Shown piece after piece: positions 1-46,637 of a DNA stretch of 46,637 nt; position 1 is the first letter of the stretch; every line of letters begins with the position of its first letter. The DNA comes from Deltaproteobacteria bacterium (GTDB taxonomy: Bacteria > Desulfobacterota > GWC2-55-46). Under the pieces are notes generated by a model that saw only the letters and a list, made by a program, of their open reading frames with translations, was not told the origin of the DNA and searched no databases. The position numbers and the translations under genes were made by a program. The DNA lies in contig JACRCE010000102.1 in assembly GCA_016213015.1 (NCBI GenBank), forward strand, positions 1 to 46,637, in the 5' to 3' direction.

Positions 1-132
1 GATTAATTCACTAACACGTCATTGCGAGCAACGCGAAGCAATCTCGTCTTCAAGGAAATCAACAACTTAGAGATTGCTTCGCCGCAAAAGCGCGGCTCGC
101 AATGACAGAAAAGGGAATTAATCAGACCTTCC
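1..132. repeat. MITE-like repeat, copy A (cut by window edge)
   Basis: The left window edge starts inside GATTAATTC and the copy closes with GAATTAATCAGACCTTCC, its inverted counterpart. Inside it carries TCATTGCGAG, a CTCGTCTTCAAGGAAATCAA block and CTCGCAATGACAG, which recur in copies B and E. The interior is an imperfect palindrome with no coding capacity. It is the left member of a five-copy family in this window. Confidence 0.85.
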
Positions 133-178
133 ATAATTATGTAACGTCAAGAAAGTAGACCTGACCCCGTACTCCGAC

Positions 179-409
179 CTACCCCTTCTTCAACTCAGCC
201 GGCAGATGTTCCATCCATGTCTTCTTGTAGCCGGCCAGTCTATTGTTCCTCAGAACAACCTCGCCTTTGTCTTCCGCGTCAAGGAACTTAATTGTCCCTT
301 CGCCGGCGTCAAACGCATTTTCAAAGGAGGCAAGCGTTGCCTCGTCCACCGTGAAGTCAGGTGCCGCCCCCTCGCAGATTATTGTAAGATTATAAAATTT
401 TTTTGGCAT
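179..409 (-). CDS. small hypothetical protein downstream of kamA
   Basis: Encodes 76 residues, acidic in the middle and Lys-rich at the C-terminus. I recognise no domain, signal peptide or membrane segment. It lies 19 bp after the aminomutase gene on the same strand and is preceded by a plausible ribosome site (AAGGGACGG just before ATG), so it is probably the last gene of that operon. Its reality rests on this context and on the ribosome site; no family supports it. Confidence 0.5.
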   Translation of the reverse strand: MPKKFYNLTIICEGAAPDFTVDEATLASFENAFDAGEGTIKFLDAEDKGEVVLRNNRLAGYKKTWMEHLPAELKKG

Positions 410-428
410 CCGTCCCTTTTCAGCCCCT

Positions 429-1598
429 TTACTCAGGCTCGACGTAATCGTATATCTTGTTTTCGTAGTTCCTGAGCGTTACCCTGCCCTTTGCCTGGCT
501 TATGAGGTAGGTCGGCGTAACCGGTATCTTGCCTCCGCCGCCCGGCGCGTCCACCACGAAGGTCGGCAGGGCGTAGCCGGTCGTGTGGCCCCTGAGTTCC
601 TCTATGATGTTCATGCCCACGCTTACCGGCGTTCTGAAGTGCGCCGTGCCCATCGCCATGTCGCACTGGTACAGGTAGTAGGGCCGCACCCGGATCTTCA
701 GGAGTTCATGCATCAGTTTTTTCATCGTGGCGGGTCTGTCGTTTACGCCCTTGAGCAACACGGTCTGGCTTCCAAGCGGTATTCCGGCGTCCGCGAGCAT
801 GGCGCAGGACTTGACGACATCAGGCGTAACCTCTTTGAAGTGCGAGAAGTGGATGCTCAGGTAGAGCGGATGATACTTTCTGAGCATGTTTACAAGCGCC
901 TCGTCCACGCGCATGGGCAGCGTTACGGGAACCCTTGTGCCGAGGCGTATCATCTCGATGTGCGGTATTGCGCGAAGTTTTTTAAGATAGGTCTCCAGTA
1001 TCTCCGTCTTCATCATCAGCGGGTCCCCGCCTGAGATGAGCACGTCGCGTATGGTTTTTTTGGATTTGATGTACCTCAGGGCGTCCTCGAAGCACTCCAT
1101 TGACAGAGGGGGGAGTTCCTCGCCGACCATGCGCTTTCTTGTGCAATATCTGCAGTACATGGCGCAGGAGTCGGTAACAAGCAGGAGCACCCTGTCCGGG
1201 TAGCGGTGCACAAGACCCGGCACAGGGGAATGGGAATCCTCGCCGCACGGGTCATTCATCTCGCTTGACGAGATGGTAAATTCTTCAAGTCTCGGTATCG
1301 CCTGTTTTCTTATGGGGCAACGCTGATCGCCACGGTCTATCAGGGAGAAAAAATACGGGGTTATCGCCATTGCAAGCCGTCCGGTAGCCCGTTTTATCCC
1401 TTCCTCTTCCCGACGGCTCAAGGGTATCAGTTCGCGGATGACTTCAAGCGAGCGGATCCTGTTTTTTAATTGCCACTTCCAATCGTACCAGCACTCGGGC
1501 CGCGCTTCGGGATATTCGATGTATTCGGCCAACTCCGATGTAAACTTCCTTGCTAAATTACTACTGGGCGGCTCCGTTGCAACTGAAAGCCCTTCCAT
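429..1598 (-). CDS. kamA: lysine 2,3-aminomutase family radical SAM protein
   Basis: A 389-residue PLP- and SAM-dependent aminomutase. The radical SAM cluster motif CAMYCRYC gives C145, C149 and C152, followed by TRKR. The PLP lysine sits in PGGGGK (K357). ISGGDPL near 188-194 matches the SAM-binding GGDPL of the family. Family members move the alpha-amino group of lysine to the beta carbon, for lysine breakdown, beta-lysine osmolytes or EF-P modification. No ablB acetyltransferase, EF-P or epmA gene is adjacent, so the substrate is open. The C-terminal Cys-rich zinc site of the clostridial enzyme is not evident. The start has a strong GGAGGAG ribosome site, and the gene follows the MerR-like gene by 12 bp. 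Confidence 0.88.
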   Translation of the reverse strand: MEGLSVATEPPSSNLARKFTSELAEYIEYPEARPECWYDWKWQLKNRIRSLEVIRELIPLSRREEEGIKRATGRLAMAITPYFFSLIDRGDQRCPIRKQAIPRLEEFTISSSEMNDPCGEDSHSPVPGLVHRYPDRVLLLVTDSCAMYCRYCTRKRMVGEELPPLSMECFEDALRYIKSKKTIRDVLISGGDPLMMKTEILETYLKKLRAIPHIEMIRLGTRVPVTLPMRVDEALVNMLRKYHPLYLSIHFSHFKEVTPDVVKSCAMLADAGIPLGSQTVLLKGVNDRPATMKKLMHELLKIRVRPYYLYQCDMAMGTAHFRTPVSVGMNIIEELRGHTTGYALPTFVVDAPGGGGKIPVTPTYLISQAKGRVTLRNYENKIYDYVEPE

Positions 1599-1610
1599 TT
1601 GTATCTCCTC

Positions 1611-1886
1611 CTACCCTTTAGGCGGGTTTTCTGGTTTAGTGAAACCAAGTTGCGGATGTGCTATCTCTTCCATTGCCTTTGCGTAAGCCACCTTATATTT
1701 GAAGCCTTTTTTTAAATATTTCCAGATATGCTCGATCTTTTTTAGGTCTTCCTCTGAATATTCCCTGAACTCTTTTTCTCCGATAACCGTCTTTTTCGGC
1801 GAAATAAAGCCCTTTTGCTCAAGATAATAGAGCTTTTGCCTTGGAATATCTATTTTTGCCAACAACTCCTGTGTCCTCATGCCCAC
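1611..1886 (-). CDS. MerR-family transcriptional regulator (small)
   Basis: A 91-residue protein with an N-terminal winged helix of MerR type: a helix-turn-helix, then LYYLEQKGFISP, then FREYSEEDLKKIEHI, the usual MerR wing and third helix. There is no effector domain or Cys sensor, only a short basic tail, so it probably acts as a simple DNA-binding regulator. It is first in the operon with the aminomutase and likely controls it. Two starts are possible, GTG at 1886 or ATG at 1880, neither with an ideal ribosome site. The gene is visibly more AT-rich than its neighbours. Confidence 0.8.
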   Translation of the reverse strand: MGMRTQELLAKIDIPRQKLYYLEQKGFISPKKTVIGEKEFREYSEEDLKKIEHIWKYLKKGFKYKVAYAKAMEEIAHPQLGFTKPENPPKG

Positions 1887-2219
1887 GTCTATGTTAATCT
1901 CCCATTAGCACAACAGCTACACGAATTCATTCTTAAAGATAAGTTTTATAATGAGTTTAAGTTTATGTTAGCACAATTTGCATGCTTGTCAAGGGTTTTT
2001 TGAGTGTTTTTGATAAAAAATGTGGGGAAAGGCAATCCCTTGAAAAGGTGTGGTTATATGTGTTTGTAGCGAGAGAAAGCGGGAGCAACGGGAAAAAGGC
2101 GAATCTACATGATAAAGTTCCTCTGATGTTTCGCGCCCTTTTTCATTGACAACTTTTTCAAAATATGTGCTACTTTTAACTTGGAATAACTGGTCAGGCA
2201 AGCAGGGGGATAGAAAATC
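1887..2219. other. divergent intergenic region between the regulator and the NmrA-like gene
   Basis: About 330 bp without a gene, AT-rich. It holds the minus-strand promoter at 1965-1992 and a plus-strand candidate. The latter is TTGACA at 2146-2151 with TGC-TACTTT at 2169-2176, an extended -10 with a long 19 bp spacer. A GGGGGA ribosome site precedes the gene at 2220. No other structure was seen. Confidence 0.45.
1965..1992 (-). promoter_or_regulatory. probable sigma70 promoter for the MerR-kamA operon
   Basis: On the minus strand TTGACA (1992-1987) is followed after 16 bp by TAACAT (1970-1965). This leaves a leader of about 75 nt before the regulator gene. MerR regulators often bind the spacer of such promoters, but no clear dyad was seen. 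Confidence 0.5.
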
Positions 2220-3089
2220 ATGAAGCAAATAATCCTCGTGGTGGGCGCAACCGGAATGCTTGGCGAGCCGGTTGCAAGGCAATTGGAGAAGGATGGATAC
2301 GTGGTTCGTGTTTTTGCTCGGAATATAGAGAAGGCCAAGGCAAAACTTGGGGCATCCTTCGAGTACGTCAGGGGAGACGTCGAAGAGCCATCTTCATTGG
2401 AAAAGGCGGTCAAGGGATGCTTTGGGGTTCATATAAGTTTGAAGGGAGGCCCTAAGGCCGAGGCGTTCGACCGCATCGAACATCGAGGCACGGTCAATAT
2501 CTCCGCTGTATCGTCAAAGCTTGGCGTTCAACGCATAACCTATTTGTCCGGCGCCTCGGTGTCCGAAGAGAATTCATGGTTTCCGGCCGCCAAGGCCAAA
2601 CTGCAAGCCGAGTCTGCAATTCAAGGAAGCGGGGTTCCCTATACCATATTTCGCGCAACTCATTTTATGGAATCCCTTCCGCTTGCCGTCAAGGGTAACA
2701 GGGCCTTTGTCATCGGGCGACAGCCGTATCCAGTGCACTGGCTGGCCGCAGGCGATTATGCGAGGATGGTTTCAAAATCGTTCGGGCTGCCTGCAGCGGC
2801 CAACAAGAGATTTTTTGTTTACGGCCCGCAGTCATTGACGATGATGGAAGCCCTCAAGAAATATTGTTCGATAGTGCACCCAAAGGCGAGAGTGTCCACC
2901 ATGCCGATCTGGGCTATGTCGCTTATCGGCATGGTCTCCTTTAACCCTGAATTGCGGTTCATCGCTGAGTTGATGGGATTCTTTGAAAAGGTGAGAGAGA
3001 CGGGAGACCCATCGGAAGCCAATCGCTTGCTCGGCGCGCCCACGACAACCCTTGACCAATGGTGTAGCAGCCGGCGAAAGCAAGCGTGA
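2220..3089 (+). CDS. NmrA-like NAD(P)-binding oxidoreductase
   Basis: A 289-residue protein with an N-terminal Rossmann dinucleotide motif GATGMLGEPVARQL (residues 9-22), then FARN after beta-2 and RGDVEEPSSL, all typical of atypical extended SDR proteins of the NmrA/complex-I 39-kDa type. The conserved YxxxK pair is not evident, as in many NmrA-like members, so catalysis is uncertain; it may be a redox sensor or reductase. It heads a plus-strand run with two envelope proteins but has no obvious functional tie to them. The start is fixed by the GGGGGA ribosome site. Confidence 0.8.
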   Translation: MKQIILVVGATGMLGEPVARQLEKDGYVVRVFARNIEKAKAKLGASFEYVRGDVEEPSSLEKAVKGCFGVHISLKGGPKAEAFDRIEHRGTVNISAVSSKLGVQRITYLSGASVSEENSWFPAAKAKLQAESAIQGSGVPYTIFRATHFMESLPLAVKGNRAFVIGRQPYPVHWLAAGDYARMVSKSFGLPAAANKRFFVYGPQSLTMMEALKKYCSIVHPKARVSTMPIWAMSLIGMVSFNPELRFIAELMGFFEKVRETGDPSEANRLLGAPTTTLDQWCSSRRKQA

Positions 3090-3185
3090 CAAGCCGCTGA
3101 ACCGGAGCGTGATGCCTATCTGGAAGTTGAAACCATTGCCATATGGCATGGGATACGAAATTTGCGTAATTCGGGACACAAAACC

Positions 3186-4202
3186 ATGCTCAATAAGAAT
3201 ACGGGCGCCTTCCTTATATTCATTTTTCTTTTCGGCCTGCCGGCTATCGCCTATGCCCAGTGCACCCTAAGCTGGACTTGCGGCGGGGGCTCCGCATATA
3301 GCGGTTCGAAAACCTTCCCTGATAGGGCATCCTGCGACAGAGAACGCGCTAAGGCATTGTCAACAAGAGAGTACCAATCAGGCGGTGGATGCTCCGTAGG
3401 GGCGTGCATTTGCTCAGGCGCCGGCTCTACGGGATCGAGCGGCGTATCCTCGGGGATGAGCCCCTCAGACCAATTGATGCTCGACATGAGTTATCAGCTC
3501 GGCGTTGCCATAGGCAAGTCGCTTTTGGGCGGTCCGCAGGACAAGGCGGCTCAGGAGGCGGAACTGCTAAGGCGAGGGGAACAAACACGGCAGGCACTCG
3601 AGGAGCTTAAGCGCCTTGAGGAGGAAAAAAAGGCAAGGTTCCTGGAGGAAAAAGCCGGGCTTTTTGAACATTTCAAAGGTCCTGCTCCCTCAAAGGAACT
3701 GGGATGGAAAGACAAGGCATTCACAGCCGATATTGCATTCAAAGAATACCACGAACGCGAGACAGAACGAAGGAATGTCTTTGAGCAGACTTCAAATGTA
3801 TGGTGCAAGCTGACTCCGCCGCTTAAGCCGGTGCGGCCGATTATGCCGATCCCGGATAATCGGTACGAGCAGATGGAGGCTTATTACAGGGCAAGAAAAA
3901 TGCAGTGGGATCAGATGTGTAAGGAAATAGAGACAACTCCGGCAAACCTCATCCTTGACGAGACATGGAAGGGGACGAAAGCGCCTCCTAAGCCGGAAGA
4001 AAAACATGGCAAGTTCGAGCCGTTGCCTATCTCATGTTCCGCCTGCTGGCGCAACTTCGACACTGCCTCAGGCGGATGCGCTGCCTTTGATACCAACACG
4101 GAGCGGCTTATTTGCGTAAACGGTGCCCTCGATAAATGGACCATCTGTATCGGCGGATGCAGGACAGAGCCGGATGAGCCGGTAAAGGTTCAGCAGAAAT
4201 AA
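3186..4202 (+). CDS. secreted Cys-rich protein with central coiled coil, function unknown
   Basis: About 338 residues from the ATG at 3186. A TTG 24 bp upstream is less likely because the signal peptide begins naturally at MLNKNTGAF. The signal peptide ends in AIAYA, so the mature protein starts near QCTLSWTC. The mature N-terminus is Cys/Gly/Ser-rich, the middle (around residues 125-170) is a Glu/Lys/Leu-rich coiled coil, and the C-terminus has several more Cys residues (ISCSACW, LICVNG, CIGGC). This suggests a disulphide-bonded periplasmic or exported protein. I recognise no family. It lies 14 bp before the ankyrin/TPR lipoprotein, so the two are likely co-transcribed. Confidence 0.7.
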   Translation: MLNKNTGAFLIFIFLFGLPAIAYAQCTLSWTCGGGSAYSGSKTFPDRASCDRERAKALSTREYQSGGGCSVGACICSGAGSTGSSGVSSGMSPSDQLMLDMSYQLGVAIGKSLLGGPQDKAAQEAELLRRGEQTRQALEELKRLEEEKKARFLEEKAGLFEHFKGPAPSKELGWKDKAFTADIAFKEYHERETERRNVFEQTSNVWCKLTPPLKPVRPIMPIPDNRYEQMEAYYRARKMQWDQMCKEIETTPANLILDETWKGTKAPPKPEEKHGKFEPLPISCSACWRNFDTASGGCAAFDTNTERLICVNGALDKWTICIGGCRTEPDEPVKVQQK

Positions 4203-4216
4203 AACAGGAGGTATCT

Positions 4217-5293
4217 ATGAAAAGGATATTTTCCGTAATCTTAATCCTCATCCTGCTGTCGGGCTGTTCTTCCATACATGGAGCGGCGAAAAACGGGGAC
4301 ATTAAAACCTTGAATGAGCTTCTGGATCAAGGCGAAGATGTCAATAAGATAGCTGGTTACAACGCGACGCAAGCGGCTATCGGAGTGATTTTTACCCCCC
4401 TTACAGCGGGAATAGTTCCATTAATAATGGTGCTTACATGGCCATATGATAACCATGATACGATTCTCGGCTATGCGGCGGCGGAGTGCCAACTTGAGGC
4501 AGCAAAGCTTCTGCTTGAAAAGGGTGCAGATCCGAACAAGAGATGTGACAGTTGTCGGCGTTCTGCGGGGGCGCCCCTTCTTCAGGCCCTATATGCTCAC
4601 GGCGATAAGGACTGCGACAGAAAGGCATTGATGCAATTGCTTCTTGACAATGGCGCTGATGGCAAGGCAGCCCTTGAGTATGCGCGACGGAATAATCAAC
4701 CTGAAACAGTTCTATTCATTCAGGAAGGAATGGAAAAATGGGAGAAGAAAAAGGCGATAAAGGAGCTGAAAGCGAGGATGGCTGCGCGGCGCAAGGCCAT
4801 AAGAACGGTTGATTGGATAAAGTCCAATCAGGAGGAAAAGACAGGCGATGAGGCCATGGCAGCGGGCAAGCCGGAAGAGGCGCTTGCCCATTATGTTAAA
4901 GCGCTTGAGGCTTCGCCTTACGAGGGAGAGAAAGACCGGCATCTGAGGGAAAAACTCATCAAGGCCGCGCTTTCCATTGCTCAGCGCCCTTCGATACCTG
5001 ACAAGGCGCAGGAGCATTCGGCGCGGGCTCAGGCATTTATGAAAAAGGCGCAGGGCGTGGAGGGGTATGAACAGGCAATCGCCGAACTTGAGGCTAGCCT
5101 GCTTATCGCGCCGTGGTGGGCGGAAAGCTACTTTAACCTCGGACTTCTCCTTGAGAAGGCCGAGGACTATGAGGCCGCAATCGCAAGCCTTAAACTCTAC
5201 CTTCTCGCATCGCCAACCGCCACGGACGCCGCCGCTGTAAAAAACAAGATCATTGATCTCGGCGTTGCTAAGGAGATGGCGGGGAAAAAATAA
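4217..5293 (+). CDS. lipoprotein with ankyrin-like and TPR repeats
   Basis: A 358-residue protein. The lipobox ILLSGC near residue 17 marks a lipid-anchored protein. The N-terminal half has ankyrin-type repeats (NGDIKTLNELLDQGEDVN, then AAAKLLLEKGADPNK-like and LMQLLLDNGAD) interrupted by a hydrophobic stretch around residues 50-75. A charged helix follows, then TPR-like repeats (EEALAHYVKALEASP and AESYFNLGLLLEKAEDYEAA). It is probably a scaffold for envelope protein-protein contacts. The AGGAGGT ribosome site is strong. The partner may be the secreted protein encoded immediately upstream. Confidence 0.8.
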   Translation: MKRIFSVILILILLSGCSSIHGAAKNGDIKTLNELLDQGEDVNKIAGYNATQAAIGVIFTPLTAGIVPLIMVLTWPYDNHDTILGYAAAECQLEAAKLLLEKGADPNKRCDSCRRSAGAPLLQALYAHGDKDCDRKALMQLLLDNGADGKAALEYARRNNQPETVLFIQEGMEKWEKKKAIKELKARMAARRKAIRTVDWIKSNQEEKTGDEAMAAGKPEEALAHYVKALEASPYEGEKDRHLREKLIKAALSIAQRPSIPDKAQEHSARAQAFMKKAQGVEGYEQAIAELEASLLIAPWWAESYFNLGLLLEKAEDYEAAIASLKLYLLASPTATDAAAVKNKIIDLGVAKEMAGKK

Positions 5294-5416
5294 GAAGGTT
5301 TCGTTGTGTGGGCATAGATGGCCATGGGGACAAGGAAGGAAAAGGGGAATAAATGGGATGTGTCCCGAATTAACGAATTAACGCGCGTTGAGCGATGCCC
5401 GTCAATGCCGCTGAAC

Positions 5417-6304
5417 TCACTTCCCCTTATACGCAATCGTGTTCTTTGCGACCCCGGGCAGGGTGAATCTCTTGAAGCTCATCAAATAAAGCGTCTCGGC
5501 GACGAGGCCGAAGGTCTTTGTCATTACCCTTGTCATGGCGCCCGGAGGGCTGGTCGTCCCTCCGATGAAGGTATGGACGTTTTCAAACCCGGCCTTGGTC
5601 AGCATCCTTCCGATCGTCTCCGCTGAAAAGTCGTTAAGATGAAAGGGCGGGTCATAGAGGTTGTTCTTTATGCCGCACAGCGACAATATCCGCACTATGG
5701 GCGTGGTGTGCGGCAGGCGCAGGAATAACGCGCCCCCGGGCTTCAATATCCTTCTTGCCTCTTTTAAGGCGCGGGTCGGGTCAGGGATGTGTTCAAGCAC
5801 GTAAAACATCGTAATCGCGTCAAAGGAGTTGTCTGCGAATTTTATCGTGTCCAACGTGCCCAGTTGCACGTCAAGGCCGCGTCCGGCTGCGTAGGATACT
5901 GCGGTCTTCGACACGTCAATGCCGGATACCTTGACGCGGCTTGTTGCCTTCGCCTTCATGCAGGATAGAAAAAATCCGTAGCCGCAGCCGACGTCGAGGA
6001 GGGTTGCGTTGTCAGGCAGCCTTGCCGATAGATATGAGGCGGCCTTTGAAAAGACCTCATTCATGTAAGAGTCCCATGAAAGCGGATCGATCATCTTGTC
6101 CGGCAGGTACTTGAGATACAACCTTTCGAGGGTCGCTTCATCGGGACGCGGATTGACGTAGACAAAGCCGCACCCCGCGCACCTGACCACGCGGTACGCG
6201 CTCTGCACCGTAATAAGCCGCTCCCTTGACGAGCCGCATAGGTTGCACGCAACGGTCGTCATCACGTCGTCGGCAAGTTGCGTCGTCGCAGTCGTGGCAA
6301 TCAT
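5417..6304 (-). CDS. class I SAM methyltransferase with N-terminal zinc-ribbon-like motif
   Basis: About 295 residues. The N-terminus has a CNLCGS...CAGCGFVYVNPRP pattern, a four-Cys zinc ribbon common in methyltransferases of lipid and sugar pathways. It is followed by the SAM-binding motif LLDVGCGYGFF and the post-motifs FDAITMFYVLEHI and LKPGGALFLR. The start at 6304 is chosen because its ATG overlaps the stop of the glycosyltransferase (ATGA). It is the last gene of the downstream half of the lipid locus, so a methyl group on the product or its head group is plausible. The acceptor cannot be named. Confidence 0.85.
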   Translation of the reverse strand: MIATTATTQLADDVMTTVACNLCGSSRERLITVQSAYRVVRCAGCGFVYVNPRPDEATLERLYLKYLPDKMIDPLSWDSYMNEVFSKAASYLSARLPDNATLLDVGCGYGFFLSCMKAKATSRVKVSGIDVSKTAVSYAAGRGLDVQLGTLDTIKFADNSFDAITMFYVLEHIPDPTRALKEARRILKPGGALFLRLPHTTPIVRILSLCGIKNNLYDPPFHLNDFSAETIGRMLTKAGFENVHTFIGGTTSPPGAMTRVMTKTFGLVAETLYLMSFKRFTLPGVAKNTIAYKGK

Positions 6305-6960
6305 AGAACCATGCATAAAAGTTTGATGAAGCGCGCCGTGTCGATGAACTTATTGATGTTGCTCGGCGCGCCGTTGTATATGGTCTTGATGGGTATCGAT
6401 CTTATCGAATATCCGGCCTTGCCGGATTTTATGATAAGCTCGGACTCGGTGTCGTAGTGCGATGTCTCAAGCCGGACGTTGGCCAGCACCTTTGCCTTTA
6501 TCGCCCTGAAGCCGCACTGGGTGTCGCTGATGGAGCATCCAACGAGCCTCGATATGAGGCCGGACATGAATCTGTTGGCGGCCCTCCTCAATAGAGGCAT
6601 CTTCACGGCCTCGTCCATCCGCGAGCCGACGTAGATGTCTCCGCCTGAACCGTTGAGGCTCATGGCGTCGAGGAAGCGCGGCACGTCTTGCCAATCGTGC
6701 TGGCCGTCTGAGTCCATCGTGATGACCCAGTCGTAACCGTTGTCAAGCGCGTAGCGAAAGCCGGTCTTCAAGGCCGCGCCCTTGCCCTTGTGGGGCCGGC
6801 TTATCACATGCGCCCCGGCGGCCGTTGCAATGGCCGCGGTAGAGTCCATCGAACCGTCGTCCACCACGACCACGCCCTTTGCAACCGTCTTGAGATTGGT
6901 CAGCAGGTCGAGGATGTATCTTTCTTCATTATAGGCTGGGATTATTATCAGGTAGTTCAT
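6301..6960 (-). CDS. family 2 glycosyltransferase (dolichyl-phosphate mannose synthase-like)
   Basis: About 219 residues from MNYLIIIPAYNEERY. It carries the GT2 nucleotide-sugar signatures VDDGSMDSTA and TMDSDGQHD (the DxD-type metal site). The length and the C-terminal SIPIKTIYN pattern fit DPM1/polyprenyl-phosphate sugar transferases without C-terminal membrane helices. It probably transfers a sugar to a lipid carrier or to the locus product at the cytoplasmic face. The ATG at 6960 is preferred to an upstream in-frame codon because the GT-A fold begins exactly there. It overlaps the PPTase gene by about 30 bp and the methyltransferase gene by 4 bp. Confidence 0.87.
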   Translation of the reverse strand: MNYLIIIPAYNEERYILDLLTNLKTVAKGVVVVDDGSMDSTAAIATAAGAHVISRPHKGKGAALKTGFRYALDNGYDWVITMDSDGQHDWQDVPRFLDAMSLNGSGGDIYVGSRMDEAVKMPLLRRAANRFMSGLISRLVGCSISDTQCGFRAIKAKVLANVRLETSHYDTESELIIKSGKAGYSIRSIPIKTIYNGAPSNINKFIDTARFIKLLCMVL

Positions 6961-7327
6961 CTGTTTTTTCCGCGATGGCCAAGGCTGCGGCAACGTCTTT
7001 CGTGGATGAAAGGCTTAGATGCAAACGAGCGCCTTTTGTAAAGGCGAGCGCCGCGTCGTTCAATTTCACGTCAAAGCCGGATCCGGCGCGCGCTATCTCA
7101 ATATCCTTCCATCCTACGCCATGGTTCCAGCCCGTGCCGAGCGCCTTCATCACCGCCTCTTTCGCCGCGAAGACCTCGGCGCATCGTCTTTGTCTTTGCG
7201 GTTCAGGCGCGGCCAGAACGCACCTTCTCTCAACGTCTGTAAGGAGCCTGTCAAGGAAAACCTCGTCCGCCGCGCTCTCCTTAAACCTTTCGACTCGTGT
7301 TACGTCTATGCCGATTGACCGGATCAT
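6929..7327 (-). CDS. acpS: holo-ACP synthase (4'-phosphopantetheinyl transferase, AcpS type)
   Basis: About 132 residues. The AcpS signatures are both present: GIDVTRVERF (magnesium Asp) and FAAKEAVMKALGTG (catalytic Glu/Lys). The enzyme moves phosphopantetheine from CoA to the serine of an ACP, here most simply the ACP encoded three genes upstream. A GAGGGG ribosome site supports the ATG at 7327 over an upstream TTG. It may be the cell's general AcpS or one dedicated to this locus; the co-location favours a dedicated role, but the window cannot settle this. Confidence 0.9.
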   Translation of the reverse strand: MIRSIGIDVTRVERFKESAADEVFLDRLLTDVERRCVLAAPEPQRQRRCAEVFAAKEAVMKALGTGWNHGVGWKDIEIARAGSGFDVKLNDAALAFTKGARLHLSLSSTKDVAAALAIAEKTDELPDNNPSL

Positions 7328-7334
7328 CGTCCCC

Positions 7335-7691
7335 TCAGTCAACCACCTTTACCTCAAAGCGCGGGCGCTTGCCGACCAGATGCCTCCAGCCGCAATACTT
7401 GGTGCACGGGAAGTCGAAGACGCCGGTCTTTTCAGGCGTGAACTCAACGGTAGCCGAACCCTTTTCCGGTATGATGACCTCCTTGAGGCCGAACGCCTCA
7501 AGGTGTATGGCGTGGTCAACGTCAAGGGAGGTAAATTTTATCGTTACCTTTTGTCCCTTCTTTACTGTGATGGACGACGGCGTGAAGGCCGGCTTGTCCG
7601 CCTTTACCTCGAAGTACGCATCCTCTGAAAACGCCGCAACCGAGAAAAGCAACGATATTCCAAGAAACACTGAAACGATTATGCGCGTCAT
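7335..7691 (-). CDS. periplasmic CuA-like cupredoxin
   Basis: A 118-residue protein with a signal peptide (residues 1-22, ending SVAAFS), then a single cupredoxin domain. Candidate copper ligands are H60 in DVDHAIHL and the Cx3Cx3H motif CTKYCGWRH (C96, C100, H104), the spacing of the CuA site of cytochrome oxidase subunit II and N2O reductase. The Met expected three residues after the last His is replaced (HLVG), so the site may bind one copper as in nitrosocyanin, or an altered CuA. It has an AAAGGAGG ribosome site and lies between the dehydratase and PPTase genes. An electron-transfer or oxidase role in the product pathway is only inference. Confidence 0.82.
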   Translation of the reverse strand: MTRIIVSVFLGISLLFSVAAFSEDAYFEVKADKPAFTPSSITVKKGQKVTIKFTSLDVDHAIHLEAFGLKEVIIPEKGSATVEFTPEKTGVFDFPCTKYCGWRHLVGKRPRFEVKVVD

Positions 7692-7725
7692 TAAAGCCTC
7701 CTTTTAGCGTACGCCGCGTCAGCCG

Positions 7726-8169
7726 TTACTCGACGCCTGCCATTACGATCTCGCCTTGAGCGACTATTGCCTTGTCAACCTCGGCCTTTACCGCGAACTC
7801 GGCCAGCCCGGAAAAGCCGTGCGACAACTCCGCGGTAAGGTGCATGGTCTCGCCCGGTTGAACCGGCCTCTTGAACCTCATGTCCTTAACCCGTGCTATG
7901 TAGGCAACCCCCCCATTCCCCCCCTCGCTAAGGGGGGGAATGGGGGGGTTGCCTGCGTGGTTCATCACAAGGCCCGCAAGCTGGGCCAAAGCCTCTATAA
8001 TGAGCACGCCGGGCATTATCGGAGTCCCGGGAAAATGCCCCTGAAAGAACCCCTCGTTTACAGTGAGGTTCTTTATCGCGACGCCCTTGAACTCGTTCAT
8101 CTCAAGCACCCTGTCGATAAATCTGAAAGGGTAGGAGTGCGGCAGTCCTTTGAGCGGGTCATGCGTCAT
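7726..8169 (-). CDS. fabZ: FabZ-like 3-hydroxyacyl-ACP dehydratase with repeat-encoded insertion
   Basis: A 147-residue hotdog-fold dehydratase. LPHSYPFRFIDRVLE holds the catalytic His, and NEGFFQGHFPGTPIMPGV and EALAQ hold the second catalytic acid and the helix. It removes water from 3-hydroxyacyl-ACP to give trans-2-enoyl chains. The loop after EALAQLAGLVMNHA contains 17 residues translated entirely from a perfect inverted repeat (7903-7953). By my recollection of the E. coli and Bacillus proteins, this makes the loop about 7-8 residues longer than usual. The frame is kept and the rest of the family sequence resumes at YIARVKDMRFKRP, so the enzyme is probably active. Its ATG overlaps the ACP stop (ATGA). 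Confidence 0.9.
   Translation of the reverse strand: MTHDPLKGLPHSYPFRFIDRVLEMNEFKGVAIKNLTVNEGFFQGHFPGTPIMPGVLIIEALAQLAGLVMNHAGNPPIPPLSEGGNGGVAYIARVKDMRFKRPVQPGETMHLTAELSHGFSGLAEFAVKAEVDKAIVAQGEIVMAGVE
7903..7953. repeat. perfect 23-bp inverted repeat inside fabZ
   Basis: Left arm 7903-7925 and right arm 7931-7953 are exact reverse complements around a 5-nt loop. The arms are runs of seven C (or G) separated by A-T-T, flanked by GGCAA/TTGCC. The element is 51 bp, exactly 17 codons, so it inserts without breaking the frame. Related G/C-run palindromes occur at 23842-23872 and 24150-24187. Confidence 0.93.
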
Positions 8170-8429
8170 TGGCCTTGAGTCTTTGACGCGCCCACGAACT
8201 CCGCAATGGTGTTGACGGTAGCGAGCGCCTTCTCGGCAACGGACTTATCCCCGATGACTACGTTATACTCCTTTTGAAGCCCGACCACAAGCTCAAGCGC
8301 GTCAATGGAGTCCAGTCCAACGCCGCCTTCCCCGAAAAGCGGGGCGTCGTCTTTTATGGAGTCGGGCTCCATCTTGAGCTTTAATCTCCTTACAAGCATC
8401 TGCTTAATCTCTTTTTTCAGGTCAGCCAC
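8166..8429 (-). CDS. acyl carrier protein
   Basis: An 87-residue ACP. The phosphopantetheine-attachment motif GLDSIDALELV has its serine at residue 41, with the usual acidic helix II after it. The N-terminus is more basic (QMLVRRLKLKM) than that of a housekeeping fatty-acid ACP, and the GEGGVGLDS lead-in resembles ACPs of specialised type II systems such as aryl polyenes. It is the only ACP in the locus and would carry all intermediates of the neighbouring KS, KR and DH. It starts with GTG at 8429 behind an AGGTG ribosome site and overlaps the dehydratase gene by 4 bp. Confidence 0.9.
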   Translation of the reverse strand: MADLKKEIKQMLVRRLKLKMEPDSIKDDAPLFGEGGVGLDSIDALELVVGLQKEYNVVIGDKSVAEKALATVNTIAEFVGASKTQGQ

Positions 8430-8468
8430 TGCTTTGCACCTCGTTCGTGATTTTTAGGGCGTACCGGC

Positions 8469-8500
8469 AATGGGTTTCGTTGCGCTCAACCCATCCTACC
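8469..8500. repeat. REP-like palindrome between acp and fabG
   Basis: TGGGTTTCGTTGCGCTCAACCCA plus CATCCTACC forms a short imperfect palindrome (TGGGTT pairs with AACCCA). Sequences of this kind are scattered through many proteobacterial genomes as REP-like elements. It fills the 98-bp gap between two genes of the locus and may influence relative expression. Confidence 0.6.
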
Positions 8501-8527
8501 CCGGTTCATGATTTTTGATCGGCTTCC

Positions 8528-9268
8528 TCACGGTATGCCGCCGCTTACGGCCACTGTTTCTCCGGTTATGTAGCTTGCCTCGCTGGATGCCAGAAACCTG
8601 ACTATCCCGGCCACCTCGTCGGCCCTGCCGAGCCTCTTTAACGGTATCATGTCAAGGAATCTTTGCCTGACGTTTTCCGGTATCTCACAGGCCATGTCCG
8701 TGTCAATGAGTCCCGGGGCCACCGCGTTGACGCGGATGTTGAACTGCGCCAGCTCCTTTGCCAGCGCGCGGGTAAAGGCAATGACGCCGCCCTTTGAGGC
8801 CGAATAGTCGGTCTGCCCGGCAAGGCCGGTAATGCCGCTCATTGACGATATGTTGACGATAGCGCCGCTTCTCTGGGAGATCATCTGCCTCACGGCGGCC
8901 TTGGAGCAGTTGAATACGCCCTTGAGATTGGCGGCAATGACCGCGTCCAAGTCCGCCTCGTCCATGAGCATCAAAAGTCCGCCGCGCAAAACCCCGGCGT
9001 TGTTGACGAGCACGTCAAGCCTGCCGAAGCGGCCGACAACCTCGCCAATCATCGTTGACGCCTCGGTTGAATCCGCGACGTCGGCCCTCACGGCAAAGGC
9101 GGTCCCGCCTTGTGCCTCGATGCTTGCGACCACCTCTGTAGCCCTATCCTTGCTCAACAGGTAGTTGATTACGCAGGCGTAGCCGTCCTTCGCAAAACGC
9201 AGGGCGCAAGCCGCGCCGATGCCGCGGCTTGCGCCGGTAATGAGGACAACCCTTTGAGTAACGCTCAT
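8528..9268 (-). CDS. fabG: FabG-like 3-oxoacyl-ACP reductase
   Basis: About 246 residues, a classical short-chain dehydrogenase. It shows the NADPH motif TGASRGIG, NNAG after beta-4, the catalytic serine in NISSM, YSASKGG (catalytic Tyr and Lys) and an AEV/IVRFLAS...ITGETVAVSGG tail typical of FabG. It reduces 3-oxoacyl-ACP to 3-hydroxyacyl-ACP for the adjacent dehydratase. The ATG at 9268 lacks a ribosome site and lies only a few bases after the predicted transcription start, so the message may be nearly leaderless. It is first in the downstream half of the locus. Confidence 0.92.
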   Translation of the reverse strand: MSVTQRVVLITGASRGIGAACALRFAKDGYACVINYLLSKDRATEVVASIEAQGGTAFAVRADVADSTEASTMIGEVVGRFGRLDVLVNNAGVLRGGLLMLMDEADLDAVIAANLKGVFNCSKAAVRQMISQRSGAIVNISSMSGITGLAGQTDYSASKGGVIAFTRALAKELAQFNIRVNAVAPGLIDTDMACEIPENVRQRFLDMIPLKRLGRADEVAGIVRFLASSEASYITGETVAVSGGIP

Positions 9269-9277
9269 AGCCAAAGA

Positions 9278-9306
9278 TTAGTATCATAAAGTGCGTAAAA
9301 AAGCAA
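9278..9306 (-). promoter_or_regulatory. probable promoter for the fabG-acp-fabZ half operon
   Basis: On the minus strand TTGCTT (9306-9301), a 17-bp spacer and TACTAA (9283-9278) precede the ATG at 9268 by about 10 bp. The predicted start site nearly touches the ATG, leaving no room for a ribosome site. Confidence 0.5.
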
Positions 9307-9490
9307 CCTGCCTTTCTTGAAAGACCGGCTTCAAAATGAACAATTCCTTGCCTGAGCTAACCGCGCCTTTGCGGTTAGCCGGCGGCAGGCCCCCCGATAG
9401 AGACATTCGGGGGCAGGCTCCGAACTTTAATCGGGAATAAACACCAAGGCTGACGAAAATCAATGTTGCCCGCGCGTCGGCTAAATGTGC
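9307..9490. other. intergenic region with two hairpins
   Basis: No gene. It holds a perfect 9-bp stem (GCTAACCGC at 9356-9364, GCGGTTAGC at 9371-9379) and next to it a second stem (CCCCCGA ... TCGGGGG, about 9390-9413). The two hairpins back onto the higBA promoter and could be terminators or remains of the event that put higBA here. Confidence 0.5.
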
Positions 9491-9519
9491 TTGACGCATA
9501 TGACATTAGGCGTTACAAT
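9491..9519 (+). promoter_or_regulatory. strong promoter of higBA, leaderless type
   Basis: TTGACG (9491-9496), a 17-bp spacer and TACAAT (9514-9519) are close to the sigma70 consensus. The ATG of higB is at 9527, where the transcription start is expected, and no ribosome site lies before it, so a leaderless transcript is predicted. Confidence 0.7.
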
Positions 9520-9526
9520 GTAATAA

Positions 9527-9808
9527 ATGATCAAATCTTTTTCCGACAAGGAAACCGCCGGATTGTATCTTACGGGCTCAAGCAGAAAATTTTCCGCGGC
9601 CGTTTCCAAAATAGGTGTCAGAAAACTGGATTATCTGAACGCGGCTTCCGCGCTCGAAGATTTAAGAGTTCCGCCCGGCAACAGACTGGAACGCTTAAAG
9701 GGGGAATATTCAGGAAAATACAGCATAAGAATAAATGATCAATACAGGGTAGTATTCAGATTTATTGATCACGACGCCTATGACGTTGAAATAACCGATT
9801 ACCACTAA
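9527..9808 (+). CDS. higB: HigB-type toxin (RelE-fold mRNA interferase)
   Basis: A 93-residue HigB/RelE-fold protein. It has the family pattern LEDLRVPPGNRLERLKG, then GKYSIRINDQYRVVFRF and DVEITDYH at the C-terminus, the positions of the conserved basic/aromatic RNA-cutting residues. HigB cuts mRNA on the ribosome when the antitoxin is lost. The toxin gene comes first, as usual for hig loci, 15 bp before higA. The pair sits on the plus strand between two halves of a minus-strand biosynthetic locus, which marks it as an insertion. Confidence 0.9.
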   Translation: MIKSFSDKETAGLYLTGSSRKFSAAVSKIGVRKLDYLNAASALEDLRVPPGNRLERLKGEYSGKYSIRINDQYRVVFRFIDHDAYDVEITDYH

Positions 9809-9823
9809 AAAGAGGCCTAAACC

Positions 9824-10138
9824 ATGCATAATCTCAAACGAGCGCCGACGCATCCGGGGGAAATATTGAAGAAGGATTTTCTGGAAACGCTAGGGCTGAC
9901 TCAAACCGGACTGGCAAAAGGACTTTACACGACGTTCCGGACTATAAATGAGATTATCAACGAGAAACGGAATATCAGCCCGGAAATGGCGATAAAACTT
10001 TCGCGGTACTTCGGGACATCCGCCGAGGTTTGGCTGAATCTTCAAAACCAGTATGATTTATACAGGATACGCGCCAGAAAACCAGGAATCATCGAACGCA
10101 TCAAACCATGCGGCAACCCGCACGGAAAGGCGGCGTGA
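9824..10138 (+). CDS. higA: HigA-type antitoxin (XRE family)
   Basis: A 104-residue XRE-fold DNA-binding antitoxin. It has the HigA signature APTHPGEILKKDFLE, a helix-turn-helix through LTQTGLAKGLYTTFRTINEI, then ISPEMAIKLSRYFGTSAEVWLNLQNQYDL. It neutralises HigB by binding and represses the shared promoter. It ends 16 bp from the 3' end of the convergent barrel-protein gene. No clear operator dyad was seen. Confidence 0.92.
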   Translation: MHNLKRAPTHPGEILKKDFLETLGLTQTGLAKGLYTTFRTINEIINEKRNISPEMAIKLSRYFGTSAEVWLNLQNQYDLYRIRARKPGIIERIKPCGNPHGKAA

Positions 10139-10153
10139 TTATTTTTCAGCCTC

Positions 10154-13114
10154 TTACAGATTTGAATGAATTGTGAAATATATCTGCGTGGCGCCGTTCT
10201 CTGTAAGCCCCTTTGCGACGCCAAGCGCCGGGGTTATCTCGATGAGATACCCTAATTTCAAGTCAAGCCTCAGCTCTGCGCCCACGCCTACTTTAAGCCT
10301 TCCGGTTGAAAATCCGGTACTATCGTCCCAGACCTCGCCGCCGTCGGTAAAGAGCGCGCCGTGGAGACTATCCATGAAAAACGGCTTGGTGTTGACGCCG
10401 CGAAACATGTACCAGAACGGAGCGCGCCACTCAAGCGTGGCCGTGCCCGCGTACTTGCCGGCAGACGACCTCGCCTTATACCCTCTCAGCGGAAAGTCGG
10501 CCAGAGAGTCTGTTCCGCCGAGTTGAAATGCCTGCTGGGCAATAACGTCACCTGACGACGCGCCGCCCTTTATGTTCAGATAAAGCACGGAGCGCCTTAA
10601 GCGGCCTGCAAACGGCACAAGGTAATATTCCGAAAGCGACGCTATAAACTCCTTTGAATGAACGTCGCTCCCAAGCCGCCTTGAATAATACCGGTAGATA
10701 AGCTCCGCGTCCGTGCCCTCCTCATGGCTTATGGAGTAAGGATACTTGAGGCTTGTTGAAAAACCAAGACCCGCGAAGACGTAGTCGCGCCTGCCCTCGA
10801 ACACTTGAAGACCGTTGAAACGCCCGTTGACAAGTTCGCTCGCGGCGTTTTGCCTCTGCATGTGCCAACCCGCGATAAGGCGATAGTAAGACTCAACCCG
10901 GTTTATGGGCACGGATGCGCCGATGACGAAGCCGCGCCGTTTTTCATAGTAGTCGCCCCTTTCAAGCATGTCCGAGTAGAGCGCCGGCCTTATGTAACTG
11001 CGCGCAAAGAGCGAGGGATACAGATAATCGTTTCTGTAGTACATGTCGTAATATGTCTCGGCGCTGGACAGACCTCTGGCAAGCTCAAGGGAGTATGTAT
11101 TGTAACCGAGCACGTCCTGCCCGACGGTGAACGCGCCAAGCACCGCGCCATGCGCGTCCCCTGAAAGCGTCGGCAGCCAGAAACGCGGGGCAATGGTGTC
11201 AAGCGCCGAATAAGGCCGCGCCATCGTCTCATCGCCTTTACGTTCAAGGGGAGGTTCGTTTGATTCCGTCCGCTTGTTATCGGACTGTGCGCCCCATTTC
11301 GGATACGGTCTGATATGCGGCGCGTCAACCGACGCCTTTGCGTTGAAAGGCGCGACCGCGATCCTCCAGCCGCGAGAGGTATAGTTTGAAAATATCATCT
11401 GGTTCCCGTCAGGGGTTATATCCGGCTGGAGCGCGCCTCCGGTCAGGTGGGTCGTCCGGCGCGACACGCCATCCTCCATTGAATACGAGAAGATATTGAA
11501 AACCCCGTTCTCGTCGGAGATGTAGACGACATATCTCCCGTCACGCGACCACGCCGGGTACGCGATGTCGTGCCCTCCCTTGACAAGCGTCTTTGTCGAA
11601 CGGTCTTTGATAGAATACAGGTTCAGCCCGCTCGTCCCCTCATTGTCCGTAACCGCATAGACTATCGCCGAGCCGTCAGGGGACCACCTCGGCCCGGACA
11701 CGCGCTGGAGTTTGAAGTCCGTAAGGGTTTCAAGTATCGGCTCTTGCCCGTCAAAACGCAAAAGCGCGAAGTTCCTGTTTCCCCTGTTGCTTACGATTAC
11801 CGCAAAGGTCTTCCCGTCAGGCGATACGTCAGGCTCGGATACCCTCAGGCCCGTGGTAAGCCTTTTTGAACGCCCGTTGCTTGCGTCGCATGAGTACAGG
11901 TCTGAATAGAGGTTGAAGCCGTTTACTACGACTGCCTGGCTGAAATAGAGCCTGTCGCCCTCAGGCGACCACGAAATGGCGTGGTCTGAATAGACCCTTC
12001 TACAAACCTCTCTTGCATTGGTGCCGTCTTTATTCGCCACGAAGATCGCCTCATGCTCGTGCGGGTCCCTGCGGTTGTATGCAATTCGGCCTCCGTCCGG
12101 GGAAAGGCGCGGATTCGTAAGAAGCTCTCCCTTGATGGAAAGCGCGGTAAACGGCGTCAGCGGCGTTTGTTTGAGTATCTCTATCTCATCTCGCTCGTCC
12201 CGTTTGAGTTCAGCGATCATCTCCTTATAAAGCGTTACGTAGTTTTTGCCCTTGAAGAGCCTCTCCGGCGCGCCGTTCAGGAAATACGGAAAGCGTCCGG
12301 CGTGCGTCATATTCAAATCTCCGAGGGCCGGATTGCCGTACTTGTCCGCGATATATTTCTGGAGCCTCATGCCGAAGATATACGGGTTATGTCCGTCGGG
12401 CCAGTATGGAACGCCGCCGGTCACTTGGGCGATCGTCGGGATATTGTCCTCGGCAACGGCGGAGCGGAGGATCATGCCGTAGTATGTGCTCCGGCCCCTG
12501 CCGGCCTTCCCGTACTCGGTTTCAGCCCACGTTGCAACGCCTTCGAGCCACCAGCGCGGGAGAAAGACGTTGGGCGGCGCGGTTGCGATAAAGGTTATGA
12601 GCGAGAGAATATCCATGCCCGGAAGCGTCTTGCCGAATATCAGGCGCGTTACGCGGGATACCCCCCTGGCCGGATCCATCGTAAGTATATGCGTATACTC
12701 ATGGGTTATGATGGTCTCAAGCCAGTCGTCGTACTCGCCTATGGTTGTGTCGAGGCTGGGCGCTATAACCTGCGCGTATATGACGTTATAAGGCAGGACG
12801 CTTGCATAGCCGTTGGCAAAGTCCGAGTCGTCTATAAGTACGATCTGAGTCTTTCCGGCCGGAGTCCACTTGAACTGAGGGGCAAGCCGCTCGTGCGCCC
12901 TCTCGGCTATGACAGCGGCCTTTTCGGCGGCATCTTCAAGTCCGTTATGGAAGTGTATGGAAAAGTGTTCGGTTTCTATCGTGGAGAATCTGAAGGAGGT
13001 GTCAATGACCGCGGACTCGCCCGCGTCCGGCGCAAGGAGCGCGAGGAATAGACACAAGACGGAGACGACAAAGGCAAGGCGCTTTTTCGTCTCACCCGTG
13101 GACGGCATCTTCAT
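10154..13114 (-). CDS. large envelope protein: MA-type metallopeptidase, PD40/TolB-like propeller and C-terminal beta barrel
   Basis: About 986 residues, from the ATG that overlaps the stop of the upstream radical SAM gene (ATGA). The N-terminus is a signal peptide (hydrophobic 12-29). Residues about 40-210 form a gluzincin-like domain with HEYTH (H138, E139, H142) and a downstream glutamate in WWLEGVATWAE (E191). Next come repeated PD40/TolB propeller motifs (NPRLSPDGGRIAY, ISWSPEGDRLYF, EPDVSPDGKTFAV, GPRWSPDGSAIVY, YPAWSRDGRYVVY, QPDITPDGNQMIF). The last 330 residues are Tyr/Gly-rich with alternating strands (FQLGGTDSLADFPLRGY), like an Omp85/BamA surface-antigen barrel. It is likely an outer-membrane protein exposing a protease and propeller to the periplasm. 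Its link to the lipid locus is by operon only. Confidence 0.85.
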   Translation of the reverse strand: MKMPSTGETKKRLAFVVSVLCLFLALLAPDAGESAVIDTSFRFSTIETEHFSIHFHNGLEDAAEKAAVIAERAHERLAPQFKWTPAGKTQIVLIDDSDFANGYASVLPYNVIYAQVIAPSLDTTIGEYDDWLETIITHEYTHILTMDPARGVSRVTRLIFGKTLPGMDILSLITFIATAPPNVFLPRWWLEGVATWAETEYGKAGRGRSTYYGMILRSAVAEDNIPTIAQVTGGVPYWPDGHNPYIFGMRLQKYIADKYGNPALGDLNMTHAGRFPYFLNGAPERLFKGKNYVTLYKEMIAELKRDERDEIEILKQTPLTPFTALSIKGELLTNPRLSPDGGRIAYNRRDPHEHEAIFVANKDGTNAREVCRRVYSDHAISWSPEGDRLYFSQAVVVNGFNLYSDLYSCDASNGRSKRLTTGLRVSEPDVSPDGKTFAVIVSNRGNRNFALLRFDGQEPILETLTDFKLQRVSGPRWSPDGSAIVYAVTDNEGTSGLNLYSIKDRSTKTLVKGGHDIAYPAWSRDGRYVVYISDENGVFNIFSYSMEDGVSRRTTHLTGGALQPDITPDGNQMIFSNYTSRGWRIAVAPFNAKASVDAPHIRPYPKWGAQSDNKRTESNEPPLERKGDETMARPYSALDTIAPRFWLPTLSGDAHGAVLGAFTVGQDVLGYNTYSLELARGLSSAETYYDMYYRNDYLYPSLFARSYIRPALYSDMLERGDYYEKRRGFVIGASVPINRVESYYRLIAGWHMQRQNAASELVNGRFNGLQVFEGRRDYVFAGLGFSTSLKYPYSISHEEGTDAELIYRYYSRRLGSDVHSKEFIASLSEYYLVPFAGRLRRSVLYLNIKGGASSGDVIAQQAFQLGGTDSLADFPLRGYKARSSAGKYAGTATLEWRAPFWYMFRGVNTKPFFMDSLHGALFTDGGEVWDDSTGFSTGRLKVGVGAELRLDLKLGYLIEITPALGVAKGLTENGATQIYFTIHSNL

Positions 13115-14499
13115 CCAACCCTCCCTTGCTTTGACGGCTGGCCAAGCAAGTCCCACAAAGGCCCCCTGTAGCCGGTCCTTCTCAGAAAGGCCATCCCCTC
13201 CTCGGAGCTCCTTATGTCAAGGGCCGGCACGACCCAGTTCGGCCTTTCAGAGGCATGTCGTTCTATCATCGTCAAGAGCTTGTCCTCTCCGATGAGAGGC
13301 GAGATATAAAAGCGCGAATCAAGGAGCGACTCCCCTTTTCGTATCATGCCTTGCTCGATGCTTATCTTTTCCAAAACGGTGTTAGGGTATATCCTTACGC
13401 CGGCCATGACTATGACGGCGCGAGGGACGAGCGCGTCCATGAAGTCGAACGCCTCTTTAAGGGTTTCCTCGGTCTCGCCCGGGCCGCCGAGGATAAGGTA
13501 ATGCGCGGCCTGAACCCCTTCTTCGGACGAGATGCGGGAGACGGCCATGACGTCCTCCTTTGTAAACGACTTGCCCATGTTCTTCAGCATGACCTCGCTT
13601 GCCGCGTCCGTGCCGAACTCGATAGCCTTGCATCCGGCCTCCTTCATAAGGCCAAGGAGTTCTCTTGTCATGCCATAAGGCGTGGCAAAGCACGTCCAGT
13701 CGAGCTCCAATCCCCTGTTGATAATCTCCTTGCAGATGCCGATGGCCTGTTTGGCCGGATGGTTGAATATGTCGTCAACGAAAAAGACGTAATCGAGCTT
13801 CCATTTATCCAGCATGGCCTCAAGCTCGTCAACCACGTCCGTGCTCTTCCGGCATCGTATCTTGTTGCCGTCAAGGTACGGATATGTGCAGTATACGCAG
13901 GTGAATGGACAGCCCCTCTTTGTCTGCACGTTGGCCATGCCGCCGAGCAGGAAGTAGCGCTGGTTGTCGAGGAGTTCCCTTGCCGGGGACGAAAACGCCT
14001 CTTCCGTTCGTATGGGGTTCTGGTGAAAGACGCCGCCTTTGAAGTACGCGAGGTTCGGGATGCCGCTTATGTCGGCGCCCTTGGATAGATGCGCGGCAAA
14101 ACCTCTCATGGCCGCCTCGCCCTCGCCGGTTATTCCGTAGTCGAGTTTAAGGCGTCTTAACAAACCCTCTGGAAAAAGGGAAAAACCGCTGCCGCCCACG
14201 ACCACGGGTATGCCGGTTTTTCTTAAAAGAACGGCAAGCGAGGCGATGTACGGCAGGTATGAGGTGCTCTTGGGATATGTAAGGTTGTCTACGTTTCTTA
14301 TTGAAAGGCCGATGAGCCCCGGCGAGGTCTTTGCTATGGCCGTGTTTATCGCCTCGTCAGGCGCGTCTGTAAAGCACAGATCAAGTATCTCTACCGAATG
14401 GCCGTCAGCAAGCAGAGCCTTGGCCACGTAAGAAGCGCCGATGGGGCCTACAGGATACGGGCTTTTTTCCCTGTTGGCCGATATTAGAAGTATGTTCAT
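13111..14499 (-). CDS. B12-binding-type radical SAM protein (locus copy 1)
   Basis: About 462 residues from MNILLISANREKSPYPVGP. An in-frame upstream extension into the preceding gene is rejected because this start fits the family's first beta strand. The N-terminal about 140 residues form a Rossmann domain of the cobalamin-binding type (VVVGGSGFSLFPE, DYGITGEGE). The radical SAM motif CPFTCVYC follows (C197, C201, C204), with a YILGGPGETEETL stretch. Family members perform methylations, ring formations or rearrangements on unreactive carbons, including in hopanoid and bacteriochlorophyll pathways. The substrate is unknown; the operon suggests an acyl chain or ACP-bound intermediate. Confidence 0.88.
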   Translation of the reverse strand: MNILLISANREKSPYPVGPIGASYVAKALLADGHSVEILDLCFTDAPDEAINTAIAKTSPGLIGLSIRNVDNLTYPKSTSYLPYIASLAVLLRKTGIPVVVGGSGFSLFPEGLLRRLKLDYGITGEGEAAMRGFAAHLSKGADISGIPNLAYFKGGVFHQNPIRTEEAFSSPARELLDNQRYFLLGGMANVQTKRGCPFTCVYCTYPYLDGNKIRCRKSTDVVDELEAMLDKWKLDYVFFVDDIFNHPAKQAIGICKEIINRGLELDWTCFATPYGMTRELLGLMKEAGCKAIEFGTDAASEVMLKNMGKSFTKEDVMAVSRISSEEGVQAAHYLILGGPGETEETLKEAFDFMDALVPRAVIVMAGVRIYPNTVLEKISIEQGMIRKGESLLDSRFYISPLIGEDKLLTMIERHASERPNWVVPALDIRSSEEGMAFLRRTGYRGPLWDLLGQPSKQGRVG

Positions 14500-14522
14500 C
14501 CATTGTCCGCCGACAACCGTCT

Positions 14523-15605
14523 TTACCGCCCGCTTGCAACCTTCTTTGCCTTTGCCTGCAACGACTGCTTCCGTATCCAGCAGGCCGGGTCGGACGCCAG
14601 ATAATTTCCGGTCTGCTGATAGGCGTTGCCCCTGCAACCGTAACAGTCGGACGCAAACTCGCAGCTCCGGCACTCGCCTTCGATGGTGGAGTAGATGTTT
14701 CTCAGATTCTGTATGACCGGACTTTTCCGCAGTATGTCGGCAAGCGAATCCTTCCTCAGGTCTCCTACGCTCATGTCAATGCCCGTGCACGGCTGGATAT
14801 GGCCCTGAGAGTTCACAAGACACGAGTACAGATGACGCTTACAGGTGAACGAGGCGATGGTGGGGCGCGGAGACCACTGGTGGGCGAACCGTTTTTCGTC
14901 AATTGCCTGCAGCCTGTCGAACACCTTGTTGAGTTCATCGTTCGACACAGCAAGGTCGCCAAACTCCTTGGCGCGCCCCTGATTGGTTATTATCTCGAAG
15001 TACGGGATGATGCCGCGCTCCCTTGCCCATATCCACAGATCAGGTATCTCTTTTATGTTCTGAGCGCAGATAACGGTCTGGATGCCGAGCTGGGCAGAGC
15101 CGGACGGGTACCCGGCCTCCATTAGGAGATTTAGACCCGCCTGTATCTTGGCGTGGCTGTTCTTGACGCCCGCAAGGTAGTCCTGGACCGCCGGTATGTC
15201 GCTGTTGCGCTTTACCACGACCGTTACGCCGCGCTCGAACAGGAACCGGGCAAGGTCTTGGGTCATCAGCATCCCGTTGGTAAAGACGCTTTGCTCGAGC
15301 TTGGCCGAGCGTATGAACTCCACTATATCCCTTAAGCCGTCGAAGATGAGCGGCTCGCCGCCGCCCAAAAGTATTATCCGCCTTGCCCCAAGCGCCTTTG
15401 CCTGAAGGACTATCCCCTTCATCTCGTCGAGGGTCAGCTCGTTTTCAAGCGCCTCTCCGGCGCTGGCGTAGCAGTAGACGCATCTCAGGTTGCATCTCTT
15501 GCTGAACTCGAGCTCAAGGGTCAGAAGCCCGCCGCGCCTTAAAGAGGCGGCTATCTCCTCGTCCGTGAAGTCCAGCCCGTGTATGGCCTCATAATTTAAC
15601 GTCAT
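14523..15605 (-). CDS. radical SAM protein with SPASM domain
   Basis: A 360-residue radical SAM enzyme. The cluster motif CNLRCVYC gives C38, C42 and C45, and LLGGGEPL supplies the SAM-binding glycines. The C-terminal third has the Cys-rich SPASM/twitch pattern (LVNSQGHIQPCTG, VGDLRKDSL, then CRSCEFASDCYGCRGNAY and a final CW), which holds extra 4Fe-4S clusters. SPASM proteins often modify peptides, but also sugars and small molecules. No precursor peptide gene was seen near it, so a lipid or starter-unit substrate is more likely here. It overlaps the adenylating enzyme gene by 17 bp and has an AGGCAAAAGG ribosome region. Confidence 0.88.
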   Translation of the reverse strand: MTLNYEAIHGLDFTDEEIAASLRRGGLLTLELEFSKRCNLRCVYCYASAGEALENELTLDEMKGIVLQAKALGARRIILLGGGEPLIFDGLRDIVEFIRSAKLEQSVFTNGMLMTQDLARFLFERGVTVVVKRNSDIPAVQDYLAGVKNSHAKIQAGLNLLMEAGYPSGSAQLGIQTVICAQNIKEIPDLWIWARERGIIPYFEIITNQGRAKEFGDLAVSNDELNKVFDRLQAIDEKRFAHQWSPRPTIASFTCKRHLYSCLVNSQGHIQPCTGIDMSVGDLRKDSLADILRKSPVIQNLRNIYSTIEGECRSCEFASDCYGCRGNAYQQTGNYLASDPACWIRKQSLQAKAKKVASGR

Positions 15606-16896
15606 GAACCTTTTGCCTCCTGTCTATGAATACCATGGGCTTTCTTCTCGATCCCTCGTAGAGTATCTTTTCAACCTCCTGAGGCGGCATTATCTCCACC
15701 TGAGGCGCTACCCTTGCCTTTGCCCTTATGGCCTCGCTTATGTCGAGCTTGAATGAACTCCCCGTGTTGTTTGAGCCTACCCTTACCACTATCCTGTCGG
15801 CGTAGTCGTCGCCGGTGTATGCCTCTATGACGTAGTTTTCGACGCCCTCTACCCCGACAAGCGCGTTTTCAATGCTCCTCGGATAAACGGTGGTGCCCTT
15901 TACCTTGAGCCTATGAGCCTTTCTGCCGGTTATAGGCCCGATGCGAATGGAGTTTCTCCCGCACGCGCACGGCTCTGAAATCCGGAACGTAATGTCCCCT
16001 GTCCTGTAGCGCAACAGCGGCATGCCCTCCACCTGAAAGGTGGTTACGACAAGCTCGCCCGTCTCGTGGTCCTTTACCGGAGAGCCGGACTCGTCAACCA
16101 CCTCCGGGTACACGAGGTCAGGGTGGGAATGAAGCCCCTTATGTTCCGCGCACTCGGAAAAGGCCGCGGCAATCTCGGTAATCCCGTAGGTGGAATATGT
16201 CTCAAGCCGTTTGCAGCGCTCCACCATGAGCCCGAGGGCGTTCGACGAAAAATCCGGGTTCCTTATGGTCTCGCCTATGAGCACCGCCTTTTCAAGGCTT
16301 GATCGTTCAAGGCTGATATTGTCCTTGTCCGCCTGTTTGTATATGGCGGACATGAAGGACGGCACGGCCACGATGCCCGTGGGCCTCAAGGTTTCGATAA
16401 TCTCAAGGTGCTTTTTCGGACTGTGCGGACCAAGCCTTATGACCCCGGCGCCAAGCCGGACAAGCCCCGTATAGTAAGCAAGCCCTGCGATGAAAAGGTT
16501 GTCGAGCGTTACGGATAAAAGGACAAGGTCGTCCGCCCCTATGCCCGCATAAGAAAAACACCGTTTTTCATTTTCCGCAAGCCTTACAAGGTCGTTTTTC
16601 GTAAGATAAACGTAAACGTGCTCTCCGGTGGTGCCGGTCGTGGCAACCACCTCGGCGACGTCCTTGTCTTCAACGCACAGGAACGCGCTATTTTTTCGTT
16701 GGATGTCCTCCTTGGACGTGAGAGGCAGTCCTGAGAGATCATCCATTGAAAGAGAATCCGCATCAACTCCGGCAAGCCGCTCGCGATAAAATGGAGAGCG
16801 GGCAAAGGCGTAACGAACCTGTTCCCTCAAGAGTTCGGATTGAGCGGAACGTATCTCAGCCAACGGCCTTCTATCCAGTCCGGTGATAAAATTCAT
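15589..16896 (-). CDS. PaaK-like adenylate-forming enzyme
   Basis: A 435-residue ANL-superfamily protein of the phenylacetate-CoA ligase type. It carries the phosphate loop VVATTGTTGE, the A5-like YSTYGITE, the YRTGDI motif and a PaaK-like C-terminal domain (GRKAHRLKVKGTTVYPRSIE). It would activate a carboxylic acid with ATP and pass it to CoA or directly to the ACP. In this locus that could load an aromatic or fatty starter. PaaK homologues are often aryl-acid specific, but the substrate cannot be read from the sequence. Flanking genes are a half-ketosynthase upstream and the SPASM protein downstream. Confidence 0.87.
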   Translation of the reverse strand: MNFITGLDRRPLAEIRSAQSELLREQVRYAFARSPFYRERLAGVDADSLSMDDLSGLPLTSKEDIQRKNSAFLCVEDKDVAEVVATTGTTGEHVYVYLTKNDLVRLAENEKRCFSYAGIGADDLVLLSVTLDNLFIAGLAYYTGLVRLGAGVIRLGPHSPKKHLEIIETLRPTGIVAVPSFMSAIYKQADKDNISLERSSLEKAVLIGETIRNPDFSSNALGLMVERCKRLETYSTYGITEIAAAFSECAEHKGLHSHPDLVYPEVVDESGSPVKDHETGELVVTTFQVEGMPLLRYRTGDITFRISEPCACGRNSIRIGPITGRKAHRLKVKGTTVYPRSIENALVGVEGVENYVIEAYTGDDYADRIVVRVGSNNTGSSFKLDISEAIRAKARVAPQVEIMPPQEVEKILYEGSRRKPMVFIDRRQKVHDVKL

Positions 16897-16900
16897 GGGA

Positions 16901-17593
16901 TTACAAGCCTTGCTCGTGGCACACCGTTCTTATAAATACCACATTTGCACCCGATTTATCCACTGCTTTTATTGTCCCGTGCTTGTCCATAAGCCGTTGG
17001 GCGAGCGCGAATGAATCCTCGATAGAGGTTATCCGCGCCTCGTCGTATACGTCAATGTCATTCGGTTTAACGCGCTCCGTTGTCAACTCGACCGCGCCGT
17101 TCCTATCCGAAGCCGTTAGCGTCATTGCAAAGGCGGTCTTTTCTGAAAACCCTCCGGCAAGGGCAAAGTCAACTACGCCCTCCTTGAGAAGTTCACAGGC
17201 ATAGACCAGAGCCTTGAGGAACGAGACGGGCCCTGAGGCAAAGGTCGCAAATTCGCCCTTGATCCCGAAGGCAATGGTGATTTGCGCGGTTACGGCGTTC
17301 AGGCTCGTATATGGGAAAAGGAGCGGGGATGCGCCGATGGCCTTGTCCGTCATAACGCCCTTGAAGTACTCCTCCTTCGGGCCGTCAATGGCCTCGTCGC
17401 CCCCGAACACAACGGCCATCCGTCCGTTGACAAAGCCTTCACCCGCCTTTTTCAACGCGACGGAGGCGGCGCCAAGGACAAGCTCCTCCGCCCTGATAAC
17501 CGTTTTTACGGCCTTTGGAGAATCAATCCTATCCAACGGCGCGGTCAAAAGCGCGTGCGAAAGCACGATGATTTTTCTGGAAGTGTTTCTCAT
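16901..17593 (-). CDS. 230-residue ketosynthase N-half protein without catalytic Cys (chain-length-factor-like)
   Basis: It aligns with the N-terminal half of the nearby ketosynthases. Shared stretches are GRMAVVFGGDEA, PLLFPYTSLNAVTAQITIAFGIKGEFATF and VDFALAGGFSEKTAFA. At the nucleophile position the sequence reads TFASGPVSFLK, with no cysteine, and the C-terminal half with both catalytic histidines is absent. Length and shape fit the short ketosynthase-like family (Pfam Ketoacyl-synt_2 type) that includes ApeC-like chain length factors of aryl-polyene clusters. It probably pairs with one of the intact ketosynthases. Both gene borders are tight (ATGA overlap upstream), so this looks like a natural short gene, not a broken one. 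Confidence 0.78.
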   Translation of the reverse strand: MRNTSRKIIVLSHALLTAPLDRIDSPKAVKTVIRAEELVLGAASVALKKAGEGFVNGRMAVVFGGDEAIDGPKEEYFKGVMTDKAIGASPLLFPYTSLNAVTAQITIAFGIKGEFATFASGPVSFLKALVYACELLKEGVVDFALAGGFSEKTAFAMTLTASDRNGAVELTTERVKPNDIDVYDEARITSIEDSFALAQRLMDKHGTIKAVDKSGANVVFIRTVCHEQGL

Positions 17594-19083
17594 GCGTTCC
17601 TTGTCCCTGTGCCGAAACCAAGAGAGGATGCCGCCTTCTTTAAGTATCTGCCGGCCTTGAACCTCAAGAAGTCGTTTTGCGCCTTCAAAAGCCTTTTAAG
17701 CCCGGCCCTGTCCTTTATGAGCGCGTATAGAAGGGAGACGGTCTTGCCGGGACGCCAGTAGAATTTTTTGAGCGCCATGCGGTATTCGGCCTCAAGCCCC
17801 TCCCGTGTAAAGCCGTGCGGCACGAATACGAAGCTTAAGCTGTTCATCCTGTCCCAGTCCGGGTCGAACGTCCCGTATTTTGCCGCGTCCTTGTAGAGCG
17901 CGGTGCCCGGGTAAGGAGTGAGCTTGCTTATGTTGATGATGTCGAACGGGAGCCTTGTTGCGAGCGCGACGGTTTCCCTTATGGTTTCGCGGGTCTCTCT
18001 GGGGTGGCCCATCATGAAAAGGCCCTTGACCTTTATACCGGCCTCGTGCGTAAGCCGCACCCCTGTCTCTATGTCCTTTATGGTTATGTCCTTTGCCACA
18101 AGGTCCAATATCTTTTGCGAGCCGCTCTCTATGCCGAAGGCTATCTCCCAACACCCGGCCTTTTTCATGAGCGCGAGCGACTTTTGCGTTACCGCGTTCA
18201 CGCGGGCGTCGCATGACCATGAAATGTTCAGCCCGTTTGAGATTATATCATTGCATACGGCAATGAGCCTCGCCTCCGAGGCGGCAAAGAGGTCGTCGTA
18301 GAAAAGGAGGTGCTTTATGCCCCAGACGGAAACGAGGCGCTTTATGGCGCGGGTCATGTAAGCGGCGCTGTAACCCCTGTACCGGTTGCCGAATACCGAG
18401 CGGTCGCAGAAGGTGCACTGATAAGGGCATCCACGCGACGTTACCAAGGAGGCAACCGGGAGCGATTTGTAGCTCAACAGCGGCGGCTGGTACCTGTCCG
18501 GGAACCCTTCGAGCAGATCCCACGCGGGCATGGGCAGGCTGTCGAGGTCTTTTATGTACGGCCTTCCTGCCGTAAGGACTATCTCGCCGTTATTATTCCT
18601 GAAGGCGATGCCGGGCACGTTCTCGAGCGCCTCATGCGCCTGAATCCCCTTGGCCTCGATGACGGCAAGCAGTTCAACAAGGGTCTCCTCCCCTTCGCCG
18701 ACGACTGCAAGATCGAATTGGGGGAAACGGTTGAGCGTGGCGCAAGGTTCGGCCGTAACGTGAGGGCCGCCGATTATCGTTGCCACCTTCGCGTCAACCT
18801 CTTTTATTGCCTTTGCGAGCAGCGCGGCATTGTTGAGCGAGACGGTTGAGGCGCGAAAGCCCACGACGTCGGGCCGCTCTTTGAGTATATGGGCAAGGGT
18901 CTCCTTCATCGTCATCTGAAGCGCGCCCGCCTCGACGATGCGGGCAATATGCCCTTTTTCGCGCGCGACCGCGGAAAGACAGCACAGCCCGAACGAAGGC
19001 GTGGTGTTCTCAAGGGTACGCGGGAGGGGTGTCTCCGAGTCCCATACCGTGAATGGCGGATTGACGAAGGTTATCCTCGACAT
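17590..19083 (-). CDS. B12-binding-type radical SAM protein (locus copy 2)
   Basis: A 497-residue protein. The N-terminal domain shows the cobalamin-binding Rossmann pattern (ERPDVVGFRAST, IIGGPHVTAEP, FDLAVVGEGEETL), here without the DxHxxG histidine, as in many of the class. The radical SAM motif is CPYQCTFC (C219, C223, C226), followed by LLFYDDLF and a GHPRETRETI stretch. The C-terminus is Lys/Arg-rich. It probably carries out radical methylation, coupling or cyclisation on a lipid-like substrate. Its TGA overlaps the ATG of the half-ketosynthase, which implies coupled translation of the two. Confidence 0.88.
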   Translation of the reverse strand: MSRITFVNPPFTVWDSETPLPRTLENTTPSFGLCCLSAVAREKGHIARIVEAGALQMTMKETLAHILKERPDVVGFRASTVSLNNAALLAKAIKEVDAKVATIIGGPHVTAEPCATLNRFPQFDLAVVGEGEETLVELLAVIEAKGIQAHEALENVPGIAFRNNNGEIVLTAGRPYIKDLDSLPMPAWDLLEGFPDRYQPPLLSYKSLPVASLVTSRGCPYQCTFCDRSVFGNRYRGYSAAYMTRAIKRLVSVWGIKHLLFYDDLFAASEARLIAVCNDIISNGLNISWSCDARVNAVTQKSLALMKKAGCWEIAFGIESGSQKILDLVAKDITIKDIETGVRLTHEAGIKVKGLFMMGHPRETRETIRETVALATRLPFDIINISKLTPYPGTALYKDAAKYGTFDPDWDRMNSLSFVFVPHGFTREGLEAEYRMALKKFYWRPGKTVSLLYALIKDRAGLKRLLKAQNDFLRFKAGRYLKKAASSLGFGTGTRNA

Positions 19084-19089
19084 GTTAGT

Positions 19090-20244
19090 TCACGCCTTTT
19101 CAAACGTTAGCGCCGCGTTCTGGCCGCCGAACCCGGCTGACAGGCTCATGGCCGAATCTATCGCTGTCTCCCTTGCCTTGAGCGGCACGTAGTCGAGGTC
19201 GCAGTCTTGGTCTTTTTCCTGATAATTTATCGTGGGAGGCAGACACCCGTGCTTCAATGCGAGAAGACAGACAGCGGCCTCTATGGCTCCGCCCGCGCCG
19301 AAGCTGTGGCCGATCATCGCCTTGACGGAGCTTATGGGTATCTCGTAAGCCCCTTGCCCGAACGCCGACTTTATGGCCTTAGTCTCCATGACGTCGTTGT
19401 ACGGCGTGCCGGTGCCGTGCGCGTTTATGTAGCCAGGCCTTTTCAGGCCGGACGAGGCAAGCGCCGCTTGTATCGCCCATGCAAGTCCCGCGCCTTCGCG
19501 ATCAGGGGCCGTAAGATGTCTTGCGTCGGACCTCGATGCGTAGCCTGAGACAAGGCCGTAACATTGCGCGCCTCGCCTCTCGGCGAAGCCTTGCTCCTCA
19601 AGAACGAGAAAACACGCGCCCTCGCCAAGCACAAGGCCGTCTCTGTTCTTGTCGAAAGGCCGCGCCTTTGTCTTTGTAAGCGCCCTTAAGGCGTTAAAGC
19701 CGGAAAAAGCGAATTCGCTCAACGTATCGGCCCCGCCCGCGATTATTATATCCGCCTTGCCCCAGAGTATGCGCCTGTACGCTATCCCAAGGGCGTCGGT
19801 GCCGGAGGCGCAGGCCGTTGACACGGTAAGCGTATCTCCCTTGAGTCCGTACTTTTCCGCAAGATGCCCTGCGCCGGAATAGAGATGATACGAGGATGGT
19901 TTTGCGCCGCATCCGGCCCACGCCTGTTGCCCCGCAAGTATGCCTCCGAGCACGGTCCCGACATGAATCCCTGCGCCCTCCAGGGCGCGCGGGCGCGCAA
20001 ATAACCCTGAGTCAATCAACGCGCCTTTGAATGCCGTATCAAGAAAATACAGCCACCTGTCTCCCCCCTTGAACGATACGCCGCTGACCTCGGCGGCTGT
20101 ATGAGAGGCATACGGCGTCGAGTCAAAGGTGGTTATCTCTTGCACCGCGTCGCGCCCGGCTATAAGCTTGCCCCAGAACTCATTGACGCCCGTGCCGAGC
20201 GGCGTTATGAGGCCCATGCCGGTAACGACCACGCGCCTTGGCAT
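19090..20244 (-). CDS. fabF: beta-ketoacyl-ACP synthase II-type, catalytically intact
   Basis: A 384-residue thiolase-fold ketosynthase. The catalytic triad is present: C145 in STACASGTDA, H276 in NAHGTGT and H313 in KAMIGHSFGAGG, with the gatekeeper-region sequence GLVLGEGA. It condenses malonyl-ACP with an acyl chain. It is shorter than FabF by roughly 25 residues. It lies 3 bp after the methyltransferase gene end and 6 bp before the second radical SAM gene. It is a possible active partner for one of the two chain-length-factor-like proteins in the operon. Confidence 0.92.
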   Translation of the reverse strand: MPRRVVVTGMGLITPLGTGVNEFWGKLIAGRDAVQEITTFDSTPYASHTAAEVSGVSFKGGDRWLYFLDTAFKGALIDSGLFARPRALEGAGIHVGTVLGGILAGQQAWAGCGAKPSSYHLYSGAGHLAEKYGLKGDTLTVSTACASGTDALGIAYRRILWGKADIIIAGGADTLSEFAFSGFNALRALTKTKARPFDKNRDGLVLGEGACFLVLEEQGFAERRGAQCYGLVSGYASRSDARHLTAPDREGAGLAWAIQAALASSGLKRPGYINAHGTGTPYNDVMETKAIKSAFGQGAYEIPISSVKAMIGHSFGAGGAIEAAVCLLALKHGCLPPTINYQEKDQDCDLDYVPLKARETAIDSAMSLSAGFGGQNAALTFEKA

Positions 20245-20247
20245 CGA

Positions 20248-21393
20248 TCAGCCTCGCCTCGCGGCTTCAGGCTTCTTGAACGTCCACACCGCCGTATCGA
20301 GCATATAAAAGTCGTCGAAGAACGGATTGGCCGGAATAAACCCAAGCCTCCTTGCCATGCGAACAGTCTCGTCAATGTCGTGAAAGCCCTGCCAACCGGC
20401 GCACACGCTTTCCGCAAAGTCGTGTATGTAGACGCCGAGTCTTACCCAACTATTGCGTATATGGCGCCTCTGTTTGTCGGGATAGCCCCACGCAACCGCG
20501 CCAAGAACGCCGCCCGGCCTCAACACGCGCTTTATCTCCGCGTACACGGCCTCGCGCTCTTCTTGCCTGATATACGGATCTCCGCATGAGAAGAGCGCCA
20601 TGTCGAAACGAGAGTCTTCAAAGGGCAGTCCATGGCCGAATCCCTTCCATACGGCGGACGGCCACAGGACCCGCGCCCCGCTTGAGGCCGCCCTTGCCAA
20701 GGCTATCGGCCTCAGCGTATCGGTAAAGTCAAGAGCGGTTATAACGGCGTCAGGACGCGAGCGCGATATGGCCTCTATGCCGTGTCCGGTGCCGCAACAC
20801 AGGTCCATTATCTCGCGCCTTGCGGTATCGGCAACGTCCGCGCTCATGGCCTTCGCAAGAAACTCGCGCGCAAGGTTGAATTCATAGTTTCCGAGAAACC
20901 TGTCCCACGCCTCGCCCGCGTCGACCATTCTGCTGCCGTCGAAGTCGTAGAGATAGTCCTTGCCGCGCAAGAACCCCCCGGCGCGCTCTATGCACCTGTC
21001 GAGAAAGGCGGTCTTGCTCTCAAGGACGCTCTCCATCATCTCCATGTCGGTAAAGGAAAGGGGTTCCGGCAAACGGGCGTCGGGGACAACGGCGTAAGTC
21101 CGCATCGCCTCTCTTGACGGCATTGCCTTCAACCGGCCGCTCTCCTCAAGGAAGTCGAGAAGCACGAGCGCCATGCGCCTTCTTGCCTCGTCTTGCATCT
21201 TGTAGCCGAGTCCGGTCTCAAGCGCGGATAGATACCCTTGAGCGGTAAAGACGCCGCTCTTCTCCAAGGCGCTGATAACGCCGTCCTCTTGCGCCCATAA
21301 GATGAGCTTTCGCGTGTATGCGCGTTGAACGAGAAACCGTTTAAGGAGGGCGATGCCCTCCCGCATATCTTTGAAACATTCAAGCATGAGCAT
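20248..21393 (-). CDS. class I SAM methyltransferase with helical N-terminal domain
   Basis: About 381 residues. The N-terminal 170 residues are helical and Leu/Arg-rich and look like a dimerisation or substrate domain. The C-terminal half has the SAM motif IMDLCCGTGHGIEAI, then ITALDFTD, FDMALFSCGDPYI and LRPGGVLGAVAWG. This two-part form resembles O- or C-methyltransferases of natural-product pathways. Its start overlaps the ketosynthase-like gene by 14 bp (an alternative ATG lies 6 bp further in). Methylation of the growing or finished chain is inferred from position. Confidence 0.83.
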   Translation of the reverse strand: MLMLECFKDMREGIALLKRFLVQRAYTRKLILWAQEDGVISALEKSGVFTAQGYLSALETGLGYKMQDEARRRMALVLLDFLEESGRLKAMPSREAMRTYAVVPDARLPEPLSFTDMEMMESVLESKTAFLDRCIERAGGFLRGKDYLYDFDGSRMVDAGEAWDRFLGNYEFNLAREFLAKAMSADVADTARREIMDLCCGTGHGIEAISRSRPDAVITALDFTDTLRPIALARAASSGARVLWPSAVWKGFGHGLPFEDSRFDMALFSCGDPYIRQEEREAVYAEIKRVLRPGGVLGAVAWGYPDKQRRHIRNSWVRLGVYIHDFAESVCAGWQGFHDIDETVRMARRLGFIPANPFFDDFYMLDTAVWTFKKPEAARRG

Positions 21394-22552
21394 CCCCCGG
21401 TGCGGTTAACAAAATAGAGTGTGCCGGGCCCTTGAGTCCGGCCGAGGCGGCAAGCGCCATCGTTAACGGTCTTTGCTCCGCATCCTCGTTCATCGTTGCC
21501 CATGCAACGTCGGGCGCGCCTGAGCGTATAGTGCTCGGCGGGACAACGCCTTTATCGAGGACAAGCGTCGCGGCAACGACCTGCATGACGGCGCTTGCCG
21601 CAAAGGATTCGCCGACGAGCGGCTTTATGTTTCCAAGGTACGCCTTTTTCATATTCGCGCCCTGCGGAGAAAAAACGCCGCTTAAAAGCCTTGCCTCAAA
21701 GGCGTCCCTTCGAGTGCCGTTGGCTCCGGTCGAGACAAAGGCGTCTTGAGCGGGAATCTCTCCCGCGTTAAAGTCGCGGCCCTGCCATATCGGCGGCAAG
21801 GCCGTTTTTATCCCGGCGTATACCCGGGCTGAGCGCGAGGCCGCGCGCGCCCTTGTCTCTATTATGATTGCGCCCGCCCCTTCGCCGGGAACAAAGCCGG
21901 AGGCTGGGACAATGAACGGTCGCATATTGTCCTGAGACAACAACCCGAAAGTCTTATAGACTCGCGCCACGATAGGGTCAAGCTCCTCGGCCCCGGCGAC
22001 GATGCACGTGGAGAGCTTCGTATGTTTCATCACCTTCAGCGCGAACTCCACGGCATCGATGCCCGCGCCGCTGTCTCCCACGACCGTATGCGCCGCGCCC
22101 TTGATGCCGAGCGCTATCGAGATGTTCCCGGCAGGGGCGTTCAGCACCGAATCCGAAAACAAGGAGGGGGATGCGCCGAGCGAGCCGTCCTTTACGAACC
22201 CGGCGTGAAACTCCCTCGTAAGGTTTATGGCCCCGTGCGTTACGCCTACGACCACGCCGACCTCCTCGGCCTCCCATCCGGCGGGGACCAATCCAGCGTC
22301 GGCTATCGCCTGATTTACGGCAACGAGCGCGTACTTGGATATATTGGCCGCCCTTCTGAAGCGTCTGTCGTCAAGATGAGCGTTTATATCTCCGGCGATT
22401 CCGGCCGAATACGGCGCGCCGGCCGCGGCCATGCCGCCGGAGGACGGCCTTATGCCGCTTGAGCGCGACAGCATAGCCTCCCAGAAAGGGAGAACTCCTA
22501 TGCCGACCGGGCTTACGACGCCGAGACCTGTTATTACAAATTCATCGTTCAT
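21380..22552 (-). CDS. full-length ketosynthase-like protein with all three catalytic residues replaced
   Basis: A 390-residue thiolase-fold protein clearly related to its neighbours (MNDEFVITGLGVVSPVGIG, VPGEGAGAIIIET). The active-site positions differ. The nucleophile Cys is Ser161 in VVGDSGAGIDA, the first His falls at about T275 in STGANGTRRDAFE, and the second His is E315 in IKPLVGESFAAS. The lysine K310 is kept. Loss of C/H/H is the hallmark of chain-length-factor (KS-beta) subunits, which pair with an active ketosynthase and set chain length. A Ser could still allow decarboxylation or acyl transfer, but condensation is unlikely. Confidence 0.85.
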   Translation of the reverse strand: MNDEFVITGLGVVSPVGIGVLPFWEAMLSRSSGIRPSSGGMAAAGAPYSAGIAGDINAHLDDRRFRRAANISKYALVAVNQAIADAGLVPAGWEAEEVGVVVGVTHGAINLTREFHAGFVKDGSLGASPSLFSDSVLNAPAGNISIALGIKGAAHTVVGDSGAGIDAVEFALKVMKHTKLSTCIVAGAEELDPIVARVYKTFGLLSQDNMRPFIVPASGFVPGEGAGAIIIETRARAASRSARVYAGIKTALPPIWQGRDFNAGEIPAQDAFVSTGANGTRRDAFEARLLSGVFSPQGANMKKAYLGNIKPLVGESFAASAVMQVVAATLVLDKGVVPPSTIRSGAPDVAWATMNEDAEQRPLTMALAASAGLKGPAHSILLTAPGDAHA

Positions 22553-22588
22553 CTGGAGAGTCCTGAAAACACGATTTTTGTCATTACG

Positions 22589-22640
22589 CCGTGAACCGTG
22601 TAAAAGAGAGATCTTTTACGGTCACGGTTCACGATCACGG
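22589..22640. repeat. CCGTGAACCGTG palindrome, copy 1
   Basis: CCGTGAACCGTGTAAAAGA and its approximate complement TCTTTTACGGTCACGGTTCACG face each other. The repeat overlaps the 3' end of the ketosynthase gene: the last codons and the stop of that gene (residues RDREP) are made from the repeat. Other copies lie at 34419-34520 and 46414-46475. Confidence 0.85.
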
Positions 22641-23839
22641 TATTTTTGAATGACCAATGCCGCGTTTGCGCCGCCAAAGCCGAAGGAGTTTGAAAGAACC
22701 CTCTTGATATTATGCTTTTGCCCCGGCCTGTCAACGATATTGAGCGGACATTCGGGGTCCGGGGTTGAATAATTTATATTCGACGGCAGTATGGACTCGT
22801 TCATGGCAACTATCGAGATGACGGCCTCTATTGCCCCGGCCCCGCCGAGTATATGCCCGACCGCCGATTTTATGGAGCTTACCGGAACCGTCTTTGCGTG
22901 GTCTTTGAACACCTCGCGTATCGCCTTTGCCTCCATTGCGTCATTGAAGGAGGTGGCCGTGCCGTGGGCGTTTATGTAGTCGACATCGGACGGGGCGCAG
23001 GCGGCGTCTTCAAGCGCCCTTTTAATGGCAAGGCGCGCCCCGCCTGCCGTGGGGTCGGGCCGGGTTATGTGATATGCGTCCGAAGACTCTCCGTATCCGG
23101 CTATCTCGGCCAGTATCGTTGTCCCTCTGCGTTTGGCCGCGCCCATCTCTTCGAGTATCAGGATTGCCGCGCCCTCGCCAAGGACAAGCCCGTCGCGCCT
23201 CAAGTCGAATGGGCGGCAAAGGGTGGTGGTTATCGCCTGAAGCGAATTGAATCCGGCAACGGTGAACTCGCACATGGTGTCGTAGCCGCCCGCAAGCGCG
23301 ATGTCGGATATGCCGCCGCGTATCTCGTTCAATGCGAATCCGATGGCGTTCGTGCCCGAGGCGCAGGCATTGGAGATGGAAAACACGTTGCTCGAGGCCC
23401 CGTTGTCCTCGGCAACGCGCACGCCCTGCGAAAAGGCTATGTAATCAAAGAGGCTTGAAGCCCTGCCCTCCCTGCCCAGCACGATCTCCTTATGGAAGGC
23501 GGAGCCGGACAACATGCCGCCGAGCGTCGTACCGAGCACGACGGGCGTGTCCGCCGGCAGTTTATCGGCAAACCCTGCCTCGCGTATCGCCTCGCGAGCC
23601 ACGGTCAAAAGGAGCTTGGCGGCCCTGTCGTAACGCTTGGGACTGTTCGGCGACAGAGCCTTGTCGAATTCAAAACCCCGTATTTCGGCGCCGGTCGCGC
23701 CCCTGTAACCGCTTGCGTCGAACGAGGTCAACCGGCCGATTGCGCTTGCCCCAGCGATTATGCCGGAGAGGTTCTCGGCTTTGCCTGAACCGAGCGCCGT
23801 TATGATACCCATGCCCGTAACGACCACGCGGCGCGTCAT
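22622..23839 (-). CDS. fabF: beta-ketoacyl-ACP synthase II-type, catalytically intact (first of locus)
   Basis: A 405-residue ketosynthase with the catalytic triad C159 (SNACASGTNA), H292 (NAHGTAT) and H329 (KSAVGHILGGAG) and the gate sequence DGLVLGEGAA. It has family-typical length. It differs enough from the ketosynthase at 19090-20244 to suggest a different step, for example priming versus elongation. Its ATG overlaps the stop of the small membrane protein gene, and its stop lies within a palindromic repeat. It is likely the active partner of the Ser-type ketosynthase encoded next. Confidence 0.92.
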   Translation of the reverse strand: MTRRVVVTGMGIITALGSGKAENLSGIIAGASAIGRLTSFDASGYRGATGAEIRGFEFDKALSPNSPKRYDRAAKLLLTVAREAIREAGFADKLPADTPVVLGTTLGGMLSGSAFHKEIVLGREGRASSLFDYIAFSQGVRVAEDNGASSNVFSISNACASGTNAIGFALNEIRGGISDIALAGGYDTMCEFTVAGFNSLQAITTTLCRPFDLRRDGLVLGEGAAILILEEMGAAKRRGTTILAEIAGYGESSDAYHITRPDPTAGGARLAIKRALEDAACAPSDVDYINAHGTATSFNDAMEAKAIREVFKDHAKTVPVSSIKSAVGHILGGAGAIEAVISIVAMNESILPSNINYSTPDPECPLNIVDRPGQKHNIKRVLSNSFGFGGANAALVIQKYRDREP

Positions 23840-24141
23840 TCAACCCCCCTCAATCCCCCCTTGTTAAGGGGGGAAGCGCTTTTTGTTCTTTTCCTTAATA
23901 AGGAGGGACGCTGGGAGGTCAACGGTTTTTCGCGTTCCTCCCCGTGAAACAGGGCGTCGGCCTTGAAGGGAAGTTTATAAAACCATGCGATCAGAAAGAG
24001 CATGACGCAAAGCATCGCCATTGCGCTCCATGCCCAATAAAACACGACGGCAACGAGAGAGGCGATAAACGCGATGAGGCAAAACGCGGTTGCAAACAAT
24101 GATTTCAGGAAGTAACGGTCAAGCATATCGGAAATGGACAT
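23836..24141 (-). CDS. small two-helix membrane protein with repeat-derived tail
   Basis: A 101-residue protein. Two hydrophobic helices (about residues 14-33 and 38-53) are joined by a short turn, followed by a basic cytoplasmic tail. The last residues (SPLNKGGLRGVE) are translated from a G/C-run repeat at 23842-23872. That pattern is common where such repeats run into genes, so the original C-terminus was probably different. The gene sits between the deacetylase and the first ketosynthase and overlaps the latter by 4 bp. I recognise no family; a membrane anchor for the pathway is a guess. Confidence 0.7.
   Translation of the reverse strand: MSISDMLDRYFLKSLFATAFCLIAFIASLVAVVFYWAWSAMAMLCVMLFLIAWFYKLPFKADALFHGEEREKPLTSQRPSLLRKRTKSASPLNKGGLRGVE
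23842..23872. repeat. G/C-run palindrome at the membrane protein/ketosynthase junction
   Basis: Runs of six C and six G around TTGTTAA (stem CCCCCCTT-GTT-AAGGGGGG) with an upstream AACCCCCCTCAAT arm. It encodes the C-terminus of the small membrane protein and ends three bases before the ketosynthase ATG, so it could mask that gene's translation start in the mRNA. Confidence 0.75.
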
Positions 24142-24149
24142 TCCTTTTC

Positions 24150-24187
24150 TCCTCCCCCCTTGCGGGGGAGGGCAGGGTGGGGGGTCA
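24150..24187. repeat. G/C-run palindrome after the deacetylase gene
   Basis: CTCCTCCCCCC-TTG-CGGGGGAG plus GGCAGGGTGGGG forms a short strong hairpin. It overlaps the stop-codon region of the deacetylase gene and fills the gap before the small membrane protein gene. It is the same type of element as 7903-7953 and 23842-23872. Confidence 0.7.
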
Positions 24188-25009
24188 TAGGCAACCCAGT
24201 ATCTCCCTCATCGGCGCGAACTTTAAGTTCCGCAAAAGCCCCTCGAACTTGGGCGCGGTGGACGCCATGTTGAAGTAGTGCATGAACCTTCTTGAAAGCG
24301 GCAGTTCGATGCGCGGGGCAAGCGCGTCGAACTCCCACGGGTGCACGTAGACGAGGCACGGTTGCTTCTCTACGCGGTTTATCTCCTTTATCTTCGTCAA
24401 TATGTACCAGTACGGCGCGATACGCATGGGAAGCCCGCCGGTAAACGGCGCCCGCTCCCGGAAGACGCGAAACGTGGTCAGCGGAAACTCCCAGATATTT
24501 CCGTAAGCGGTCTTGATCGTATGAGGGAAAGGCTTAAAACTCCTCTCGCCCATCCTTGTGAGCGGCACCATGCTTGAATCATACCGGATGCCGAGCTTCG
24601 CCAGCACGTCGAGCGCCCAGAGCGTTGACGTTCGTATGGACCATTCAGGCGCCCTGTAGCCCTCCACCTTTTGGCCCGCCGCCGCCTCAACCGCCTCTTT
24701 GGCCCTTTTTGCATCTTCTTCAAACTCAGCCCGTGAAAGCTCGAATATCCTCTGGTGGTAGTATCCGTGTATGGCTATCTCGTGTCCGGCCTTGCATATC
24801 GTCCTTATGAGAGCCGGTTCTTTTTCCGCGATATAACCGAGGACGAAAAAGGTCGCCCTCGTATCGTAACGGGCAAGCAGGGAGAGCACCTTTTCCGTGT
24901 TGCGCGTTACCCTGCTTTCGTACTCTGTCCATTTACGATGGTCGTCGTTGTCAACGGTTCCGCATATATGATACCAGTCCTCGAGGTCAACGGTTAGGGC
25001 GTTGAGCAT
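24185..25009 (-). CDS. polysaccharide deacetylase (NodB-type, XrtA/PEP-CTERM-locus-like form)
   Basis: A 274-residue carbohydrate esterase 4 protein. The N-terminal LTVDLEDWYH gives catalytic and metal-binding Asp (D8, D11). HGYYH (H81, H85) is the HxxxH metal motif, and GYRAPEWS is motif 3. A C-terminal HPWEFD stretch matches the DUF3473-type extension seen in deacetylases of exopolysaccharide and exosortase loci. It removes N-acetyl groups from a sugar polymer or a lipid-linked sugar. With the glycosyltransferase at the other end of the locus, it hints at a sugar moiety on the product. It lies 3 bp after the first radical SAM gene. Confidence 0.87.
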   Translation of the reverse strand: MLNALTVDLEDWYHICGTVDNDDHRKWTEYESRVTRNTEKVLSLLARYDTRATFFVLGYIAEKEPALIRTICKAGHEIAIHGYYHQRIFELSRAEFEEDAKRAKEAVEAAAGQKVEGYRAPEWSIRTSTLWALDVLAKLGIRYDSSMVPLTRMGERSFKPFPHTIKTAYGNIWEFPLTTFRVFRERAPFTGGLPMRIAPYWYILTKIKEINRVEKQPCLVYVHPWEFDALAPRIELPLSRRFMHYFNMASTAPKFEGLLRNLKFAPMREILGCL

Positions 25010-25012
25010 CGG

Positions 25013-26311
25013 CTATATCCTGTCCACGACCGGCATCCTGAGCGCCTTTTTCCTGTAGCTCAGGTTTGCCGCAAGCCGCTTGATTATCCCTTTCCTGCTT
25101 CTGAAACTGCGTTTCAATATGCCGCCGACGGTATAGGTGTTTCTGAATATCCAGTAGTAGCCCTTTTGCAACTCCTCCCTTGTCATGCCTTTGGGCTCAA
25201 ACACCACCTCGCCGGTGTGGTACTTGCCCCAGTCCCTGTCGAATATCCTGCCTTCCTTGTCGAGCACGCCGTAGGTTACGGTGCCCGGCAGGGGGGTCAA
25301 TATATGGTACTGGGCCGCGTCTATCCCTGCCTCGTTCACGAAGTCGAGCGTATTCTGAAACACGCTCTTATCGTCCTCATCAAGGCCGAAGACGAAGCTG
25401 CCAATGACGTTTATCCCGGCGTCGTGAATCTTTCTTATGGCCTCCTTGTAGTCCTTGGCCGAGTTCCAGCCCTTGTGCATCTTGTCAAGGTTTTTCTGGG
25501 AAAGGCTCTCAAGCCCTATGAATGCGTACTGTCCGCCGCTTCGGGCATAGAGGTCCAACAGCTCGGCGTCCTTTGCCATGGTGATGGACGCCTGAGAGCC
25601 CCAGCTTACCTTCATGGGCATGAGCGCCTTAAAGAGTTCCTTGGCGTACTTGGGCCTGCCCACGATGTTGTCGTCCATGAAGAAAAACTCCTTGGTGTCG
25701 AACCGCTTTATCTCGTCAAGCACCTCGGGTATGGGCCGAGTTCTAAAATCCGCGCCGAAAAAGGCCGTAACCGCGCAGTAGTCGCAGTTAAAGGGGCATC
25801 CCCTCGTCGCCTGCATGGTGTTGAAGCCGGTCGGATACATGCGCCTGTCGAGGAGATGCCTCCTCGGTATGACCATGTCCTTCAACTCGCAAAGGTTCTC
25901 GCTCCTGTACCTTTCTTGAAGCCGGCCTTTCTTGAAGTCTTCAAGCGCCCTGGCCCATACAAGCTCGGCCTCGCCTATCACCACGGAATCGGCGTGAAGG
26001 AGCGCCTCGTCAGGCAGGGCTGAGACGTGCACCCCGCCCATGATGACCTTTACCCCTCTTTTGCGCCAGTTGTCCGCTATCTCGTATGCGCTCGGTATCT
26101 CCGCGGTAAATCCGGTTATGCCGACAAGGTCCGGCTTCGCGTCGTAGTTCACCTTCTTTACCCGCGCATCGAGTATCTCAACCTCCCACTCCCTTGGGGT
26201 GAGCGCCGCGATGGTCGGCAGATTGAGGCGCACGAACCCTGCCTTGCCGCTCTTGGAGACCGTGCCCCAATAGCTTCGCCTGTTCTCAGGCAGTATGAGC
26301 AAAAGCTTCAT
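25013..26311 (-). CDS. B12-binding-type radical SAM protein (locus copy 3, first gene)
   Basis: A 432-residue protein. The cobalamin-type N-terminal domain (KPDLVGITGFTAEI, VIMGGVHVSALPDEAL, SVVIGEAE) is followed by the radical SAM motif CPFNCDYC (C172, C176, C179), FFFMDDNIVG and a GSFVFGLDEDD segment. The overall plan resembles the hopanoid-type B12 radical SAM proteins (HpnP/HpnJ style), although I cannot assign it to one. It is the first gene of the upstream half of the locus, has a candidate promoter 40-70 bp upstream, and has no strong ribosome site. Confidence 0.88.
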   Translation of the reverse strand: MKLLLILPENRRSYWGTVSKSGKAGFVRLNLPTIAALTPREWEVEILDARVKKVNYDAKPDLVGITGFTAEIPSAYEIADNWRKRGVKVIMGGVHVSALPDEALLHADSVVIGEAELVWARALEDFKKGRLQERYRSENLCELKDMVIPRRHLLDRRMYPTGFNTMQATRGCPFNCDYCAVTAFFGADFRTRPIPEVLDEIKRFDTKEFFFMDDNIVGRPKYAKELFKALMPMKVSWGSQASITMAKDAELLDLYARSGGQYAFIGLESLSQKNLDKMHKGWNSAKDYKEAIRKIHDAGINVIGSFVFGLDEDDKSVFQNTLDFVNEAGIDAAQYHILTPLPGTVTYGVLDKEGRIFDRDWGKYHTGEVVFEPKGMTREELQKGYYWIFRNTYTVGGILKRSFRSRKGIIKRLAANLSYRKKALRMPVVDRI

Positions 26312-26351
26312 TGAATTTACCGTTATTTTATTCGATTCAGACGGACGGGAT

Positions 26352-26381
26352 ATTCTAACACAACTCTTGGATGACGGGCAA
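26352..26381 (-). promoter_or_regulatory. candidate promoter for the upstream half of the biosynthetic locus
   Basis: On the minus strand TTGCCC (26381-26376), an 18-bp spacer and TAGAAT (26357-26352) lie about 40 bp upstream of the first radical SAM gene. The rest of the 145-bp gap holds an inverted repeat (GGTTATCGG / CCGATAACC, about 26393-26455) next to the stop of the phosphatase gene, perhaps its transcript end. Confidence 0.4.
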
Positions 26382-26456
26382 CATTACCAACAGGTTATCG
26401 GTGGACGGTTATCTGTGAAGGTGAAAGAATAATTACCCTTAAACCGATAACCGCTT

Positions 26457-27455
26457 TTACTGTGCGGCCCGCCAGCAACCGACCGCCTCCTGAACGTCGG
26501 CCTTTGAGCCTATGATGAGCGGGACCCTCTGGTGAAGCTCCTCCGGGACTATCTCCATCACCCGGTTGTCGCCGGTCGAAGACATGCCGCCCGCCTGCTC
26601 GACTATGAACGAGAGCGGGTTGGCCTCGTACAAGAGTCTCAACTTGCCCTTTTTCGATTTCTTGTCCGCCGGGTAGAGAAACACCCCGCCCTTCAAAAGA
26701 TTTCTGTGAAAGTCCGCTACAAGGGAACCCACGTACCGGGCGCTGTATCCAGAGCCGTTGGACTTGAGCTTCTCTATATATTTCGCGGTGCCGTCGTACC
26801 AATAAGCGCTGTTGCCCTCGTTGATGCTGTAAATCTTTCCTCTCTCCGGCATCCTGATGTTTTCGTGGGATAGCAGAAACTCCCCGACGCTCGGGTCGAG
26901 CGTGAAGCCGTGCACCCCGTTTCCGGTGGTGTATACGAACATGGTGGACGAGCCGTAGAGCACGTAACCGGCGCATACCTGCTCAACGCCAGGCCTCAGA
27001 AAATCCTTTTCCGTAACGCCGTCATGACCGTTAGGCGTCTTCAATATGGAGAATATCGTGCCCACGCTGATATTTACGTCTATGTTTGATGAGCCGTCAA
27101 GAGGATCGAAAAGGATAAGGTAGTTGCCGCGGGAGTGAGGCCCGCCCATCTTTACAATGTCGTCCATCTCCTCGGAGGCCATGCCGAGGACGAAGCTGGA
27201 AAGCTCCATGGTATGAAGCATCGCGGTGTTGGCAAACTCGTCGAGCTTTTGCACCTCCTCGCCCTGCACGTTCTTGCCGCCGGCGGCCCCGAGTATGTCT
27301 ATAAGCCCGGCCTTGTTAACGGCCCTCGATATAAGTTTTGCCGCGACTATGATGTCCGAAAAGAGCGAGGTAAAACTGCCGCTGGAATCGGCGTGCTTCC
27401 TCTGCTCCTGCAAGAGGAATTTGGTAAGCGGCATTCCTGACATGCTTAGCGGCAT
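26457..27455 (-). CDS. fbp: class I fructose-1,6-bisphosphatase
   Basis: A 332-residue protein. GGPHSRGNYLILFDPLDG and DGSSNIDVNISVGTIFS are the FBPase signature with metal-binding Asp residues. YVGSLVADFHRNLLKGG and EQAGGMSS close the active site. It hydrolyses fructose-1,6-bisphosphate to fructose-6-phosphate in gluconeogenesis or the Calvin cycle. An AGGGGTG ribosome site supports the ATG at 27455. It follows the FmdE-like gene by 17 bp, so both share the promoter at 28171-28199. Length and motifs are normal. Confidence 0.95.
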   Translation of the reverse strand: MPLSMSGMPLTKFLLQEQRKHADSSGSFTSLFSDIIVAAKLISRAVNKAGLIDILGAAGGKNVQGEEVQKLDEFANTAMLHTMELSSFVLGMASEEMDDIVKMGGPHSRGNYLILFDPLDGSSNIDVNISVGTIFSILKTPNGHDGVTEKDFLRPGVEQVCAGYVLYGSSTMFVYTTGNGVHGFTLDPSVGEFLLSHENIRMPERGKIYSINEGNSAYWYDGTAKYIEKLKSNGSGYSARYVGSLVADFHRNLLKGGVFLYPADKKSKKGKLRLLYEANPLSFIVEQAGGMSSTGDNRVMEIVPEELHQRVPLIIGSKADVQEAVGCWRAAQ

Positions 27456-27472
27456 GGCGTCACCCCTGTTTC

Positions 27473-28147
27473 TTATACGGAAAAGTCCGCGTCAACGGGA
27501 AACTCGAAGCCGTCAATCGCCTCGACCTTGAAAAGACCGGGGTAGTTGTCGTCCTCAAGCAGTATCCTTTTTACGTTGCCCTGCCACAGCGAAAAAAACA
27601 GCTCTTTTTCTTCCTTGCCGGCCATGCCCCTCAATACAAGCGGCATCAGTTTTCCCATTCTGTTGTCCTGAGGGAGTGCCTGCGGATTATAGCTAATCCT
27701 TACGGCCTTGCCCGTGTCTTCCCTTTGAAATATGAATTGATTGAACTGAGTGTCCTTTGCGTCAAAGGCAAGCCTGTTGCATCTTGCATACGCCCCGCCC
27801 AAGCCCTTGAATCCGGTCTTGCCGCTCGCGCCGGTTATGAAGGATATGACCTGCGCCTGAGGCCCGTATGCAAGGTCGTCCGGCGCTCCTTTTATGAGAA
27901 CCCTTATGTCCCCGCGCACCGGCGTCTGATCGCCGTAGAGCGCTTGCAGCGCCTTTGCCGTCAGCTTGTATGCGCCGGATATTGCCGCGCATGAATGTCC
28001 AGCGAGTTTCACGGCGTCGGCGTAGTGAAAGACGAACTCCTCGCCCTCGTCCTGCGCCCCGAGCACGTAGGCAAGCGGGTCCTTGAGACGTATCGGCTCC
28101 ACCAGCGCGAAAAATCCCTGCTTCCAGACGGTGTCGGACGATTCCAT
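27473..28147 (-). CDS. FmdE-like protein (formylmethanofuran dehydrogenase subunit E family)
   Basis: About 224 residues from the ATG at 28147, set by a GGAGGAG ribosome site. DAVKLAGHSCAAISGAYKL is the conserved GHSC motif of the FmdE family, followed by ALYGDQTPVRGDIRV and FITGASGKTGFKGLGG. Stand-alone FmdE-like proteins are found in many anaerobes without methanofuran and are thought to bind metal or molybdopterin enzymes; their exact role is unsettled. There is no C-terminal zinc ribbon here. It is the first gene of an operon with FBPase, an unexpected pairing. Confidence 0.75.
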   Translation of the reverse strand: MESSDTVWKQGFFALVEPIRLKDPLAYVLGAQDEGEEFVFHYADAVKLAGHSCAAISGAYKLTAKALQALYGDQTPVRGDIRVLIKGAPDDLAYGPQAQVISFITGASGKTGFKGLGGAYARCNRLAFDAKDTQFNQFIFQREDTGKAVRISYNPQALPQDNRMGKLMPLVLRGMAGKEEKELFFSLWQGNVKRILLEDDNYPGLFKVEAIDGFEFPVDADFSV

Positions 28148-28170
28148 AGGCTCCTCCAAATAGACGTTGT

Positions 28171-28199
28171 ATAATATCAGATATTGTAAAACGATTCAA
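28171..28199 (-). promoter_or_regulatory. strong promoter for the fmdE-like/fbp operon
   Basis: On the minus strand TTGAAT (28199-28194), a 17-bp spacer and TATTAT (28176-28171) place the start site about 15 bp before the ATG at 28147, with GGAGGAG in between. This is one of the best matches to sigma70 in the window. Confidence 0.75.
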
Positions 28200-28218
28200 G
28201 CGAGGAAGGCGATTAGGT

Positions 28219-28244
28219 GCCGTCAGGAGTTTCCTCCTGACGGC
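28219..28244. terminator. hairpin after mrp
   Basis: A perfect 11-bp stem (GCCGTCAGGAG / CTCCTGACGGC) with a TTTC loop lies between the 3' end of mrp and the promoter of the fmdE-like gene. There is no long T run, so it may be a weak terminator or transcript stabiliser. A second small stem (GGCTCA / TGAGCC) is at about 28290-28310. Confidence 0.55.
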
Positions 28245-28304
28245 GTTGGTTTCGCAAAGGAAGCGGCATCAAGGGGAATAAGAGGCTCAACCATGCCTGA
28301 GCCG

Positions 28305-29366
28305 CTACGCAAGCGTCAATACGCTTATCCGTCCGGCAATTGCGCCGGCAATGGTCTTGAACGCGATAGCGTGTTCCGACTCGGGCGCGGCCTCGACGAT
28401 AGGCAGACCGGCGTCCGCCCCTTCGCGTATGGCCATGTCAAGGGGTATCTTGCCGAGAAGCGGCACATCATACCGTTGGGCAGTCTTTTCTCCCCCGCCG
28501 TGGCTGAATATCTCGGACTTTTCGTTGCAGTGCGGGCAGAGGAAGCAGCTCATGTTCTCGATTATTCCGGCGACCGGCGCGTTCACCTGCTGGAACATCT
28601 TTATCGCCCTTCTCGCGTCGATAAGCGCCACGTCCTGAGGCGTGGTAACGATCACGGCGCATGTGAGCGGTATGGTCTGCACGAGCGTAAGCTGAACGTC
28701 TCCCGTGCCCGGCGGGAGGTCGATGACAAGGTAGTCGAGTTCCCCCCATTCAACGCCGGTCAGGAACTGTTTGACCAGTTGCATGACAAGAGGCCCCCTC
28801 CATATAAGGGGCGTTTCTTCGTCAAGCATGAAGCCCACCGACACGAGCTTTATCCCGTATTTCTCAATCGGAACGAGGGTTTCCTTGGGCGTGGCCTCAA
28901 GCGGCCCGTGTATGCCCATCATGATCGGAAGGCTCGGGCCGAATACGTCAGCGTCGAGAAGCCCAACACTTACCCCGGTCTTTGCAAGAGCCATCGCAAG
29001 ATTTACGGCAACGGTTGACTTGCCCACGCCGCCCTTGCCGCTTGCTATTGCGATGGTGTTTTTGACTCCGGGTATCGGCGTTTTTTCCGGCGGTTTTTTC
29101 GCCTTCGGCGCCTCTGCTCCGGTCTCTATGGTTACGCCGATAACCCCGGGTATGGCCTTGACCGCGTTTATCGAATTGGTCTCAAGCTCTTTTTTAAGAG
29201 GGCAGACCATTGTCGTAAGCATCAACTTGAAAGAAACCCGTCCGTTGTCGATTGCGACGTCCCGAATCATGTTGAGCGTAACAAGGTCTTTGCCAAGCTC
29301 AGGGTCCATGACGGACGAGAGCGCCTTCAACACGTCGGCCACGGTTATTTCAATGGTTTTCGGCAT
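28305..29366 (-). CDS. mrp: Mrp/NBP35-family iron-sulphur carrier ATPase
   Basis: A 353-residue protein. The N-terminal DUF59 (MIP18-like) domain spans about residues 1-85. A deviant Walker A SGKGGVGKST (109-118) follows, then DADVFGPSLP, DLPPGTGD and a CxxC in CFLCPHC that holds the bridging 4Fe-4S cluster. Mrp proteins carry clusters to apoproteins in the cytosol. The gene closes a run with DUF542, DUF1858, ferredoxin and Nfu genes, which agrees with a role in cluster assembly or repair. Confidence 0.95.
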   Translation of the reverse strand: MPKTIEITVADVLKALSSVMDPELGKDLVTLNMIRDVAIDNGRVSFKLMLTTMVCPLKKELETNSINAVKAIPGVIGVTIETGAEAPKAKKPPEKTPIPGVKNTIAIASGKGGVGKSTVAVNLAMALAKTGVSVGLLDADVFGPSLPIMMGIHGPLEATPKETLVPIEKYGIKLVSVGFMLDEETPLIWRGPLVMQLVKQFLTGVEWGELDYLVIDLPPGTGDVQLTLVQTIPLTCAVIVTTPQDVALIDARRAIKMFQQVNAPVAGIIENMSCFLCPHCNEKSEIFSHGGGEKTAQRYDVPLLGKIPLDMAIREGADAGLPIVEAAPESEHAIAFKTIAGAIAGRISVLTLA

Positions 29367-29376
29367 GGTATTCTCC

Positions 29377-29565
29377 TCAATTTGAAGCAGCCGTATCCAG
29401 CGCGGCGAGAAGCTCGTCTAGCGATGCCCCGTCTCTTTTGGCCGCGTGCTCTATGGACACCGCCCCTCCGCAACAGGAGTCTATCTTGAAGCGCGTGAAC
29501 ACGCCGATGCTCTTGGGATAAAGCCGTATACAGTCGTTTACCGTTATCTCTTTTGCTATCTTCAT
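29377..29565 (-). CDS. DUF542/ScdA-N domain protein
   Basis: A 62-residue protein matching the N-terminal domain of the iron-cluster repair proteins ScdA/YtfE/RIC. The pattern is VNDCIRLYPKSIGVFTRFKIDSCCGG with the key CC pair, then LDELLAALD. The di-iron hemerythrin domain of RIC is missing, so this is a stand-alone small form. It lies 10 bp before mrp and overlaps the DUF1858 gene by 4 bp. In RIC the domain is linked to repair of nitrosylated or oxidised Fe-S clusters; here a role as partner of that set is inferred. Confidence 0.82.
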   Translation of the reverse strand: MKIAKEITVNDCIRLYPKSIGVFTRFKIDSCCGGAVSIEHAAKRDGASLDELLAALDTAASN

Positions 29566-29777
29566 TTTCTGCTTTTCCTGTCTTTCACGGCCGCGTTGAG
29601 TTCGGCTACAAGCGCCTCAGGGCTGACGTTGTGCATCCGCGCGCCGAATGATATGTCCTCTTTGTCGGAGCCGGGGCAGCTTGAACACTCGCCCTTCAAG
29701 CGCTTCCTGAAGACCATCTCGGTTTCAGGATAGGCCCTTAGCACGTCGGCTATGATCATGTCGCTTGTTATGGCCAT
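29562..29777 (-). CDS. DUF1858-type small protein
   Basis: About 71 residues from MAITSDMIIADVLRAYPET. DUF1858 is a small domain with the pattern DVLxxYPE...FxxxG.xCxxC. Here the Cys pair is GECSSCPGS, close to the standard GMGCIGCP-type motif. It is often found next to hybrid-cluster or nitrosative-stress proteins. The start is uncertain: an in-frame codon lies 33 bp upstream and another ATG 15 bp downstream. It shares the small-domain logic of DUF542 (both resemble helical cluster-binding modules) and overlaps that gene. Confidence 0.75.
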   Translation of the reverse strand: MAITSDMIIADVLRAYPETEMVFRKRLKGECSSCPGSDKEDISFGARMHNVSPEALVAELNAAVKDRKSRK

Positions 29778-29841
29778 TGTGTGGACATTGTATGAACATA
29801 GCGCGGCCATTGCATGGCCATGCCATGATAAACGCGGCCAA

Positions 29842-30255
29842 TCATTTAACGGCTGGTTTCGGCGTCGGCACCGCCTTTATCGTTTTGAACATGTTGAGTC
29901 CGAACATTATCATGGACGCGCCCTCGACCATCGCAAAAGCGTGGAGCGCGCCGCGACCCAAGCCCCATGATACGGCGAACCAGCCGGCGGTCATGCCCAA
30001 AAGTCCGGCGTTGGCCAGCCAGATATGCCAGTATGAAAGTTTGTCGCTCCACAGCGGCTTTCCGCTGAAACGCGGCAAAATGTGATAGCCCACGCCATAT
30101 ATCATCATGGACATCCAACCAAGAAGGTTGAAATGCGCGTGTATCTGCATGTAAGGGTAGATCGGCCCTGTCATGGTCATTGCAATGCCGATGAGCATTG
30201 CCGCGAGAAAATATAGTATTGCAAATCTTATGAACCAGACGGTAATACTGCTCAT
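29842..30255 (-). CDS. mini haem-copper-oxidase subunit I-like membrane protein
   Basis: A 137-residue protein with four membrane helices (about residues 7-27, 40-60, 75-95 and 103-123). IHAHFNLLGWMSMMIYGVGYHILPRF matches the helix-II region of cbb3 oxidase or NorB subunit I, with HAH and a second conserved His, but the catalytic copper-site helices are absent. It cannot be an oxidase; it may bind one haem. Short proteins of this type occur near NO-responsive genes. The GAGGAG ribosome region supports the ATG. Downstream lie the DUF1858 and DUF542 genes. Confidence 0.8.
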   Translation of the reverse strand: MSSITVWFIRFAILYFLAAMLIGIAMTMTGPIYPYMQIHAHFNLLGWMSMMIYGVGYHILPRFSGKPLWSDKLSYWHIWLANAGLLGMTAGWFAVSWGLGRGALHAFAMVEGASMIMFGLNMFKTIKAVPTPKPAVK

Positions 30256-30302
30256 CCTTTAAGCGCTCCTCGTTTTTATTCATGTAAATCCGCTATGCGC
30301 CG

Positions 30303-30506
<204 letters not shown>

Positions 30507-30579
30507 CTAAAGGCGATAAGATCGGCGCATGGCGGGCGCGTCAAACGCCCTCCATGCGCCGGATGAACCCTGTCAAGAA

Positions 30580-30807
30580 TCAGACTGAAAGCACCTGCTT
30601 TATCTCAGGCACCTTTTCTTTGATAGCCCTTTCAATGCCCATCGCGAGCGTTATCTGCGCGCTCGGACATCCGTGGCAGGCCCCCTGGAGCTGTACCTTG
30701 ACGACCCCGGCGGCTTCGTCCACGTCAACCAGTTGCACGTCTCCTCCGTCAGCCTGCAACGCCGGTCTTATGCCGTCAAGCGCCTCTTCGATCTTTTCTT
30801 TAAGCAT
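30580..30807 (-). CDS. nfu: NifU-like C-terminal domain (Nfu) iron-sulphur scaffold
   Basis: A 75-residue protein with the Nfu signature ALQADGGDVQLVDV and the cluster-binding CHGCPSA, followed by ITLAMGIERAIKEKVPE. It assembles and hands on 4Fe-4S clusters as a dimer. The ATG at 30807 is set by GGAGGAG and by the family start. A strong promoter lies upstream. It is the first gene of the Fe-S cassette running down to mrp. Confidence 0.93.
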   Translation of the reverse strand: MLKEKIEEALDGIRPALQADGGDVQLVDVDEAAGVVKVQLQGACHGCPSAQITLAMGIERAIKEKVPEIKQVLSV

Positions 30808-30846
30808 GATATATCTCCTCCGTGAGTTGATGTCGCACAATAGTAT

Positions 30847-30875
30847 ATCATATAATAACGATACCATGCTTTCAA
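30847..30875 (-). promoter_or_regulatory. strong promoter upstream of nfu
   Basis: On the minus strand TTGAAA (30875-30870), 17 bp and TATGAT (30852-30847), a near-consensus sigma70 promoter about 40 bp from the nfu ATG. It probably drives the Fe-S set as far as mrp. Confidence 0.75.
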
Positions 30876-30961
30876 GGGGGAATAAATGACTTATGTCATG
30901 TTGCGGGACAGGCCGCGCGGCTTGCCCCGCGCCCTATTTCGAGTTCATCGAGCTTGACCAT

Positions 30962-31111
30962 TCAGACCGGCATGCCGCCGATGTAGGTGTTGTGCAGGTC
31001 TGTTTTCTCTCCGAGGTCTTCCTGCGATAAACCCTTTGCCTTTCTGAGCGCCCTGACGCCTTCGCCGAACTCCTTCAAAAAACCCTTATTGTTTTCCCGC
31101 GTCTTTTCCAT
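30962..31111 (-). pseudogene. truncated XRE-family regulator
   Basis: About 49 residues from MEKTRENNKGFLKEFG. It contains the first helices of an XRE domain (VRALRKAKGLSQEDLGEKTDLHNTYIGGM) but stops where family members continue with GxRxP and the final helices. A stop follows GGMPV, so the fold is incomplete. MITE-like copy B begins about 25 bp upstream of its start. It is most likely a decayed gene; a read error causing the early stop is the alternative. Confidence 0.65.
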
Positions 31112-31135
31112 AATCACCCTGCCGCAATATTTAGA

Positions 31136-31386
31136 GAAACTCTGATTAATTCGCCGACCCGTCATTCTCGCGTGTGAGCCGCAGCCCTGAACGCAGTGAA
31201 GGGGTAGAATCTCGTCTTCAAGGAAATCAACGAGTTAGAGATTGCCGCGCCCAGCGCCACTTTGTTGCACGAAGGAATTTGCCAAGGAACACGCTTTCAT
31301 AATCCAAAGTGGTGCTGGGCTCGCAATGACAAAGCTTGTCCCCGCGTGTTTTAAGCGGGGATAAGACTTAATCAGAGCTTCCTTAA
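31136..31386. repeat. MITE-like repeat, copy B (full, with inner inverted repeat)
   Basis: Starts AAACTCTGATTAATTC and ends CTTAATCAGAGCTTCCTTAA. The inside carries the CTCGTCTTCAAGGAAATCAA block, then an inner inverted repeat (CCCAGCGCCACTTTG ... CAAAGTGGTGCTGGG) around about 45 bp, then a hairpin TCCCCGC ... GCGGGGA. The last 60 bp match copy D at 39346-39410. Copy E is the same element inverted. Confidence 0.88.
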
Positions 31387-31684
31387 CGGAGTGGAAACAG
31401 ACAGTGGAGAACATCCTCCCGCCGGTAGCGATGGCAAACACGATGGAATAAAGGCAAAGTGGCAGAGCATGTTCATAAAAAGCTCTGTCAGGCTGCTCAA
31501 TGGCGAGGAAAGATACGTTGACCTTTACGCCAAGGCTGGAGTAGTCAAGATGGACTACTCTCTCACGTACACTTTTTCAGATGGCAGCGGTTTTGGCGCA
31601 GCCGGTGAAGATAAAGAAGATTTCACCGGCGACAACGGCTTTGCCTATGGGGCAGGGTTCTCAGGTAAGTTAGGGAAGGTCTGA
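31387..31684 (+). pseudogene. outer-membrane beta-barrel (porin-like) gene fragment
   Basis: The readable frame at 31391-31684 gives strand-like segments typical of small outer-membrane barrels (RYVDLYAKAGVVKMDYSLTYTFSDG and DNGFAYGAGFSGKLG). There is no signal peptide and no C-terminal strand. The right end is cut: the stop TGA comes from the end of repeat copy C (GGTCTGATTAATTC). The left end abuts copy B. So the fragment is exactly what lies between two copies of the repeat, with both ends of the parent gene lost. Confidence 0.7.
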
Positions 31685-31859
31685 TTAATTCATTTTGATA
31701 CGCAGTGATACAAGGCAGCAACCTTGTTTGCTTAATGTCATTCCCGCAATCCTTTAGCGGGAATCCAGTGTCTTAATGCTCATTTCTGGATTCCCGATTT
31801 GATAGATTCCCGATTAATGCCTCGGGAATGACAGAAAAGGGAATTAATCAGAGTTTCCC
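31673..31859. repeat. MITE-like repeat, copy C (different interior)
   Basis: Ends GGGAAGGTCTGATTAATTC and GAATTAATCAGAGTTTCCC are near-exact inverted repeats. The interior differs from copies A, B and E: it is a GTCATTCCCGC ... GCGGGAATCCAG / CTGGATTCCCG ... CGGGAATGAC palindrome known from many genomes. The same ends therefore carry different cargo. Its right end lies inside the 3' part of hepT. Confidence 0.87.
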
Positions 31860-32120
31860 GAAGTCAATACTGTCATAACCATGTATGAGTTTATTACGCA
31901 TACCGATTATTTCCCCCCACGGGATGCCTCGATAGTTTGAACGTCCCGTAAGCGATACGCGGCCGGCGGCTTCTCCGATGATCTCAATCGGTCTTGCCAG
32001 CGCAAGATAGAGCAGCCTCTCCTTTTCGATGTCTTCTTTAGTCTTGCCATAAGATACCTTAATCGCCTCCTCGGCCGCATTGAGCATATGATGAAGGCGC
32101 GCGGCGTCATTGCTCGGCAT
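31848..32120 (-). CDS. hepT: HepT-like HEPN toxin, C-terminus cut by repeat copy C
   Basis: A 90-residue protein of the HEPN/DUF86 family. The active motif RX4HXY is present as RNKLIHGY (R75, H80, Y82): Arg and His cut RNA, and the Tyr is the residue that MntA-type partners modify with AMP. Family members usually run some 20-30 residues beyond this motif. Here the frame ends with FGKL and a TGA that belong to the repeat end. The last helix is therefore missing or replaced. It overlaps mntA by 14 bp. It may be an inactivated toxin or a still-functional short form. Confidence 0.82.
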   Translation of the reverse strand: MPSNDAARLHHMLNAAEEAIKVSYGKTKEDIEKERLLYLALARPIEIIGEAAGRVSLTGRSNYRGIPWGEIIGMRNKLIHGYDSIDFGKL

Positions 32121-32412
32121 ATTCCACCTCAGCCGTTTCCATGACCACGTCGCGAAAGTATTTGCTCAAGCAGTTCGGCGTGTTTAGATCTACCTTGCGC
32201 CCCATGATGCCGCCAAGCTCCAACTCCATGCCCGAGAACCTGATAAGGCCGGGCACATGTCCGTCCTCGAACTCCACAAGGACGTCCACGTCGCTGTCGG
32301 GACGGAAGTCGTCGCGAATGACCGAGCCGAAGAGCGAGAGCTTGCGGATATGGCGTCTCCTGCAAAACTCCTCTATCTTATCGTGCGGTATGGCGATCTG
32401 TGCGCGTCCCAT
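32107..32412 (-). CDS. mntA: MntA-like nucleotidyltransferase antitoxin
   Basis: A 101-residue minimal nucleotidyltransferase with the motif LSLFGSVIRDDFRPDSDVDVLVEF (GS then DxD), the metal and nucleotide site of the MNT family. Studied members block their HEPN partner by adding AMP groups to the Tyr of RX4HXY. The domain looks complete, including FSGMELELGGIMGRKVDL. It starts 17 bp after the rho stop on the same strand, so it could be read through from rho, and it overlaps hepT. Confidence 0.9.
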   Translation of the reverse strand: MGRAQIAIPHDKIEEFCRRRHIRKLSLFGSVIRDDFRPDSDVDVLVEFEDGHVPGLIRFSGMELELGGIMGRKVDLNTPNCLSKYFRDVVMETAEVEYAEQ

Positions 32413-32429
32413 GGTCTCTTTGTTCGTGT

Positions 32430-33680
32430 TTACTTGCTCATCGAACCCAAGAACGTCTTGTTGTCCGGCGTGCCCTGCACCTTATCGAGCAAAAACTCCA
32501 TTGACTCGACCGGGTTCAAGGGTTGCAAGACCTTCCTGAGTATCCATATCCTGTTCAAAGCCTCCTTCGTAAGGAGCAGTTCCTCTTTTCTCGTGCCGGA
32601 CTTATTCAGGTCTATGGCCGGGAAGACGCGCCGTTCGGAGAGCTTTCTGTCGAGGACGATTTCCATGTTGCCGGTTCCCTTGAACTCCTCGAAGATCACC
32701 TCGTCCATCCTGCTTCCGGTCTCTATGAGCGCGGTCGCTATGATGGTAAGGCTCCCGCCCTCCTCTATGTTCCTTGCCGCGCCGAAAAACCTCTTTGGTT
32801 TATGAAGGGCGTTGGAGTCCACGCCGCCGGACAAGACCTTGCCGCTCGGCGGCACCACCGCGTTATACGCCCTCGCAAGCCTTGTGATGGAGTCGAGGAG
32901 TATCACCACGTCCTTCTGGTGTTCCACGAGCCGTTTTGCCTTCTCGATGACCATCTCCGAGACCTGCACGTGCCTCTGGGCCGGCTCGTCGAAGGTGGAG
33001 CTTATGACCTCGCCCTTTACCGAGCGCTGCATGTCCGTAACCTCCTCGGGGCGCTCGTCTATGAGGAGCACGAGGAGCACGACCTCCGGGTGGTTGGTGG
33101 TGATGGCGTTAGCCACTTTTTGAAGCAACATGGTCTTGCCGGCGCGAGGAGGCGAGACGATAAGGCCCCTCTGGCCTTTGCCGATCGGCGTAAAGAGATC
33201 CATGACCCTCATGGAGGTGTCGCCGCTGGGAGCCGTCTCTAGGTTCAATTTTTCCTGCGGATAGAGCGCGGTAAGGTTGTCGAAGAGTATCTTGTCCCTT
33301 GCCGCCTCAGGGTCTTCGTAGTTGATCTTCTCGACCTTGAGGAGCGCGAAGTACCGCTCGCCTTCCTTGGGCGGGCGTATCTGGCCTGAGACTATGTCGC
33401 CGGTTCTCAGGTTGAACCTTCGTATCTGGGACGGCGACACGTATATGTCGTCCGGCCCGGGCAGATAGTTATAATCCGGCGCGCGGAGGAAGCCGAATCC
33501 GTCGGGGAGCGTTTCAAGCACCCCCTCTCCGTATATCAGCCCATTCTGATCGCTCTGGGACTGGAGGAGCGCGAAGATCAGGTCCTGCTTTCTCATGCTC
33601 GAGGCGCTCTCGATATTGTATTTCTTCGCGAGCGACGTAAGCTCGCCTATCTTTTTTTCCTTGAGTTCTTTTAGATTCAT
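32430..33680 (-). CDS. rho: transcription termination factor Rho
   Basis: A 416-residue hexameric RNA helicase. It has an N-terminal helical domain ([18 protein letters not shown]), an RNA-binding cold-shock-like domain ([30 protein letters not shown]), Walker [10 protein letters not shown] (about 176-184), [13 protein letters not shown] (Walker B), and the Q/R loops TFDEPAQRH and SGGVDSNAL. It ends transcription of untranslated RNA. Length is standard. A 230-nt leader with its own promoter precedes it. Confidence 0.97.
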
Positions 33681-34048
33681 TTTCTCTCCTGCGAAGGGGT
33701 TGAAGGATTATGGATGGAATGAGTGGACGGGCGCAATCGTTCCAATGCCTTTTGGATTGTTCAAAGATTCACTGTCGTCTTTTTCGTTATATTGATTCTG
33801 ATGGATTCCAACAGGTCTATGGGGTTTATGTGTTGTCCGCCTCGGGGCGCTGCCGCTGACGGCCTTACAAGACGCTCTGAGGCATGAACGCAGCCTATAA
33901 TTGACAGGGTACTTATTTTATAACACGCTTTACCAAGGCTGTCAACCTAAAAACTTCACCGCTTGCCGCGGGGCAACATGAATAGAGGCGTATCTTCCTT
34001 CAATAACGCCATACCCGATATTTACGCCCGTCATATTACATTACCTTT
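33681..34048. other. rho leader region
   Basis: No gene in about 370 bp. The predicted promoter at 33917-33945 gives a leader of about 230 nt before rho. The leader contains C-rich, G-poor stretches on the RNA strand and small hairpins but no small gene that I trust. Rho leaders commonly host autoregulatory termination sites. The 33946-34048 part upstream of the promoter shows nothing specific. Confidence 0.5.
33917..33945 (-). promoter_or_regulatory. consensus-like promoter of rho
   Basis: On the minus strand TTGACA (33945-33940), 17 bp and TATAAA (33922-33917), the best sigma70-like match in the window. Confidence 0.8.
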
Positions 34049-34414
34049 TCAGCCCATCTCCTTTTCGATGAGAGGGACCGCCTTCTTGACCTCGAAGGCG
34101 CACCTTGCGATGGAGACCGACCTCGGCAGGGCCGCTATGACGTAATAGCCCTCCTTAATCGTCGATATGACGAGGCGGCCCGTGTTTGTGGTTATGGATA
34201 TGGAGGTTACGTCTCCCGCGCTTTGCCCGGTTTGCCTGAGCGCGGCATCCCTTGCAATGTCGAGTATTATGCCGTGATGAGCGCCGATGAGGTCTAGTTC
34301 CATCTGCGGCGAACCTGAATACGACGCTATCAACTCGCCCTCCCAATCAAGGAGCACGGCGCCGATTGCGCCTGTACGCGCGGCAAGGTCTTTGAGTATG
34401 GCTGTAAAGGACAT
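34049..34414 (-). CDS. roadblock/LC7 domain protein
   Basis: A 121-residue protein with one roadblock/LC7 fold: LKDLAARTGAIGAVLLDWEGELIAS, then LDLIGAHHGIILDIARDAA, SISITTNTGRLVISTIKEGYYVIAAL and a final helix. Bacterial roadblock proteins bind small Ras-like GTPases of the MglA type and help control polarity or signalling. No GTPase gene is nearby. It lies downstream of smc on the same strand, separated by a palindromic repeat, so co-transcription is possible. Confidence 0.85.
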   Translation of the reverse strand: MSFTAILKDLAARTGAIGAVLLDWEGELIASYSGSPQMELDLIGAHHGIILDIARDAALRQTGQSAGDVTSISITTNTGRLVISTIKEGYYVIAALPRSVSIARCAFEVKKAVPLIEKEMG

Positions 34415-34418
34415 AAGT

Positions 34419-34520
34419 ACCGTGTAAAGGCCGCGACCGTGAACCGTGACCGTAAGGCTAAAGATACCGTGAACTGTAACCGTGAAAGGATTCTTCTTTT
34501 ACAAGGTCACGGTTCACGGT
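34419..34520. repeat. CCGTGAACCGTG palindrome, copy 2 (expanded)
   Basis: Several ACCGTG(A)ACCGTGACCG units in a row, then CTTTTACAAGGTCACGGTTCACGG in the other orientation. It fills the whole gap between the smc stop and the roadblock ATG. It is the longest copy of the family found at 22589 and 46414. Confidence 0.85.
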
Positions 34521-34523
34521 TTT

Positions 34524-37500
34524 TCAGAATCTCACGTTAATGGTCTTGGAAACCCCGGGCTCCTCCATCGTTATGCCGTAGAGCGCGTCGGACATCTCCA
34601 TGGTCTTCTTGTTGTGCGTGATGAGCAGGAACTGGCTGAAGGCCGCCATCTCGCGCACAAAGGAGTTGAACCTGTCTATATTCGCGTCGTCAAGCGGCGC
34701 GTCAACCTCGTCGAGCAGGCAAAACGGCGACGGCTTTATGAGAAATATGGCGAAGACCAGAGAGGTCGCGGTCAGGGCCTTTTCGCCGCCGGACAGGAGC
34801 GTTATGTTCTGGAGCCTCTTGCCCGGGGGCTGGGCCGCTATCTCGACCCCGGCCTCCAGTATGTCCGCGTCCTCGGTAAGCCTGAGCTCGGCCCTTCCGC
34901 CGCTGAAAAACTTTGGAAAGGTCTCCTGAAATTTGGCGTTTATCTCGTCAAAGGCCGTTCTGAACTTCTCCCGCGTGGTGCCGTTTATTCGCGTTATAGC
35001 CCTCATCAGCGCGTCAACCGAGCCGCTGAGGTCGGTTTGCTGGTCAACGAGGAACTGATGCCTGCGCTCAAGATCGTTGAACTCCTCAAGCGCCGAAAGG
35101 CTCACCTCTCCCATTGCGGCAATCTTTTCCCTGAGTTCTTGTCTTTGAGATTCAAGTCCCTTGAGTTCCTCTTCCGTGGGCGCGATTTCAGCGGCCGGCC
35201 CGTCATGCTCGATGGAGACGGCGTATCTCTCGGCGATCCTGTCCCTGATGTTATCAATGCCGAGTTGAATCTCTTTTACCTCGACGGACAGATCGCCCTT
35301 CAACTCCTGCATCTCCTGTTGCTTTGCGTTGAGCGCCTTGAGCCCGGCCTCAATCTCCTTTATCCTTGCCTCGGTTACGGCTATGGACTCGGCCTTTTTA
35401 GTCTCCTGTTTTTTGAAGGCATCGGCCTCGGAGAGCAGTTGTTCAAGGCGCGTCTTCAATATCTCCGTCTCCTCGGCCTTATGAAAGGCCTCGGCCTTCG
35501 AGCGCTCTATCTCCTCTTGCTTTGAGATTATCCTCTTGCCCGCGTCGTCGACAAAGGCGGCCTTTGCCGCAACCTGTCCCTTCAACGATTCAAGACGCTC
35601 CCGCGTCCCGGCAAGGCCGACCTTTATCTCGGTTACGGCGGCGCTTGCCGCCTCCTTGTCCTTTGCCAGAACAAGGAGCGTTGCCGAGAGCAGGGCGGCC
35701 TGAGCCTCTTCTTTGACCGCCTCCTCCTCTATGGTCTGCCTCTGCGCCGCATAGTCCGCCTTCTTGCCGGCCAGTTGACCAAGCCTTGCCTCGGCTTCAA
35801 TTGCCCCGGCAAGCGCCGCGGTTTTGAGTTTAACGAGCCGTCCGGTCTCGGCTGTAAGAGAGGCAAGCTGTGCCTCGGCGTTTACCCGCTCAAGGGCAAG
35901 ACTGTGGACAAGGGCGGCGCAGGATGAGAGTTCGCCCCTCGTCTTTATGACGTTTGCCTCCATCTCCCTTACGTCCGCTTCAAGCGCGGCTATCTTCGCT
36001 GAGAGCTCCGCGGCCGTCTCTTTGGCCTTTTTTATCTCGCCTCTTTTTTCAAGCAACCCGGCTGCGTTGCCCGCGTCTCCGCCGGTTATGACGCCGGATG
36101 CGTCGATGGTCTCGCCGTTTAAGGTGACGAACATCGGGCACGGGACGCCGCTCCTCCATATTTCGAGAGCATGGCCGAGGCCGTCGACGACGCAAGCCTC
36201 GCCAAGGAGACTTCCAATCAACTCTTGATACCCTTCCTTTATCCTTACCTCCGAGAGGAGTTCTTTATACGATTGTCCGCCGGACCCTGCCGTATTCATC
36301 GTTGCGGCCATGAGCGGGGAAGAGCGCGTCTCGTTTACGGAGACGAAACTGCCGCGCCCGCCGGCATTGCTCTTGAGATACTCTATGGCCTCTACGCCGC
36401 GTTGGAGATCCTCCACCATGACGCACTGGAGCCGCTCGCCGAGCACGGCCTCAACCGCCCTTTCATACCCGGGATTGGCCTCGATACAGTCGGCAAGCAG
36501 CCCCTTGACGCCGTTGCCCAAGCCCCTTTGCATTATGGACTTTGCCCCGCCCTTGAGGTTTTCAAAGCTCTTTTCCATCTCCTCGAGCGTTAAAAGCCGC
36601 GCATTGACCAATGCATGCTCGTCCGCTGTCGCGCGAAGCGCGGTCTTCCCGCCGTCAAGCGCCTCTTCAATGGAAGAAAGCGTTGCCTGAGCGCCCTTTT
36701 GCCTCAGCGCATGTTCTTCTCCGCGATCGATCAGCGAGCGCACCCTGTCTCTTAATACGTCGGCGCCGCTCTCATTGGCGTCAATACCCTTTGCGTACTC
36801 GGCTGTTTCGGCCCTTGCCTTGGCCTCTTTTGCGCGCATAGCCTCCTCGTCCCTGAGGCAGGTCTCCAGCGAATGCCTCAACTCCTGAAGAGAAGCGGCA
36901 AGGCGCATGTTCCGGGCAACGACGCCCTTATGTGCGTCCTCTTTTTCCCTGAACGCGCGGTCAAGATTGCCAAGCCTCGCCGCATGTTCTTCAAGACTCG
37001 CCGAGTCTTTTGCGATGGCGTCGGCGAGCGCGGCAAACCGGTCGTTCAAGAGCGTAATGTCCTCAACCGCCTGAGCGCGTTGTCTTTCAAGGTCTGCTGT
37101 CTCGGCGATGAGCCTTTCCTCGGCCCTGACAAGCTCCTCGATGCGCATCCGCGACAGCGCGCTTATGCGCTCATCGGACTGTATGCGCCTCTCGACGGCG
37201 AAGCGATTTTCCCGCATGGCGCGGTATTCGTTGTCAACGGCCTCGGCCTCCGCCTTCAAGGACTCGGCTGACAAGACCGCCTCGCCGATGAGCGAGGCGA
37301 GCCCGGCCTCCTCGTCGACAAGCGAGGCTATGCTTTGAGCCGCCTCCCGCAGACGCGTCTTGAGTTTCAAAAATTCATGCGTTGAAAGCGCGACCTCCGC
37401 TGTCTTGAGTTCCTCTTTAACCGCCTTGTACCGCTCGGCCTTCTTGGCCTGACGGTTCAAGGAGTTCAACTGCCTCTTGACCTCGCTTATTATGTCGTTT

Positions 37501-38081
37501 ACCCTCGTGAGGTTTTCCCGCGTGGCCTCAAGCCTCCTGAGCGCGGCCTCTTTTTTGTGCTTGAACTTGCTTATGCCGGCCGCCTCCTCGAAGATTACCC
37601 TTCGCTCCTCGGGCTTGGCGTTTATGAGCCAGCCGACCTGCCCCTGCTCGATAATGGAATAGGCCCGCGTGCCGATGCCGGTGTCGGTAAAGAGATCTAT
37701 TACGTCCCTGAGACGGGACTGCACCTTGTTGATGCAGTACTCGCTCTCTCCCGACCTGTAAAGCCGCCTCGAGACCTCTATCTCCGTGTAGTCGGCGAAG
37801 CGCGACGGGGCGCTCCCGTTGTCGTTGGCAAAGGTGAGCACGACCTCGGCCATGCCGAGGGGCTTCCTTGCGTCCGAGCCGTTGAATATGACGTCTTGCA
37901 TCTCCTTGCCCCTGAGATGCCGCGCATTCTGCTCCCCGAGCACCCATCTTATGGCGTCGACGATATTGCTCTTGCCGCAGCCGTTAGGCCCTACTATGGC
38001 CGAGGCGCCTGACGGAAAGCTGAACGTCGTCTTGTCTACAAAGGATTTGAAGCCGTGGATTGTAAGGGTCTTTATTTTCAT
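34524..38081 (-). CDS. smc: chromosome segregation protein SMC
   Basis: An 1185-residue SMC ATPase. Walker A is GPNGCGKSN (31-39) within VDAIRWVLGEQNARHLRGKEM. Long coiled coils flank the hinge (about 500-670; GLLADCIEANPGYERAVEAV ... DASGVITGGD). The C-terminal head has the signature LLSGGEKALTA and Walker B FCLLDEVDAPLDD. With ScpA and ScpB (not in the window) it forms condensin for chromosome compaction. Length and order are normal. The promoter candidate is at 38173-38201. Confidence 0.97.
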   Translation of the reverse strand: MKIKTLTIHGFKSFVDKTTFSFPSGASAIVGPNGCGKSNIVDAIRWVLGEQNARHLRGKEMQDVIFNGSDARKPLGMAEVVLTFANDNGSAPSRFADYTEIEVSRRLYRSGESEYCINKVQSRLRDVIDLFTDTGIGTRAYSIIEQGQVGWLINAKPEERRVIFEEAAGISKFKHKKEAALRRLEATRENLTRVNDIISEVKRQLNSLNRQAKKAERYKAVKEELKTAEVALSTHEFLKLKTRLREAAQSIASLVDEEAGLASLIGEAVLSAESLKAEAEAVDNEYRAMRENRFAVERRIQSDERISALSRMRIEELVRAEERLIAETADLERQRAQAVEDITLLNDRFAALADAIAKDSASLEEHAARLGNLDRAFREKEDAHKGVVARNMRLAASLQELRHSLETCLRDEEAMRAKEAKARAETAEYAKGIDANESGADVLRDRVRSLIDRGEEHALRQKGAQATLSSIEEALDGGKTALRATADEHALVNARLLTLEEMEKSFENLKGGAKSIMQRGLGNGVKGLLADCIEANPGYERAVEAVLGERLQCVMVEDLQRGVEAIEYLKSNAGGRGSFVSVNETRSSPLMAATMNTAGSGGQSYKELLSEVRIKEGYQELIGSLLGEACVVDGLGHALEIWRSGVPCPMFVTLNGETIDASGVITGGDAGNAAGLLEKRGEIKKAKETAAELSAKIAALEADVREMEANVIKTRGELSSCAALVHSLALERVNAEAQLASLTAETGRLVKLKTAALAGAIEAEARLGQLAGKKADYAAQRQTIEEEAVKEEAQAALLSATLLVLAKDKEAASAAVTEIKVGLAGTRERLESLKGQVAAKAAFVDDAGKRIISKQEEIERSKAEAFHKAEETEILKTRLEQLLSEADAFKKQETKKAESIAVTEARIKEIEAGLKALNAKQQEMQELKGDLSVEVKEIQLGIDNIRDRIAERYAVSIEHDGPAAEIAPTEEELKGLESQRQELREKIAAMGEVSLSALEEFNDLERRHQFLVDQQTDLSGSVDALMRAITRINGTTREKFRTAFDEINAKFQETFPKFFSGGRAELRLTEDADILEAGVEIAAQPPGKRLQNITLLSGGEKALTATSLVFAIFLIKPSPFCLLDEVDAPLDDANIDRFNSFVREMAAFSQFLLITHNKKTMEMSDALYGITMEEPGVSKTINVRF

Positions 38082-38172
38082 TGTTTATATGCCGGAGCGC
38101 GCAACGGTGCGGCGGGGCACCCACGCTTCGCGTGGGTCGGGCGGATATTTTTCTTAGGACGGACTCATCCGA

Positions 38173-38201
38173 ATCCTAACAAGGTTTTTGCGGTTTGTAA
38201 A
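38173..38201 (-). promoter_or_regulatory. candidate promoter of smc
   Basis: On the minus strand TTTACA (38201-38196), 17 bp and TAGGAT (38178-38173), about 90 bp before the smc ATG. Between it and smc lies a small hairpin, ACCCACGC-TTC-GCGTGGGT (about 38119-38137). Confidence 0.5.
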
Positions 38202-38287
38202 GTTAAAACACGATATAAAGCGCGCGCGTTCAACCTCGAAGCGCAACGAACCGAGAAGCTGTTTCGGGGTCGGATGCTGTCTTCCGC

Positions 38288-38316
38288 TTTACCTATTACT
38301 TGACTTATACTATACT
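38288..38316 (+). promoter_or_regulatory. candidate promoter of the Fic gene, leaderless type
   Basis: TTTACC (38288-38293), 17 bp and TATACT (38311-38316). The expected start site falls on the ATG at 38323, and no ribosome site precedes that ATG. Confidence 0.5.
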
Positions 38317-38322
38317 ATTGGA

Positions 38323-39333
38323 ATGCGTAAATCCACCGGATACGAGCCCAAGTATACCGTAACTGCCCACCTCTTGAGGCTTCTTGAAAGGATAGCCTCG
38401 TTAAAGACAAAAATCGAGCTGTCGGCCGTATCTGTCGCCTGGGTGCCTGCGCTCGCAAAAGAGGCATTTGCACGCGCGGCGCACTCCTCAACCGCCATCG
38501 AGGGCAACCCGCTCTCTCTGAAGGAAGTCCAGATGCTCGCCGATGGCGGGGAACTCCCGCATGCCAAGCCCAAGCATATAAAAGAGGTGACGAATTATTT
38601 TGCCGCGCTAAAGCTCATTACAGAGCATAAGAACAAGAAGACAATTTCAGTTGAAGACGTCTTCAAGATACACTCCGTCATAGGCAAAGACGTGCTTGAT
38701 AGAGGCCCCATCGGCGCATACAGGGATTATCAGGTCTACGTGGGAAGCCGCGTTCCCCCGAAGGCAAAGAACGTGGGACGCCTTATGGAAGATCTCCTCG
38801 GCTGGTTGAATGAAAGAGGACAGGCGTTGCCCACGATCTTCTCTTCGGCCATTCTCCATTACCAGTTCGAGCACATCCACCCATTCGGTGACGGCAACGG
38901 CAGGACCGGCAGGCTTTTAGCTCTATGGGAGCTTTACAGAAGAAGGTTCGACTCGCACCACATCTTCTCGATTGACGAGGTATTCCTTGAGAACAGGCAA
39001 AGATACTACGCCGCGCTCGATCTTGTAAGAAAAGAGGGCGAAGATATTACAAGCTGGCTTGAGTTCTCTGGAGAGGCCGTCGAGCTTACCCTTGAACGGG
39101 TTTTGTCGAGGATCGAGGCCGTAAGGGTTTTGGAGAAAATGACCATAACATTGTCGCCGAAGCAGGAGAGGCTTCTCAACGTCCTTCAGGCCGGGCCGCT
39201 CGGCATCAAGGAGATACATGAGCAATTGGATGTTACGAAACAAGGGGCACACTTCCTTCTTAAGCCCCTAGTGGAGAGCGGCCTTATAAAAAGGGTTGGC
39301 GGGCATAAGACGGGGAAGTATATACTTGGTTAA
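38323..39333 (+). CDS. Fic-family protein AMPylase/deAMPylase with C-terminal winged helix
   Basis: About 336 residues from MRKSTGYEPKY; an upstream in-frame extension has no family character. The Fic active loop is canonical: HPFGDGNGRTGR (186-197) with catalytic His186. An N-terminal inhibitory helix motif STAIEG (56-61) marks a class II self-inhibited Fic protein. After the Fic fold comes a winged helix-turn-helix (GIKEIHEQLDVTKQGAHFLL ... LVESGLIKRV). Such proteins transfer AMP to target side chains or act as regulators. A repeat (copy D) follows directly. Its plus-strand position among minus genes and its AT-rich upstream suggest acquisition. Confidence 0.9.
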   Translation: MRKSTGYEPKYTVTAHLLRLLERIASLKTKIELSAVSVAWVPALAKEAFARAAHSSTAIEGNPLSLKEVQMLADGGELPHAKPKHIKEVTNYFAALKLITEHKNKKTISVEDVFKIHSVIGKDVLDRGPIGAYRDYQVYVGSRVPPKAKNVGRLMEDLLGWLNERGQALPTIFSSAILHYQFEHIHPFGDGNGRTGRLLALWELYRRRFDSHHIFSIDEVFLENRQRYYAALDLVRKEGEDITSWLEFSGEAVELTLERVLSRIEAVRVLEKMTITLSPKQERLLNVLQAGPLGIKEIHEQLDVTKQGAHFLLKPLVESGLIKRVGGHKTGKYILG

Positions 39334-39345
39334 GTCATAAAAAAT

Positions 39346-39410
39346 CGCAATGACAAAGCTTGTCCCCGCGTGTTTTAAGCGGGGATAAGAATTAATCAGA
39401 GCTTCCTTAG
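39346..39410. repeat. MITE-like repeat, copy D (right-end remnant)
   Basis: TCGCAATGACAAAGCTTGTC through the TCCCCGC/GCGGGGA hairpin to ATTAATCAGAGCTTCCTTAG, nearly identical to the last 60 bp of copy B. The left part is missing. It lies just after the Fic gene and before the end of pyrD. Confidence 0.85.
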
Positions 39411-39433
39411 GTCGGCGAATAACCCCTCACCGC

Positions 39434-40393
39434 TTACTCTCTTGCCTTCATCCCCCCTACAAGGCTCTTTACGGCAGCGTTGTGGCGTTTGCAGTATCCG
39501 GCGATGCCCACAGCCACCTTTACAGCGGCGTCCGGGTCTAAGAAGTTGGCCGTTCCGACCTGCACGGCTGTGGCCCAGGCAAGGATGAACTCAAGCGCGT
39601 CGTTTGCCGAGATTATGCCGCCTGAGCCGATGAGCGGGACTTTGGCGACTGATTTGGCCTCCCAGACCATCCTCACCGCAATGGGGCGTATGGCCGGGCC
39701 TGAAAGCCCGCCGATTACGTTTGCAAGCATCGGCCGTCTCTTTTCCACGTCCACGACAAGCCCGGGGATGGTGTTTATAAGCGTTATCGCGTTGGTTCCC
39801 GCGTCTTGAACGGCCCTTACCATTACCCGTATGTCCGTTACGTTGGGCGAGAGCTTCGTTATGACCGGCAGTCTTACCGCGCTTGTTACGGCGCTCACCA
39901 CCTTGTGCGCCTCAACCGGGTCTGTGCCGAACGCGATGCCGCCCTTCTTGACGTTCGGGCATGAGATGTTTATCTCAAGAGCGGCCACGCCTCCGGCGTC
40001 TTCAAGCCGCAGAGCCAGTTCCCGATAGTCGTCAACCGTCTCTCCGAAGATATTGGCTATTACCGGTGTCTTGAGTTTTCTTAAAAACAACAGTTTGTTC
40101 TTTATGAAAGCCTCAACGCCCACGTTTTGAAGCCCTATGGCGTTCAACATGCCGCACGGGGTCTCGACTATGCGAGGGGACGGATTTCCATGCCGCGGCT
40201 TGAGAGACAACCCCTTGACGATTATGGCGCCGAGTTTTTCAAGATCAGTATACGGCGCGAACTCGCTCCCGTAACCAAACGTGCCTGAGGCGGTCATCAC
40301 CGGGTTTCGCAGCTCGAGTCCGGCTATCTCCACCTCAAGCGCAAGCGCGGCCTTCTTATCTATCTTTACCTTTGGCTTTGCCTTTTTTATCAT
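39434..40393 (-). CDS. pyrD: dihydroorotate dehydrogenase, class 1B catalytic subunit
   Basis: About 319 residues from the ATG that overlaps the pyrK stop (ATGA). The FMN-binding and catalytic segments are present: TASGTFGYGSEF, VETPCGMLNAIGLQNVG, the class 1 catalytic cysteine in ALEINISCPNVKKGG, TKLSPNVTD and IGSGGI. It oxidises dihydroorotate to orotate in pyrimidine synthesis. With PyrK it passes electrons to NAD, the class 1B arrangement common in anaerobes and Gram-positives. Confidence 0.95.
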   Translation of the reverse strand: MIKKAKPKVKIDKKAALALEVEIAGLELRNPVMTASGTFGYGSEFAPYTDLEKLGAIIVKGLSLKPRHGNPSPRIVETPCGMLNAIGLQNVGVEAFIKNKLLFLRKLKTPVIANIFGETVDDYRELALRLEDAGGVAALEINISCPNVKKGGIAFGTDPVEAHKVVSAVTSAVRLPVITKLSPNVTDIRVMVRAVQDAGTNAITLINTIPGLVVDVEKRRPMLANVIGGLSGPAIRPIAVRMVWEAKSVAKVPLIGSGGIISANDALEFILAWATAVQVGTANFLDPDAAVKVAVGIAGYCKRHNAAVKSLVGGMKARE

Positions 40394-41199
40394 AGCGCGT
40401 CCCAATCGATGTCCGTTGAATCGAAGACAGGCCCGTCGGAACAGACCATGCTGAAGCCGTCGGCCTCGTATCCGGCCTTATGCGCCCCTGTCTTTACCGC
40501 GCATCCAAGGCATACGCCGATGCCGCACGCCATTGTCCGCTCAAGCGACACGAAGCAACGAGCGCCCGACGCGAGCGCGATAACCGCGACGGCCTTGAGC
40601 ATGGGAGCCGGGCCGCAGGCGTATATGACCGAATCAGGCTTTATCTCCTTGGCAAGAAGACCGGTAACAAATCCCTTGAAACCCCTGCTGCCGTCGTCCG
40701 TTGCGATCTTGATTTTGCAGCCAAGGCCGGAAAACCCCGCGACAATCTTTGTGTCGGCCTTGTGCCTTGCGCCGAACAGGAGTGCGCCCGCCTTGAGCCT
40801 TTGCGCCAGAGGAAGCATGGGTGCTAACCCAACGCCGCCCGCAACCATGATGACGTTGCGCGCTTCCTCCGGCTCAACCCATCCGTTGCCGAGCGGGCCG
40901 AGCACGTTTATACGCTCGCCCGGCTCTTTGGACGACAATATCGCGGTTCCCTTGCCGACGACGCGGTAGAGTATCTCCACCCCGGTCGGACGCTTGAAGG
41001 AAAAACCCGTCGTTTTTTTTGCGCCGATTACGTTGTATATCCCGAACGGCCTTCTGAGGAGCGGGTCAAGTCCGTCCGAGACCCTGAGCATGATAAACTG
41101 GCCCGGACGCACCTCCATGCCGCTCCATGAGAGCCTCATCCTGAAGTAATCGTCAACGACCTTTTTATTGTGAAGTATGGCTGCTTGAGATGATTGCAT
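40390..41199 (-). CDS. pyrK: dihydroorotate dehydrogenase electron-transfer subunit
   Basis: A 269-residue ferredoxin-reductase-like protein. FAD binding uses RRPFGIYN; NAD binding uses MVAGGVGLAPMLPLAQ and YACGPAPML. The C-terminal 2Fe-2S cysteines are in CGIGVCLGCAVK plus MVCSDGPVF. It links PyrD to NAD. The gene lies 25 bp after rimI, so rimI-pyrK-pyrD may be one unit. Confidence 0.95.
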   Translation of the reverse strand: MQSSQAAILHNKKVVDDYFRMRLSWSGMEVRPGQFIMLRVSDGLDPLLRRPFGIYNVIGAKKTTGFSFKRPTGVEILYRVVGKGTAILSSKEPGERINVLGPLGNGWVEPEEARNVIMVAGGVGLAPMLPLAQRLKAGALLFGARHKADTKIVAGFSGLGCKIKIATDDGSRGFKGFVTGLLAKEIKPDSVIYACGPAPMLKAVAVIALASGARCFVSLERTMACGIGVCLGCAVKTGAHKAGYEADGFSMVCSDGPVFDSTDIDWDAL

Positions 41200-41224
41200 T
41201 GCCGTGCCTGCCGTATAATCCGGT

Positions 41225-41713
41225 TCAAATCTCCCGCGTCATCACTATCGCATCCTCGTCGCCGTAATAGTTTGCGCGTTCAAAGGACTCCTTGAAGCCG
41301 AACTTCTTATACAACGCCCTTGCGGCCTTGTTGGACCGCCTGACCTCAAGAAAGACCTCGCTGGCCGTCTTCCGCTTCATCTCGATAATGGAAAACTCAA
41401 GGAGAGCGCGCGACAACCCCATGCGCCTGAAGTCCGGGCTGACCGCGAGGTTCAATATATGCGCCTCGCCGAACACCACCCAGAATATACCGTAACCGGC
41501 TATGACCTGACGGCCATTGGACTCAAGCCGCGCAATAAACGCGCTTGAGAGCGGGTTTCTAAGCTCTGCCTCGAACATGCCCCTTGTCCACGGCCTTGGA
41601 AAGCATCTCTGTTCGATGGAAAGGACGTCGCCCAAGTCTGACGCGGACATCGGGCGGATGTCGGGACGGATCGGCAAGGCAATCGCCTTGGTAACCGGTG
41701 TTCGGTTGGTCAT
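41225..41713 (-). CDS. rimI: ribosomal-protein-alanine N-acetyltransferase RimI
   Basis: A 162-residue GNAT protein with the RimI pattern: IEQRCFPRPWTRGMFEAEL, then ILNLAVSPDFRRMGLSRALL (acetyl-CoA loop, here RRMGLS in place of RRxGxG), FLEVRRSNKAARALYKKFGF and RANYYGDEDAIVM. It acetylates the N-terminus of ribosomal protein S18, or other N-termini. The N-terminal about 20 residues precede the fold and may be extra; an internal Met is a possible alternative start. Confidence 0.9.
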   Translation of the reverse strand: MTNRTPVTKAIALPIRPDIRPMSASDLGDVLSIEQRCFPRPWTRGMFEAELRNPLSSAFIARLESNGRQVIAGYGIFWVVFGEAHILNLAVSPDFRRMGLSRALLEFSIIEMKRKTASEVFLEVRRSNKAARALYKKFGFKESFERANYYGDEDAIVMTREI

Positions 41714-41760
41714 TTATCTACATGCCCGACATTTGCCATAACCGGCGCACCCTGCATGGC

Positions 41761-42918
41761 TTACTGTTTATTAAATACGTAGATAACGGCTTTCGCGGCG
41801 CCTTCTTCGTCGTTGCCGGCAATAACCTGATTCGTGCTTATCTCGATTGATGGGCGAAGTCCGCCTGAGGCAACAGACTTATATTTCTCCGTAACCACCG
41901 CGTTCCAGTTCTTATCGAAAATCTTGATTACGGAAGAAAACTCCGTGCCCAGCTTCACATGGTTATAGGTCACATAAAAATACTTGCCGTCAGACCTGAG
42001 TCCGGTGACATAACCCTCGGTATAGCCGGTCTCCGCGCTGACCGTCCTGGATTCGACAAATCCAAAGTTTGAATCCAGCTTAACGATAAGGAGATTCGCG
42101 GGGATGCTCCATATAATGTTATCGTTGCCGATGGAGCTGGGTCCGACCGCTGTCTGTACGGTAAGATAGTAGTAGTTGTTTTCTAAAATAATGCTCGACT
42201 GCCTAGCCTCGCCATCGGCATAAGCCGATAGGTCGATGTCGAAGGTCGTCACGCCCGGGGAGTATTCCTTTTGTTGAAGGGATTTATCGAACTTTCTGAA
42301 TCGGTATATTGTTTCCCCTGATTGCGCCAGAGTGGATTTAATTCTGGTCATTACGGTGAGATCGTCGCCGCTTAACATAGGCGCCGGATCGTCCAATTTT
42401 TCATCTCCCGCGACCGCAACGGTATCTCCGGCGCTTTGCGCCAGCGCGCCGGTATAGGCAGCCCTCGTAAAGTTGTCGTCCAATGCGTATTTGGCGCCGA
42501 AGAGGTAGGTCTTTTTCTGCGCTCCGTTGAGGGTTTCATAAAACGCATAAAGATACGCGCCATCCGAGATTACGCGAATATCCGTCGGATCACCGTAGGT
42601 TGCATCGTTGGAGACGAGCGTGGCCGAGTTCACGATAGCGGTCATATCGCCGTTGTAGATGTTTACGCGGAAGGTTCTGGACGGAGAAAGAACAAGGCAC
42701 ACGACGAACACCCTGTCCGTGGTCCGTATAATTTCAGGGCGCGCGGCGTCGGCTATTTCAATGGTCTTAAGAAGACTAAGCGATGAGATATCCTGCGTCG
42801 TCGATGATGAGGTCGTCGATGATGGGGTTGTTGACGCTGGATTGTCAGCGCCGCCGCATGAGACCAGAAAGGACGATGTTACGAGTCCCGCAACGGTTGC
42901 AAGAAGATGTTTGTGCAT
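41761..42918 (-). CDS. lipoprotein with possible beta-propeller, function unknown
   Basis: About 385 residues from MHKHLLATVAGL. The lipobox SFLVSCGG near residue 21 is followed by a Ser/Thr-rich linker (about 20 residues). The rest is beta-rich with repeated blade-like stretches (DGAYLYAFYETLNGAQKKTY, DGKYFYVTYNHVKLG), suggesting a propeller exposed in the periplasm or on the surface. No catalytic motif is recognised. An in-frame codon 33 bp upstream is less likely because the signal peptide starts at MHKH. About 265 bp separate it from the next gene; that gap shows no gene or strong structure. Confidence 0.65.
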   Translation of the reverse strand: MHKHLLATVAGLVTSSFLVSCGGADNPASTTPSSTTSSSTTQDISSLSLLKTIEIADAARPEIIRTTDRVFVVCLVLSPSRTFRVNIYNGDMTAIVNSATLVSNDATYGDPTDIRVISDGAYLYAFYETLNGAQKKTYLFGAKYALDDNFTRAAYTGALAQSAGDTVAVAGDEKLDDPAPMLSGDDLTVMTRIKSTLAQSGETIYRFRKFDKSLQQKEYSPGVTTFDIDLSAYADGEARQSSIILENNYYYLTVQTAVGPSSIGNDNIIWSIPANLLIVKLDSNFGFVESRTVSAETGYTEGYVTGLRSDGKYFYVTYNHVKLGTEFSSVIKIFDKNWNAVVTEKYKSVASGGLRPSIEISTNQVIAGNDEEGAAKAVIYVFNKQ

Positions 42919-43183
42919 GATGAATTTCTTGTTCTTGATAATGCAAGACAAACGCGGCGCGCTGGAGTCGGCTCATCCGCCGGTTGGCCGTAGGGAGCGG
43001 AGCGCCTAACGATAATCATGCAGACCGCATAAAACTGAAAACACGAACTGCTTTTTTCCGTATAAGAGGCTATTCGTGCAATGGCTGTCATTATCACACG
43101 GTTACGGCCTCTTGTCTCGCCATCTCATTTCCGGTTTATAGAAACATAAACGGCGCTGCGCTTCGACGTTGAATGTGGCCCGC

Positions 43184-43858
43184 CTACTTTTCGTTCGTCG
43201 CAAACAGTATATGCCAGAAGTCGAGCTTCTTTAGCATGTACTTCTTTTTTACGTGCAGACCGGAGCGGTCGATGAACTCGTTAAGACACATATCCGATCT
43301 CCAGCCTATCTTCTTGCATACCGGGTTTATTATCTTCTCAACGGCCTCGATGACCTTATTCCTGCTCTTGAAGTGGTTGACGATCACCACCTGTCCGCCC
43401 TTCTTGCAGACCCTGCTCACCTCCTCCATGAGCCGGTACGGATCAGGCACAACGCTCACGACGTGGGAGATGAAGACCTTGTCAAAGCTGTTGTCCTTAA
43501 AGCCCGTGTGCATGGCGTCCATGCTGAGGAGCTTGATGTGGTCAAGCCGATTTTCGCGTATCTTTTCCTTGGCCTTCTTGAGCATCTCCTGCGACAGGTC
43601 TATGCCCACCACGCGGCAGTGCCTCGGAAAGACCATGAACGACAGGCCAGTGCCTGCGCCCACGTCAAGGATCATGTCCCCGGGCTTTATGTCCATGTAC
43701 GTTATGGCGTGCTTTATCCGAGGGTAGAAAAATCTTTTGAAAAGCGCGTCATAGACGTGCGAATATCCCGCATATATCTTTTTTATACTCTCGAGTTCCA
43801 AATAGGTACCGCCTCTACGGATGGTTTTAGTATCGTTTGACGAAAACAACAAGGTCAT
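43184..43858 (-). CDS. class I SAM methyltransferase (UbiE/PmtA-like)
   Basis: About 224 residues. The motifs are MILDVGAGTGLSFMVF, VVGIDLSQEMLKKAKEKI, FDKVFISHVVSVVPDP and KKGGQVVIVNHF. The lead-in YAGYSHVYDALFKRFFYPRIKHAI is typical of phospholipid N-methyltransferases and the UbiE group. The start is uncertain: the ATG at 43858 has AGGAGG touching it, TTG codons 6-9 bp further in have better spacing, and a TTG at 43801 would remove the overlap with the GNAT gene. Head-group methylation or quinone methylation is possible. Confidence 0.82.
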   Translation of the reverse strand: MTLLFSSNDTKTIRRGGTYLELESIKKIYAGYSHVYDALFKRFFYPRIKHAITYMDIKPGDMILDVGAGTGLSFMVFPRHCRVVGIDLSQEMLKKAKEKIRENRLDHIKLLSMDAMHTGFKDNSFDKVFISHVVSVVPDPYRLMEEVSRVCKKGGQVVIVNHFKSRNKVIEAVEKIINPVCKKIGWRSDMCLNEFIDRSGLHVKKKYMLKKLDFWHILFATNEK

Positions 43859-44312
43859 CCTCCTGTCCGTAAAACCCTCGTATGCGCGCCTCTTCGGTAA
43901 ACCCGGCTTTCGCGTAAAAGGCCCGCGCCGCTCTGTAGTCGTCCCGGCCCGATGTGTTGGCCACGAGCAGACGGCAGCCCCGTCCACGAACTATCTCCTC
44001 GGTGCGGCCGATGAGCGCGCCTCCTACGCCTTTGCCCCGGGCGGATGACGCGACGATTATCCAGTAAAGGTCATACGTCCCTTGCGTAAGCGGGGTCGGT
44101 CCGTAACAAACATATCCCATAGGACGGCCGCCCAAGTCAACCGCGGCTATGAAGTTATAGTCGCTCTGCGCCGTGTCATTCAGATATATGTCAAGAAGCT
44201 CTCCGGCGCAAGCCTTTTCCTCGACGCTCAGGTTGTCCGTGGCGCCTATCATCGCGAGGATGGCGTCCCTGTGCGTTGCTTGAACCTTGACGATGCGGAA
44301 CGCCGCGTCCAT
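43827..44312 (-). CDS. GNAT-family N-acetyltransferase
   Basis: About 161 residues. The fold elements DLYWIIVASSARGKGVGGALI (acetyl-CoA loop RGKGVG) and YRAARAFYAKAGFTEEARIRGFYG are present. The acceptor is unknown. It follows the two ATP-grasp genes closely and overlaps the methyltransferase gene, so it is likely a tailoring enzyme for the same product. The ATG at 44312 is preferred over a TTG 33 bp upstream that lies inside the previous gene. Confidence 0.85.
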   Translation of the reverse strand: MDAAFRIVKVQATHRDAILAMIGATDNLSVEEKACAGELLDIYLNDTAQSDYNFIAAVDLGGRPMGYVCYGPTPLTQGTYDLYWIIVASSARGKGVGGALIGRTEEIVRGRGCRLLVANTSGRDDYRAARAFYAKAGFTEEARIRGFYGQEDDLVVFVKRY

Positions 44313-44334
44313 GCCGCGCCCGTCCGTTGAACCG

Positions 44335-45399
44335 TTAAACGGCAAGGGGCGCCGCCTCCTTCATCCGCTCTGAAGCATACCTTAACGCGGCCACGTTGAC
44401 AATCTCGGATACGAGCCTCGGATAGTCAAACCCCGCGGCTCCTCCTGCGCGGGCAAATCCGGCGTCCGTGGATATGTCCGGGTTCGGATTCACCTCAAGC
44501 ACCTTTATATTGCCGTCCTCGCCGAGGCGCATGTCCACCCGCGCATAGTCCCTGCACCCCATCGCATGATACGCCTTGATCGCCACTACCTGCAACTCGT
44601 CCCTCAGGGAATCAGGGACATGCGCCGGACAGACCGGCTTGGTCTTCTTATACAGCGGACTTTCCTGAATCCATTTTGCCTCGTAACAGCATATCTTAGG
44701 CGCATTCAACGGAAAATCAACAAACTCTATCTCCGAGGGGGGCAGGGCATAAGCCTCTTTGCCGTTGCCGAGTATCGCTATGTTGAACTCCCTGCCGTCG
44801 ACGTACTCCTCGACTATCGCCGGCTGCCTGAACGCGCTCATAACGAACTCGACCCTTTTTTTAAGCTCCTTCATCGTCCCGACGACCGCGCCGGAGTCTA
44901 TGCCGAGGGATGCGTCCTCGTGCAAAGGCTTTACGATGAGCGGGAACTTCAAGCCCCTTTTGAGCTTTGAAGGGGGCGCGTCTACGACGCAGTATTCCGG
45001 CGTCAGGATGTCCCTGCTCGCGAGTACGTCCTTGGTAAGCCCTTTATTGAGCGCAAGGCCGAGCGTCAAAGGCCCTGAACCGGTAAACCTCGCGCCGTAA
45101 AGCTCAAGGAGCGCGGCCACGTGCATTTCCAGGGCGCTCTTGCCGAAGGCGGCCTCGCACAGATTGAACACCAACGCCCCTTGAGGGACAGCCAACTCCT
45201 TTACAGCCTGAATAAGGGCGTCGAGGCCGCTGAAACCCGCGCCCTTGACCGCCACCAGCTCGGTAAGATACCCCTGTCCCTTGAGCGCCTCGTCAACCTC
45301 GGTTGCGGCGTGCACCTGCGCCAGCGCGTCCATGCCAGGGACCGGAAGGCCGTCGCCTATATCGTCATTGAAGATTATCTTTATCGCCGGTTGACTCAT
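44335..45399 (-). CDS. D-alanine-D-alanine ligase-like ATP-grasp protein (second of pair)
   Basis: A 354-residue ATP-grasp ligase. It has GSGPLTLGLALNKGLTKDVL, the ATP lysines in KFPLIVKPLHEDASLGID, VEEYVDGREFNIAILGNG and the metal residues in ARVDMRLGEDGNIKVLEVNPNPDI. Compared with true Ddl, the substrate-loop region differs (ISTDAGFARAGGAAG), and an extra insert EAKWIQESPLYKKTKPVCPAHV is shared with its neighbour. It joins an amino acid to an acyl group through an acyl-phosphate. Its ATG overlaps the stop of the first ligase gene (ATGA). Confidence 0.85.
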   Translation of the reverse strand: MSQPAIKIIFNDDIGDGLPVPGMDALAQVHAATEVDEALKGQGYLTELVAVKGAGFSGLDALIQAVKELAVPQGALVFNLCEAAFGKSALEMHVAALLELYGARFTGSGPLTLGLALNKGLTKDVLASRDILTPEYCVVDAPPSKLKRGLKFPLIVKPLHEDASLGIDSGAVVGTMKELKKRVEFVMSAFRQPAIVEEYVDGREFNIAILGNGKEAYALPPSEIEFVDFPLNAPKICCYEAKWIQESPLYKKTKPVCPAHVPDSLRDELQVVAIKAYHAMGCRDYARVDMRLGEDGNIKVLEVNPNPDISTDAGFARAGGAAGFDYPRLVSEIVNVAALRYASERMKEAAPLAV

Positions 45400-46409
45400 A
45401 AACGGTATCTCTTACGCGCCGCGTCAACCACAGAATTGACCAGTTCGGTAAACGTCATGCCGGCCGAGCGCGCGGCCTTCGGAAAACATGAATTGCAGTT
45501 CGGGTCCATCAATATGCCCGGGAGCGGGTTCAATTCTATCACGCCGGGCCGCCCATTGGAATCAAGACGTATATCTATCCTGCACCAGTCCTTTACGTCA
45601 AGGGCGCGATAAGCCGCAAGCGACAGTTCGTCAACGGCCTTTTTAAGAGGGGCGTCCACCTTTGCCGGACAACTGAATATGTCAAGCGGCGCGGACGGCG
45701 TATCGAGCACCCATTTGGCCTCGTAAGAGTATATGGGATTTATTCCTTCGGGCAAAGACGAATAGTTTATCTCGACGATGGGCAGGGTCCTCAGATCCTT
45801 GCCGTTGCCGAGCAACGCGACGGTAAACTCCCTGCCCGGCAAAAACTCCTCTATGAGCGCGGACTGCGAATACTCGCCTCTTACGCGCTCTATCCTGTCT
45901 CTCAGAGCCTCCTCGTCATGGACGATGGAGTCGTTCTTTACGCCCTTACTGGACCCCTCGAACAGAGGCTTTACTATCATCGGGAAGGAAAGGCTTTCAG
46001 CGATATCCGCTGTATAAACGTCGGTTACAACGAACCTTGGAGTGGCTATGCCGTGCCATGCAAGCACCTGTTTGGCGCGTCCCTTGTTGAGACACAGGCC
46101 GAGCGTGAGCGGGGACGAGCCTGTGTACGGGATGCGAAGCATGTCCATGATGGCAGGCAGCTGGGACTCCCTGCTTTCGCCCCATATACCCTCGGCCATG
46201 TTGAAGACCATGTCGGGCCGCGCTTTTCTGAGCTTCTCAAATGCGTCCTCGTCGGCCTCTATCATAAGAACGTCGCCGTGGCGCGCGCATAGAGCGTCCC
46301 TGACGTTTTCAATGGTCTCGATGTCGTCGCACTCGGCGTAAAAGTCCGGCGGCAGACCCTCGGTCTTGGGCAACTCTTTCTTGAGGTTGTATGTAAGGGC
46401 TATCTTCAT
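45396..46409 (-). CDS. D-alanine-D-alanine ligase-like ATP-grasp protein (first of pair)
   Basis: A 337-residue ATP-grasp ligase related to the next gene. It has GSSPLTLGLCLNKGRAKQVL, SFPMIVKPLFEGSSKGV, IEEFLPGREFTVALLGNG and CRIDIRLDSNGRPGVIELNP, ending in LPGILMDPNCNSCFPKAARSAG. Ddl enzymes rarely come in overlapping pairs; two different ligases with a GNAT and a methyltransferase suggest a dipeptide-like or amino-acid-conjugate product and not peptidoglycan. It is the first gene of the operon. The 80 bp upstream hold only repeats. Confidence 0.85.
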   Translation of the reverse strand: MKIALTYNLKKELPKTEGLPPDFYAECDDIETIENVRDALCARHGDVLMIEADEDAFEKLRKARPDMVFNMAEGIWGESRESQLPAIMDMLRIPYTGSSPLTLGLCLNKGRAKQVLAWHGIATPRFVVTDVYTADIAESLSFPMIVKPLFEGSSKGVKNDSIVHDEEALRDRIERVRGEYSQSALIEEFLPGREFTVALLGNGKDLRTLPIVEINYSSLPEGINPIYSYEAKWVLDTPSAPLDIFSCPAKVDAPLKKAVDELSLAAYRALDVKDWCRIDIRLDSNGRPGVIELNPLPGILMDPNCNSCFPKAARSAGMTFTELVNSVVDAARKRYRL

Positions 46410-46413
46410 AAAG

Positions 46414-46475
46414 GCCGTGAACCGTGACCGTTGACCGTAAAAGATTTCTCTTTCTCACAATCACGGTTCACGGTA
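46414..46475. repeat. CCGTGAACCGTG palindrome, copy 3
   Basis: GCCGTGAACCGTGACCGT and, 35 bp on, AATCACGGTTCACGGT in inverse orientation, with AAAAGATTTCTCTTT between. It lies directly upstream of the first ligase gene. Confidence 0.85.
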
Positions 46476-46489
46476 TTAAGGTTTCCTCT

Positions 46490-46637
46490 AAGGAAACTCT
46501 GATTAATTCTTATTTTGTCATTGCGAGCCCAGCACCACTTTGGATTACGAAAGCATGTTGTTTGATAAATTTTCTCGTGCAACAAAGTGGTGCTGGGCGC
46601 GGCAATCTCTAAGTTGTTGATTTCCTTGAAGACGAGA
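46490..46637. repeat. MITE-like repeat, copy E (cut by window edge)
   Basis: Starts AAGGAAACTCTGATTAATTC and carries the CCCAGCACCACTTTG ... CAAAGTGGTGCTGGG inner inverted repeat and the GATTTCCTTGAAGACGAGA block, at which the window stops. It is copy B read on the other strand. Its last 40 bp are the reverse complement of positions 42-81 in copy A. Confidence 0.88.

Follow-up and report, generated by a model that had tools for sequence, protein, structure and literature searches.

A perfect palindrome within a fabZ-type dehydratase gene, probably a copy of a dispersed C-run/G-run hairpin element

The stretch of DNA analysed here (the window) comprises 46,637 nucleotides of contig JACRCE010000102.1 from a Deltaproteobacteria bacterium (assembly GCA_016213015.1), and carries a dehydratase gene that is interrupted, in frame, by a long palindrome. 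The features at this locus are the following:

7726..8169, (-) strand: fabZ-type 3-hydroxyacyl-ACP dehydratase gene (PF07977, NF000582), 147 aa, with the palindrome inside
7902..7925, no strand: left arm of the palindrome, AGGCAACCCCCCCATTCCCCCCCT, 24 nt, 100% complementary to the right arm
7926..7930, no strand: loop of the palindrome, CGCTA, 5 nt
7931..7954, no strand: right arm of the palindrome, 24 nt
7902..7952, (-) strand: codons of the palindrome (about 17), peptide GNPPIPPLSEGGNGGVA, corresponding to G73-A89, a predicted disordered surface loop

The ORF at 7726-8169 matched the FabA-like Pfam family PF07977 (E 3.9e-25) and exceeded the cutoff of the NCBIfam FabZ model NF000582. Its product retains the GHF motif and E58 that are conserved in FabZ, and the best fold matches of its structural model were solved FabZ structures. 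The gene is accompanied by genes for an acyl carrier protein, a FabG-like reductase and a phosphopantetheinyl transferase-like protein, with two ketosynthase-like genes farther along, a neighbourhood that we take to resemble an aryl-polyene-type cluster. Since contig C23 of the same genome encodes a second, ordinary FabZ that lacks the insert (its closest counterparts in the set of named loci retrieved come from Nitrospira and further Nitrospirae, at 59-62%), the palindrome-bearing FabZ is probably not the housekeeping enzyme.

An inverted-repeat search of the window recovered the arms at 7902-7925 and 7931-7954 as 24 nt each with 100% complementarity, separated by the 5-nt loop CGCTA. No other inverted repeat of the window came close, the runner-up reaching 22 nt at 82%. 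When 20 replicas of the window were generated with an order-1 Markov model, their longest perfect arm was only 8-10 nt, versus the 24 nt of the real sequence. The preliminary description had reported a perfect palindrome of 51 bp; its exact complementarity and loop length stood, while the arms proved to be one base pair longer on each side. As also described there, the palindrome supplies 17 codons without a stop, and these encode G73-A89 of an intact FabZ, with NPPIPPLSEGGNGGVAYIAR as the peptide of the palindrome region in the product. The very stable mRNA hairpin that had been anticipated there, with the suggestion that it might slow translation, was borne out by prediction as far as its stability is concerned, with the gene-strand RNA yielding a minimum free energy of -59.9 kcal/mol (z = -8.6) that none of 200 shuffles matched.

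Alignment with homologues confirmed that the palindrome extends a loop between conserved FabZ blocks. The encoded stretch was absent from all six orthologues examined (L038-L043; about 50-59% identical pairwise by tblastn, 54-63% in the multiple alignment) and from ordinary FabZs, and the loop that leads from the central helix into the following strand was 10-11 residues longer than in these orthologues. In the structural model (mean pLDDT 83.5; residue numbering beginning at T2) the fold remained that of FabZ. The insert lay in a loop linking helix 53-71 to strand 87-98 and was modelled as disordered, its pLDDT dropping below 50 over residues 77-84. The boundaries of the insert are to be read as approximate, because the genomes compared included neither another member of the genus nor a closely related fabZ whose site is empty, and the best match among the contigs of the named close relatives was 46%, providing no empty site at the nucleotide level. 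In the fabZ sequence itself no target duplication was evident. The fabZ loops of seven homologues, examined for a native hairpin that might have served as the landing site, contained no conserved one. The right arm runs into the conserved codons of A89-Y90 (GCC TAC), indicating that the palindrome either includes some host sequence or took the place of host codons.

Searching the genome for the 51-mer, as had been proposed, revealed no exact repeat, but did reveal one sibling on contig C29 (C29:58642-58695) with 89% identity over the element. In the orientation of the gene, the fabZ copy reads GGCAACCCCCCCATTCCCCCCCTTAGCGAGGGGGGGAATGGGGGGGTTGCC and the C29 sibling reads GGCTACCTCCCCCATTCCCCCCCTTAGTAAGGGGGGGAATGGGGGAGGTAGCC. 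In the arms, the two copies are distinguished by a single substitution and a one-base indel, both of which are paired in the opposite arm, and the remaining differences are confined to the loop. The C29 sibling caps a native stem of a mosaic repeat that measures about 290 bp and lies between genes. The genome yielded 84 BLAST matches to this intergenic repeat, and contig C108 starts with a related copy of it. Several other copies (e.g., on C74, C37, C8, C112, C40 and C32) carry the plain tip GCAAAAGCGC instead, and on this within-genome evidence the C/G-run part would have been added to, or have replaced, a hairpin tip.

The intergenic repeat itself (L195:1440-1735 on C29, and about 40 other sites in the genome) consists of separable modules with several stem-loops, and Rfam gave no match in the window, in L195 or in L191. 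On C23 (L220), a different inverted-repeat element, CCCAGCRCCACTTYG ... CRAAGTGGYGCTGGG, occupies the TTCG tetraloop of an intergenic-repeat stem, and an arm pair similar to it was observed near the right end of the window (46524-46601). Hairpin tips may thus be landing sites for several elements.

Pattern searches, on which our genome-wide counts of C/G-run hairpins are based, placed the fabZ palindrome in a much larger set. C6-N3-33-G6 gave 24 forward matches in this genome, some of them overlapping, and none in the reversed control. The pattern CCCCCTTN2-5AAGGGGG was present in 43 of 59 relatives, where control matches were almost nil, and in 125 of 297 genomes of the phylum, with a maximum of 225 per genome; since some genomes match the control instead (79 in G325), lone low counts do not prove that the family is present. 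The commoner form in the relatives has three blocks (e.g., AATCCCCCTCAGTCCCCCTTTAGAAAAGGGGGAAGT) and measures about 36 nt, unlike the fabZ copy, which has a symmetric four-block form that was seen in three copies. Judging from these sequences, the feature common to the wider family is the plan of a C-run/G-run hairpin rather than the whole sequence. We found no description of the family in the literature searched, which comprised open-licence papers only. Most sampled elements lay outside long ORFs, and gene-breaking insertions would escape detection, so we do not claim genes as preferred targets. As a separate observation, G000 carries a tandem array (C46:64-474) with a period of about 66 bp that includes CCCCCCGCACGGGGG.

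The pattern search and its surroundings added two further features of the window:

23844..23873, no strand: second C/G-run hairpin of the window, three-block form
24154..24184, no strand: third G/C-run repeat, CCCCCCTTGCGGGGGAGGGCAGGGTGGGGGG type, with similar copies on C16, C79 and C115

The first of these encodes the C-terminus (...SASPLNKGGLRGVE) of the small ORF 23836-24141 (-), whose stop region is derived from the C/G-run element and whose stop overlaps the ATG of a FabF-like ketosynthase. The CCCCCCTTGCGGGGGAGGGCAGGGTGGGGGG-type repeat nearby is, from its copies, another dispersed family.

Similar elements also interrupt other conserved genes. In-frame C/G-run elements were found in a P-type ATPase, an NFACT protein and a TonB-like protein of this genome, in RecG, SelB and a class IV aminotransferase of the relative G010, and, within a long ORF, in a DNA methylase of another genome. 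For five of the six genes of this genome and G010, the stretch was absent from relatives and typically measured about 27 nt. Specifically, exactly nine residues of the ATPase were missing in all seven relatives, six of which have a native PP (CCN CCN) at the site of the element, and 8-9 residues of NFACT were likewise missing in seven of seven. In G010, the third RecG element added nine residues relative to the genus-mate G018, the SelB units were absent from that same genus-mate, and the aminotransferase gained about 7-8 residues relative to its relatives. Two candidate statements were dropped: the TonB-like protein as a proven insertion, its region being too variable in the relatives, and the equation of every spanning ORF with a coding insertion, as the N-terminal C7 case and short ORFs may be spurious. 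Two side observations concern coding repeats: the units in SelB of G010 (L256) form a tandem array whose period is 42 nt (14 codons), and a YfiH/laccase-type protein (PF02578) on C62 (L197; ORF 1210-2082, (-) strand) contains an in-frame repeat of another, related GGGAGGGCAGGGTGGGG-type family that encodes the peptide LPHPALPRERGGGKG.

Taken together, we consider it likely (probability roughly 0.8) that the fabZ palindrome is a copy of a dispersed non-autonomous hairpin element that inserted in frame into a surface loop of a secondary FabZ, where its survival reflects tolerance of the extra residues. The mobility of the C/G-run element is inferred from its distribution. As a small non-autonomous hairpin it would spread as selfish DNA, and its stop-poor, C/G-rich sequence, together with length changes in multiples of three, would make it survivable within genes. 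Integration probably occurs at existing hairpins or C-runs through microhomology, with some host bases being replaced. Net gains in host genes were smaller than the elements themselves, and because the net gain in fabZ (about 30-33 nt) falls short of the 53-nt palindrome, host bases would have been replaced or shared. Since all arm differences between the sibling copies are paired, intrastrand template switching, or conversion of one arm by the other, might maintain the identity of the arms.

The strongest competing explanation involves no mobile element: a replication fork that switched templates would have perfected, and extended in place, a quasi-palindrome already present in the loop codons of fabZ. 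In its favour, the right outer arm GTTGCCT extends over the conserved host codons for A89-Y90, so that the matching left outer arm AGGCAAC may have arisen by inverted copying of host sequence. Perfect arms with paired differences between siblings also fit template switching, which has been proposed to explain the perfect palindromes in mitochondrial coding sequence of nematomorphs (PMC6649704). However, the C29 copy shares the inner core and most of the loop, and the outer-arm sequences GGCAACC/GGTTGCC resemble the stem GGCCAACC/GGTTAGCC of the intergenic repeat, neither of which a purely local origin predicts. We regard an origin in place as unlikely.

It is considerably less probable still that the hairpin was selected as an RNA element of the fabZ operon, such as an attenuator, a terminator or a translational pause site. 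The predicted RNA is indeed very stable, and a similar hairpin on C45 is followed by a T-run in terminator-like fashion, but the fabZ hairpin lies in the middle of the gene, lacks a T-run and is missing from the orthologues, while similar elements occur in genes of unrelated function. An assembly or sequencing artefact, such as a hairpin-induced chimera or miscounted homopolymer runs, seems the least credible of all, for although palindromes can break assembly and contig C108 starts at such a repeat, the 53 nt are well within the usual length of a read, the gene can be translated straight through them, a different contig carries an independent sibling, and elements of this kind are numerous in other genomes.

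Beyond the reading of the fabZ palindrome as a dispersed hairpin element, a broader proposal can be put forward only tentatively, and we think it somewhat more apt to fail than to hold: that a phylum-wide non-autonomous hairpin inserts at hairpins or C-runs, adds about nine codons, has template-switched arms and represents a second independent origin of protein-coding palindromes, possibly one that is transposase-free. A Y1 transposase (PF01797) had no match in this genome, which is 98.7% complete, and matched in 5 of 14 control genomes. The many related genomes offer natural replicates for how selfish DNA adds protein loops, for arm identity and for movement without a transposase. For annotators, peptides of the PPLxKGGxGG type may be translated repeat DNA.

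Among known systems, REP elements with their RAYT (Y1) transposases are likewise small, dispersed and palindromic, but they are mostly extragenic, and here the GTAG tag is absent from the fabZ copy and the cognate transposase was not found. Prokaryotic MITEs are usually longer and have terminal inverted repeats and target duplications. Those compared here (ERIC, BOX and Coxiella QMITE1) resemble the element in being non-autonomous and in their ability to fuse to reading frames (PMC10969869). Nematomorph mitochondrial coding sequences contain perfect inverted repeats whose arms, as here, are apparently kept identical (PMC6649704), but those arms reach up to 142 bp and the repeats are not described as a family dispersed over genes and intergenic regions.

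Rickettsia and Wolbachia provide the best-known cases of palindromes inserted in frame; their palindromic elements (RPEs) measure 100-150 bp and lie in some cases within ORFs with the frame preserved (PMC3767692). The resemblance to Rickettsia elements noted in the preliminary description holds in part. Both are dispersed palindromes, found in intergenic DNA and in frame in unrelated conserved genes, and apparently tolerated (PMC3767692, PMC10969869); in our case the family is spread across coding and non-coding DNA of one genome, and the in-frame insertions relative to relatives concern fabZ, the ATPase, NFACT, RecG, SelB and the aminotransferase. The units differ in being about 36-53 nt rather than 100-150 bp, in their C-/G-run composition and in their uncultured host lineage. 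Because of its length, and with RPEs compared by description, we do not file the element as an RPE, and its C-run/G-run composition, which sets it apart from the described families, makes homology to them unlikely. A 2024 review noted the unusually high frequency that RPEs reach and considered a similar route of protein evolution conceivable elsewhere in prokaryotes (PMC10969869); here, an apparently unrelated element acts likewise in several conserved genes of an uncultured lineage.
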